Assembly (NCBI RefSeq): GCF_000001735.4 | Contig: NC_003071.7 | Location: forward strand, 13,075,151-13,139,150 | Length of the DNA: 64,000 bases | Direction: 5' to 3' | Origin: Arabidopsis thaliana | Taxonomy: Eukaryota > Streptophyta > Magnoliopsida > Brassicales > Brassicaceae | Shown: piece by piece, positions 1 through 64,000 of the stretch | Numbering within the stretch: position 1 is the stretch's first letter | Layout: each line of letters starts with the position of its first letter | Notes under the pieces: generated by a model | What the model was told of the DNA's origin: nothing | What the model saw: the letters and a program-made list of their open reading frames with translations, nothing else | Databases searched by the model: none | Position numbers and translations under genes: made by a program

Positions 1-883
1 GGTTGCTTATAACCCCAGCCCAGCCCGAGACAGCGAAGACCTGCCTGCCGTGTTTGAGATCAGTCCACGAGAACCCATATTATCATTATTATTTTCTTCC
101 ATATTATCATTATTTTTTTCTTCAGTTTTTTTTTTCCTACTTTTTAGTATTGATTATACTTTTCATTATATCGTCTCTTACTTGCGATTAAAAAGGTGTC
201 GTTTAACTACTATGTAAACTTTGGTTATGACTGGAACGTCTCATATTTTTGCAATAGAGAAACAATAACAAGGCATCAATAAATCAAGAACGACTCTCTT
301 TCTTGATCCTATTATGAAAGTGACGCCGGGCTTCCCTTAGCCAAATACGAGTTTTGAACTAACTTCATAAAATTTTGGTATATTCGAAACTTCTAAAGTA
401 CAGTATAAGATTAGTCCAAACAATATCCACCTTTTTGAAAGATTTAAGAATGTAAAAATTTACCAATTATTACTTAATCCCACATACATGATACATCAAG
501 AGAAAATACTTTTTTTTTTTTGGTTGAAATCATATGCTTTAAATCATATGAAATACTAATAATTATTATATTTTATAGGAATGGAAAATAAAATCTACTA
601 ACTTTTAATGTACAATTAAAAAAATCTGTGCTGTAAAATTGTTGGCAATAATATATGTATGTATAGTAATTTTTGTTTTTGGAGAGTGTTAAAAGATTTA
701 AGATTCTAAAGCTTATGGTAATTCCATAAAATCGGGTCGTGGAGAAGAGTTGCACTAATTTAGGCAAACTCGAAAACAAATCGTTGAACAAGTTTGTTTG
801 ATTTTACCGCGGAACAAGGAAGAGTCTTCATTTCCCAAGATTTCACCTCTCTCCTCTCTTTTGACCAAACCTCCATTTCCCAG
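1..883. other. Intergenic and 5' leader upstream of the DUF593 gene
   Basis: No gene is recognised in most of this stretch. It is AT-rich and its ORFs are short and low-complexity. The right end, roughly from 800, is pyrimidine-rich like a 5' leader. A probable 5'-UTR intron follows, with its GT at 884 and its AG ending at 1054, 24 bases before the start codon at 1079. Confidence 0.5.
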
Positions 884-1078
884 GTAAAAAAAACTTCTCT
901 CAAGTTGTTTTTACTTTTATGATCCAATATCACGTTTTTGCTTCCATGTTCATGCAAATCTCAGACCCAAGATTCTGAGTTTTGCCCACATTTGCTCCTT
1001 TTTGTTGTTGTTGTTGTTGTGATAGTTTTTGAGATGAGTTTCAATGTTTTTCAGGATTCATCATCACCAGTCTGAAAG

Positions 1079-3445
1079 ATGGATTCAAATCTTATATTTG
1101 ATCAAAAGGTCATCAACGGGTTCGCGCCGGTGCTAACTTACGCAGCCTGCGAATGGTTCCTTATATTACTCATGTTCATCGATGCTCTTCTCTCCTATCT
1201 TCTCGTCTGGTTTGCGCGTTACTGCAGATTGCAGATGCCATGTTTCCTCTGTTCCAAGCTTCTTCATCCTCTACATTGGAGATTCTTGCTCTGCAGAAAC
1301 CACAGATCAGAGGTTTCATCTTACATGTCATGTCAGAATCACGGCAACAACCTTGCTGATTGTCGAGGCATGTGCGATGACTGTCTCTTGTCGTTTACCA
1401 AAATGACCGGTCCGAATCCAGATATGAACAGATTGCTTCTAGGTAAATTAGGGTATGATCTGCTCTCTAGAAGCCATTTTGCTCACCCTAGGTCTTGTTC
1501 TTGTTGCAATAAACCGTGGAGAACGAGGCACCATACACAGAGACTGATTCGGTTAGGCTCTCGAGGGAGAAACTCCTCAAGTAAACCCAACATTCCTGCT
1601 CCACGGCATCTTACCCGACGAGGAAGCGGTGGAAGTTTGAAGAAGATGAGAGATCATATAGCAACAAGTGGTTCTGAGTATGTTGATGTTGGAAGCCGCG
1701 ACGGTATGGCACATGTGGGCTACACAGAGCTGAAGATACACTCGGATTCTGAGTCTGAGTTCTTGTTTTCAGATGATGATGCATTCCTCCATATAACTGA
1801 CTTCAATGTTGAGCCATCTGAGAAACGCACGCACAAATCTCGAAGGCGGAAATCGTTTGACGACAAGAAGATGTCGAATCATAAACAGCCTGTCTTGCAA
1901 GACAACCAGTATAAGAAAATTCATGTAGAAGATAATGAAACTGTCGAATCTTCAATGCTTGGGTATAATCTTGAAAACAGGACTCGGCAGAAACAACCTG
2001 TTAAGGCAAAGGAGCATGATGATGTACTCTCTGAGCTTATAACTATGAGTGAAGCTCGTCCGTTTTTACTGGGTTCACCTCGAAAGTATGCTGCAGGAGT
2101 AGTCACACAAAATGGTTTGTTTATTATGCTTTCTCCGCTTATGTCAGAACATATGCATTCACGTCATATTGTTCCTTACTTTGATGTTTTTCATGCAGAA
2201 AATGAAGCTGAGGTAAGTGGCAGCTCATCTCCTTCTGGCGGAGAATTTTTGAGCCCTTCTGCAGAAAACGGTGCCTCTAGGGAAATCCGAATTCAAGAGC
2301 ATGATGATTCCTCAGATTTTTCTCAAAACATCACCAGTTCAGCTATGGAGATAGAAGAATTTGAGGCAGCTATTGAGCAAAAAGAGTCTGATCACATGGA
2401 TGTGTCTGGTTCTGTTGCAAATGAACCGTCTAGTGATGAGGAGAATGAAGTTGAAGGAGACTCCAAGCCTTTGATATCGAATAATATGTCAGATTCTCTG
2501 GAACAGGAACAGTCAGGTGAGGAAGAAAGTGAGGTTAATGAAAACAATGTTGCAGAAGAATACTTCAGTAATGAAGAAGAAGATGAGGTCAATGGACATA
2601 CCGAGCCCTTGACATCAAAAAGTGAGTCTGGTTCATTTGCTGAAGAACAATCTAGTGAGGACGAAGATGGAAGTAATATTTATTCGGTTGCAAAAGACCA
2701 TTCCAGTAATGAAGAGGATGTGGATAACGAAGAATCTGAGCCAATGACATCAAACAATGTGACTGGTGTTGTCAAAGAAGAACACTCAGCTAAAGAAGAG
2801 CATGGAGATCATGAAGAGACTGAGCCTTTGACGTCACTGAACATTTCCAAAGAAGAACCTTCATTAGAACACAGTGATAAAGACTCCTTGAAGATAACAG
2901 AGACTCGTAATACTTCAAATGGATCACCAGAACTAAAGCACTCTGCTTCTGTAGAATCTTTTGTAAGCATTAGCAGTGACATAGAGGGCGAAAGTCTTGT
3001 TGAAGTATTGAAGCAACAACTAGAGCATGGCAGGAAATCCCTAAGAGATTTGAATAAAGAATTCGAGGAAGAAAGAAATGCCTCAGCCATTGCTACCAAC
3101 CAAGCAATGGCGATGATTACGCGGTTGCAGGAGGAGAAAGCAGCTCTCCATATGGAAGCTTTACAATACCTGAGAATGATGGATGAGCAAGCAGAGCACG
3201 ACATGGATGCACTTGAGAGAGCAAACGATGTCTTGGCTGATAGGGAGAAGGAGATACAAGATCTTGAGATGGAGTTAGAATATTATAGAGTAAAATATCC
3301 AGATGAGCCAAGAGAAGAAATTCTCGCTAGCATGGGGATTCTCGGTAATACAGAAGAAACAAATGTCACCTCACCAACTGATGAGACCAGCATTAAGGAT
3401 TCAACAGACACCAAACTTACCGGTTCTCCATCAGCGGAAAATTGA
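1079..3445 (+). CDS. MYOB4: Probable myosin-binding protein (DUF593/GTD-binding domain)
   Basis: The 788-codon ORF matches the plant MYOB family, whose members are membrane-anchored receptors that link class XI myosins to vesicles. A hydrophobic segment lies at about residues 20-45, followed by a Cys-rich stretch with several CxxC-type pairs (about 50-155). The middle is long, acidic and probably disordered. The coiled-coil GTD-binding domain is at about 640-742 (starts ESLVEVLKQQLEHGRKSL, ends near YYRVKYPDEP). The acidic region at nt 2400-2880 has four imperfect repeats built around EPLTS. The ORF is uninterrupted, but bases 2115-2198 (84 nt, GTTTGT donor, T-rich CAG acceptor) could be an in-frame intron. 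Removing it joins VVTQN directly to ENEAEV and gives 760 residues. I recognise this as At2g30690; the number in the symbol is from memory. Confidence 0.88.
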   Translation: MDSNLIFDQKVINGFAPVLTYAACEWFLILLMFIDALLSYLLVWFARYCRLQMPCFLCSKLLHPLHWRFLLCRNHRSEVSSYMSCQNHGNNLADCRGMCDDCLLSFTKMTGPNPDMNRLLLGKLGYDLLSRSHFAHPRSCSCCNKPWRTRHHTQRLIRLGSRGRNSSSKPNIPAPRHLTRRGSGGSLKKMRDHIATSGSEYVDVGSRDGMAHVGYTELKIHSDSESEFLFSDDDAFLHITDFNVEPSEKRTHKSRRRKSFDDKKMSNHKQPVLQDNQYKKIHVEDNETVESSMLGYNLENRTRQKQPVKAKEHDDVLSELITMSEARPFLLGSPRKYAAGVVTQNGLFIMLSPLMSEHMHSRHIVPYFDVFHAENEAEVSGSSSPSGGEFLSPSAENGASREIRIQEHDDSSDFSQNITSSAMEIEEFEAAIEQKESDHMDVSGSVANEPSSDEENEVEGDSKPLISNNMSDSLEQEQSGEEESEVNENNVAEEYFSNEEEDEVNGHTEPLTSKSESGSFAEEQSSEDEDGSNIYSVAKDHSSNEEDVDNEESEPMTSNNVTGVVKEEHSAKEEHGDHEETEPLTSLNISKEEPSLEHSDKDSLKITETRNTSNGSPELKHSASVESFVSISSDIEGESLVEVLKQQLEHGRKSLRDLNKEFEEERNASAIATNQAMAMITRLQEEKAALHMEALQYLRMMDEQAEHDMDALERANDVLADREKEIQDLEMELEYYRVKYPDEPREEILASMGILGNTEETNVTSPTDETSIKDSTDTKLTGSPSAEN

Positions 3446-4118
3446 GAAAGAATACACATTTCAGAAATGATATCAAAACGCTGGAAGAAGAATACCCAAG
3501 AGAGCTCCCCAAGGCCTGAGAGAACTTTAGTCTTGATGGTCACATGAGACCATACAGAATAATCTGCAGAGGCATAAAGATATTCTACCAGCATTCATTG
3601 CAGAAGCATATGGTGAAGAAAGCAATTCCCAACATGGAAAGTGATTCTTTCGAGCGTAGTACTCACATGAAGGGCAAGAACGAGTGGACTGCTTTAGAGA
3701 ATGAGATTCCAGTGGTAGAGAAACATTTAGAGTCACAAAAGGAGAGCTTGTGTTTGTAATAATAGGAAAAATGAAAAGGAGTAGAGTTAGTTGAAGAGAT
3801 AGCTTGGGAGCTGCAGAAGTCATTTATTTGAAAACTAAAAATTCCATGTTAGGAAGATAAACAGAAGCCTTCATTTATTTGTTTTTTTTTAGTTGCTTTA
3901 TTTGTGTGGCTACCTTATTTTTTTTGGAGAACACACCAATCATCTCATTAAAACTTCAAGATTTCAGGAACAACACATAACTGAACTTTCAAAGTTTTAT
4001 TACCATAAGCTTAATCGAAATGATATTATCCTTTCCTACACTACAAGAAATCTAATTGTTACAGGACAGGGTAAAAAGACAAATCACATTGATAAGTACC
4101 TTAGGATCACCGCTTTCT
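3446..4118. other. 3' region of the DUF593 gene; converging gene on the - strand
   Basis: This is the downstream region of the MYOB gene and the 3' UTR of the convergent trigger-factor-like gene. A 71-codon ORF at 3544-3759 (+) contains a coiled-coil-like tail (ALENEIPVVEKHLESQKE). It may be a remnant of a longer DUF593 C-terminus lost behind the stop at 3443-3445. Confidence 0.35.
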
Positions 4119-5945
4119 TCAACTCGCTTCTTGAAGCTTTATAGTAGCATCAAAGCTGAAACTTTCACCTGGTTCAAATGTTTCTTCAAGATCTTCATAG
4201 CTTTGCACAACAGTCAACTCTTTGCCAACCTTAAGGTCTTCCTACAAAGCATCAACAACCAAAATCAAACCATTTTAAACTCCAGCTACAAAAGATGATT
4301 TACTCACTGAAGACAATCAAACTAAGGCTGTTGCCAATAATTCTAATTCTAGTAGCTAAATCTGACTCAAATAGAATCTGCTGAGAAGCATAAGCTTATG
4401 AAATACCTGTTTAACATAGTCTTCGATAGCAGAATTGATTAATTTCTTTATCACCTGCTTATAGACTTTAGAATATCCAAGGATCTCTAACAAAACATCT
4501 TTGGGTATCTGCAAATAAAAGTAAAGGAGAACTTGAGCATACGCCAAATAACAACTCAATGTAAGTGCTTAAGTGAGTTTGCCAGCATATAATATCACTG
4601 CAAGAACTCTGAATCTGAGAGTATCACTAAAGTGTATCAAATGATCTTTTACAGATAAGTCCAATCTCGTCAAATAAAAACACATGCTCCATTGCCAAAC
4701 CACTTGATGGTTAAATTATTTTACCATAATGCTAAAATAATGGATTCTCTAAAATACACTGAAGTAAAAACTTACATTTGGGGTCTTTCCTGTAGTTCCA
4801 AAGTTGATAAGAAGATGTAGAAGAGGAAAAGAAACGAAAACAGCAATGGGAAAAACATTAGAGAAGCAATCAAATGAATTCAGCTACTAGTCATCAGCAA
4901 CAAATCATACTAACTACAAGAGATTTCCAGAACCTTATGCTACCTATCAACATTGTTTACAAGGGTAACTTGAATGTCCACCCTATTTAGTCAAATCTTT
5001 CTAAAGCAATAACGAAATTACAAAGTGCAGAGAGTTGAAGGAAACCTGCAATCTAACTCTAAAAAGAATAAAACAATTTTGTCCCTCGGAGAAAACACTA
5101 ATACATAGCTTCCCATAGCTTATACAGTATTTGTGAAGTCATACCTCCTTTAACTCTTCGGAACCCCGGGATTGGCTGAGCTGCAGCAACCATTTTCTCA
5201 AAAACATGATTGAATACAGTTTGAGTCTTCTCTCCTGACACTTGTACATGCACCTGCTCAAGCCAATAGAGAACATAAGATGGAAAAGCAACAAAGTCAT
5301 CATAATTAGATCATTTCACCAGTATGATGTTTCTTTGGCGCAGAAACAACGGCATACCTTAACCTCATTGCTGGTTTCAGTCTCCACTTTCGTAATCAAA
5401 ACAGATTCATCCTTGGAAGAAGTCTCTACATCTGCAAAGAGAAACACATGTTCACAAAAAAAAAAAAAAAAAGCTAAAACAACAAAAAAGAAGAGGATAT
5501 AATTATAAAGCGTGAACCTGATGGTGCAGCACAAACCGCGACAAACTGTCTATTCGTTGCTCTGTAAAGAGTAAAGAAGAAAACATCAATGATCATCCAA
5601 AGGGAGAAACTAGACACTCCAGTAAACACAATCAATGGTTTCTCAGTGTAGTCATAAGACTTTAAATATTGCTCATGATTCAAGCAAAAATTCAGAAGTT
5701 ATTGATACCTAGTTCTCGGTAATTTATACCTTGTACAGAGTTTCTGTTGCACTGAATAAGTTGGAGGAAGAGTTAAAAACGAAGAAAATTGAAATCTGGG
5801 TTTTGGATTAATTGTCTGCAAATCAAAACGGAAAATGTTGGAGCAAAATTACAGAATTTGAATAAGAGATGATACTAAAGAAGAAGAAAGGGCTTACTGT
5901 AGAGTTAAAGCTACAAAACGAGAGACTGTGGATGATTGTCTGCAT
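4119..5945 (-). CDS. Chloroplast trigger-factor-like protein (ribosome-binding domain only)
   Basis: I assembled eight exons: 5945-5898, 5815-5730, 5561-5518, 5431-5358, 5253-5145, 4789-4776, 4508-4407 and 4241-4119. They total 600 nt, or 199 residues plus stop. The N-terminus (MQTIIHSLSFCSFNST..) is Ser/Thr-rich with few acidic residues, like a plastid transit peptide. The rest resembles the N-terminal ribosome-binding domain of bacterial trigger factor, including the signature IPGFRRVKGGKTPNIPKDV. The peptidyl-prolyl isomerase and C-terminal chaperone domains of full trigger factor are absent, so this is a short paralogue rather than the main plastid Tig. By family knowledge it would act at or near the plastid ribosome exit site; the exact role is unknown. 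Exon 6 is only 14 nt. I recognise it as At2g30695. An alternative first exon around 6040-6110 is possible. Confidence 0.82.
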
Positions 5946-6882
5946 TATCTATAGCTGTTGGTTCTGTGGCGCCTTCTTGCTCTAATATGAGATTCAAAAT
6001 GAATTAATTACGAAAGTTTTTGGTAAATACTTGATTTCTTCGAGTTCCAGAATTTGAAACTCCACAGGAGGAATTCGCGGGGAATTCGTACAGAACAGTC
6101 ATTGCATCGAGAGTAAAATCGATAGGAGATGAAGAGAGATATAACCTTGTGTAGGAGTATAAAGAGAAACGCGGAGGACGGAGAGAGTCGGAGATGAAAC
6201 GAAGAAGCAGATAGAGTGAAGAAGAACGATGGTTCTATCCTATAAGTATATGCATATTTACGATTTTAACTCTACTTTACTCAAAAACTCAAAAACTCAA
6301 AAACATTCACTGACTCCAAAAAACAATAACAAGAAATAAATTGTAAAAAAATACACTAATTTGAGATCATTCATAATTTGAAGGAATACCCAAAAAAAAA
6401 TTTACCCAATTTGTTTGATATCAAAATCTTCAATTGCTATTTTTTTTTTATGAGTTACGATATTTTCAATAGTGACATATACTGAAATTTCTCAAAATTA
6501 TACTTAATTAAATAACTATGCTTGATTCCATTTTTTTAGGTTTCTTCTTCATAGTTTAATTTTGAATTTAAGGTTTGTGAGTCTCATCAGATATCTGAAA
6601 AATAGAACTACAGGCTTTAGAAGGTTCATTGGTTTTGTTTTGTCAAGGGTCTCTCAGAGGCCAACAAGCTTCGGTCATTGATCTTCAGGCGAAAATGAAT
6701 AAAACCAAACGCATTAACAAACAGAAGCAGAGATGCCACTATACATGAAGATTGAGAAGATATTACTACTACATAACACTTGCCCTATTGTCATACATCT
6801 ACACAAGAGAAAATTGAGCTTACCATTGTTTTATCCAAAGTCCTCACTGACTACCAAAAACAAAACCCTCCTAAACCTCTTT
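5946..6882. other. Leader of the trigger-factor-like gene, then an empty AT-rich spacer
   Basis: Bases 5946 to about 6230 are the probable 5' leader and promoter of the - strand gene, with a short upstream ORF. Bases 6240-6880 are AT-rich and show no recognisable gene. They end in the 3' UTR of the GPI-anchored protein gene. Confidence 0.4.
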
Positions 6883-9234
6883 TTAATGTCTCACAACAAC
6901 AACATACAGAAGAAATACCAAAACAATGAGACGCAACGCTCCAACCCCACCATTGCAAAACCCTGCAATTACGAGTTGAAAATGCAAGTCTTTGAGTTCT
7001 GTTCATGAGACTAGAGATTACATTGCAACGAAACTAGGCTTACCGTGATTTTTAATAGTCTGGGATGTTGGCAAGGCAGGTAATGACATCTCTGCATATT
7101 TAAAATAAAATTGAATAAGATAAAGCAAAACTTTTTTTGCAATTTAAACTTTTTAGTTTTCTGGAAGCTCCAACAATGAGTAAGAAGAGAACAGGTAGAG
7201 AGAGAAGTGATTACCAGGAGCACATAGAGACAAAGAAGACATTGACGATGAAGATGGCCATGGAGCAGCAATGTTGTCTGTCAAATCACATGTAAAGCTG
7301 TAGCCTGATGTGTTATCAAATATCAAGTCTGCAGGATAGCTTCTCAGAAGACAACCTATAATCACATTGTTACCCAAAAAAGATCATTAACACTTTTTAA
7401 CTTATTCTGGCGAGACAACAACACATATCAAACAACTTTGGAATATGAGATGAATTGATGCAAACCTTGTTGCATTCCATATGCTGCTTATCGTCCAAGG
7501 CATACCCAGAAACAGAAAAAGAGAGCTAATGTCAGGAAGATATTCAATAAACGGTAGAGGAAATGATGATACAGTTATTAAGGAGTCTAAAACAAAACTT
7601 ACCTTGGACACTGAAATCTTTGAGATCGACATCACAAAGCTCATAGATATTTGTCATAACACCACCTTTCCTTAACATAGAACCGATGACTGTTGCACAG
7701 ACTATGGCCTGCTTGTTTGTTATTAGCATTTGGTTCTGTATCCCAGAAATGTATGCATTCAACGAGCTACAGCAGGAAGGGCTTGGAGCAGCCACATTAC
7801 GGCAAGCCTTGATCACTTCCGTTGGCTCCTTAAATTCCAACGGGCAAGCTGTTACACAAATGTACAGTCAGAATAATTTCCAAGACTATCCAAGGGAGAT
7901 TGATGCGAGAGATAATATGATACAGCTAAGTACCTTTGTTAACTTTGCAGGACGATAAAATTCTAAATGCAGCGTTTGCTTTGTCTGCGGGAAGCTTCCT
8001 GGAAAGATATGAAAACACCACATTTTTGCAGTCGTTAATTGCGTTGACGTTATTTGATCCTGCTAAAGGGATCTTATCACCAACTGTCATTTGGTGTCCC
8101 GAAATAATTAGCGCAGCTTCCATAATTGCAGGTTGGCAAATTGGCCTACAACACTCCTTCAGAGGATCAACTGTGCGACAGGCATCCAGTAATTTGCTAC
8201 TGTTAACAACTTTCTCGAACGTTGTGACATCTGTTACTGGACAGGAACCTCCAGTTAGATTTGACGATGTTACAGAGCAAAGTGCAGGTATTGTCATGTT
8301 GGCTCTTCTGCTGACCAGGATGCTAACGATATCTGAAAAACAATCTGTAGCAACTGCATCAGGCAGAACCAACTTATTCGACTTCACGTTGTGCTGTCCT
8401 TGGAATATATGAAGTAAGCTAACAAACTGCGGACAACATATCACGTTCCCAACAAGTGCAGCGAATGGTTGGGAACAATCAGAAGCTGCGGTATCGATAA
8501 CACTTGAAATTGCTTGAAAGTCTGTAGGACATTTGCCAGTTAACTTGGGCTCATATGTATCAGGAAAAGTAGGGTACATTGGTGGTGTCCAAGGTAGAGC
8601 AGGGGATGCATATTTGGGGATTACGGACGGTGATACTTGAATGGGACCAGATACTCCAATACCAGGTGGATTTGCCAATTCAGAGGTTGTGGATCTGCTA
8701 CTATGCTCATTAAGCTTATCATGCGCAGCTACATCTTGGAAGCTTGATAACCAGATAATAAATAACAAGAAGCGATAAACCAAGCAGCCTGATAAGAGAA
8801 GAAAGTAACACATCAACAAACAGCTTTATATATTTTCGTATTCCAGGAAATCATTTATGAAACCACGTTATTGCGATCACAGAGTTGGAATTTAGTTAGA
8901 AGAATGTCTCTCCAAGAAACAAGAACTTTTCTTATGAGCGAAACCTGAATGTGTAATGCTGTTGCTTGGGGAAAACATTGCTAACATAAAACTATTAAAC
9001 TCATTCCAACAAGTCTATAAACATAATTCATCATTGCAGTGAACTATGGAAACCCAAAAACAGAGCGTGAAACTACTCTCATGATTCTCGTTAGCCGCAA
9101 AAAAACATAGGCTTCAACTCATTTGTATCCACCATACAAATTAGAATTCAAACTCAACATGCAAGAAAACTAAACTTACCCTTAAGCCAACAAACAGTCT
9201 CTAAAGAGCCCATAGCTAACTCTCCCCGGGGCAT
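6883..9234 (-). CDS. GPI-anchored Cys-rich protein (At1g61900-like)
   Basis: Seven exons close in frame: 9234-9180, 8788-7934, 7848-7603, 7483-7466, 7355-7215, 7091-7044 and 6962-6883, giving 480 residues. The N-terminus has a hydrophobic signal segment (CLVYRFLLFIIWLSSFQ). The body is Cys-rich with CC pairs (VICCPQF, KECCRPICQP, PSCCSSL). The C-terminus is a short hydrophobic tail (LRLIVLVFLLYVVVVRH) typical of a GPI-anchor signal. This matches the uncharacterised plant family containing At1g61900; I recognise the locus as At2g30700. Function is unknown, and location at the outer plasma-membrane face is inferred. The start is ambiguous between 9234 and the in-frame Met at 9213 (473 residues). 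I chose the first ATG after an in-frame stop. Exon 4 is an 18-nt microexon. Confidence 0.85.
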
Positions 9235-10140
9235 TATTTAGTTTCATCAAAGGCACATACGATAGTCAGATAAAATCCATGACCAGCACCAAGGCTGGCA
9301 AAAACACCTCTACAACAACCTTCAGAAGAAAAGAACAAACCCAAAAGTAGTTAGTAACCTTTCCAATGAACCCATTCGAGAGAATGAGGCTAATGGACAT
9401 TTACAAGTATGGTAGATGCAGAAAAAGGAAGTTAGATAGTTTAGTGAAATGTTCTTTGTTATAAAAGAGCTCTATTTTCTTGCCAACCACATCACTCTAT
9501 ACCTCTTATCATTGAATCCAACGAACATTTGGGTCTTTTTAAGTATTATTCCAACTAGTAAAGAATCCAACCCCCACATAAAAAAAGAATCTATTAAATC
9601 TTTGTGTTCTTCCACCAAATATTTTTGGCATCTAACAACCATTTGCTTTTTTTGTATTCAAGATCCTAATTTATTCGGATCCAACAAAAAGTTCAAAATT
9701 TCTGTTTTACCCAGAAATCAGAGTCAATACCCAATTCTCAAACACTCACAAATTCTCCCAAAAACAATTACTAAGCTCAAATGAAAACGCAGAGGCTACG
9801 ATTAAACATTCATGTAAATTTCTCGAATTAGAACTGGTTGCAACACTTTTCAAGCACTAATACGAGAAAGCGATATCTATAAGAACAAGGAACAAGTGAA
9901 GCTACCTGAAGCCTTTATCATCCTCGAAAATCAAACCATTTTCTCTGAGCAAAAAGGTAGTAGAGAGCTTTATCCCAGTAGAAATTGACGAAACCAGAAG
10001 TGTCAGCTTCTCTTCGTCGGAGACAATCGAAACTCGATTATACGGTGATGGAGAAGAGCGTTATAGCAGAAGAAGAAGACTGAGAGATGAACCACACAAA
10101 AGGGAAAGCAAAAAGGAAACTCGAGAGACTTGTTACTTTA
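9235..10140 (-). promoter_or_regulatory. 5' leader of the GPI-anchored protein gene
   Basis: The leader on the - strand starts near 10120-10140, where the sequence is pyrimidine-rich in that orientation. It appears to contain at least one intron, with a donor near 9905 and an acceptor near 9320. The last leader exon (about 9319-9235) carries a four-residue upstream ORF (MDFI). Boundaries are inferred from splice-like signals only. Confidence 0.35.
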
Positions 10141-10996
10141 CCTTTCTCTCTTAACCCTTCCTTCACTGTGTTTTTTTTTTCTTATTTCCTTAAAACACCT
10201 TTTTCATTTTACCGTAATTAGGCATGGGCTTAAAAAAAGTGATGACTCATCATCATCATCATCATCATCATCATATTCATTATAATCTGTCGATATTTTT
10301 CTTTTACTTGAATGGAAAATTTGCTATATTAGTGACATTACTGCTCAAGCTTCTATAACGTTACATAACTAATAATTTACTAGAAATAATATTCCTTATC
10401 AAAAATAATCATACCACCCAAAGTTAATAATAAAAGATGCAAATAATCGACCAAATTTTTTGATTGATGTTGACTTTAAAATATATATTATTATGCTTAG
10501 GAATCCAAGACAAAAGACATCATCTTTAGTAGTAGATTTGTTGACAACGTTGCTTATGTCCACATTCTGTGTTTTGAATTTTGAGGTTAATTAATCATTA
10601 ATATTGTTTTATCTATCTAACACATAAACAAAAGAACCTATTATTACTCGCCCAAAAGAGTCGGGTCGGATCGGGTTGAGCTGGATTGGCATGGATAATA
10701 CATTCAAGAGTTATCCATTTCAGAGCTCTCTATGTCTCCCCAAATTTCATGAATTCCCAAAAAAAAAAAAATATTGAGAGAGCCAAATTAGTGAAAGCTA
10801 CAAATATTACAAACACACAAACTGGTGACAGATTCAACAAGTGAAACCATACATAAACTAATAACAATTAACAAGACAAGAATGTTAGCATTTACCATAA
10901 CCCAAAACAAAACGAAAGCTGATTTAGACAACAAGAAGAAGAAGATAATATAACAAAGGGAAAAACAGCAGCAAGCACCATGGAGGAAAAGTCATT
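10141..10996. other. Intergenic spacer with a (CAT)9 microsatellite
   Basis: There is no coding signal. A CAT trinucleotide repeat of about nine units lies at 10248-10274. The remainder is AT-rich spacer and the 3' UTR of the TBC gene. Confidence 0.5.
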
Positions 10997-13841
10997 TCAG
11001 CTAGCCAAATGGTTTGGGGAATTATTGAACATACTATGCCACATGTAAGCTCTTGACAAAACCATTTCGAGCTCTTGGTCTGACCAGTTATGTGTCGGAA
11101 GGTGTTGCAGGAACATTACCATTTCTTGAAAATCTAGCTTCTTCAGCTCATCAGACCACTGCATTGTTTACAGAAACAACTTGTATTTGATTCTCGTGGT
11201 TTATAGAAGAAAACATTTTCAAGACCAACGCAAGTTATATTCGATTCAGTGTTTGCTTACCGTCAAGAGAAAGCTAGCATATATATACACCAGGAAGTCT
11301 GGCAACGCATCTCCTTCAGCAAGATAAGTGTCCCATAGTCGATTGATGAGATTGAATGGGATCTAGAAAAGTTCAAAGGTTTGTCAGTTTCACAATTAAA
11401 AACTGCGACTAAACCGGATTTAAGAAACCATGGCATACTGGCATATATTCGTAGGAGTTCAAAGTGATGTTTAACCTCACGAATCAGAAGACAATTATAC
11501 CACCGGAAAGCAAATTGAAGAAACTCTAGCCCATGCTCTTCCATGTGTCTTGAAACAGGTTCTAGTATATAACAAGGCAGATGAAGATGTGACAATGTTA
11601 ACTCTATATTATAAAACAATAATCAGGCCTAAAATGGAAAATAGGTGGTTGGTTAATTATGAATTAATGCACTAAGAAATGCAGTACAATAGCATCAATC
11701 ATCATGACAAGTTGATTAGCATCCCTTGTTCTTATCACTTTATGACATCAACTCATCAAAATGTCGTATATAAGCAAAAGCGTGACTACATTAAAACCAA
11801 ACTTAACACAAGTACACAACCATTGTTAAAGACACAAACTTCAAATTTCCTTAAAATGCAGAAGATGTAAATTAAGGACTTCATGGTAAACAAGTTGAAA
11901 ATCGGACTCAATATAATTAACATGATTCTGTAAGGAGAGGACGTGCATGTCATAAGCTCAAACAATCACCAAAGACACATCCAATTAACAGGAACAAGCT
12001 AGCAAGAACCTACCATCGATACGCCTGACCAGTTCCTTCAGCTTAAACACAAGTCTCTGGATTCCAGGTTGAGCAAACGTGTAATGATCTTGCATACCGT
12101 CAAGGAGCTTTGTTAAGCACCAGTAGCAATCCGCTTCTACATCTGAGACTTTTTCAGCAGATAGATCATCCATTGACCAACTGTCTACACCGCCATCTAG
12201 ATATTCTGACAAGAAAATCACTAGGAAGGGCGTGACCAGGTCATTTATTCCCTGAACATATCCGCTTGCTGGATGTCTAATGGCCCTGCAAACTCAGAAA
12301 ATTCAATTTTTAGATTTAGATTTCAACTGAATTATCCAACGGGTTGTTGGTTGACCCAATGCATTCTGTAACTCACCACGTGTAAAGAATACGCTCCAGT
12401 GATTTCTGCACCTGTTCTTGCTGAAAGAAACTGACATCTGGTACAGTCCTCGGACAGTCAACAGCAATCTGAGAAAGAATTAATTTGCTAAGAGATTTAC
12501 CAACTTTTGAATAATTGGTTATAGAAGCACTGAGACTACAAGATAAACCTGGCGAAGCATATTGATCTCATCATCAGAACGTTCGGAATCTGGAAGGTCA
12601 TAAAATTGGCCAACAGATTCCAGATATTCAAGACGTTTTCTTCTCAGAACAGCCTCCCTTCTATCTGAATTAGGTGGTGCATATCCCTGTTGTCAGTTTA
12701 TATTTAAATTCAAATAGACATAACAAACCAAAATCCAAAATAGTTGCCGTGTTGATGGAAAGAGCTAATAACACAAATCATCTGACTAGTGCAAGTGTGC
12801 CCTCATTCTGACTCTAAATAATCTAAACAGCTATCTATGGAAGATATTATAATGATCAGCATTATAAATGTACATAATAAGGATAAATGGATTACAAGTC
12901 AAATAAACATAAGTTTAACATTGGATATGCTTAGATATGAAAGTCCTAGAGCGTACCAAGAGAAGCCGCCAGACATCAGGCCGCATATAGTGTGGTACAC
13001 CATTCCATGCTAGCTCGCGCAGTTTCTCTGCAGGAATTGAAGAGGAATTTCCATAGTAACCAATTAACAGAATATATGAGAAGATCAAAATGGAGTCTTT
13101 CATTAAGCTATGTCTGGCAAGTGATATCATTCCCATAGGATTCTCACTATCGAAACAGATTCCGGGTAAACAAAACACTACAACAAAGGCAAAGAAGTGT
13201 ACCTAATATGACAGTTGTTTCTGAAAGCACTTTGTTGAACTTCATAACTCTAGCAGAGTCACTTGATCGAACACCTATCTTCAAGTTTTGAACTTCTTTC
13301 ACACTCCTTTCAGCACTAGAGTTTGATCGTAGCTTACCAGCATATGTATTATCATGTTTCTTGCTTGAATTGTGATCCTCCACCTGCATCATCACTCTTA
13401 ATTTCACTTTCCCTTGATACATAAAGAACAAGAGAATAACTCAAAGTCATTTCCACAACTACTATACCTCAACAGGACTTTCGAATAGCTCATTTCTTCC
13501 GGCGTCATTCTCAGATAAGCTCCGTTGATATGTTGGAGAGATTGGGTATGGAGGAGGATCTGATCTCCTAGTCAACAATACCTTACCAGGAATACTTCTA
13601 CCTTTAAGAAACCTAAACAAAAACAAGCAAAAAGTCGAGACAATCAAATCTGAAACCCTGCTAATAAATTTCGTGATTCACAAGTAGCATAACGAAGTTA
13701 CAGATCTAAGAAGACATTGAAATCAGATATAAGAAATGCACGATCCGGGAGGTGATTGACTCATTACCCTTGGACGTTCTTGAGTGTTTGATTGAATCTA
13801 GAATCGTCGCGCTTTTGTTGTTCGTCTTCTCTCTTCTCCAT
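10997..13841 (-). CDS. TBC-domain Rab GTPase-activating protein
   Basis: Ten exons close exactly to 440 residues: 13841-13768, 13612-13468, 13383-13203, 13027-12957, 12686-12549, 12468-12377, 12285-12014, 11561-11476, 11362-11261 and 11158-10997. The first 140 residues are charged and probably disordered. The TBC domain starts around LRELAWNGVPHYMRPDVWRL. Both dual-finger catalytic motifs are present: IxxDxxR as IAVDCPR (R210) and YxQ as SGYVQGINDL (Q245). By family knowledge it stimulates GTP hydrolysis on a Rab, controlling vesicle traffic, and is closest in style to TBC1D22. The target Rab cannot be read from sequence. I recognise it as At2g30710. Confidence 0.9.
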
Positions 13842-14453
13842 GGTTTCTGTTTCTGTTTCAGTTCTGATTTCCGATGTTCCACAACAGAGCTTCTTGCCCA
13901 GAAGTGAAAGAAGATAGTTTTGATTGAGAAATGAGAGAATTTCGGGTTCGATTGCTTTCCATCGATTTCAAGGTCTAAACTCTAAAGTAAAAAAGCGACG
14001 AAAAGTAATTAAAATCCATCTGGAGCAAAATTTGATTTTGTAATCGCAAATGATGCATTTAGGCGTTAATCTAAATCACTCCTTGAATTTGTATTGGTTC
14101 TCTTCGGTAATAAAGTAGTTTTCAAGGCAACTTTGTTTGATATAGTTTGGGCATAAAAAATGTTTACCAGTCATAAACACTACTCAACACAACAAATGAA
14201 CGAAGTATATGATTACTCTTTTCTTTTACAGGATTTTTTTAATTAGAAAATACTCAAATAGCCTGAAAAAACAAATTATTAGTGTAGGTTAAGCTATACA
14301 TTGACTTTCTCTCTTATTGTCGAAGATCGTTAATCTATCACAGAGGGAAAGAATGATCAAACGAATCTATTTTGCATAAATGGCTTCTTATTCATATATT
14401 AGTCAGACTATGTTTTCTCTTGTTTACCGAAATCAACTGTTCAAATGCGGCAA
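13842..14453. other. Spacer between the thioesterase and TBC genes
   Basis: Bases 13842 to about 14000 are the promoter and leader side of the TBC gene. The rest is AT-rich and leads into the 3' UTR of the thioesterase gene, which is also on the - strand. No separate gene is visible. Confidence 0.45.
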
Positions 14454-16388
14454 TCAAGGCAATGAGATGGGTCTCTCTGCGTCCATGCGCTCGATCACTC
14501 TTCTAGCTTCTTCTTCTGTTGCTGGAACCACATTTCTTATTTTCAATCCATCTTTCATGGCCTCAGGTCTCACACTGAAGGTGAAGTAAAACCTGTTGGA
14601 GACCTACCAACCCAAAAATTACATCTCAATAAATTCCTTCACAGCTTAAACATGTATTGTGCATAGTTCAATCAATATATTCTTATCTGTGTACACTTAC
14701 TTCGCTGGATCTGAGCTCTGGACTTGTAACATGAGCTACAACCTCGATGTTTATCAGCGGTTCAGCTGAACTGGTTGCTTCTGTGTACAATACGCGTGAC
14801 TTGAAACGAAGGAAATTTCCAACATCCACCTGCATCATTAGAAAACAGCCCCTTAATCGCTTTCTTCTAAAGCTATCATATATCTCACTGTCTTTTTTCT
14901 TTTCACATCACACCATAACTAGATGAAGATGAGAAAGAAATGAACTCACTGGTTTGATAAAATCGACGCGATCAACTTCGAGAAAACGTGGTGAAACCCC
15001 AGCGAAGGTGTAAGCATTGGAGAAAGCCAACTCAAAAGCTTTGCGCATCAAGAAGCCTCCAAAAATTCTGCCATGAATATTTCGTTGCTGTGGCTGGCAG
15101 ATCAATGAGTTTTCATGGGAAGTATCCTTAATTAGGATGCTGTTCCGATCTGCAAGAGCTGGCATGTCCAGGAATACTCGTCCTTCTGCTAATAACTCAT
15201 TTAGCCTCTCTAAGTCCTTCAACTTCTCATGCTCTTCTTTACCCTGTGCTCTCTTTTGTTTTCGTAGTTTGTTCCTCTCTTCTGCCTCTTTCCACAGAAA
15301 TTTTTCATGCTCAGTTTCTGGCACGACTTGGTTAATTGGAGCTGACTTGCCTGTCTGAGCATCCCGAGCCACGAATGTAAAGTTTGCTTCAAGGGCAACC
15401 GACTCAGAGGAGTTGTTGGTATCTGCAAAAAACAGTTGTTAGAAGAAAGATATAGCAAATCATGAGCTTCTTCGACATGATGACAATGATTGTTGTTGAC
15501 AGAACATCTCAAATACATCTCACAACGCTTCAAACTGGTATTCACAACTATATATATTTCTTTATTTACCACCTTATTCAACAGTTCAAGCATGACCTTT
15601 CTATTTTTTTGAGACAGTGAAGCTCCTCCAAACCTAACAAGACTCAAGTGTCTATCATCTATATAGTTTACAGAGAAACTGATACCTTGAATTTGGAGTA
15701 CTTGTAATTGCATCTCCATGGATGATCTACCAACCCATGTAACAGCACCAACTATACTAAGGTCAGTATCTACACGAATAGGTCTTTTCATGATAATCCT
15801 ATCCACTGAAGCAGTCACCAAAATCATCGATCTCGCACTGCTGTCACCACCACAATGCTGTTTCAGTAAAAGCACACAAAACAAAGTTATATTCAAATAC
15901 TCAGGATGCAAACAAATAAGAAGGCAAGAGCCAAAAACAAGAACCTTGAAGGAGATGGTTCCAGCAAGAGCGTCAAGATCTTCAACCAATTTACCAGTAC
16001 GAATCTCATTCCAAGGATTCCTATATTGTTCTCGAAGAACAAAATCAGAAGAAAACTTATAGAGAATTGACGTTCGGCTTCGAGACGGAGATTTAGCCGT
16101 CAATTTTGACTGAGAAGCGTCGTCTCCGGTAGGAATTTCGAACATATTACGACGAGCTTCCCAAAGCGCATTAGTCACCGGAGAATGATACATTCCAGGC
16201 CATAAGCTAATTGGTTTCCGCATTGAAGATCCTGCATCGATCGAATTTTGATCAGGATTTTCATCTGACGGTACCGTCGAATTCCACATCTTCTGAGACC
16301 TCGTAGCCGGAATCCAAAATCCATCACCAAGTTTCCCGCGGTTTCTCCGTAGAGAATGGGAGAGAAGCTTTCCCGCTGAAGATCTCAT
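14454..16388 (-). CDS. Acyl-CoA thioesterase with two hotdog domains (ACOT9-like)
   Basis: Five exons: 16388-15945, 15857-15686, 15422-14950, 14829-14701 and 14603-14454, giving 455 residues. The N-terminus is rich in Arg and Ser without acidic residues (MRSSAGKLLSHSLRRNRGK), suggesting mitochondrial or plastid import. Hotdog 1 is around residues 130-260 (SMILVTASVDRIIMKRPI and onward). A charged Lys/Glu helix follows. Hotdog 2 has the typical entry NIHGRIFGGFLMRKAFELAF, including a conserved G-GGF turn. The double-hotdog layout matches ACOT9-type enzymes that hydrolyse acyl-CoA to free fatty acid and CoA. Substrate chain length cannot be inferred. I recognise it as At2g30720. Confidence 0.87.
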
Positions 16389-17699
16389 GGATCTACGATG
16401 ACGGAAGCAGAGAATTGGAGAGGTACAATTTTCCTTTATGAATCGATAGAATCTCTCATTCTTTCCTTTTGCCTGTTCTCTCGTTGTGAGCTAAGTGCTA
16501 ATCACGCTACAGTGATTTTTTGTCTTGGTGGAAAGCTAAATACAGATATTAGAAATGAATTTAATAAATAGGAATATTCAAAATTTGAAAGTCCTATTGA
16601 AGCACATTATATTTGACTAACATGACTTGTGGCATAAAAAACGTGTAATACCGAACTAATGTTTTGGCCAAACAAATGTACTAAACTAGTGTTATTAGAA
16701 AATTAAAATTAAAATCAAGAGTTTTTGAAAGTTTGTCAAAAATAAGTACTCTGTTAATTTAAATAACAAAACTGTATTTGATTTAATGTAACAAAAAAAA
16801 AAGAGAAAAAAAATCTGAAGATGAAATGATAAGTTGATATTATCTACGGATTACATATTGATTATTATTTATTGTTTTCAAATCTTTTTGCTTGGGATAG
16901 AATATTTGATATTCTTTGTACTTCAACAAAACACCATTGTAAAATCTTACTTATTATTGTTTTCCTTTTCCGATTTGTGTTGACAATTGTGAGAGAATAC
17001 AACTCATAAGAATGACACTAAATAATAAAATTTAAAACACTATACTTTGAGTAAATCTATAAATTTTAAGAATCAGACCTAACTTTAAATGTGAAAATAT
17101 AATTATACTATATAATAGTTAGGTGTAATAATAATTTCTAGATTTATTAAAAACTTATTTTCTAGAAATTTAGGTTATATATATGGTTCTCACAATTTAA
17201 TTACTTATGTAGATAACTAGAAAATTGGGGGTAGGTTTTGCTTTCTTAACTTTATAATTTTTAAAAAAAATTTGATGTGCCCATTTGAAGAGGATCTTCG
17301 TTCGGAGTGATTCTGATTATATATATGTTTCTTTTATACATAAAACTTTAGCGTAAACTCGAATAGATTTATCATTTAGGTAACGATTTTAGTTTTTTAG
17401 TCTATGTGATCTTGCTAGTATATAATCTTTCATTCCTGCCTAAGTAGTGCCTAGTGAAACTGTAACGTTATTTCACCAATTATATTCAAAGTGATGTCGC
17501 TGCAATGACAATGACAACTTCATTTCTTAAAACTTTGTCCTACTTACTGTGGGTTTGGTCTAGATTTGTTGTTAGAATTCTGTAGTGTGATCACGAGTTG
17601 ATAGAAAATTGTATATTTTATGCATCTATTTTCAATACTTTTGAATGGTTTCAGGAGGTAAAAGTTTTGGAAAATCCATATTTGAAGAATATAACAAGA
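16389..17699. other. Intergenic region with a decayed leader of the first kinase
   Basis: The sequence is AT-rich and has no ORF of note. From about 17280 to 17699 it is recognisably similar to the leader of the second kinase (20480-21248), for example the segments around 17282 and 20488 (GAGGATCTTCGTT). The tandem duplication therefore included the 5' leader. Confidence 0.5.
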
Positions 17700-19527
17700 A
17701 TGCGCAAGTGGATATGTTGTGCGGGTAAAAAAGGAGTTTCAGATTCTTCAAATGAGAACAGTAAGTTTCAAGAGATCACTTAACTTACTGATTTTTCTGT
17801 CTATGTATGATTTTGATTTGATGATTTTTTGGGAAAATAATGGATTCGAGTGGTATTGTTTCCTTCATAAATATAGGCTTCAGCTTTCAGGCTTTGTATA
17901 AAGTATCATATTTAACCACTTAAAATGAGTTGACTATTTTAAAGCAGGGACGTGAAACATTTGATGAATGCTTTTGTACGTTTCTAATAAGAAAATGTTT
18001 TTTTTTCTTGTCATCACATATGTAGCAAATCAAAAGAATCAAAAACCACAAGATCTTGCAAAGCCTAAGGAGATTCTTCCCATTATAGTTCCTTCCTTGT
18101 CAGTGGATGAGGTTAATGAACAGACTGACAATTTTGGACCAAATTCTCTGATTGGTGAGGGATCTTATGGAAGGGTATACTATGCAACTCTAAATGATGG
18201 AAAAGCAGTTGCTTTGAAGAAACTCGATCTTGCACCTGAAGATGAAACAAACACCGAGTTTTTAAGCCAGGTTATAGATCTTGTTTCAATCTCTTTTCCC
18301 TTCCTTTGTCTTAAGGAAACTTGTATTTACATTCTCTTGCTTCTTTCTCCTTAGGTTTCCATGGTTTCAAGACTAAAGCATGAGAATCTCATTCAACTGG
18401 TCGGTTATTGTGTTGATGAAAACCTTCGTGTTCTTGCTTATGAGTTTGCAACAATGGGATCATTGCACGATATTCTGCATGGTATAATGAGTTTCTCCGC
18501 CCTTCTTATTTTAAAACTTTTTTCTGTTTTAAATAACTAAGAGGTTCTCGGCCTAGGATTGTTTTCTCCATGATTGTGTCATGTGATGTTATTACAGGTA
18601 GGAAGGGAGTTCAAGATGCACTACCAGGTCCAACACTTGACTGGATAACAAGGGTGAAGATAGCCGTTGAGGCAGCTAGAGGTTTAGAATACCTTCATGA
18701 GAAGGTTCAGCCTCAAGTAATACATAGAGACATAAGATCTAGCAATATACTTCTTTTTGACGACTATCAAGCAAAAATTGCTGATTTTAATCTTTCAAAT
18801 CAATCTCCTGATAATGCTGCTCGTTTACAATCTACAAGAGTTTTGGGCAGCTTTGGCTATTACTCTCCAGAGTAATCCTCCATAGTTTGTAAACTTTTAA
18901 ATTTTGTTGCATCGTTATAAAAGTATGTACGAGCTAGCTAAATGTGACTTGCCATTTGTAGATATGCTATGACTGGAGAGTTGACACATAAGAGTGATGT
19001 ATATGGTTTTGGGGTTGTACTTCTAGAGCTCTTGACAGGGAGGAAACCAGTTGACCATACAATGCCGCGAGGCCAACAAAGTCTTGTAACTTGGGTATGT
19101 TTTAGCTACTCTTTTTCCATCTCAATATATATGTATCATACTGTGTTTTAATCTCATATCTTATAACTGTGTATTATTCAGGCTACACCGAAACTTAGTG
19201 AAGATACAGTAGAGGAGTGTGTTGATCCAAAGCTAAAGGGAGAATATTCTCCTAAATCAGTAGCTAAGGTACACTACTTTCATCCCAGAGAGTATATAAA
19301 TATCTAAAAAAGGGTTAGGATGGTAACTTAATAGACAAGAATTACATGTCTTTGGTCGTTTTAATCGCCAAAAAATGATCTAATATTTATGTAATTTGGT
19401 AACGCAGCTAGCAGCGGTGGCAGCATTGTGTGTGCAATATGAATCTAATTGTAGACCAAAAATGAGTACAGTTGTGAAAGCTTTGCAACAACTTCTTATA
19501 GCGACAGGCTCAATACCGCAATTCTAA
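17700..19527 (+). CDS. PTI1-like receptor-like cytoplasmic kinase, copy 1
   Basis: Seven exons: 17700-17760, 18026-18270, 18355-18481, 18598-18871, 18962-19094, 19182-19268 and 19408-19527, giving 348 residues. There is no signal peptide or membrane segment. The Cys pair near the N-terminus (MRKWICC) could be palmitoylated. The Gly loop is [10 protein letters not shown], the ATP-anchoring Lys is in VALKKLD, and the catalytic loop is HRDIRSSN. The DFG position reads DFN ([12 protein letters not shown]). The activation segment and APE equivalent (SPEYAMTG) are present. PTI1-like kinases act in immune and oxidative signalling downstream of AGC kinases such as OXI1; the role of this copy is inferred. 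It is a close tandem paralogue of the next gene. I recognise it as At2g30730. The first exon is shorter than in copy 2, so the N-terminus is less certain. Confidence 0.85.
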
Positions 19528-19622
19528 ATTCGTGCGCTTTTAAAATACTATCTTATATTGTTTTTGGACAACAGAGTTAGAATCTTCATTCATACAAAAG
19601 AGACATTTTACTTTGATTTGGA

Positions 19623-19648
<26 letters not shown>
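19623..19648. repeat. (AT)n microsatellite, about 13 units
   Basis: An uninterrupted AT dinucleotide run lies about 100 bases downstream of the first kinase stop codon. Confidence 0.85.
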
Positions 19649-19653
<5 letters not shown>

Positions 19654-20030
19654 CTACTAAGTCTTGTGCATGATTAGGTATATAATCATTGATGGATAAA
19701 TAAGAGATGAGGTTACATATTCAGGCTTCAAATTTTTTATATTTGGTGATCAAAATTTAAAAAAAAATTAGGTGAGTTTGGTCTTTTTAAAGCTAAAAAA
19801 TATTGAAACACAACAAAGCAAAAAAATGAGTGATTGATTTCAATTATAAGGTGAAAATAGAAAGAAAATAATACAAAAATATTACTTTTAAAAACATTAT
19901 TAATTTAAGAAGAAAAAGGGCAAATGAGAAAAGTGGACTTTCCTTTTAGGCTGTTTTAATAATCGTCTTCCCCGCGGTTTGCCCATCTGTCTCCGTCTTC
20001 ATCATCAAGCAAAAAAAAAACTCATCTTTC

Positions 20031-20231
<201 letters not shown>

Positions 20232-21248
20232 TCATCTACAGAGTTAATAATCATTAAGCGAAGAAGATCCCTAGAAAGATTGATCAGAGAAAGTCTCAGC
20301 TGAAGCACGTTTTTGGAAAACCCAGATTTGACGGGTATATATCTAATATTTTCTTTCAATTTGGATCAATTCTCTTGATTTTCTACCTTTATAGAGCTTA
20401 TTGATTCGTTTCCCTTTGACCCAATTTTGCTTTCTTTATTTAGATTTCAAATTTCTTACTCGATTTCGTTTTGTGCCCCATTTGAGGATCTTCGTTGTAG
20501 ACGCGATTCTCAGTGGTTCTGAGTGTTAATTCGAGTAGAATCTCTTCTGGGTAACGTTTCTCATTTGAAATTCACAGTAAAGTTTTGATCTTTCATTCTT
20601 TTCGTTTTTTTCAATATCCAGTTTATCCATAGTAGTTGACTATTGCCAACCTTATCTGACGGCAGAATTTTGTCCCTTTCTGATTTGTAATTTTGCAGTT
20701 CGACTAATGGAATGTGGAGTTGTTGATTGAGAATTGCATTTTTTATTATGATTAGAGAATTACCAACTCATTGTTCCAAAAGCTTGTGCTTATCATCATT
20801 GCTATCTTGATGCAAATCTGAATCCAGTTTCTGGTTTTGACTTTACTTTGAAGCTTTTTTTTTTCAGTTATGTGAAAATGTTGCTGTGATTTGTTAGATG
20901 GTTTCAATATGCCTAAACAAATTTGTACTTGCTAGTTACAATATTTGAATCATGTCTAGGGGACAGTTGCTTTACTTGTTTGCATTTTGGAGGTAGTGAT
21001 CTGAAGCATTAACTTAAATTGAAGTAGCAGGTTGTGACATTGTAACATTAGATGTTAAGTAATGCCGCTGCCATGGCAGTGACTATTTCATTTGTTAAAA
21101 TTTTGTTCTACTTACTTTGGCATTGACATGTAGTGTAACGAGCTAATAGAGGATTGTTACTTTTTTCTGCATCTATAATCAGTTGCTTTGAATGGTTTCA
21201 GGTACTAAGAAGCTGTGGAGGATCTATATTTGAAAGAAGAGAACAAGG

Positions 21249-23135
21249 ATGCGTAGGTGGATCTGTTGTGGGGATAAAAAAGGAGATTCAGATTTATCAA
21301 ATGAAGAGGTGCATTTGAAAAGTCCATGGCAAAATTCTGAGGGTATGTTGCAGACCCAGAGATCACTTAACTTACTGATACTTATTGTCTATGTATGGTT
21401 CGGATTTGATAATCTATTGGGAATATGATTTTGGTGGTATTGTTTGCGTACTAAATATAGGCTTAAGCTTTCAGAGTTTTTATAATTAGTATCATAGTTT
21501 CCCACATAAGAATTAGTATTTGACTGTTTTGAAGGAGTGAACTTGTAACATTTGATGAATATCTGTAATGGTTCTAATAAGAATATGGTATTTGCATGTT
21601 ATCACGTATGTAGCAAATCAAAAGAATCAAAAACCACAAGCTGTTGTAAAGCCTGAGGCGCAGAAAGAAGCTCTTCCCATCGAAGTTCCTCCCTTGTCTG
21701 TGGATGAGGTTAAAGAAAAGACTGACAATTTTGGATCTAAGTCTCTGATTGGTGAGGGTTCTTATGGAAGGGTATATTATGCAACTCTAAATGATGGGAA
21801 AGCAGTTGCTTTGAAGAAACTCGATGTTGCACCTGAAGCTGAAACAAACACCGAGTTCCTGAATCAGGTTATAAATTTTGCTTCAATCCCCCTTCCCTTC
21901 ATTTCCTTCTATCTTCAGAAAAGAAATTCTTTACAATCTCTTGCTTCCTTCTTCTTAGGTTTCCATGGTTTCAAGACTAAAACATGAGAATCTCATTCAA
22001 CTGGTTGGTTATTGTGTTGATGAAAACCTCCGTGTTCTTGCTTATGAGTTTGCAACAATGGGATCACTGCACGACATTCTACATGGTATGAGGAGCTTCC
22101 ACGCTCATTCTTGTTAGAAAACTTCCTTGCTTGGGAAAAATATAGAAAACAGAATCGATTTCTTGATGGAATGTGTTACTATTATAGGTAGGAAGGGAGT
22201 TCAAGGAGCACAGCCAGGTCCAACACTTGACTGGTTAACGAGGGTGAAGATAGCTGTTGAGGCAGCTAGGGGTTTAGAATACCTTCATGAGAAGGTTCAG
22301 CCTCCTGTAATACATAGAGACATAAGATCTAGCAATGTTCTCCTTTTTGAAGACTATCAAGCAAAAGTTGCAGATTTTAATCTCTCAAATCAAGCTCCTG
22401 ATAATGCTGCTCGTCTTCACTCTACGAGAGTTTTAGGCACCTTTGGCTATCACGCTCCAGAGTAATCTTCCTTAAACCCTTAAAACTTTTGTTGCGTCCA
22501 AATGAAATTATGAGCAAGGCAGCTAAAATGTTTCTTTCCATTTGCAGATATGCTATGACAGGACAGTTAACGCAGAAGAGTGACGTGTATAGCTTTGGGG
22601 TTGTTCTTCTAGAGCTTTTGACAGGAAGGAAACCTGTAGATCATACAATGCCACGCGGCCAACAGAGTCTTGTAACTTGGGTATGTTTGTTATCTGCTCG
22701 CTGTCCAAATCTGTATCCTGCTCTGTTTCTATCTCATGTCTTACAAATTGAAGTGTGCTGTCTATTATTCAGGCTACACCGAGACTCAGTGAAGATAAAG
22801 TGAAGCAATGTGTTGATCCAAAGTTAAAAGGAGAATATCCTCCTAAATCAGTAGCCAAGGTACACTATGTTCCTCGCACAAGTATCTAAATATCTGAACA
22901 TTCGATAATAACTCAAGTTGCATAGACTAAAGCTACATGTCTTTTGACCTTTTTAGTTGTAAATATAATCTGAAGTTTATGAATCTGTAATGTGGCAATA
23001 CAGCTAGCAGCGGTGGCAGCATTATGTGTGCAATACGAATCTGAGTTTAGACCAAATATGAGTATAGTTGTAAAAGCTTTGCAGCCACTTCTCAAACCAC
23101 CAGCACCAGCCCCAGCCCCAGTACCGGAATCCTGA
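21249..23135 (+). CDS. PTI1-like receptor-like cytoplasmic kinase, copy 2
   Basis: Seven exons: 21249-21342, 21614-21867, 21959-22085, 22188-22461, 22548-22680, 22773-22859 and 23004-23135, giving 366 residues. All intron positions match copy 1. Kinase motifs are the Gly loop [10 protein letters not shown] (about 77-86), Lys99, HRDIRSSN (H201-R202-D203), DFN at 221-223 in place of DFG, and APEYAMTG. The N-terminal MRRWICC suggests S-acylation. The tail is Pro/Ala-rich ([13 protein letters not shown]), which copy 1 lacks. By family knowledge it is a cytoplasmic Ser/Thr kinase in stress or immune signalling. I recognise it as At2g30740. A decayed third copy of this gene lies at 29541-29980. Confidence 0.92.
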
Positions 23136-24335
23136 GTTTGTGCACCTTTTAAATACCAGCCATCTTCTTCGTGCAATAGAGTTGGGTTCTTTGTTCATAC
23201 AAAGTGAGAATTATACTCTGATTTGGGAAAAACATAGACATGATCTTACTATTAGTTTTCATTTTGGTGTTAAAGAAGAGTGCTTAATATTTCTCATTTG
23301 TTATGTGAGGTATTGGAAACAGGCTTTTTTTACTTGATTGGCGTGGAGAACAAACATGTTTTGCATTTGGTGTCTTTTTTTTTTGTTCTCCTTTTCTGAA
23401 TATATTGACAAGCTCTGTTTAAGGGTTTCTGAATCCACCATTTGAAATTGTTATTCTTTTTAACCTTTACACAGTCAACAGAGTGCGTAACAAGTTATGC
23501 ATTATATTCAACGTATTCAACCCCATCAAAGAAATATCTCGTTAGTTCTCTTTGATGCTTGCAAAAAACACAAAAACAAAAAACAGTTGGTCCATTTAAT
23601 ATGTTTTCATTCTTGTTTTCTTTTTGTCCTTCATGATCAAGTTTATTAATAGATCAATGATCTATCTAAATTGGACGAAGCCAAAGATATTTCAATGTGA
23701 TAGGAGAATAAAGATGATAACAAGGATTGGTAAGATATCAGTCTCCTTCCATGCACCATTTGTAGAACACTTGTAGCCATGAAATATCAGGTCTTGTGCA
23801 ATGGAGCGTTGTTCAACGTTTTCCACTGTCAATTTTTGCACCCTGTGCATTTTTTTCAAATTGTTGCTTGACATTCCGCAATCTGAAAACCCTCATGAAG
23901 TCATGATGTGGATCGGACTATTGTCCATTCATTAAATATTTTATTGTTACGTGCCTTTAAAATCTTATAATTACGTGTGGACTTTTTGTGTTTTTAAAAT
24001 CTTAATTAGAAAGTACAATGTATGTTTATATCCTTATTGTCTAATTAATGTGTTTTATTTGATTAATATTATATATAAAACCAAAAAATAACATATATGA
24101 AATTCCGTCATATTTATAAAAGTTTCATAACTAATTTGTGAAAATGATTTTGTAATTACATAGTGATGTATTTTATCAACTAATTAACCACTAATAGAAT
24201 TTTTTCTATAAAAAAAAAACATGTTTATAAATTGTAGGATATGCTTATTTTCTAAAATGAAGGATTTTATTATATCTTACAATGCTTCTTATTAATTAAG
24301 TGCATAACAAGGTAAAAGATAAAAAGAGAAACATT
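23136..24335. other. Intergenic spacer between the kinase and CYP71A12
   Basis: This stretch contains the kinase 3' UTR and AT-rich spacer. One 60-codon ORF on the - strand (23692-23874) has balanced codon use and a hydrophobic C-terminus (ILPILVIIFILLSH), but I do not recognise it. The right end (24180-24335) is similar to 34660-34758 in front of the CYP71A13 stop, so the duplicated block extends past the P450 3' end. Confidence 0.4.
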
Positions 24336-26221
24336 TTAAATAACGGAAGATGGAAATGCAATGAGAGGGAACTTTCGGCAAACATCGAGACCAAAAGCTT
24401 CAGTTAGATCAGGTTGATCCCCATTTGGTCCAGCCTCGGCCCTCCAGTCAAATCGGCCTACAAGGTTGGCCACTGTCACCTCTACCAAACCCAAAGCAAG
24501 ATTTATCCCTGGACAAATCCTTCTCCCTGATCCGAATGGGATGAAGTTTAAATCTTTTCCATGATAATCCAAAGTTGAATCTAAATGTCTTTCTGGTTTG
24601 AATTCTTCTGCATCCGGTCCCCATATCGCGGGGTCTCTTTGGATGGCCCAAGCATTGATTATCACCTACACATGTTTCAAATACAAGTTTAGCCAAATCA
24701 TTTTTTCTATATATTGGAATATATGATGTAGCTAACGTACACCATGTTTTAAGAATTTGATTTGATAGAAATTAGTTTACCTCGGTTCCTGCGGCTATGT
24801 TATATCCCTTTACTTTGACATCTTCACTTAATAATCTGGGAAGTATTAGTGGAAGAGGAGGATGCACCCGAAACACCTCTTTAATCACGGCTTTCAAGTA
24901 TTTCATATTTTCAACATCTTTTTCTTTTATGTATGAACCATGTGGCCTAATGGTTGACCGAATCTCGTCTTGGAGTTTCTTCATAACATTTGGATTTCTG
25001 ATCAGCTCCGTCATTATCCATTCTAGTAGAGTTGAACTTGTTGACGTCCCTCCTATAAACATATCCTGATATATATATGAAGTAGACATTTTACATGTCA
25101 TTAGTCCAAAATAAAAATGTTGCATTAATTTGTTAGAATTATTAATGAATTGGTTTATAAATGATCATACCAATATCATGAATTTGATGTCGTCTCTTTG
25201 AGCTTGGAATCCAATACTCTTCTCGCTTTCGATTGATAACAGTATATCGACAAAGTCCTCTTTATGATTACCTGCCTCTAAATGTTCTTGCACCACTTTG
25301 TCCATAAGATCGCTAAACCCTTGACTTACTTCCTTTATTCTAGCATTGAAACCGTTGATCCTGTCTATCCATGCCAAAGCCGGGACATAGTCCCCGATTG
25401 GGAACTCGCCTAAAAGCTCCATGATCTGCCTCACTCGCTTCTTGAGATCCCTTGCGGTTTCGTCCTCACTATGTTTTCTTCCCAAGGCAATTCTACTCGT
25501 AACATCGCTTGGGAGAGTAACAAAGAGTTCGCTCAGATTTTCTGACGAAGAAGAAGAACTTGCTTTCTCCAGCTTCTTGATCATTTCATTTAGCTCTTCT
25601 TCTCTTATCTTCTCAAAGGACGCAACCATTTTGTTCGTGAGCAGATTGAGAATGCATACACTCTTCATCCAAGACCAGAGAAAAAAAACATTATTAGTTG
25701 ATTAAAGGATATACAAAAGTATTAGAATTAGTTAGTTCATGTGTGGGTGCAAGTTTCCGACGAAAATTTTATAAAAAGATAATAAATATACATATAAGTT
25801 AGAGAAGAACTAAAGAGTGCTAGTAATGAAATACCTTCATCTGTCTCCAATATTCTCCATAGGGACCAAACACCACATCACGCCCCCCATTCATAAGCCC
25901 ATGAACGGCTTTTGATCTCGGGCGGTTGGCAAACTTAAGATCGTGTGTTTTCAATACCTCTTGAGCTGCTTCCCCGGAGGATACTACGAGTATGGGGACA
26001 CGGCCAAAATGAAGGAGCATGAGTGGTCCGTACCGAAGGCTTAGGGAATGGAGGGAACGGTGAGGGTGGAGGCTAAGCTGGTGGAGGTTACCAATCAACG
26101 GAAGCCTCCATGGAGATGGTGGTAAGTTCACTTTGTTGGCGGTTCGTTTGAGGAATTGTTTAAGCAAGAAAAGGGTAATGAGGGTCGTTAAGCACAAAGA
26201 GACCATCAATATCATCTCCAT
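24336..26221 (-). CDS. CYP71A12: Cytochrome P450 CYP71A12 (indole-3-acetaldoxime dehydratase)
   Basis: Four exons: 26221-25835, 25662-25171, 25065-24781 and 24665-24336, giving 497 residues. An N-terminal membrane anchor ([14 protein letters not shown]) is followed by the Pro-rich hinge [16 protein letters not shown]. The I-helix motif is [10 protein letters not shown]. The K-helix ExxR is E356-VF-R359, the PERF-like motif is FKPERH, and the heme signature is [11 protein letters not shown] with Cys439 as thiolate ligand. By established knowledge, CYP71A12 and CYP71A13 convert indole-3-acetaldoxime to indole-3-acetonitrile on the ER, feeding pathogen-induced camalexin and indole-3-carbonyl nitrile metabolism. 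I chose the MEMI start; an in-frame ATG six codons upstream (26239) is also downstream of the TATA box. All introns match CYP71A13. Confidence 0.95.
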
Positions 26222-26285
26222 TTCTTGAATATTGCTCATGTATGAAAGTGTTTGATTTGTGATTTTTAACTCATCTTCTGCATGC

Positions 26286-26293
26286 TATTTATA
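26286..26293 (-). promoter_or_regulatory. TATA box of CYP71A12
   Basis: TATAAATA on the - strand lies 65-72 bases upstream of the chosen ATG. The same element in the same surroundings precedes CYP71A13. The leader would be about 20-40 nt. Confidence 0.7.
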
Positions 26294-26660
26294 GGGTTTA
26301 CTGGAACTCATCGTTTTTGTCAACTTGCATGAATGTAGCCCCTATTTAGCTAAATATAATTATGTAGTGTGATTGCATCTTTGTATACGTTGAAAAGTAA
26401 TAATCCTATAATTATTTAGTCTTGGCAACTATATCTAGTCCAGTCTTTTTTGACAACTAGTCTTTGCACTTTGGTCTTTTTGTTATTCATGTTTAAACAG
26501 TTCTATATGATCTCACATGATAGCAGTTATAATTTTGATATTTATTTTTGTTTACTTAGAAAAATAATATAATAACTATAGTTTTTGGAATTAGAGACGT
26601 AATCTTTCTATTTAACAACTCGTATTAGAATATTAAATTCTTAAGTCTTACTAATTGATA

Positions 26661-27209
26661 TCTATATATACATTTTTGCAGCCACTTTGTGAAATAAATC
26701 CTGGAGTTGGGATTTATTTACAGCGGCTGCCACTGGCATTTAATAATTATTTTTGATAATTAGAAAGAAAATCTTCTAATTAAATATTTGACATTTAACA
26801 ATCTTCCCAAAATCTCTCTACCTTAACTACACGATTAATTACTAAAATAAAACTTCCAAAATATTTAATATTATTTAATTACTACAAAATTATCATTTTT
26901 GATATTGCTTTTCTACATGATTATAATCATCAAACCGTAGAGATCTTTGATAGCATTTAATTACTACAAAATTACAAAATATTTAGACAATAATTCATAA
27001 ACATATCATAAATAAGATCAACATTAATAAAATAAATGAGTTTTTTTTAGAGGACGGGTTGGCGGGACGGGTTTGGCAGGACGTTACTTAATAACAATTG
27101 TAAACTATAAAATAAAAACATTTTATAACTATATACAATTTACAAACTTTTATATATATTAATTTAAAAAATAAATTGTACCCGCGGTATACCGCGGGTT
27201 AAAATCTAG
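26661..27209 (+). mobile_element. Non-autonomous Helitron (3' end clear, 5' end tentative)
   Basis: The 3' end shows the Helitron signature. A 9-bp perfect hairpin with a two-base loop (27180-27199, ACCCGCGGT/ACCGCGGGT) lies ten bases before CTAG (27206-27209), and a T follows. A plausible 5' end is TCTATATATAC at 26661, preceded by A, as expected for insertion between A and T. The last ~240 bases match the second copy at 38161-38710 in opposite orientation. There is no coding capacity. It sits about 0.4 kb upstream of the CYP71A12 start. Confidence 0.65.
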
Positions 27210-27438
27210 TATAACATAAACAAGGTTTGTGAATAATTAACCACCCTTTGTAGTTATGAATAAAAATCATCATTTTTTATCAGATTCAGTTTTGCCGCAT
27301 TTGATAATGTAGTAATATTGAATTGGATTGTACTTTTGTTTACCTAGAAAATAGTAATACACTAAGATTGTATAAATTTGACCATTTGATAAAAAATAAA
27401 ACGGAAATTGGAGATTAATGGAATTTTGTATACATTAT

Positions 27439-27910
27439 TTTTAATTATCACTACAGTTTAATTTATAAGTTAGTTATTTTCTGTTACTATAGTTAACGAC
27501 GATGCAATTAATGTCATGTGTATTGTAGTCGTACTTTGACATTTTGACGAAATTTCATAAAATATTCCAAACTTATGTTTCGTAAAGACAAAAACTAACT
27601 CGTGTTTTTAGAAATAATTTTGTACTGAAAATTACCAAAATATCATAAATAGATAAAACATATAGAAGAGATGAATGAATTTGATATTCTTATTATATTT
27701 AATTATCACTACAGTTTAGTTTATAAGTTAGTTATGTTCTGTTACTATAATTTGCAATTAATGTCATCTGTATTGTAGTTGTATTTTGAAATTTCGAGGA
27801 AGTTACAGAAAATATTCCAAAATTATGTTCCAAAACTAACTCGTGTTTTTAGAATATCTTTTACCTGGAAATTACCAAAATATCATAAATAGATAAAACA
27901 TATAGAAGAG
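27439..27910. repeat. Tandem direct duplication, two units of about 215-230 bp
   Basis: Unit 1 (27439-27670) and unit 2 (27697-27910) share long stretches. One is the opening TTTAATTATCACTACAGTTT. Another is the closing TCATAAATAGATAAAACATA. The units differ by small indels and substitutions. They lie in the upstream region of CYP71A12. The corresponding upstream region of CYP71A13 does not obviously carry the pair. Confidence 0.8.
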
Positions 27911-29540
27911 TTATTTTTTGTCAAAATGATTCGGATGATGACACAATATGTATTCCAAAATATCTAAGCCAAATTTATTTTTGCTACGTTCATGTAACTT
28001 TCAGTCGCTTTCATAATAAAATAATTTGATATCAATTAGATGAAAGATGTCACAATAATATTTGCAAATGCAGTGTTAATTATGTTATTCAACAAATCCT
28101 GCAAAAATATAATTACTATATTCTTCTAGCGACGTTATTCATCAAACGTTGAAAATAAGATAAAAATATTTACCGAATGATCAAACAAAGAGACTTTTTT
28201 ATTTTATTTTTGAAAGTCATACTATCGTTACTTTGTCAAACCACGAAAATTTGAGATTGCCGTGCCGTATAATAAGGGTATCATCAAAGTTTGACTTTGA
28301 GTCATAAGTTGTAATTAAACTTAGCATGTATCCATTTAGTATGTAATTATATGTATATACTAAATAATTTCTGTATATTCTCAAATTTTGATTAAGGTTA
28401 TATTGTTTTATTACTTCTTTTTTAAGGGTTATATTGTCTGATTACTTCAAAAAAAAAAAAAGATATTTCGAAATTTAGAAAACATATGAATTAGATTATT
28501 AAACCAATCATGTATAGTATAGGCTAATGCATGTAACCAAACCATTATAATTTCATCGTTGATTTGATTCCATGATTTTTCTCATAAAGCTGCTGATGGA
28601 ACGAATTAATCTTGTCAAATCATTTATTGCGAAGACATTTTAATGTCATTTGTGCATGTGCAGCAAATACCTTCGCAAGGCTGCTGGTAGAACAATAAAT
28701 ATTTTAAAAACTGACTAATTCTCATGAATATAATTTCAAGACGTGGATATAAATTTACAAAACAATTTGTATATGCTACTATATATGTCACTATAAACAC
28801 ATCATATATCTCTTATGTATTATTTTGAGAAGTCATTTGTCAAAATTTGTTGATGTATTTCTCTCATGTTTTCTTAAAAAAGAATGTAACTAAAAACAGT
28901 ATTGTTGGTACAATTTTATCATTAGATCTGAATGTATCATACCAATATAAACAAGAGAAAATATAAATGTCTTAGGGTAGCTAAGCTAACTCGACACATC
29001 GGCAGACGAAAGAACAAGCAGTACGAAAGTCGGTCAATCCCTTAGCAAAATTCAAAGATTATTGATTTGACTATATTTTGATTTTTGTTGTTTTACTATT
29101 CAAGTTTGACCAATAAAAAACTGTTCTACATTTACATTCGTGTTTTCCATAAACTTTACTTTTTAAATGCGGTTTAACTCTTATTGAAATAAATATTACT
29201 TTCATAAAATACTAAGAGAACCACCGTGCGACGTATACGTACATGCTAGTTATTTGTCTATTACTAAACCAAAATATATTTGTGAACCATCTTTTTACTT
29301 TTAGTAGAGTACATATATGTTTTTTATAATATCTTATAACCTTGATTTAGAAGTTTGAATAACCCATTCAATAACTAATTAAGTTGTATTAATTAGTTGA
29401 ATAATCAAAATGTTGACTACTCAAGTTAAGAAGCTTACCCGTTGTTAGATGGGTCAGTCAAACTTGTAATCTAAAGAAGTCCTGTAAATATTCTGAAGAA
29501 CAAATTCTCTTCAACTGTAAAAGACATTTTGGTTATTCGT
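27911..29540. other. Far upstream region of CYP71A12, part of the duplicated block
   Basis: No gene is visible. Several segments align by eye with 37400-39620 upstream of CYP71A13. Examples are CAAATCCTGCAAAA near 28095 versus TAAATCCTGCAAAA near 37527, and TTATTTGTCTATTA near 29250 versus 39255. Five W-box-like TTGAC[CT] sites occur at 28291, 29067, 29106, 29413 and 29456 (the last on the - strand). Confidence 0.45.
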
Positions 29541-29980
29541 TTTATGAGAAGGTTCAGTCTCTTTTCCAAGACTATCAAGTATTAGTGGAATTTAATCTCT
29601 CTCAAATCAAGCTCCTGATAATACTATTCGTCTTTACTTTATAAGAGTTGTGGCCTTGTGGGACCTTTGGCTATCACACTCCTAAGTAATTTTCCGTAAA
29701 TCTTAGTTTTGTTGCATCTAGATGAAAGGATGAACGAGGTAGCTAAAATGTGTCTTATTCTATATGACTCAAGAAAAAAAAAGAATGATGTGTATAGCTT
29801 CTAGAGATTTTGGCAAAGAGGAAACATGTAGATTATGCAATGCCATGTTGCCAACAAATTCTTATAATCTGGACATGCATATTATACACCCTATCCAAAA
29901 TCCGTATCCTACTGTAGATTTATTTATTTCTTGTCTTACGATTTAGAGTTTACACCGAGACTCAGTATAAATAAAGTAAA
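29541..29980 (+). pseudogene. Decayed PTI1-like kinase fragment
   Basis: This fragment aligns with the second kinase from about 22283 to 22810, covering part of exon 4, intron 4, exon 5, intron 5 and the start of exon 6. Landmarks are GAAGGTTCAGTC, CAAGCTCCTGATAAT, GGACCTTTGGCTATCACACTCC and ACACCGAGACTCAGT. Introns are retained, so it arose by DNA duplication rather than retroposition. The segment encoding the HRD catalytic loop is deleted, and there are frameshifts and stops throughout. It occupies the position relative to CYP71A13 that the intact kinase occupies relative to CYP71A12. Confidence 0.88.
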
Positions 29981-29987
29981 CTACATA

Positions 29988-30082
29988 ATTAGAGCACAAA
30001 TCGGGATCGCACCGAATTGTTTCACGTTGTCTCTAACAGACCGGCAGTCCCGTGCTGAACATTCCATTAGAGCACAAATCGG
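29988..30082. repeat. 17-bp direct repeat pair
   Basis: ATTAGAGCACAAATCGG occurs at 29988-30004 and 30066-30082. The first copy lies directly next to the end of the kinase relic. It may be the footprint of an insertion or a small duplication at the junction. Confidence 0.7.
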
Positions 30083-30169
30083 TTAGGACACATAACAATT
30101 TCTTAGTCATTGAAACCGAAACAAGGAAAATTCTCAAAAAGAAGGGTAATGCAGGAATAGTGCTCTTGT

Positions 30170-30547
30170 TGTAATTCTCACCATAGACTCTCTGTTTTGC
30201 TCACAACCTCTGTTTTTGTTCTTGTTAAAACAGAAAGTACAAGAACACGTTTAAACACTTTAATGTCTACATTGTTAATAAACTTGGATACCTTACACAA
30301 CACAAAGACACACATACATATACTACTTGACACTATTGCCCACTTGCACTTAGACCTAATCATACTCTTACTTAGACTATACTCCTATGTTCTAGGCACT
30401 CTTACACAAGCCTCCTACTTGTGTTGGAACTCTAACAACACTTGCAACTACTCTTACCTAGACTTGACTAACTTAAACAACACTTTACTCATTTGGGCCT
30501 AACATAACAATTAGCCCAAGTACTTATTACAAACAACAAGCCCAACA
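30170..30547 (-). mobile_element. Candidate LTR remnant (copia-like)
   Basis: On the - strand this 378-base segment begins TGTTGGGCTTG and ends AATTACA, giving the TG..CA ends of an LTR. It has the low-complexity, promoter-like composition typical of plant copia LTRs. No protein-coding retroelement domain, clear primer-binding site or target-site duplication was found. It could be a truncated or solo LTR, or not an LTR at all. Confidence 0.35.
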
Positions 30548-30745
30548 TCTTTATTGACTTGTTCTTCTCCTCCTTTGTAGCTGGCCTCTTCACGACTTCT
30601 TCTTCTTCGTTTCACTTTGCTATGATCTTCTTCTCATGGATTCTTCTTCTTCTTTTGCAGATTCAATCAAGGATTCAATAAGACTGGACCAAGATCCACA
30701 TACAAAGATAATAGGCTAGACCCAACAAAAAGCCCACTTAAGAGT

Positions 30746-30895
30746 ATGCCCACTTTTGAAGGAACTGAGACTAGGAAGAGGAAGAGGAGATGGATCGGCG
30801 CTCTGTCGAATATTTTGCCGAGAACAGGCTCCAAGACGGCAAGGTTTCTCGTGATAGAGAACGCTACCAAGGAGGTTCACCAACACATTCTCTAA
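30746..30895 (+). CDS. Unrecognised 49-residue ORF
   Basis: The ORF starts MPTFEGTETRKRKRRWIGAL and is basic near its N-terminus. It lies downstream of the LTR-like segment and is surrounded by non-coding sequence. No family is recognised. It could be a gene fragment brought in with a transposon, or chance. Confidence 0.2.
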   Translation: MPTFEGTETRKRKRRWIGALSNILPRTGSKTARFLVIENATKEVHQHIL

Positions 30896-31980
30896 CATCG
30901 ATTTGATTCTACTATTTTAAAATAAATTTTTGACTTTACACAGTCAACAGTTTAGTTGAAAATTAACATGAAATTTTAGTTTGCACAATCGCAGAAGTCT
31001 AGTTTACGACATGAATATACACCAATTGTGACGTCAATACAAGCTATCACCAACCTTGTTTATACTATTCTTGCAAATGGCCATGAGTACAAAAGTCTAC
31101 GAGAGGGCTCACAAATTTTTTAACCAAACAAAGATGGTGGGGCGACGAAAAAAATGATGGAAAAGAAATATTTTATGCAAAAATCACTTATGTTTCTACA
31201 TTTAGGCAATACTTAATTAGTGTAATGAAACAAAATGAGACATTTTCCTAGAAAGCTACGTAAAAAAAAAGTTTATTAAATTAATCCTCTCTTCTTCTAA
31301 TTTTGTCCCAACCAAGTCAGAATTCATAAGTTCACTTCCACCAACAAGCTTCTAGTCCAATTGAATCAAAACCGAGTCTAAAATTAAAGAGTTATTGAAC
31401 CGGAGTCGAACCATAAACTAAAGTAAACTTTTTTACTTGGTTTGCCTTAAACGTGATTATCATAAGGTGATCCACATGTATATTTAAATAAGCATTGACT
31501 CAATGCTCCATAAGATATTATTCGAATTATAGTCGCCAACATAGTAGAAAGACTATGACAGAAGCTTTAGGGTTTTATGCTCTAAAAGTATTCCTCCAAA
31601 AGCTTGTTGTAGAGTATAAAATGAGGTCATTATTATTCACACTCACGTATGGTAATGGAACAAATCTATGTAGATGTCGTATATAGAGATAGAGAGCAAG
31701 AAGGCGCATGGCAAGGTAACGTAAGAGTGTGCATGAACTGTTCCCACCACGTGTGAAACGTGAGTTGCGACTAACTTCCATGAGGTTGGCTCACGTGCGG
31801 GCTATGACGTGCCACGTTGTACAAATTTGTGGTCATAACCGTTGCCATGTCACACTTGCATTCTCTTTGCTTTTCACAAAGGGCAAAAAAACCAAAAGAC
31901 TTTGTAGATAGAGTCATAGAGAGAAACAAAAGGAATATTTTTTTTTTCTTTTTGGTATTTCACTTGTCGTTTTATGTATC
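30896..31980. other. Spacer and distal promoter region of the IMA3 gene
   Basis: No coding signal is convincing. At 31748-31818 there is a dense group of ACGT-core sites: CACGTG at 31748-31753 and 31792-31797, ACGTG at 31807 and CACGTT at 31813. This is the only such cluster I saw in the window. Confidence 0.5.
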
Positions 31981-31983
31981 TAA

Positions 31984-32227
31984 GAGCATCCTCAATGGTA
32001 GTTTTTAAACCTAAGTCTTTTAATCAAAATTAAAGTATAAATATAGATAAATAATATTTTTTATTATGGATCTCTTAAATTTAGTGAAACCAAAACCAAT
32101 TATCTCTTAACTAAGAGATAATTTGCCTAGGTTTCATCAAAGTTAAGAGACTTATGAATATTTAAATCATATAATTTGTTTATTCTTTGTTAAGAAACTT
32201 GTTTAAAACCCCCCATTAAAGATGCTC
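31984..32227. mobile_element. MITE (PIF/Harbinger-like)
   Basis: A 244-base non-coding element has inverted ends GAGCATCC (left) and GATGCTC (right), flanked by the 3-bp direct repeat TAA (31981-31983 and 32228-32230). An internal palindrome (AATTATCTCTTA/TAAGAGATAATT, around 32097-32125) adds secondary structure. The size, TAA target repeat and AT-rich interior fit a Harbinger-type MITE. It lies between the G-box cluster and the IMA3 core promoter. Confidence 0.65.
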
Positions 32228-32693
32228 TAATTAAGCATGTTGATTATCAATTCAATGTGGTACCTTTGATTATGCATAAAACTATGTATCTTCTTCTTTT
32301 TTTTTGGATTTGAGAGGAAAACATGCATGTGTGTTTATACATACATATAGACGCACATTGACGTCATATCAAGAAAAATTAAGTCAAGTGTAAAATGTAA
32401 GAAAAAGTAATATAATTTTAAGAGTATTGAGTCAATTTTCGTTCAACTCCATGACACAATGGTTTTGACCTTATAGATTTATTTTTTCTTAAAAGAAAAT
32501 ATATTACTGCAGATCTGATGATAAATTTCTAAACCGTAAACTTTATACATTTTCATTTCATAGCTCGAGACTGTAAATAGAGTATATATATAGTCTATAC
32601 AATAGCTATCAGATTTTTTCTTTTAAGTTCCTGATTTATTCATACTTTTTCATATAACGATTCCTAAACTTAGATTCAACATCACTGAGAACT

Positions 32694-32701
32694 TCACGTG
32701 A
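32694..32701. promoter_or_regulatory. Palindromic G-box upstream of IMA3
   Basis: TCACGTGA is a perfect palindromic G-box about 220 bases upstream of the IMA3 start codon and 125 bases upstream of its likely TATA box. Subgroup IVc bHLH factors that activate the iron-deficiency response bind such elements; occupancy here is inferred. Confidence 0.55.
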
Positions 32702-32825
32702 GAATAAATATTTATTTTCTTTTCTCACTATATAAATAATTATTTTCTACAACTTTTAATATTAACCTTACAAAAAAGCGTGTGCTGTTGATTATTCTTG
32801 AGAATCTAGGTATACCTGAAAATGC

Positions 32826-32832
32826 TATAAAT
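32826..32832 (+). promoter_or_regulatory. TATA box of IMA3
   Basis: TATAAAT lies 86-92 bases upstream of the IMA3 ATG. It predicts transcription from about 32857 and a leader of roughly 60 nt. A second TATA-like run at 32729-32738 is further away. Confidence 0.5.
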
Positions 32833-32917
32833 TCAGAGGCAGTACATGAGCTCTATAACTGCAACCAACACCAAAAATCTTCTACTAAATCAGAAACACA
32901 CAAAACCCTAGTTAAAA

Positions 32918-33061
32918 ATGGCAGTGGTGAGTCACAACAACGCAGAAGGCAGGCTATACGAATCAACTCAGACTTGGCCAATTGCTTACTTACAAATTGG
33001 TGGCCAAGAGAACGGAGGAGACGATGACGACGATGACTGTGACGTTGCACCGGCGGCTTGA
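32918..33061 (+). CDS. IMA3: IRON MAN / FE-uptake-inducing peptide IMA3 (FEP1)
   Basis: This is a 47-codon gene starting MAVVSHNNAEGRLYESTQTW and ending GGDDDDDDCDVAPAA. The C-terminal block of Gly, six Asp, Cys-Asp and a terminal APAA is the diagnostic consensus of the IMA/FEP family. In the family, this C-terminus binds the BRUTUS-type E3 ligases and the Asp run is linked to iron binding. The peptides spare bHLH IVc factors from degradation and so switch on root iron uptake; they move in phloem as a systemic iron signal. There is no signal peptide. A longer ORF in another frame (32782-33027) overlaps it and hides it. The ATG context AAAAATGGC is good. I recognise it as At2g30766. Confidence 0.95.
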   Translation: MAVVSHNNAEGRLYESTQTWPIAYLQIGGQENGGDDDDDDCDVAPAA

Positions 33062-34758
33062 TCATTTGCATATTATCGTATGCTACTATAAACTTAAAAT
33101 AACAGTCATTTAATTAAGTAGTAATTGTGCTTCTTGACATAGAACCACACACACACATGTAGCTGAAGTTGTAGATCGTGCCTGTATTTATCCATGTCGC
33201 AAACAGGCTTTTATTACTAGATAAACAACATTTTTGACTTTCGAGTGTTGAGAGACTAGCTAGCTTTAAGTAACAATATAATGTATCGTGTGACTATATT
33301 AATGAAATAATATTACATTATGTACCCAAGATTTGTGGTTATAGTATGATCAACACTATATAATTCTCATATCCATTTATCTTTCTTTTGGCTTTTTTGT
33401 TTTCCTTTTTCGAATTATATTAGCTGGAAATTTTAAATTTTGTACAGACACATTGTTTGTTCTCATCTTCCTTTGCTCAGCCTTTTGTGGTCTCTACCGC
33501 TTAGGACCACTTACTGCAAATCTAGAAAATTAAAATATATGACTAGCTAAAATGTGAGGTATATTGAGAAGTGAGTTCTTAAAACTACTTGGACTTGTCT
33601 ACTTAGAATTTGAGACATTATAAGTACAATTGATGTTAATCTAAAAGTGTAGAACATTGTTAATTTCTTGAACAGCTGTTAGCCAACAATGACGGACGAT
33701 ACGATCATTGATCGAAGAGGCGATTTTGTTTCACATCGATCAGTGGATCTCTTGGCGAAGTACATGACCAACCACCAGATGATCAGAAGCATTCAACACC
33801 TCTCTATTTATCCCAATTTGTAAGTACATATATGTATGATAGTATGTATGTATGTATATATTATGAGTACATATACATTAGAAAATACTATTAACTTTCA
33901 AGTCGTTATAGTAATGGACAATATTATTCGTAATTATCAAAAGCGCTTTTTCATTTTCTATCTGAACCTAATGCCTAGCGAGTTGAAAACATAGCTACCT
34001 AATAGGCTACTACTACACAATCTTGAAGCACAAATAATACAACGAAACGTCCCTTGGGTATGAGATTATTTAGAAGTTTCATAAGATTCTAGTCCTTATT
34101 CAATTGTGCCCATCAAGCACAAAGTACGGAAGCGATAGGAAGGACGTCACAGTCCTGTTTTGATAATCTAATGATCGTAGAAAGCGTTGGGTGCTTTTAA
34201 GTTTTTTCTTTCGCCTAAATATTTTAAGGTCTTTTGTCAGGAATAGAAATATGATAAAGTCTATTGAGTTTGTAAGACCTATGTATATTGGGTCCGGATG
34301 CAATGCTTTTTTACTCATGCGCATTCAATAGAAGAATTTGTTATCAGTGAACGAGTACAATGTCAATATATTTAACAAATTATTTAAAACCTTTTAAATA
34401 TGTGCATAGTTTTTTTTCGTACTCGGATAGAAATTAATAATAACAAAAATTACTGATTTGATAAAATGAATTTCGCTTTGTAAATAAATTATATATAATT
34501 CAAAATCCTCATCGTCGAAAACAATTTTAAAATAAAACAACCAAAGATATTTTCCACAAATTAAATTAATTTTAGTTTTGAATTCAGATATATAACAAAC
34601 AATGATATATAAGAAATATTTCATTAAATAAAAAGATATTCTTAACTGAATTTATTTATTAATTTGGATATACTTATTACCGAAATAAAGGATTGTTTAT
34701 TTCTTACAACTCGTCTTATTAGTGTTGCATAGCATAACAAGGTGAAAGAGAAAACATG
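33062..34758. other. Spacer between IMA3 and CYP71A13
   Basis: This stretch contains the IMA3 3' UTR and AT-rich sequence. One exon-like ORF (33689-33823) is listed separately. From about 34660 the sequence resembles the 3' flank of CYP71A12. Confidence 0.45.
33689..33823 (+). CDS. Unrecognised 44-residue ORF, exon-like
   Basis: The ORF reads MTDDTIIDRRGDFVSHRSVD and ends IQHLSIYPNL. Its composition is clearly more balanced than the AT-rich flanks. It is preceded by an acceptor-like TTCTTGAACAG (33665-33675) and overlaps a consensus GTAAGT donor at 33819. It may be one exon of an unannotated or decayed gene. No family is recognised and no partner exon was found. Confidence 0.3.
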   Translation: MTDDTIIDRRGDFVSHRSVDLLAKYMTNHQMIRSIQHLSIYPNL

Positions 34759-36838
34759 TTACACAACCGAAGATGGAAATGCAATGAGAGGGAATTTGCG
34801 GCAAACATCGATACCAATGGCTTCAGTTAGATCAGGTTGATCCCCATTTGGTCCAGCCTCTACCCTCCAGTCAAATCGGCCTACAAGGTTGGCCACTGTC
34901 ACCTCTGCCAGACCCAAAGCAAGATTTATCCCGGGGCATATCCTTCTCCCTGATCCGAATGGGATGTAGTTCAGATTTTTTCCGTGATAATCTAAACCTG
35001 AATCTAAGTGTCTCTCCGGTTTGAATTCTTCAGCATCCGGTCCCCATATCGCAGTGTCTCGTTGGATCGCCCAAGCATTGATTATCACCTAGACATGGTT
35101 CCAATACAATTTAACCGAAATCATTAGCTATGTATGTATCAACAGGATGGTAAATAATTTTTAAGATTTATAGCTAATACCCTTTTTTAAGTAACCAAAT
35201 TTGGCAAACATATTTTTTTACTGTATAACCATGACTAATTAAGAGGTATATATGTAAAGTTATGTGTGAACTGCTAGGGTAAATTCTTGCAAATGATAAT
35301 TAACCGTGATAAAAATAATTTTGAAATTATTTATGGTGTTTCTTTGCATATAAGAATTTAATTTGATAAGAATAAGTTTACCTCTGTCCCTGCGGCTATG
35401 TTATATCCCTTTACTTTGACATCTTCACTTAAGAGTCTGGGAAGTATCATTGGAAGAGAAGGATGCAACCGAAGCACCTCTTTAATCACGGCTTTTAAGT
35501 ATTTCATATTTTCCACTTCTTTTTCTTTTATGTATGAACCATGTGGCCTAATAGTTGACCGAATCTCGTCTTGGAGTTTCTTCATACTCTTTGGACTTCT
35601 GATCAGTTCCGTCATCGTCCATTCTAGTAGAGTCGAAGTTGTTGACGTTCCTCCGATAAACATATCCTGATATGAAGTAGAAAAGTTACATGTCATTACT
35701 CATAGAAATATTTCATATGTGACCATATATTATAAATGAATTGGCTTATAATGATCTTACCAAGATCATAAATTTTATGTCGTTTCTTTGAACTTGGAAT
35801 CCACTGTTCTTATCTTTTTCGATTGATAACAATATATCCACGAAATCCGCTTTATCGTTACTCGCCTCTAAATGTTCTTGCACCACTTTGTCCATAAGAT
35901 CGCTAAACCCTCGACTCACTTCCTTAATTTTATTATTGAAACCACGGATCCCATCTATCCATGCCAATATGGGGACATATTCCCCGATCGGGAACTCGCC
36001 TAAAAGCTCCATGATCTGCCTCACTCGCTTCTTGAGATCCCTTGCGGTCTCGTCCTCGCTATGTTTTCTTCCCAACGCAACTCTACTCGTAACATCGCTT
36101 GGTAGAGTTATAAAGAGTTCGCTCAGATTTTCTGATGAAGAAGAAGAACTTGCTTTCTCCAGCTTCTCGATCATTGCATTTACCTCGTCTTCTCTTACCT
36201 TCTCAAAGGATTCAACCATTTTGTTGGTGAGCAGATTGAGAATGCATACACTCTTCATCCAAAACCAGAGAAAAAACGTTATTAGTTGATTAAAGAATAT
36301 AATAAGTTAAATATGAAAACATATTAGAATTTCTTAGTGCATGTGTGGGTGCAAGTTTTCGATCGACGAAAACAAAATAATAAGTTAAATAGGAAAAAAT
36401 AGTCTTAAAAATAAAAGATAAAAGAGAAATTTGAAAAGGCTAGTGAAATACCTTCATCTGTCTCCAGTATTCTCCATAGGGAGCAAACACAACATCACGT
36501 CCACCATTCATAAGCCCATGAACGGCTTTTGATCTCGGGCGGTTCGCAAATTTATGATCATGTGTTTTCAATACCTCTTGAGCTGCTTCACCGGAGGAGA
36601 CTACGAGTATAGGGACACGGCCAAAATGAAGGAGCATGAGTGGTCCGTACCTGAGACTGAGGGACCGGAGGGAACGGTGAGGATGGAGGCTCAGCTGGTG
36701 GAGGTTTCCGATCACCGGAAGCCTCCATGGAGATGGTGGTAGGTTCACTTTAGTGGCGGTTCGTTTGAGGAATCGCCTCAGCAAGAGAAGGGTTATGAGG
36801 GTCGTTAAGCACAAAGAGATACTCAATATCATTTCCAT
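34759..36838 (-). CDS. CYP71A13: Cytochrome P450 CYP71A13 (indole-3-acetaldoxime dehydratase)
   Basis: Four exons: 36838-36452, 36252-35761, 35666-35382 and 35088-34759, giving 497 residues, the known length. Motifs are the membrane anchor, hinge [17 protein letters not shown]-helix [10 protein letters not shown] (about 297-306), ExxR E356/R359, FKPERH, and heme loop [11 protein letters not shown] with Cys439. By established knowledge it converts indole-3-acetaldoxime to indole-3-acetonitrile and on toward the cysteine adduct in camalexin biosynthesis, working with CYP71B15/PAD3 on the ER. It is induced by pathogens through WRKY33. It is a tandem paralogue of CYP71A12 about 10.6 kb away, with intron 3 (35089-35381, 293 nt) longer than the 115 nt of its paralogue. 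The MEMI start was chosen over an in-frame ATG six codons upstream (36856). Confidence 0.96.
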
Positions 36839-36902
36839 TTCTTGAATATTGCTCATGTAAGAAAGTGTTTGATTGGTGATTTTTAACTCATATTCTGCAT
36901 GC

Positions 36903-36910
36903 TATTTATA
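36903..36910 (-). promoter_or_regulatory. TATA box of CYP71A13
   Basis: TATAAATA on the - strand is conserved in position and context with the CYP71A12 promoter. Confidence 0.7.
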
Positions 36911-39900
36911 GGGTTAATTGGAAGAGTTTATTAGCGACAGTTTTGGAACCCATCGTTTTCTGTCAATAGTGCAGGACGTCAATTTTATTCGTTGTTTGTG
37001 TACTTTGAAAAGTAATAATCCGATCCTATATGGTTAGTTTTGGAAATATATCTTGTTTTTTTTTCTTTTAAGTCGTTATTATATATTGATTTTTCTTCAT
37101 AAAAATACACAGTATAGTATATCCAAAAAAAAACACTTCCATTAACTATGACCACGAACATCATTTTAGCCGACCTATGATAGTAGTTATATTTTTGATT
37201 CTATTTTGTGTACTAAGAAAAGTAATATCCTAAATTTATTTTTTGGAATTAAACGTAATCTTTCTTTTTAAGAACTAGAATTCAAATATTGAATAATAAT
37301 TATACTAATAAATATCAATAGTTATACAAGTTAAAGAAGAGTTGAAAAATAACTATTGATATGAATAATAAACTATTATTAGCCAAATTTAATTAGTTTT
37401 GCTAGCTACTTTCTTGTTGTAAGCTTTTATTCTCTTTCATAAAAAGTTACTTATAACTTTAATTTAATTTGATATCAGAGAAGTCACAACAATCTTTGTA
37501 AATATAGTGTAAACTACTTTAACTCAGTAAATCCTGCAAAAGTTTGTTATATAATTCGTACATAAGTCTTAAGATCGACGTTTTCTTATATATATATAAA
37601 AAGAACGACGTGATTCATCAAACGTTTGAAGTGAGAAAGAATAAAATAAAGTTTTTTTTTTTTTTTCAAACCTCGAAAGAATTACATACATTGCCGTGAC
37701 GTATTAAGGGTATATAGAAGTTTTGAGTGCATACGTAATATTGATATATATATCCATGTCGTATGTATATCTAGTGATGTATAGAAGTTTATTCGTAAGA
37801 CTAGTGATGATGAACTTAGAAGGATTCAAAGTAAAATCGATGTATATCCATGACTTGTGTACATCTTAACATATATTACCGTTAAAATAAGCTTGTTTTA
37901 TTCTAAAATATATAACGTTTCAGAAAAATTGTCTATTTAGTAATTGCATTTCTCAAATTTTATCAAATGTGTATTGTCTTATTACTTACTAAAAGTATTT
38001 TTTCAAATTTTTGAAAACAAGGGTTAGTTTTTGTAATTAAAGCTAATTTCAGATTCTTAAATGTTTCACTATTTTTTATATTATTTCATAAAGATAATAG
38101 AAGCAAATAATTTGGAAAAAACTTTTTTTTTGCAATTCTAACAATATTTTACTGGATAAACTAGATTTTATCCCGCGATACACCGTGAAACGATTTTTTT
38201 TTTAAGTTAGTATATATAAAAGTTTGCAAATTGTATTTTTTTCTAAACTATTTATATTTTATAATTTACAATTGTTATTAAGTAATATTCTGTCAAATTT
38301 GTCCCGTTAAAAAACTTATTTCTTTTATTAATGTTAATATTAATTATGATATGATTTTGAATAATTGTCTAAATTTTTTACTTTATATATATGATATTAA
38401 ACCCACATATTTTTTGTTAATCGGAGTAATATATGTCTGTTTTTAAAATATTTAAAATTACAATATGATTTAAAATATTTAAAAATCAAACAAGTATATT
38501 CATAGTTTTAAATTTTAACCAAATTTTAGAAATATTTATATTTTAAATATAAAAATATTCGGTGTAAAAGTTTTTGAAAACGGATTTAAAATCAAATTTT
38601 GTTTGAATAGACCTATCAAAAAATTTAATAGATAAAAATTATTAAATAAACGAATATCAAATTGATCTAAATACATTTTGACCTACTGGGTTGAAAAAAT
38701 ATTATATAGATAACTATGTTTTGCCTTTCATATACAGTATATTATATATATTTTGTCAAAATTTTCTTTTATAGTTTAGATGTGTATTGACATGTGTTGT
38801 CCAGTCCTCGTGTAGAACAGGAAGGCATCGTATGATTTTTTGGTTCCACCGAAAAAATTAATAAGGCATGACGGACCTGATCCAACACAATTCATAAAAC
38901 ATTTCCCCAAATAATCTTTTATTTCTGTCAAACATTTGATTTTTCTTCCAGGACTTTTCTATGTAAAAGTGCGTGCAACCAATTATCTTGTCCTCACTGA
39001 TTCCCTATTAATGATTTTTCTCACATAGCTCCTTATGCAATGAATCTATCTTCTTAAATTGTTGCAGCCACATTTTTAAGTCATTCATTTGTAGCTGAGA
39101 AATTCTCATGAATAGAATTCATCACGTGGTTATTAATTCACAAAGAAAAAAAAATGTGACAACTACTATATATATGTGTCATTTATAAACACATAATATC
39201 CCTTTAACGTAAAATACTAGGAGAACCCCTGTCCTACATGCTGGTTATATGACTTATTTGTCTATTAACAAACCAAATTAACACTTTTGATTCAAAATGT
39301 GTTTGATCCAAATTCATCTTTGAATTATATTATTTGCCATGTAGATGGTTTTCTTTTGTAAAAGACCTAAAACGTGTATCCGTATAATAATATGATTTTA
39401 ATATATTATGTTTTTAGAATATATGATGACTTTTACTTTTCCAAACATACGATGACTTTTATTTGGAAGTTTGACTTACCCATTCAACAACGAAGTTACT
39501 TTAGTTAAAATAATCAAAGTGTCGACTACTGAAGTTAAGTAAGTTACCCGGCCGGTCTTACTTAGCTGTTGAATGCGACCCGATATAATGTTACTTAGTT
39601 GTTGAATGAGTCAGCCAAACTTCAAAAATCTCAAATTCCTCACAACTACAAATAGCTAGCTCATGTATTTTCATATATTCTACAAAAAAAAAAAATCTTA
39701 ATTTAAATTGTAAATGAAAATTTTGATTATTCGTTTACTTATTCAATTTGGAAAATTTTCTGTTTTAACAGTAGAGTTGTTTTAAGATTTACTAAGAAAT
39801 TTGGTGAATGAAGTATTCGACTGTTACACTAACCTTGGGAGGATTAGTAGAGCGATAAAATTTGTATCACCCTCTGATTATAAAAATAAAGGAAAAAATT

Positions 39901-41396
39901 ATATGTTACCAATTACAATGAAAATTTTAAATATCAAAAAGTCAGATATATGAATCTTATTATTACTAACATGTTTGAGTAATTGAGTTTAGTTTTATAT
40001 CTTCCTATAACGTAAGAATCTTTTGTATATATGTAGTTATTTCAAAAATAGTACTGGAAGTTTTGGATATTTTCTGCTAGCAGTAAAATTCAAAATTTGA
40101 AATGCCTACATCTGTTAAGTGTTGAAAAAAGTAATTTTAATTTCACTATTTTATTTTACATATGCATATTCTAAAACAGAAACACTTTTCCATCATGGGA
40201 TCGGAGGTGATATATATAGGTTTTAATCTGCGAGACTATTTCTTACTATAATGTTAAGATTACCGTTGGTTGCTATTTTGTACGCCCTTAATCCAGTTTT
40301 ATATGTAAATGTCCTTTGTAATATAAAAGAATTATCTTTGTTTTGAGTCAAAGTATTTTTTTTTTCTTTTTGGGGTAACCACGTCAAAGTATTTATCGAG
40401 TTTTTACAAATTTTTGAATAGAAACAAGATGTTTTGGAATATTTATATATATATATATATTATAATGCATAATGGTGTATAAGCGCCAAAAGTTTAGCAT
40501 CCGTTGAAATTGTTGGTAGCATTTTTTTGCTGTTTTCGGACAAAAATAAATGTTAGCTTTTTAGTCGGCACCGGTTTGAAGTGACGAGTAGTAAATTAAA
40601 TCCATTTAGTGCCAAATTAAGCAGGTGGTGGAGGTGTGTCACAACACATGGTCTATTGTTGTTTTTTCTCTCTAAAAAATATGAGAAGAAAATCTCTTTT
40701 TTTTTCAACTCAGAGACCTCGCGAGCCCACGTTGACGTAGACACATTTTGGTGTGCGCAAGAACATAAAATCTTAATAATATTCAACAACGTTGAATATG
40801 GAAACACTGGAAAGAGACAAATTCAAATTTTGCTAAGCACAATATTAGGGTTGTGACCGTGAACCCAACGAATATATAAACATAAAACATGGTTACTGGA
40901 GAGCCTCCCAATAAGAGAGAAAGTAGAAAGTGAGGTTCAAAAACTAAGGCATTTTAGAGTTGCATAAATGTAATCAGTAAAAAAAACTATATAATCAGTA
41001 ATCCAATTAGCTAAAACTTGTAAAAATTTATAAAATCGTAAATTTACCGAGTCTTACATTTAATATGATTAAATTATTTTATATCAAAAACCATATTTAC
41101 CAATAAAATATAGGTTCTCTAAAGTCTAAAATACATAGGAAAAATGCAATTTAATTTTAAAATTGTGAATGGGTAAACCGTAAACCAAGTACAATTAGCA
41201 TACGGTTTGATGCACCGGTCTACTTAACCGAAGTTTAAGGCCTCAGGCCCATTATCACTCTTCTTCTTCTTCTCCTCCTAAGTACTTACCATAAACCCTA
41301 ATTTTGGGGTCTCTGCACAATTTGCAGATCCTCAGATCCGATTCTGTCTATTAGTAGTAATCCCCGGAGCTTCAGCTCCAAGGAAATTCGTAATTC
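36911..41396. other. Upstream region of CYP71A13 and long AT-rich spacer
   Basis: Apart from the Helitron, no gene is seen. Segments between 37400 and 39620 correspond to the CYP71A12 upstream region, so the block duplication extends about 2.8 kb upstream of the P450. From 39620 to about 41250 the sequence is AT-rich with an (AT)n run near 40445-40460. The end is the promoter and leader of the PPR gene. Confidence 0.45.
38161..38710 (-). mobile_element. Non-autonomous Helitron, second copy, opposite orientation
   Basis: Read on the - strand, it begins TCTATATAATATTTTTTC at 38710 (preceded by A) and ends ATAAAATCTAG at 38161 (followed by T). A degenerate hairpin (CACGGTG/TCCCGCG, 38171-38187) precedes the end. 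Its 3' 240 bases align with the copy at 26661-27209, for example GACAATTATTCA versus GACAATAATTCA. The 5' halves differ, as is common among non-autonomous Helitrons. Both copies are about 550 bp and both lie upstream of a CYP71A gene. Confidence 0.65.
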
Positions 41397-42909
41397 ATGG
41401 CATCAAATTTTGTGAAACTCGGCAGTCAATTTATCGGCAAACTCACCCGAGTAACTAGCTTACCAGCTCATCACACTGATTTGGTCCAAAGAGTTTCGAT
41501 TTTAAAAGACGAGCTTTTAACGATTGGTAACAGTAAGGAGAAGTTCCAAAATGTTTTGGATCAGAAAGGGCAATGGTTGTTTAGAACTTATCGTGATGGT
41601 GCTGGGATCTTAGAGCTTATGGATCAACTCTTTCCTCGTCATTACTTAGCTCTTCAGGTTTCCTTTCTTCTTCTATCTTTTGAATTCTATAAAGTTTGAC
41701 TCTTGCCACTGCCCTGATCTTTTGTAGTCTATAAAGTTTGAATCTTTATTAGCATCACTGTAGATTAGTTGAGTTTGTTTCGTAGGTTTTTGATGTTATG
41801 TTAATGTTTAGGTTTTAGAGTGGAGGAGAGGACAAAAGGATTATTGTATCCCCTTGACATCGGAGGAGTATGCTAAAGGAATCAAAATTGCGGGTAGAGC
41901 TAGGGATATTAACCTTGCAGTCTATCTTTTCGATGAGGCGGCTAAGAAACGAATGCAGACTGCTTCAGTTTATAATTCTTTGATGAGTGTTTACATGTGG
42001 AACGGGCTTGCTGAGGAATGTCAGTCGCTTTTTAAAGATTTCAGGAGGCAAACGCATTGTGCGCCGACCGTTGTGACATATAATATTCTAGTATCTGTTT
42101 ATGGTCGACTTTTGATGGTAAAGAATATGGAAGCAGCTTTTGAAGAGTTACAAAAAGTGAAGCTTCCTCCTAATTCTGTCACTTACAACTTTCTAATTGC
42201 GGGTTACATGACTGCCTGGAATTGGGATAAAATGGAAGCTACTTTTCAAGAAATGAAGAGGGGTCCAGTTGAGCCTGACACAGATACTTATCAGCTAATG
42301 CTTCGTGGGTATGCAAATTCTGGGAATTTGAATAGGATGGAAGAAATGTATGAAGTGATTAAAGATCAGGTTGGTGTAAACAGTGGTCCTTTGGTCAGAG
42401 CTATGATCTGTGCATATTGTAAGAAAGCTGTTGAGGATAGAGTCCAAAAGATTGAAAATTTATTGAGTCTTCTCTCTGGGGAGGAATATCTTCCTTGGTT
42501 GAATGTGCTTTTGATTCGACTATATGCTCAAGAAGACTTTGTGGAAGCAATGGAGAGTAAAATCAACGAGGCATTTGAGCAGAAGACATGTGTTAATAAG
42601 TCAAGTATCATGCGAGCAATCATTGCAGCTTACTTCAGGTGTAATGAAGTTGACAATCTTGCTAATTTCGTCAAGCGTGCTGAGTCTGCTGGGTGGAAAC
42701 TATGCAGATCTCTCTACCACTGTAAGATCATGATGTATGGATCCCAAAAACGCTTTGAAGAAATGGAAGGTGTTGTAAATGAGATGGCAGAGACCAATTA
42801 TGGGCTTGTAACTAAAACGTTCGCCATTATGATTAAAGCTTATAAAAACCATGGAATGGAGTCAGATGCTGAGAAAGTGAAGGGAAAGATGCTGAAACGT
42901 GGGCTTTAG
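41397..42909 (+). CDS. Pentatricopeptide repeat (PPR) protein, P class
   Basis: Two exons (41397-41657 and 41812-42909) give 452 residues. The N-terminus ([20 protein letters not shown]) is basic and Ser/Thr-containing, as in organelle presequences. Repeats with the PPR pattern follow from about residue 105, for example [40 protein letters not shown] and [20 protein letters not shown]. There is no E, DYW or other C-terminal extension, so it is P-class. Proteins of this type bind specific organelle RNAs and affect stability, splicing or translation. The target is not predictable by eye. I recognise it as At2g30780. Confidence 0.9.
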
Positions 42910-43896
42910 ATGCACTTCAGTTTGCACAAAGAATTCTGTTGTTTCGATTTGTTCAGTGTCTTTATCAAGTGTGAACTCTGGCCAAACTGAGTATCAAATG
43001 GTTAGTGCTGTTTCTGCGTTTTCACAAGTCTCCTGTTTATAGTGACTTACCAGGGAGTTGTGCTTAGCTTTGGTCTCCCTTTTTAGCAATCAGGTTGTAG
43101 AACTGTCCCCCATGAGGCTGAATAAAAGATGCTGGATATGCTTCCATAATCCGTCATTAGGGGTTTTGGGATAAGACTAGTCCACAGTTCTTTTCCGTCA
43201 TGAGTGACTCAACCATCACTAGTCTGCCATAGTTGTACATGTTACAGGCAGGGTTTGAAATTTCCATGGCAGATTTTGATCCTGTTGGCAGATGAGAAAC
43301 CTCGGTAAAACAAATTCTCTGTGATCCATGAAGAACAGTGCCTGCTCTATCTGGACGTCTTACCTGTGTTTGCCGATACGATTAGAAGAGCTATGATTTT
43401 CTTCCTATTTGATGGCTCTGCCAAGTGAAGTTATTTCCTTGAAGAGAAACCTGACCGATGTTGCAGCGGGTTTCTCTTTCTGCCACCCCTGGGTTAAATT
43501 TCCAGATTGTCGTAACTTAATTTTTGTTGTTGTTAGGCTATCACAGTCTTACATCCACATACTGCTCTGTTGTTTAGGCTTGAGCCCTGTTTGTAAATTT
43601 GAGGAAAACAGATAGCTCAGCTACACATGATGTTTCAGTATAGTGAGACGTCACTGGGATCTCAGTTACTAAATTTACAAGTTCTCACGAATAAGCCATG
43701 GATCTTTTAATTTTATCAAGATTTTTGTTTCCTTGTCATTTCAATTCTTTGCAGTACTTTAACGATCAGAGAAAGATAAACAATAGTTATAGATATCAAA
43801 TGATTGTTTTCTTTTCTTGATCCATTATTTATACAATGGACAATGAGGAAGAAGACAACAGATAACAGAGCGTTCCATTAATGTTTATGATTCATA
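42910..43896. other. 3' UTR of the PPR gene and spacer
   Basis: No supported gene is seen. The GC content is moderate, so part of this stretch may be an extended PPR 3' UTR. A 68-codon ORF at 43409-43615 has no recognisable features. Confidence 0.4.
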
Positions 43897-44940
43897 TCAA
43901 GCAACACTGAAGGACGTAGCAGCATTCTCAACGAACTTCCTAGCTCCTTTGAACCACCTCTTGTCTCCTGCTTGAGCTTTGCAAATGTAAAGCTTTCCAC
44001 CATTCACAGTGGCTGTTATCAGTTGGTGCTTCCCACCTTCATCTCCATCAGCTGTTCTTGTCAGAACCGACAAGTAATAGTATTCTTTCCCTCCGATTTC
44101 TTGTGTAGATGTTTCCAAAATGTTTGCAGTTGCTACTGCATTTGCATCAAACCCTCCCTGCAAAAATGATCAGTCACACTCTTTAAGGTATTGGTTCTTG
44201 TTTGAACCCAAAAACTCCTTCACCAACTAGAAAAGGAAATTACCTCAGAGGCTGTTTCGCCGACGTAAGCTTGCTTCCCGAGGAGATAATTCACCTGCAG
44301 AAACCAGAAACCTATCATCAGCTGTGTTGTGGTGATTATCGTCTGATTGAACCGTTTTTGCTTTAAAAACAGAGTGAAACCTGAGAGAGGAACTGTTCAG
44401 GAGAACCGTAATCAGTGATGGATTTCTTGTCTGTAGGAGTGATCATGACAGAGACATTGCTGGTGGCGTCAAAGTTGTCCTCGAATCTTAGTACTTGTCC
44501 TGGATACTCAATTTCTTTACTTGGGTTCCACTTTGATGGGATCTGGATTTTGAATCCTTCTCCTGTGTATGGCAGGAAATCTGTGTTCTTCTTTGGCTTA
44601 CCAAACACATTAGCTGCAAAACAACAATCAAGATTTGCTTCATGATTCTCATTGATATATGCTCAAAATGTATATAGAGAAAGTGGGATCATACCGGCTT
44701 CACCATAGGCGGCGCAGGAGAGACTTTGGATCCGATGGCTGCAGCACCAACGAGTAAGGTAAGGGCAAGACGGCGGAAAACAGCAGAGTTATTGTTTTCC
44801 TGAGACTGTTGAGCTCTACATACTAAATGGACGGGTCTCGAGAGGGACACATGACGAAACGACGATGAAGATGAAGATGATGATCGTCCGGCAGAGGAGG
44901 CAAGTGCACTCTGGTGTAAGAAGCTCGGGCTGTACGCCAT
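43897..44940 (-). pseudogene. PSBP2: PsbP-2, frameshifted copy of the PSII 23-kDa oxygen-evolving protein
   Basis: Four exons (44940-44695, 44613-44381, 44294-44244 and 44157-43897) cover the whole PsbP sequence. Exon 1 encodes a good two-part transit peptide ([16 protein letters not shown] and [17 protein letters not shown]). Exons 2-4 encode the mature protein from [15 protein letters not shown] to a C-terminus ending AATSFSVA. The two parts are in different frames. At the thylakoid cleavage region (about 44711-44722) the expected SPADAAYGEA reads [10 protein letters not shown] because four bases are missing relative to the family. The product would therefore be a truncated transit peptide, or a mature domain started internally without targeting. 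Splice sites are intact. The functional paralogue from memory is PsbP-1 on chromosome 1. I recognise this as At2g30790, listed as putative OEE2-2. Confidence 0.88.
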
Positions 44941-45434
44941 TCTCTTTTTTTCTCTTTCTTGTTGCAACCTGAAGACCAAAGTGATGAAACTGTTTGTAAA
45001 TATGGAGTTTAAGAAAAGAGTTGTTTATTGGCTAATTTTTGGATTTTTGGGCATCTAATCTTCTGTTTGGATGTCGGGATAAGGTTGTATAAGTGCTCCA
45101 TCTTGCCACGTGGCTGTGAGCCTACTGGTCTGAATGAATTTCGACGTGTTTGATCTCACTGGAAGTAAAATGAAAGTATGAAACTGCTAGAAGAGGCTTT
45201 ATGAGTAACAACAACAATAGTTACAATACTCTGGAACATATTAGAGCAACATGAAACCGTTAAAAACTCCGTTTCATGATTAGATAAATAGAAACACTTT
45301 GAGCCAAGAACCACCGAAGAGACATGGATCCAAACATGAATTGTTTATACATCATCAATTCCTCTGCTTTCATGGGACCCAAACCCAAACCCAAACCAAA
45401 ACCCAAAACCAAAAACAATCTCTTTTCATGCATC
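44941..45434. other. Spacer between HVT1 and the PsbP-2 pseudogene
   Basis: This contains the former PsbP promoter and the 3' UTR of HVT1. An ACGTGG-type element (CCACGTGG near 45105) lies about 165 bases upstream of the PsbP start. No other gene is visible. Confidence 0.4.
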
Positions 45435-48400
45435 TCACTTCTGTTCTGCTTTGTCTTCGCGTTGCCTCTTTGGAATATACTGTTCTTTCTTCTTACCCGA
45501 ATCCGAGTTGTTGCCTGACCTGGTCTTGGTTTTCTTACTGCTTTGATTCTTCGCCATTGGTGCGGCAGCTTCTCTTGGAACTGTGTTATGTTGCTTATTC
45601 CCATAGGCCTGATCAGAAGGCATGTTCTCTTTCTTGTTACTCGAACCCGAACTGTTGGCTGATTTGTGCTTTGATGGCTTACCCGTAGAAGCAGCTTCAG
45701 GCTGGTTAATCCTATTGGTGGGATTAACAAACATCTTCTCTTTCTTCTTACCCGAATCGGTATTGTTGGTTGCTTTGGGATTTCTTTGCTTATAGTTTTG
45801 CTGCCTAGGTATTGATGCAGCTTCTGTTGGAGCCATGTTGTAGTTATGCTGCTGATTCCTATTCGTGTGACTAGGATGCTTGTTCTCTTTCAAACTCAGA
45901 GACCAAAAGAGTGAGTTAAGGAAAGAGTTTGGTTTCTCTTCCCATCCACCGGTATCATACATCTCAGTCCTTGAATGTTTTGGTACCATAGACTCCGGTG
46001 GACATGAAAGTCCTGCATGACCATCATATGAGAGAATACCAGCTATTGCATGCATAGAAGCTCCGAGATGAGGTGGCAAATGTTCCCGTGGATGTGTTAC
46101 CTACAAATTGCCAATAAACAGTTGGAAATCAAATCAAATAAAAGAACCCTTAAAAGTATGGAGTAGTTTTAAGCATAATGGATTCTAAACTCACCTTGAA
46201 TAAAATAGAAGCCATTAGTCGTTCCCGCAAAATGTACATTTGAGCAACTTCAAGGGCTGTGGTTCTGAAAGGCAGCCAGCGATCAACTACTAACTTGACT
46301 GAATTTTCAGGTGAAGACATCATTTTCGCTCCACGCCTACTCTCTTCTTTATGTATGTCCATTCCTTCTTCATTAGTATTAGCTGCTACTTCTTCATTAG
46401 TATTAGCTGCTACTTCTTCATCATCTTCTTCTTCTTCATTACTATCATCAGAATCACTGCTCCCTGTAGGGGCCACAGCTATCTCTGTTGAGATAAGTAA
46501 CAAAGGAAGATCACGAGCAACAGTACAGTTTCTTATGTGCATGCCTCCATCTCCACGAGTGATCTCATCGAAAACGAGTAAAGATTCATCATACTTTTTA
46601 GACGACAAGTTGAAGTTGTTTGACAGCGAATGGACACGAACTTTAGCACCACTAGCAGTCTCTACTATAGTTCTTCGATTATTACCAAAAGCTGGGCACA
46701 ATCTTCCCACCATAGGATACAATCCTACTGCTAGCACAGCACGGAGTATACCGGGATCACGCGAATTTTGGCTACAACTTGAAATGTCGTTAGGAATAAT
46801 CCCATGTCTTTTAAGTTCCGACTCAAGTTGGCTACGCATTTGATCCAACATCTTCATAGCACTTGGAGAGACAAAGTACTGAGAGCAAAACTCTGCTGAA
46901 AGACCTCTTCCTTTTGCGTTTTTCCAGCACTCAAAGGCAGCAACAACTGCAAGGTGATCACTGTCACCTCCACAAAGTGATGCAAGTTCAAGTTTTGCAG
47001 CAGCAGCTTTCTGTCTTTCAACAGGCGACATGGGCATCGTAAATGGTTCCTTGTAGTCTGCTGCACATGCCAGAGTAAGTGCTGGATCCAGACAGTTTAC
47101 TAACACAGCGAAGAATAGCATTTTGCTAATCAGAGGATGAACTGGGAGATGACCAAATTTCTCTCCAAGTTCTGTCAGCTCTTCCTGAGGTGTCAGGGCA
47201 CCAATATCCTGTAGTATGCTTAAGGCGTTTGCAATACTTTGATCAACAGGCGGGTCCAACAGTTTCTGAAGGAAATCATTTGTTTTACAATTTGGATCAA
47301 GTATCTTAACCTGAGAATGTAATCAAAGGGCAATGATCAGTAAGAGATTGCATACGCACGAACGGCTCACAGCATAGAACCAATTGCTATTAACTAGAAA
47401 TTAAATGAGGAGCAGTACTTGTAAGCAGAGTTCTTCTACCGGCATCCTCTTGATTTCAGGAACTTTAAAATCTGGCATAGAGGCTGCCCGAAGTCTAGAA
47501 TAGAGATGATAACAAATGCCAGGTTGGCAGCGGCCTGCTCGACCCTGACGCTGTTTTGCATTTGCTTTTGATACCCAAGAAGATTGGAGAGTTGAAACAT
47601 TATTATAAGGATCATAGCTCTTTTCCTTCATCCGGCCACTATCTATCACATAAACCACATCATCAATGGTAACTGCTGATTCAGCAATATTTGTCGCAAG
47701 CACAATTTTGCGACAACCTGGAGGGGGGCGATTAAAAACTTTCTTCTGTTCCCCTGCTGGAACCATTGAGTGAAGACATATAATGTCGAATTTAGCACTA
47801 TCTGCAAAGAAAGGGTTCTCAAGTAATCTCTGTCTTGTTTTATTTATATCATCCCATCCAGGTAGAAAAACAAGAATCGCACCGTCTTCTGAATCGCCAC
47901 ATATTTTCCTCATTAACTGTTGTATAAGACTCACATCGACCTGCTCTGGGTTGATTGTCGCCATGTATTTATCAAGTAACTGTTGTCCTTGCTGAGAATT
48001 AGACTGGGAATTGTCTGCATGCTCCCTGATTATTTGAGCAGCTTCTAGTTGATTCTCTGCTTCAGCCAATTCTAATGCAGTCATACCATCTTTAGACTTT
48101 AAGCTCCAATCTGCACCAAAGGAGAGGAGCATGCAGACATCACTGATCCTGCCCTTTCCAGCAAAGACCATTAGTGGTGTTAGCCAGGTTGATTGGTGCT
48201 GATAATTGTAGATCTCATGACTTCCTCTAGAAGAAACTAGATCTAAGAGGGCATCAAACTCGTCATTTGTCCAAGCCAAGATGATTGCTTCATCTAAAGC
48301 AAGTTTATCCTCATCCGTCAAATCAAGCTTGTGGTCTGATATACTCAAGTTGGTAGAGCTTAGATGATTATCTCCACCTGATTTCAGAATAGAGAGCACA

Positions 48401-51400
48401 TCCTCCAAATATAAGGTTCTCACCTGTAGACACAAAGCAAGGAGATTATATTTGGGCATAAAAGAATTACCATATTCGAGATATAGAGAGAAAAAGAGAA
48501 ATTAACTGGATAAGTGAATCCAGGGACACGGACAACCGGGCAACCTCCAAAATATCCAGAAAATCTCTCAGCATCAAGCGTAGCACTCATGAGAATCTAT
48601 TGGTCCAGAAATTTTCAAAAAATCAGCTAAAGAGTACTGTAGTCAGGCCATATTCAAAGACGTTTACCAAGCCATCAAGTCCAGCTATCTCAGGTTCTTA
48701 GGCTATGTACACAATTTTGTCGGAGTTCACTTGTTCTCAGTGTCTTTCGACCAAGTATCTTTTTTGAAAATTCTAAGAACGTCACTTCGCCAACACACAA
48801 AAATAGCAGGAAAGAAATCTATTTTGTAACTTGTATTGTGTCATCTTTTAATTTCTAATACCGGAGGGAAGGAGACACCTTTAAAAATACAAAACCTACT
48901 CTATTTCCTTTCTTTTCAGAGGTAACAAGGCCGTATAGAGTCACCCCCTCTAATATATCCGCTTCCCTCTTCTATTTAGTAAACGAAAAGAAACATAAAC
49001 AAAGCCAATCCTTCTTCATTTTGTTCTCTTGTTATAAGTGTACCATTGCAGTGAAAAGCAAGAAGAACATAAAGCTTAACTAACCAGACGGAGATGGGGA
49101 TTTGATGGAAGCAAATCCCTGCAAATCAACAAAAGCATCAGAAATTCATATGAGTTATATCATACATTCAAAGAAAGTAAATTAATTATCTTCTTTCATG
49201 GTTTGCGGCTTAAGAGAAGATAAATACATGTGTACCAGTTTATTATTTAGCACATAAATTATGGTGCGGCATTAAACAATAGCCTTAAAATCAGTTTCTT
49301 AGGTCACATACACTTGATTTGATTAATAGACAATTGACAAGTTGAGAACCTCAACGTTTGAGAGCAAGGATGTCTACCTTATAATTGCCAACATGAAATC
49401 AGAATAGCAATCTCTTTCATGGATTTCATCCTACAAAGACATGAACGCACTGATCAATGTAGAAAGCTACAGAATTAAATTTAAAGCCAAAGTGAAAGGT
49501 AGAGGATCTGGGATGACAAACAGCAACAAGAAGGCTTTTCATAGTGACAGTTGACAAGCGATTTAATTTTCCGATAATACTCATCATACATATGAAACAC
49601 ACACGTAATAGGCACATGATAGCAGAGCAGATAAGAAATATGTAAAGTACCACAATGATGTGAGTTATGTCGGAAACACTGCTAACAGAGCCTTTTCCTA
49701 CAAGCACCCTCAGGAGAATACCATTCGTGCAGAAAACAACTGATGAGTGCCTTCCACCTTTGCTTTGGAGTCGAACCTGAGATTTACATATAAAGTCAAT
49801 GGTGCACTTGTCTACAATATTGAAACACAATCACCTTTCATGTACAAACGCAAATATGTCTACCTACAAAGATTACTAACCTTGTAACCAATGTTTTCTC
49901 CAATGCTTTCACCTCTTTCACAAGATATTCTTTCAGAAACTTCAAAAGAGGGATAAAAAGACAGTAAGGGGTAAGCATTATACAGCGTACATGTGGATAA
50001 ACTTGAAATTTCAAAAGATCAACACAAATACATAGCTGAATAAAAAAATGTCAACCTGACATGGCGGATATCCGACGAGGTTGGGTGCAAACAATTTTGC
50101 AAGTTTCTCTTTTGCTTGACCACATATGGTCTAAAAGATATTGAGGCACCTAAAACATTAAACAATGGAGGCACTTGAGAAACCTCGAGAATGAAAATAT
50201 TGAACGCAAATTCAACTGAACACTCTTTACATGGCTAATATCACAATCGCAGCTCACAGTAAGCAAAATTTCTAAGGAGATCATTCTACTAGACTACCGA
50301 AAAACAAGGGATAACAAACACCTGAGTAGTTTTCCCGCAACCAGTTTCACCAGAAATGAGAATAACCTGCGTTTACAATAAGAATGTATGATGAATTCTT
50401 TTTCAAGCAGTGGAAATCACCACAGCAAGCATAACCATACAATTAGTAAATTCTAAGAGAGAACATATCAAAAATTTCACAGAACCTGATTGGATTCCAC
50501 TGCAGATGTAATTGCGTCTTTAAAGGATGTGATGGGAAGCTTTGACCGCAGCTTAGTGATCTGTAACATAAATCAACAAAAAACAATTTCCTTTCACTTG
50601 CTGATACTTGACATGATTTATAACTTCTCAATCTGTATTCCGGATAAAGAATCATAAATTACAGTCCTTTCAAACAAAAGACACACATCTCAGCAACAGG
50701 GTATTAATCCTAACCTCCTTAAGAGCTTTATCCTTCTTAAGTCTAGAACTCAAAGATGCCACTTTTTCTAGAATCTCCTCACTGCTAATCTGTGGTTTCC
50801 GGAAAAAATCATCTTTCCATTGTCCTTGTTTACCCTTGTTACCAGAGTACTTGGTAAACGATGTTGCAGCCGTATCTCCATCACAAGGTGGGTAATGAGT
50901 AAATAACTCCTGCAGAATAACATCTGCTCCCGGCGGAAATGACACACATTTGAGCTTCTCTTTATTTGATTTCTCATTAGCTTCATTCTTGTTTCCATTC
51001 TTATGCCTACTTTTGAATATCGAAAGACGCCTTTGTTCCCCACGCCTATTAAAAGCATCCCCCAGAATCAGAAACAATAAAAATGAATACTTTCTCAAAC
51101 CCAAAAACACTAACTCACCCAGAACTTTTCGATTGAATACCCATTTTCCTGCACATCTGATGAATCACTCCACGTTCGTTATTTGATAGATTATGCTCAA
51201 ACGTGTAAACTACAGAACACAATGCAACCAAAATTCAATAAAATTCCCAAAGATTAGAGCTTTATGTAATCAATCTCAGACTCATAAAATCATTTCTGGA
51301 AAGAATCGGTCAGAGAAGGAAACAATTAGAATCCAAAGGAGAAGACTTGGTTTCCCGGAGCTAAATTCACCTTCGTTCCCAGAGGCTCGAAAGTCTTCGA

Positions 51401-51485
51401 TGACCTTAGTCGCCCAAATCCTAGTAGCTTCGACGGAAGTTGGTTTCCCTGCATTATTATCAGACCTGAATCTCTTGTTCCCCAT
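45435..51485 (-). CDS. HVT1: HVT1, R3H/DEIH-box RNA helicase with inserted ankyrin repeats
   Basis: Fourteen exons total 3,900 nt, or 1,299 residues: 51485-51371, 51209-51119, 51045-50715, 50560-50486, 50366-50322, 50149-50056, 49939-49881, 49776-49651, 49430-49378, 49118-49085, 48596-48507, 48423-47419, 47310-46195 and 46100-45435. An N-terminal R3H-like segment ([20 protein letters not shown]) is followed by RecA1 with Walker [10 protein letters not shown] (about 210-218), DEIH (313-316) and SAT (345-347). Two ankyrin repeats (about 450-510) sit between the RecA lobes. RecA2 has [11 protein letters not shown] and [10 protein letters not shown]2 and OB-fold regions and a low-complexity Lys/Ser/Asn tail follow. 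The order resembles YTHDC2 without a YTH domain. Expression in vascular tissue and tapetum is from the literature on the name. I recognise it as At2g30800. Confidence 0.93.
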
Positions 51486-52794
51486 CGCTTATTAGGCTTT
51501 GCTCTGTCTCTCTATCTCTCTTCTACCCGAGAAAACACTAGAAAGCTGAGAAACTGTACGGCTTCTTGTGAGATTCAAGAAGCAAAGCCTCGAAATTTGT
51601 TCGATGAGTTTCGTTTTTGCCCTTGCAGAGTTTGCTGGCATTATAAACCGCCTTCTCTTTTTTCTTTTTTTTTTTGATGAAAATAAAATAAATTAATGCT
51701 TCGGCATACTAGGCCCATTCCTTTGGGCTCTAAAAATGTTCCAACTTCTATGTATGTCTGTAGTTGATAAGCAAAATCTTATGAGTAAGGAATGTTATAT
51801 TGTACTTATATGTAATGTATATACTATAAACTAGTGGCAAAATCTTACAAGTACTAAAAAGTGACGTAACTACTATAATTGTGCAGGTTAAGTAACAAAA
51901 TGTATAAGAAAATGTATAGATGGTAAATGGTAGTTTGGAATGCTAACCAACTCCAGGAGAATGAATGAGATCTTGTCAAACTTATCGAGGTGAGACGATG
52001 GACTGTTGTGGACCGATCCGGATCTGGAGCATCGCCTAGGAGATCATCCAAAAAGTACAAAGACTATAATTTTGATTCATTAAACGGGAGGAGATTTCTA
52101 AAGTTTTCTCGTCTCTTTGTCAAACTTAAAACATTCATTCCTAACTTAGATGAAAATGATTTAACATTGAATTGACGAAACTATTTTAATTTTTATGGAT
52201 ATATGTGTTTAATTGGATTTTCTGATCATGATTATGTTTTATTTGGAGATATTATAAATACATGTTTTTTAAAAAATTATTTGGAAATACTTTTTATTAT
52301 TATTTATTTAATCATTTTTAATAGAGCAAATATATTATTAAATATCTTTAATCATTTTTAGTCATATTTAGGAATGTTAAAATATGTCAACATTTCATGG
52401 GTCAATCTAACCAAACACGATTTTAAAACATGGCCTAAATAAATTCAATTTAAAAAGATCATATATCTTAGATATAATATGGGATATTGTTGTGAAATGT
52501 TTAGAAAAAGAAAGAGAGAAATGCATTTTGTTTGGATGAGAGTTAAAGAGCATCCATGTTTTGTGTTTGTAAGAGTGAAAATATAAATCTAAATTGTTCG
52601 TGATTTAAAGAAAGAACTTACACGAAAAGGTCCAAGTCCCTTCAATTTATTTGTGCATTAACTTTAATTTTGTAATAGAAGAAATTATGAAAACTCCATA
52701 TTATATTCTATATTGAAAAACAAGGATTACAAACATAGATTTTATTGAGAGATAACAACGATAGATTTTATTTTGCTTTTACAATTTTTTGTTT
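51486..52794. other. Spacer between the GASA gene and HVT1
   Basis: Bases 51486 to about 51660 are the HVT1 leader. The rest is AT-rich. A 61-codon ORF at 51990-52175 (+) is unrecognised. A MITE-like end (AAAGAGCATCCATG, 52547-52560) occurs without a visible partner. Confidence 0.4.
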
Positions 52795-53480
52795 TCATGG
52801 ACATTTTGGTCCACCTTCTTTGGTCGTCCAATTATTGTAGCAAGGACATTCTTCTTTGTGTCCATATGTTCCCGATGGTACACACAAACATTTGTTACAA
52901 CATTTGTTGCAAAAAAACAAACATGGTTTCCTGTGAGATGTCGCCGAACATCGATATTCACATGCCTTTGGACATTCTTCAGAAAAATATAAATCAACAA
53001 TTAAATTATTTAAGTTGTGATTTGATCAATCATTTACTATATAAATAAAAATAATATCTTTTAAACAATTTACCTTCTGGTTTAAGTGAGCCTTCTCCTC
53101 CATTCTGAAATTGGTTGGATAACAAAAACAAATTTAGAATGCAAATCAATGGAGACGATAATAATATACATTTGTGTTATCAATAAAATATTTTAAAATT
53201 ATGTAGTTTGAAAAATAACATTGATATTCTTGTTGTAATATATTTATTATTTATTATTCAGTATTTGATATTTTATAATTTAAATATACCTTATGGATTG
53301 CAGGTGCTTGAGCTTGACTCTCTAATTCATCACCCTGTACATACACACATAAAAAAAAAAACTTTATTTCTCTGAATTCATAAATCATAATATGAAGAAA
53401 ATAATAATAATTTTTACATTAGAAAATTGAGTAGCAAACAACAAACTGGATATAACAAAGACAACTATGAGCTTCATCAT
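52795..53480 (-). CDS. GASA/gibberellin-regulated Cys-rich peptide (snakin-like)
   Basis: Four exons (53480-53418, 53334-53290, 53104-53074 and 52976-52795) give 106 residues. The N-terminus is a classic signal peptide (MMKLIVVFVISSLLFATQFS). A short variable linker rich in Gln, Ala and Glu follows. The C-terminal GASA domain has exactly twelve Cys in the family spacing (CPKACEYRCSATSHRKPC, CNKCCNKCLCVP, ECPCYNNW, KCP end). The product should be secreted with six disulfides. Family members act in gibberellin-linked growth, redox balance or antimicrobial defence; no specific role is inferred. I recognise it as At2g30810. Two very short exons (45 and 31 nt) encode the linker. Confidence 0.93.
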
Positions 53481-54649
53481 TTTGATCTCTTATTTCACTT
53501 TTGATTTTCTTATGATATATTTCAGGATCAATGTTAAACCTATTTATAACCAATAACATTGGCATAGTATAGAAGGTATTTTAAAATATCAAGAAATTAT
53601 CAAATACAAGGAAGCATTTAATTATTCAAAGATGTGTTTTCTTGACCAAAATAATTTAGGAATAAAATTATGAATGAATTTTGGAAAACAATTTATTAAC
53701 TACATGCATTATACAATTTTAATATAAAGGATTAAGGAGTAAATATATTAACATAAACAATTAATTTTGGTCTGTATTTTAAATATTTTAATCACTAAGA
53801 AATAAGAGAAAAATAGCTGTTATTTAATCTATTAAATAATTCCTAGGACAAATAAAAGCTATTGTTTTTTTTCACAAACAAATAAAAGCTATTGATACTT
53901 AGTATAGGTTAATAGCAGTAAACTCCATTGTGCTCACAAAACATCTTCACATCAATTCTCTTTAGCAAATGAAAAAAATGCTCAATTAAGTTCGGTTCAA
54001 AAAAAATTCACAAACATTTTAAGTGCAACAAACAATCTAAATTCAATATAAGAATGTTCAAGAATACTAGAATAGTCTAACACCAAACCCAATCTAAGAA
54101 AATTCAACACTAAACATCAACATTTAGACATCAATTCGTCCTAATCTAACACTAAGATTCAATAGAAACTACTCACATTAACAGTCACAGATACTGTAAT
54201 TAGCTAAAAAATATTATTAGAAGGAATGAAGAGGATTGGGCCACGTAGGATCACACGCGCCCGCGAGTGTAAAAACGTACGAAATTATGAATCTTTTAAT
54301 AACAAATTCGAAATTTGATGCCATTTCAAAATCGAAGCTCACACACACACACACACATCTCTCGCAAAAGCTATTTGGGGATTTTCAAATTTGAAAACAA
54401 AAGACTCACAGAGACTCAGACCCACCACCACCACCAACATTCTCTTTCTCTCTCACTTTCTCGGGAAACTATTTTTCCCTCCTCATTGAGAGTGTTTGGT
54501 TGTTGTAGGTTCCTCCATCGCTGTTCCTTTTTTACCACCAATATAATTCAAATCACGACATTACAGAAACGCTTCATAATTGAGTGACTGAGCCATAAAT
54601 TCGAGACGCTCGGATTTTACCGACGGATCGGCTTGTTGAGTAGAGAGCC
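53481..54649. other. Divergent promoter region between the GASA and JASON-like genes
   Basis: The two genes are transcribed away from each other. The left part is very AT-rich. From about 54240 the sequence becomes the promoter and leader of the JASON-like gene, with a short (CA)n run at 54340-54357 and pyrimidine-rich leader sequence. No further gene is seen. Confidence 0.5.
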
Positions 54650-57241
54650 ATGGGTTGTCTCTTCGGTTGCTTCCGTGCTAAAGACGACGAATCTACTACT
54701 GATTCCGTTTCTCAAGCCAAACATAACGTAATTCTAATCGTTTCCTTCTGTTTTTCCAGATCTTTGATTTGCAATTCAGTGTTCAATTCAGCTGTTTCAG
54801 TGTTAACATCTTTGGTTTGATGATTTTCAGAGAGGTCATGAGTCGAAGAATCGTTTGTCAGCTTTGTTTCTATCTGAAGGTGATAAATCTCTTCTTTGAT
54901 GTTATATCACTTAATAGTTTTAAACGGTGGTCTTACTTGTTTATTGTTTTTTTGACGCAGCTTCGTCGCCTTGCCATGATGACAGAGAGGGATCTAGTTT
55001 GAATTCTATGCATATTGATAAAGATCTCAAGGATGACGTATGTTCATATCGAAATTATACTTAACAACTCACGCTTAAGATTTTGGCTCCATTGAAATTA
55101 ATTAGCATTTTCGATTTGACTGGAATTCTAGAGTTAAGCATCTGTCATTCATTTATACTTGGGAGACAATAATTATGTTTGCTTGAGACATGTTCTTCTT
55201 TTGCTTGATATGTGATACTTGAGCTGAAGCTCTTCTCCCGTAATGAGAAGAAGTTTTTTTTTATGTCTTATGTTATTGAAGAGGTGGTCTAGACTCTACT
55301 AGTGCTTTTTTTTTCTCCATTAGGAATGCATCATTTGCATTGTATATACCACAGCCTTTGGCTTTGTCCTTATATTTGATTTTCCTTTTCTCTGTTTTGG
55401 TGTGCTCAGTTATTTGAGGTGTTGGTTTTAGAACTTAATTCTTTGTAAAGAAAATATATACATTATACACACAGATGTTTTTTTGGGATGAATGTAGCTT
55501 ATGTATCCATGCATTATTGTGCAAGTGTGTGGAAGGAAATATGCTTAACTTGCATTAGTGTCTGCGTCTTTTATCTTTACTTGGGAAATTATCTGAAATT
55601 TGTGTGCGTTACTCTTCTCAAGTTGAAAATCCTGCTAGAGCTTGGCAGATATATTTGTTTGCATATAACAACAGAATTAGATTACCACTTTCTTCAATGA
55701 GAACCTAATCTCACTTTGCTTTACTTATGGAATTACAGGCACAGTTTCTTAAAGTTTCCTGCGAAATACCAGCGACACCAATTGAAGTTAGGAACACATC
55801 CAAAAAACTGGAAACTCCTAAAGGTGGTGAACATTTACGATCTTCCCCTTCCTGTAACTCTGAAGTAGTGTTTCACTTGAATGAGAAAAAGAATGAGCCC
55901 TGTGAAGAAATGGGAAGATCATTAGATACTTCAGAGCAAACTCCTAGCAGGTGAAACTGCTAATGTTACTTTGCTAGATAATATCTCTTTTAGCTGAGCT
56001 TTTGAAAAGTAAAAGAATCTTGGTTCTCCTTTCAAATATCTAGAACTGGCATGATTGCTTGCATATCCTAACATAAATTCTTACATCAGGCAAATAGTTT
56101 TAGAGGTTTCATGGAGCTGGAATTTACTCTTTTTCTAACTTTCTATCAGTTGCTTGACCGATGCCCGGAACAATGCAAGGATCTCTTCTGCATCTAGTGA
56201 TGATAGTGAAGAAAGCATTGGTACTGTGTTCAGGGATGAGGTGGATAGAACCGGCGTTAGAGAAAAGACAAAGTCAGTGCGGTCTGAAATTGACTTTGGT
56301 CAATCTTACTCTTCTAGTTCTTCCAAAAACAGAACTGCAAGCAAACCTGAAATGGTTGGAAAAACTTCTATCTCAGCTACCTCGCCTTATACAACCTCAA
56401 TGAAGCTATCCGATGAGATTCAAACCCCTGGAACCATTTTTCCTGCAAATATGGAATCAGCAGGAAGAGAGAGACGTAGAATCAGGTCTCAGTTTGTGCA
56501 TTCAGCTTCCAATCTAATTGTGAATGCCTCCCTATGTAAGCTCCACGAAGATTCAAATGCGAACCTAGAACAAGCTAAAGTTCAGGCTTACAAAGAGAAG
56601 ACAGAAAATGAATCTCCCACATCAACAATATGTGGGGAAAAGTTGGAAGAGAGTTCAGATGGAAAAAAACAGATAGGTGAAATTAGTAGTTCTCCTTTAT
56701 CCATAAATCCTGGAGACAGACCTATCATTGGAATGGTTGCTGCTCATTGGAATGAGAAAGAGCATTCTCAAATCTCACCCAAATGGTGGGATGGTAATGG
56801 GATACCAAACTCTACAAACAAGTACAAAGAGGTACTCTCCTGTTTCTTTCCGAATCTCTAGGTTTCTTCACATTTCATGTCATTCATTATGAATATATAT
56901 ATTTTTTTTTGGCACTCATTATGAATATATGAGTTTCTTTTTATAATGCAGGACCAGAAAGTGAGTTGGCATGCAACACCTTTCGAAGAGAGATTAGAGA
57001 AGGCACTTTCAGAAGAAGGTGGTCAAGGTTTCATTCCTCCAAGGTATATGTCTCTCTTTCCTTACACAGTAATACGTGATTGCTTATGTTTTTGTCAGAT
57101 CACATTCAAACTATTTTGGGATTTGAAGATAGTAACCAATGACGCATAAACATGTTATGTTGCAGGAGACTTGGAACAGTAGAAGAGTCTGAAAGGGACA
57201 CAGCTATATCACATCTGCGACATTCAGTCATTTCCTTTTGA
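54650..57241 (+). CDS. JASON-like protein
   Basis: Seven exons (54650-54727, 54831-54879, 54961-55037, 55739-55950, 56150-56831, 56952-57043 and 57166-57241) give 421 residues. The N-terminus MGCLFGCFRAKDDE fits N-myristoylation at Gly2 with adjacent Cys available for palmitoylation, so membrane association is likely. The middle is Ser-rich and probably disordered. Short conserved blocks include KTSISATSPYTTSMKLSDE and the C-terminal segment HATPFEERLEKALSEEGG. The family member JASON (from memory At1g06660) controls spindle orientation in male meiosis II; the role of this paralogue is inferred only. I recognise it as At2g30820. Intron 3 (55038-55738) is about 700 nt, long for this region. 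Confidence 0.85.
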
Positions 57242-57556
57242 AAGCCGTGTAGTGTCTACTGAGGTAATATTCTCTTATGATCTCTTCTTAGGTTGATTAT
57301 GTTCAGACGGAAGTACTTGAAAAAATATTTAACTGAAACTGCGGTCTAGCTATACCTCAACTCAAGAACAACAAAATGAAAGTTTATAAGATACTGATGG
57401 TTTATTTCTATAGATTGTTGCATACACCTACACGGCTACACGATAATATATGTGAAATAAGCATAATTTCTCATGCCTTGTTATTTGTTATATCCTTTAT
57501 TTTATACTAAAACTCTAGAAATCCTCTGATTCTGAGATTTGGATCCACCATTACTG
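57242..57556. other. Convergent 3' ends
   Basis: This is the 3' UTR region shared by the JASON-like gene (+) and the first dioxygenase (-). Nothing else is visible. Confidence 0.5.
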
Positions 57557-59134
57557 TCAGATCCTGAAATGGAGCAACGGTGAGGTCCCATCGAGTCCTC
57601 TAGCCAAGTAATGCCTCGCCATCTCGGTCGTGGTTGTGTTTCTGTACTTGGGAGGGTTTTGTTTAGATAGAAGCTCTTTCATAGGTCCATATACTTGCTC
57701 ATTTGGTATGGTGTGCATGAAGAAAGATGCGCTTGAAATGCGAGGTTCTTCGCCTCTATTTGCCAAAACCCTGTGCTCCACACTTACAAACTTATCGTTT
57801 GTTATAAGCTGCAAGCAATCATTAAAAAAAACGTTTTGAGATTTGTCAAGATATGCAAGATTCAATTGGTGTATCAAGTTTCTTAAAAAATATTTGCCTG
57901 TAAAAGATCTCCAAGGTTAACGATTAGAGCTTCGGGATTAGGAGGAACATCGATCCAGTAACCATCATGGAGAACTTGAAGTCCTCCAATGTGGTCTTGA
58001 AGAAGAATAGTGATAAAAGAGATATCTGTATGTGAACTGATACCAAAGGTTCGGTCAGGCTCTGGACAAGGCGGGTAGTAATGGGAGAGCAACGACAAAC
58101 TCTTTGCGCAATTTAGCTCTTTAAGGTGGTTAGGTTTTAAACCAAGAGCTTCTGATAAAAGCTCAAAGATTAGCTCCCCTAACTTCATCATTCGCTTGGA
58201 GTACTCCAACATGATTTCTCTGAAATATTCACCACCAGAGTTCGTTATTAGTTGGAAAGTTTCTTATAACCGAACCAGACCGAAATTTCTCACCTCGAAA
58301 TCGAACAAACCTCCAAACTCGAAATTTTGTAAATGAATTTAGCTTAAAAAGCAAATCACACCAACCAAGATTTTCAACATAACATAATAACATGAGGGTA
58401 TCATTATGGATTTAGCTAAAAAAGCAAATCATTATGGTGATGAATGGTATTCATTTTCACGTTGTAAATATGAATTCCGCTGTATTATACCATTCATACT
58501 ATTCCCACAAATAGGTAAAATTAAAATTACACAGGACTTAATACTTTGCCCACAAAAAGTTTGCACTAAAATGTAAAAAAGTTTATTTTTTCTTTGAATA
58601 TAATTTAACAAAAAGAAGAAAACAACCATACCGACAAATCACGGGTAAGTCCCCTGCTTGTGGAACATCAGGAGCCATAACCATAGTTAAAGTATCTCTC
58701 CAATTCGCAGCTTGAGAGCTATAGAGATCGAAATTAGTGTTATACTTAACCTTTTTAGTGATGTCACGACTATAGAACGTTTTCTTAACTTCTGAGTCCT
58801 GCTCATGAAACCCACGAATCCCATCTTTCATACTCTCCATCACCTCGAGTGGAATCCCATGGTTAATCACCTGAAAGAACCCGAACTTCTCAACCGCAGC
58901 TCTCACTTTCGCGATCACGCTCTTTCGCGTGACCGTGGACTCGAACACGCCACCTCCAACATCGATTGTTGGAATTTCTAACGTTGAGGAAGGTTTAGGG
59001 TTTGTAACGGCCACATCTTGGTGATGGAAAATGCGAGGAACTTTTGTGATTCCGGCGTCGACAAGACCCTTCACGCCGATCTTCATCTGGTCGAATGCTT
59101 TTACCTCACCAGCACGATCATAGTTGCCCGCCAT
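57557..59134 (-). CDS. 2-oxoglutarate/Fe(II) dioxygenase (ACC-oxidase homologue), copy 1
   Basis: Three exons (59134-58632, 58219-57898 and 57808-57557) give 358 residues. The N-terminal DIOX_N domain contains [10 protein letters not shown]. In the catalytic domain the iron ligands are HTD ([16 protein letters not shown]) and the His of [10 protein letters not shown]. The 2-oxoglutarate-binding Arg is in RISSASFF (RxS motif). It belongs to the plant DOXC group annotated as ACC-oxidase homologues, but is not an ethylene-forming enzyme by sequence alone; the substrate is unknown. Intron 2 has a GC donor (CAG/GCAAAT). It is a tandem paralogue of the next gene. I recognise it as At2g30830. Confidence 0.92.
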
Positions 59135-60430
59135 TGTGTCTCTCTTTCTTTGACAAGAAGGTAGAAAATGTTGAAAGAAAGAGCTACACAGACGTGTGTG
59201 CTCCGTAATGTATTTTGTTGAATCAGAGGTACGTGAGCTCTCCGTGTATATAACAAAACAAAAGTATTTGGTGTGTGTGTTAAATGTGAATCATACAATT
59301 TCAAAGTTGAAATAATACTATATTATTTCTCAACTTTTGGTTGATGTAATGATGTTTATATCTCATAAAGCCATGTAATACTGTCCTTGAATCCATCTTG
59401 GTCGGTCACTCGGTCCTAAAACATTCTGGGACCTTGTACGAAGCAAACAAAAACTAGATTGGACCCTTTTTAATAATTCTAGCATACTTCTGTGTTTTTT
59501 TTTAGTATAGTACAATTCGCTCTAGAGCAAAACAAAATATATTCGTGTAACACATTATTTTTTGTCCTTTTATATATCAATTTTTGAGAACCGCATACAG
59601 TATTTTGTAAACTACTGTTTTTTTTTTGAGCTGTGAGAGATATTTTGTTGCATTTTCTTAAAATTATGGCACCTTGATTATAGGGGCTTGAATTGCTAAC
59701 ACTTCACCAGTGCTCACGCTAAAGCCAAATAAAATGCTTCATCCTTTTGTGTTCACCGGTCTTGAAAAATGAAAATCTATTTGTTAATGCATGGATTCGT
59801 ATCGTAAAGAAAAGAAATTGATATCATATTTTTCATAAGGTCGTTATGGTATCAACAATCAAGAGTCTTGATATATCAACTCTCAATTTTGTTTTGCTAT
59901 AAGCTCAAATATTTCAACTCTAATTTTCTGACCATTTTCTTATCTTGTGGCCGTCCTCCACCGTCCAACTTCAGATCGATGAGGATGAACATGACGCTCA
60001 TCACCTTTATTCTCTATTTGATCTTGCCATTGGCAACTCCGAATGCACCACTAAAAAAATGGAAATGATTCAATATATGCAAATCGCTTTTGTTAGTAAT
60101 AGATCTCGCTATCGTTCTTTGGTCTTGCAATAAAGGTTCTTATGGCGATAACTCGTGTTCGACATTGTTAACTGTAATGATTTTTGCACCGGCTAAGGGA
60201 TTACTTACTAGGGTTCCTTGAAAAATAAACATAGCATCATGAGTAATATAAGATTATTCAATAAGCCCGACTACCAAATGTATAACATATCCCAACTCAT
60301 TGCCTAAATTAATAGCATCATGAGTACATTTGTTTGAGTGTGCGAGAAGCTTTCTTTCATAAGGTACGGAACAATCAAGTGAAACTGTAGAAGACCTGAG
60401 TTATGTTGGTAAACTCCAAAGTTTATTTTA
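59135..60430. other. Spacer between the two dioxygenases
   Basis: The left part is the promoter of dioxygenase copy 1. An ORF at 59945-60133 (+, 62 codons, containing LQIDEDEHDAHHLYSLFDLA) has protein-like composition. It sits in a stretch with exon-like base content (about 59940-60130), but I do not recognise it. The rest is AT-rich. Confidence 0.35.
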
Positions 60431-61683
60431 TCAGATCTTGAAATCAAGCAACACAGAATTTCCATAAAGTCCTCTTGCCATGTAATGACTCGTGTACTCA
60501 GTGACGGTAGTGTCTCTATACTTGGGAAGGTTTTGCTCAGACAAAAGTTCTTTTATCGGTCCATAAACTCGTAAACTCGGTAAAGGATGCACAAAGAAAG
60601 ATGCTACTGAGATCCGCGGCTTTTCACCTTTATTAGCCAGAACTCTATGCTCTACGCTCACAAACTGATCATTGGTCATAAGCTACAAAACAAATCACAC
60701 AAACAAATATAAATTTGTATCAAACGAACAGTTTGTATCATGTCACAATAACAACTTGCCTGTAAAAGATCTCCGAGGTTAACGAGAAGAGCTCCCGGAA
60801 CAGGAGGAACATCAACCCAATAACCATTCTGACGAACTTGAAGCCCACCAATGTGATCTTGAAGAAGAATAGTGAGAAAAGATCTGTCTGAATGCGGACT
60901 TGTGCCAAAAGTTAAACCAGGCTCAGGACAAGGCGGGTAGTAATGAGAAAGCATCAATAAACCTTTTGTGCAATCCATTTCTTTCAAGTGGTTAGGATTC
61001 AGCCCTAAAGCTTCTGATAAAAGCTCAAAGATTAGTTCCCCTAGTTTCATCACTCGTTTCGCATATTCCAACATGATTTCCCTAAAACATTCACACAACT
61101 AGATAAGTCTTCTTTCTTTCTTTCTTTCTTCTATAGACTAAGAAATAAAGGAAATTTGTATTTCGTACCCACAAATATCTGGTAAGTCCTCTGTTTCTGG
61201 AACATCAGGAGCCATAAAGCAACTCAAGGTATCTCTCCAGTTCGCTGAAGGAGAGCTATAAAGATCAAAATTACTGTTATACTTAACTGTTTTGGTGACG
61301 TCACGAGTATAAAACTTTTTCCTAACGTCTGAGTCTTGCTCATGAAACCCACGAATCCCATCTTTCATCTTCTCCATAACATCATTACTAATCCCATGGT
61401 TAATCACCTGGAAAAACCCGAATCTCTCAACCGCGTCTCTGATCATCGCGATGACGCTCTCTCGCGTGACTGTGTACTCGTCGAACACGCCTCCTTTAAG
61501 ATCGATTGTTGGTATAACCATCGTTGTAGAGGAAAGAAGTAGATTTGAGTCGGTTAAATTAAGATGTGGATGATGGAAGATACGTGGGATCTGAGTAACT
61601 CCGGCGTCTAGGAGACCTTTTACGCCGATCTTCAACTCGTCAAAAGCTTTTACCTCACTAGCACGATCGTATGTTGCTTCCAT
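60431..61683 (-). CDS. 2-oxoglutarate/Fe(II) dioxygenase (ACC-oxidase homologue), copy 2
   Basis: Three exons (61683-61169, 61081-60760 and 60682-60431) give 362 residues. I chose the MEATYD start because it aligns with MAGNYD of copy 1; an in-frame ATG eleven codons upstream (61716) lies in a Lys-rich stretch. Motifs are [10 protein letters not shown], iron ligands HSD ([16 protein letters not shown]) plus His in [10 protein letters not shown], and RxS in RISVASFF. Intron positions equal those of copy 1, including the GC donor (CAG/GCAAGT) of intron 2. The substrate is unknown. I recognise it as At2g30840. Confidence 0.92.
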
Positions 61684-62085
61684 CTTCTTCTTCCTTTGTG
61701 TCAAGAAACAGAACAAAGAGAAAACGTTTTCTAAGACAATAGGTATCTGCCTACTACTGTTGAAATTTGGTACCTCTGTGTATATTATAATAGAAAATGA
61801 GGTAATCGAATAAAAGTCAATGGAATTAAATTTTTCTGATTAGCCAATAGATGAGAAAAGGCAAAAAGATTCTTCGCTCAAGTCTATATGGCTCTGTTCA
61901 CTGTCGGAAAATGAGTGAATTTGAAACGGCAGCTGTTTCTTTTCATCCAAGTAGCTGCCGGGAAAAGAAAAGAAAAAAGCTCAGGTAACTTGTGGGTCTT
62001 GCTTGAGACTCACGGAGTTTTCACCTATCTTTCAATAGTTGACTTTTTCACTAAATAACAAAACTGTTTTAAAATAGTAACTAAG
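61684..62085. other. Promoter region of dioxygenase copy 2
   Basis: This is an upstream region with no other gene. An AGCTG-rich palindromic patch is present around 61929-61957. Confidence 0.4.
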
Positions 62086-62158
62086 TGGAGATGCGGGGTA
62101 TCGATCCCCGTACCTCTCGCATGCTAAGCGAGCGCTCTACCATTTGAGCTACATCCCC
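62086..62158 (-). tRNA. tRNA-Ala (AGC)
   Basis: This 73-nt tRNA on the - strand has no intron. The acceptor stem GGGGATG pairs with CATCTCC (allowing one mismatch-type pair) and ends with discriminator A. The D arm is AGCTCAAATGGTAGAGC. The anticodon stem CTCGC/GCGAG closes loop TTAGCAT, giving anticodon AGC. The T arm is CGGGGATCGATACCCCG. A run of T-type residues downstream (Pol III stop) is only weakly visible on the - strand. I recognise it as At2g30850. Confidence 0.97.
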
Positions 62159-63981
62159 ACGATGACTATTTATTAAAATATTACAATATTTAATACTTTC
62201 AACGTGTAACTGATGCAAAATACGAGCGGTGTGTGTTGAAAAGGGACTAATGATTGAGAGAATTGGAGATAATGACTAACGATATTAATAGAGAAATCAG
62301 AAACTAAAGTCGGATACTATCTAATCAGTAAAGTAGAGATGTGTGTGATTGACTAAATTTTAGAATAGTTATGTTGGAAAGAGAATAAAGAAAAGTTAGG
62401 AGGATCTAGGGTAAAATTTTCAGTTTGTATTAAGTAAAATAAGTTTTTACTCTTACTATCTCAATTGGAGGGATTTTTTTTTCTTTCTTTCAGCTGATTA
62501 GTGTAGTATACATCAAGCTAAAACAAAAGTAATTTGTTTTTCAATCCACTATTGTTACGTCAATAGACATTAATAGTTACACTCTACATGTCATGAATTT
62601 TTGTCATTTCATGTATAGCTTCCATTTATATATTAAAAAAAAAAAACATATTAGAAGAAGTAAATACCTAATAGATAATCTTTACTTTGTTTATTATTTA
62701 TGATTGGTGTATTCAGCTTATAAAATAATTAATATGCATCATATTTGTTTTTACAAAAAGTACATTGAATATCATATGATTTTTAGTTTTTTTTTTTTTT
62801 TTCATTTACCCTCGATCTTACAACAAATAATAAGTCCAGTCATACGCACCTACCAAAAGAACCAATTGAGGCATGTGGTTCAGTGGTTAGCTAAACGGAT
62901 GGGCTCATTCTCTCACGTTTTATTTTGGCTCCACCTACCCACTTCAAACCACTAACCATCTTTGTTTCATTCTCTACGTCTTTCCTTCATTTGATTTTCC
63001 TTTTCTCATAAAAAAAACAAAGCATCATCAATCAATTTTATTTTTATTATGGGATCCCTTTTTATTATATTCAACGAAACCTAGTTCTTTTTCTTAAACG
63101 TCAAAAACAATGAGTTCTTTTACTAATTGACTGTTTGAGTTTAGAATCTAGTTTTGAACCCAAAAAATGATACTTATATAACTTCATGGAAAACTTTGAT
63201 TCTAAATATTGTATGTAGAAGTATCCTCAATATACAAAGTAGATTTGCATTGTTCGACTTCAATGAAATGACATATACTTCTAATTGAGTGAGATAGAAA
63301 TATCTAAATGTTTTATTTTCATCGGTTGACCAGATATTACGACGTTCTTACAAGAGTTTTGAACCCAAAGATGGGTTAGGGTGGGTGACATGGATAGATA
63401 TTGACCTGTGGGCTCTGGCCAATCAACTCCGACAAGATAGAAATATCTAAGTTATTATTATTTGGTAACAAAATTGTATATTATCCACACAAGAGTAGCA
63501 AATAATTTGTGTTCTACAAAATGGTGACAATATTCATTTTCAAAGTAACAACTAACAAGTGTTCAGTTCACATTTTTAAAAATCAACATTCAAAAAAATA
63601 AAATTCAACAGATTGAGATTTTGATTTCATACAACATTAAAATTCTTAATATAGAAAATAAAAATTATATGCAAAGAGGATAAGTAATATTAATGTTGGA
63701 AAATCAGTTTTCAATACCAGTAATATTTTATGTAATTAGTTTTCCGAAATAGTTATATCTGATAAATTTTGTCATAATTTTTTTGATTGTATGGATTTGA
63801 TAATAACACACGTTTCCACCAATCAACAACGGAAACGCAACGCCACGTTCCGCCACGAGTCGCGATTCTCTCTCACTCTCTCTCCCATCTTTCTCTATAA
63901 AACTTGTGTCGTGGACACTCTTAAAACTTCACTCAACAAAGCTTAACCATAAACTGTGAGTAAAAAAGAGAAGAAAGAAAA
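62159..63981. other. Spacer and GSTF9 promoter
   Basis: AT-rich, with no supported gene up to about 63800. A short segment at 62871-62906 (GGCATGTGGTTCAGTGGTTA and onward) resembles a Pol III box A and may be a worn SINE or tRNA relic. From 63800 the sequence is the GC-richer promoter and leader of GSTF9, with TATA at 63896. Confidence 0.4.
63896..63902 (+). promoter_or_regulatory. TATA box of GSTF9
   Basis: TATAAAA lies 80-86 bases upstream of the ATG at 63982 and follows a CT-rich patch (63869-63889). This is a standard plant core promoter arrangement. Confidence 0.7.
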
Positions 63982-64000
63982 ATGGTGCTAAAGGTGTACG
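63982..64000 (+). CDS. GSTF9: Glutathione S-transferase phi 9, first six codons (partial)
   Basis: Only MVLKVY is present before the window ends. Six residues alone are weak evidence. The call rests on the exact match to the start of GSTF9 together with the gene order, since At2g30860 follows the tRNA-Ala locus. GSTF10 starts MVLTIY and does not fit. The enzyme is a cytosolic phi-class glutathione transferase. Confidence 0.7.

Follow-up and report, generated by a model that had tools for sequence, protein, structure and literature searches.

Flanking genes and a family motif place a 47-codon frame on Arabidopsis chromosome 2 as the iron-signalling peptide gene IMA3/FEP1

IMA3/FEP1 belongs to the peptides through which flowering plants tie iron uptake to iron status and has been known since 2018, the year in which the IMA/FEP family was named (PMC10167411, PMC10638237; published work is given here according to the available portions of the papers cited). 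Published work has IMA/FEP peptides and bHLH IVc factors competing for BTS/BTSL, so that these factors are spared and the iron-uptake cascade is switched on; the peptides are themselves ubiquitinated and degraded by BTS (PMC10167411, PMC10032465). Interactions among FEP1/IMA3, BTS and bHLH factors were reported by Li et al. 2021, as cited in PMC9226616, and the same source states that IMA1 lacking its last 7 or 17 residues does not bind BTSL1 in yeast and that BTS does not conserve the HVC site found in BTSL1. Grafting suggests that IMA/FEP acts as a shoot-to-root signal, with mobility unconfirmed as of the 2023 review PMC10167411. The locus At2g30766 is called FEP1 in PMC9226616 and in the expression table of PMC9716356, and IMA3 in PMC8786333 and PMC9465050. 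In 2013 it was among the seven unknown proteins most up-regulated in Fe-deficient leaves, and IMA1/FEP3 and IMA2 were likewise induced (PMC3719017); IMA1-3 are induced up to 20-30-fold in roots under Fe deficiency (PMC9465050). In rice, OsIMA1 and OsIMA2 have a similar function through interaction with HRZ (PMC10167411, PMC10032465).

The DNA analysed, referred to as the window, is the 64-kb stretch at 13075151-13139150 of chromosome 2 (contig C2), and the genome searched comprises 119,662,809 bases in 7 contigs. An ATG-started ORF of 47 codons followed by a TGA stop lies on the plus strand of the window (Table 1) and encodes the peptide MAVVSHNNAEGRLYESTQTWPIAYLQIGGQENGGDDDDDDCDVAPAA, with the N-terminus MAVVSHNN and the C-terminal end GGDDDDDDCDVAPAA; the earlier note on this DNA had described this frame and its C-terminus, and both are exact to the base. 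The two strands of the window hold 378 ORFs that start with ATG and encode 25-100 aa; no other one of them terminates in APAA, and no other has DDDD among its final 20 residues, which marks this ORF as more than a chance frame. Its length of 47 aa was set against the definition of IMA peptides in PMC10167411. A search of Pfam-A returned 0 families up to E 10, which says only that the peptide has no Pfam match, searches of solved structures with the IMA3 sequence gave best E values at chance level (0.57 and 0.47), and an Rfam search over 30000-36000 of the window gave nothing useful.

Table 1. Positions of the IMA3/FEP1 coding sequence and of neighbouring features, numbered from the first base of the window
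Feature	Position	Strand	Basis or remark
Two further G-boxes, CACGTG	31748 and 31792		
G-box CACGTG, candidate bHLH site	32695..32700	+	Putative function
TATA-like TATATAA, 189 bases upstream of the start codon	32729..32735	+	Putative function
81-codon overlapping ORF, judged not to be a gene	32782..33027	+	GTG start, no in-frame ATG
Minimal uORF (Met-Leu-stop) in the putative leader	32822..32830	+	Sequence
21-codon uORF in the IMA3 frame	32846..32911	+	Stop at 32909-32911, then 6 bases, then the IMA3 ATG
IMA3/FEP1 (At2g30766) coding sequence, 47 aa and stop	32918..33061	+	ORF, homologues and flanking primers
C-terminal motif with Asp run and PAA end; BTSL1-binding region in the paralogue IMA1	33014..33058	+	Sequence, alignments and PMC9226616

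The identity of the ORF follows from its neighbours and its motif. P450 frames flank it on the minus strand, where four pieces match Pfam p450 and the N-terminal two share 93% identity over 153 aa. AGI codes are numbered along the chromosome. The qPCR primers printed for CYP71A12 (At2g30750) and CYP71A13 (At2g30770) in PMC4508518 each have one perfect match in the window, at 25495-25514 and 25361-25381 for the former and at 34918-34937 and 34723-34745 for the latter. All four primers thus match without a mismatch and bracket the ORF, and the ORF between them is therefore identified, on sequence grounds, as At2g30766, IMA3/FEP1. The Pfam matches and the published primers likewise confirm the location between two camalexin P450s that the earlier note had given, and its reading of the ORF as an IMA/FEP gene stands, with a C-terminus common to the IMA1/IMA2-type peptides of chromosome 1.

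Protein searches at E ≤ 10 returned seven proteins with the window peptide as query and 12 with the relative P0002 as query, the query's own entry being counted in each. In the resulting alignment of 12 sequences, the 11 relatives are 64-89% identical to the window peptide, and 14 of the 18 invariant columns lie within the C-terminal GGDDDDDD-x-DVAPAA. Predicted proteins with the 47-aa frame occur in Eutrema, Camelina, Brassica, Arabis and six further relatives, and the IMA3-like proteins of Eutrema salsugineum (LOC112081469), Camelina sativa (LOC104749805), Brassica napus (LOC106402815), Brassica rapa (BRARA_C01572) and Arabis alpina (AALP_AA6G089900) are labelled uncharacterized or hypothetical. 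These alignments indicate that the IMA3 frame is conserved in Brassicaceae; gene identity, intact frame, conservation and family motif are all results of the present analysis. The frame of one relative, P0004, continues for ten residues beyond APAA (WSCAYYRMLQ), and its PAA end is therefore not free.

A scan of the A. thaliana genome for the codon pattern D-x-A-P-A-A-TRR gives 10 matches, and the reversed control gives one. The ten comprise six Asp-rich peptides in which the APAA end is free, one fragment and three unrelated sequences. The six Asp-rich peptides are two IMA1/IMA2-type ORFs and two 56-codon ORFs on chromosome 1, the window ORF, and an ORF at C2:18446561. The pattern Y-D-Y-A-P has 13 matches genome-wide against three in the control, six of them IMA-like and seven unrelated, and adds one new IMA-like ORF, which lies at C1:17388144 and extends beyond APAA. 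The two IMA1/IMA2-type ORFs are taken here to be IMA1 (At1g47400) and IMA2 (At1g47395). An eight-row alignment of the window peptide, two Brassicaceae relatives and five other A. thaliana ORFs is invariant at G33, D36-D38, D42 and A44-P45-A46-A47. A search of the genome with the window peptide found only itself and IMA1, the latter at an E of 0.46, which is chance level, and the kinship with IMA1 therefore rests on the C-terminal motif. Neither C-terminus pattern has a match, genome-wide, near AT1G07367, AT1G07373 or AT1G09505 at the approximate chromosome 1 positions that these codes presumably occupy, and the census of paralogues is therefore incomplete. These codes are IMA4, IMA6 and IMA5, respectively, in PMC9465050.

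Besides the IMA1/IMA2-type pair, the chromosome 1 cluster holds three further IMA-like ORFs, at C1:17388144, 17389325 and 17392791, one of which has a C-terminal extension after APAA. The only further named gene that adjoins the IMA1/IMA2 codes in PMC9465050, as far as its available text goes, is AT1G47401 (IMA8), and the IMA-like ORFs of the cluster outnumber those that can be matched to named genes. The ORF at C1:17392791 shares 98% identity with a protein labelled hypothetical in a different A. thaliana record. An IMA-like fragment at C1:17391701-17391802 on the minus strand (pattern match at 17391698) has an internal TAA and is probably a decayed IMA copy. On chromosome 2, the ORF at C2:18446561 has 40 codons, ends in EGDDDDDVVYDYAPAA and is an IMA-type peptide that is possibly the listed IMA7.

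Two longer frames overlap the 47-codon ORF and were weighed as its rivals. The 81-codon ORF that the earlier note had pointed out is present, and a 72-codon ORF at 32853-33071 runs antisense. Both are longer than the 47-codon ORF and the antisense frame starts with ATG, so that either might be the true gene, with the 47-codon ORF incidental. A GTG-started, ATG-free frame is a bacterial-style ORF, however, and would not ordinarily be picked by gene finders for plants. The 81-codon ORF begins with GTG and contains no in-frame ATG; it is therefore no rival gene in a plant and was rejected both as a gene and as a cause of mis-annotation. Against both frames, the 47-aa frame is found again among the predicted proteins of several Brassicaceae, in a homologue search that covered this frame only, and bears the family motif common to the chromosome 1 paralogues, and it is extremely improbable that either longer frame is the gene. 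The suggestion of the earlier note that the peptide gene is hidden under a longer ORF and tends to be missed does not hold, since the 81-codon frame lacks an ATG and the locus carried an AGI code by 2013: At2g30766 appears in the Fe-deficiency RNA-seq results of that year and was therefore annotated before the family was named. That the ORF is an IMA-like decoy or a pseudogene without function is favoured by little beyond the redundancy of eight IMA genes. The frame is intact and conserved, the transcript is iron-induced (PMC9465050, PMC3719017), and interaction with BTS is reported (Li et al. 2021, cited in PMC9226616), and the decoy reading deserves next to no credence.

A further proposal concerns the putative leader. 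Two upstream ATGs, at 32822 and 32846, stand in the IMA3 frame and open uORFs of two and 21 codons. In P0002 the corresponding sequence reads MSSITATNTKNPLVNQKHTKP-QLK-MAVMSH..., with Gln at the position of the Arabidopsis uORF stop, which gives a fused frame of 71 aa that matches the uORF peptide at 19 of 21 residues. The uORFs could lower the translation of IMA3, perhaps in an iron-dependent manner, and loss of the uORF stop could extend the N-terminus in some relatives. By the start-context rule for positions -3 and +4, however, the context of the 32846 ATG is weak (T at -3, A at +4) and that of the main ATG is strong (A at -3, G at +4). The fusion is found in only one of the 12 aligned sequences and may reflect no more than a leader conserved in a close relative and a gene predictor's choice of the longest ORF. 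For OsIMA1 of rice, the leader alters the translation of a reporter with iron supply, but no repressive uORF was found at the start tested (PMC11440899). Repression by these uORFs is accordingly regarded as unlikely, and the more specific proposal that the 21-codon uORF sets the amount of IMA3 by iron or stress state, being fused to IMA3 in at least one relative, is similarly doubtful. Among the open-licence PMC papers found on this subject, judged mainly by title and the start of the abstract, none treats a uORF of IMA3/FEP1.

Upstream of the putative leader, three of the window's six CACGTG sites fall in the last 1.2 kb before the IMA3 start codon. Under random placement, at least three of six would fall in a given 1.2 kb with a probability of about 1e-4, a value that overstates the clustering because this stretch was picked after the sites had been seen, and the total of six in the window is not unusual, as 21 of 100 shuffles reach it. 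Regulation of IMA1-3 is assigned to bHLH105, bHLH115 or bHLH121 in PMC9465050, with which the upstream G-boxes fit if they function in IMA3 as candidate bHLH sites, whereas PMC9226616 conflicts with this in reporting a suggestion that FEP1/IMA3 is repressed by IVb or IVc factors.

The Pfam search covered 14 of the window's 21 stop-to-stop frames of at least 150 aa, together with one 44-aa ORF, coverage outside which short-exon genes fall. The matches are to P450, Zein-binding, SPARK, 4HBT, PPR, helicase/ankyrin and DIOX_N families, with three of the 15 frames unmatched, and among these 15 window frames Pfam identifies no other known iron regulator. The statement of the earlier note that this is the only systemic iron-signalling gene in the window met no counterexample in this loose test; the role of IMA/FEP itself as the mobile systemic signal was unconfirmed as of 2023 (PMC10167411).

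Taken together, the ORF is almost certainly IMA3/FEP1, the gene of a peptide induced under Fe deficiency that would occupy BTS/BTSL and spare bHLH IVc factors. Fe deficiency would cause strong transcription of IMA3/FEP1 in leaves and roots, and the Asp-rich, PAA-ending C-terminus of the 47-aa peptide would occupy the hemerythrin E3 ligases BTS/BTSL, which would otherwise mark the factors of bHLH subgroup IVc (bHLH34/104/105/115) for degradation. Once spared, these factors would activate bHLH Ib genes and FIT and, through these, FRO2, IRT1 and coumarin genes, and on the return of iron BTS would promote degradation of the IMA3 peptide. The induction of IMA3, its interaction with BTS and its degradation are taken from the literature, and the PAA end of IMA3 would contact BTSL by analogy with IMA1; the different end of the window peptide (CDV for YDY) and the lack of a conserved HVC site in BTS count against this reading. 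IMA3/FEP1 is thus a real but already known gene, and its recovery illustrates that motif reading of raw sequence can find a short peptide gene; the only new angles are the in-frame uORF and the extra IMA-like frames in the chromosome 1 cluster.

Compared with known systems, OsIMA1 and OsIMA2 of rice are likened to IMA3 by their published function, not by sequence. IMA1/FEP3 and IMA2 have 50 aa and, like the window peptide, an Asp-rich C-terminus that ends in APAA, whereas the N-terminal halves of the IMA1/IMA2-type ORFs are little like that of the window peptide and overall identity is 33 and 35%. The C-terminal end is YDYAPAA in IMA1/IMA2, where BTSL1 binding was mapped in IMA1, and CDVAPAA in the window peptide, which keeps the Asp run and PAA and has CDV for YDY. 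The IMA3-like proteins of Brassicaceae share a nearly invariant C-terminus with the window peptide, except that two Brassica rows have Ser in this motif in place of Cys. With IMA3/FEP1 (At2g30766) itself, compared by slot and motif rather than by the published peptide letters, no difference was found, and the chromosomal slot between At2g30750 and At2g30770 and the family motif both agree.
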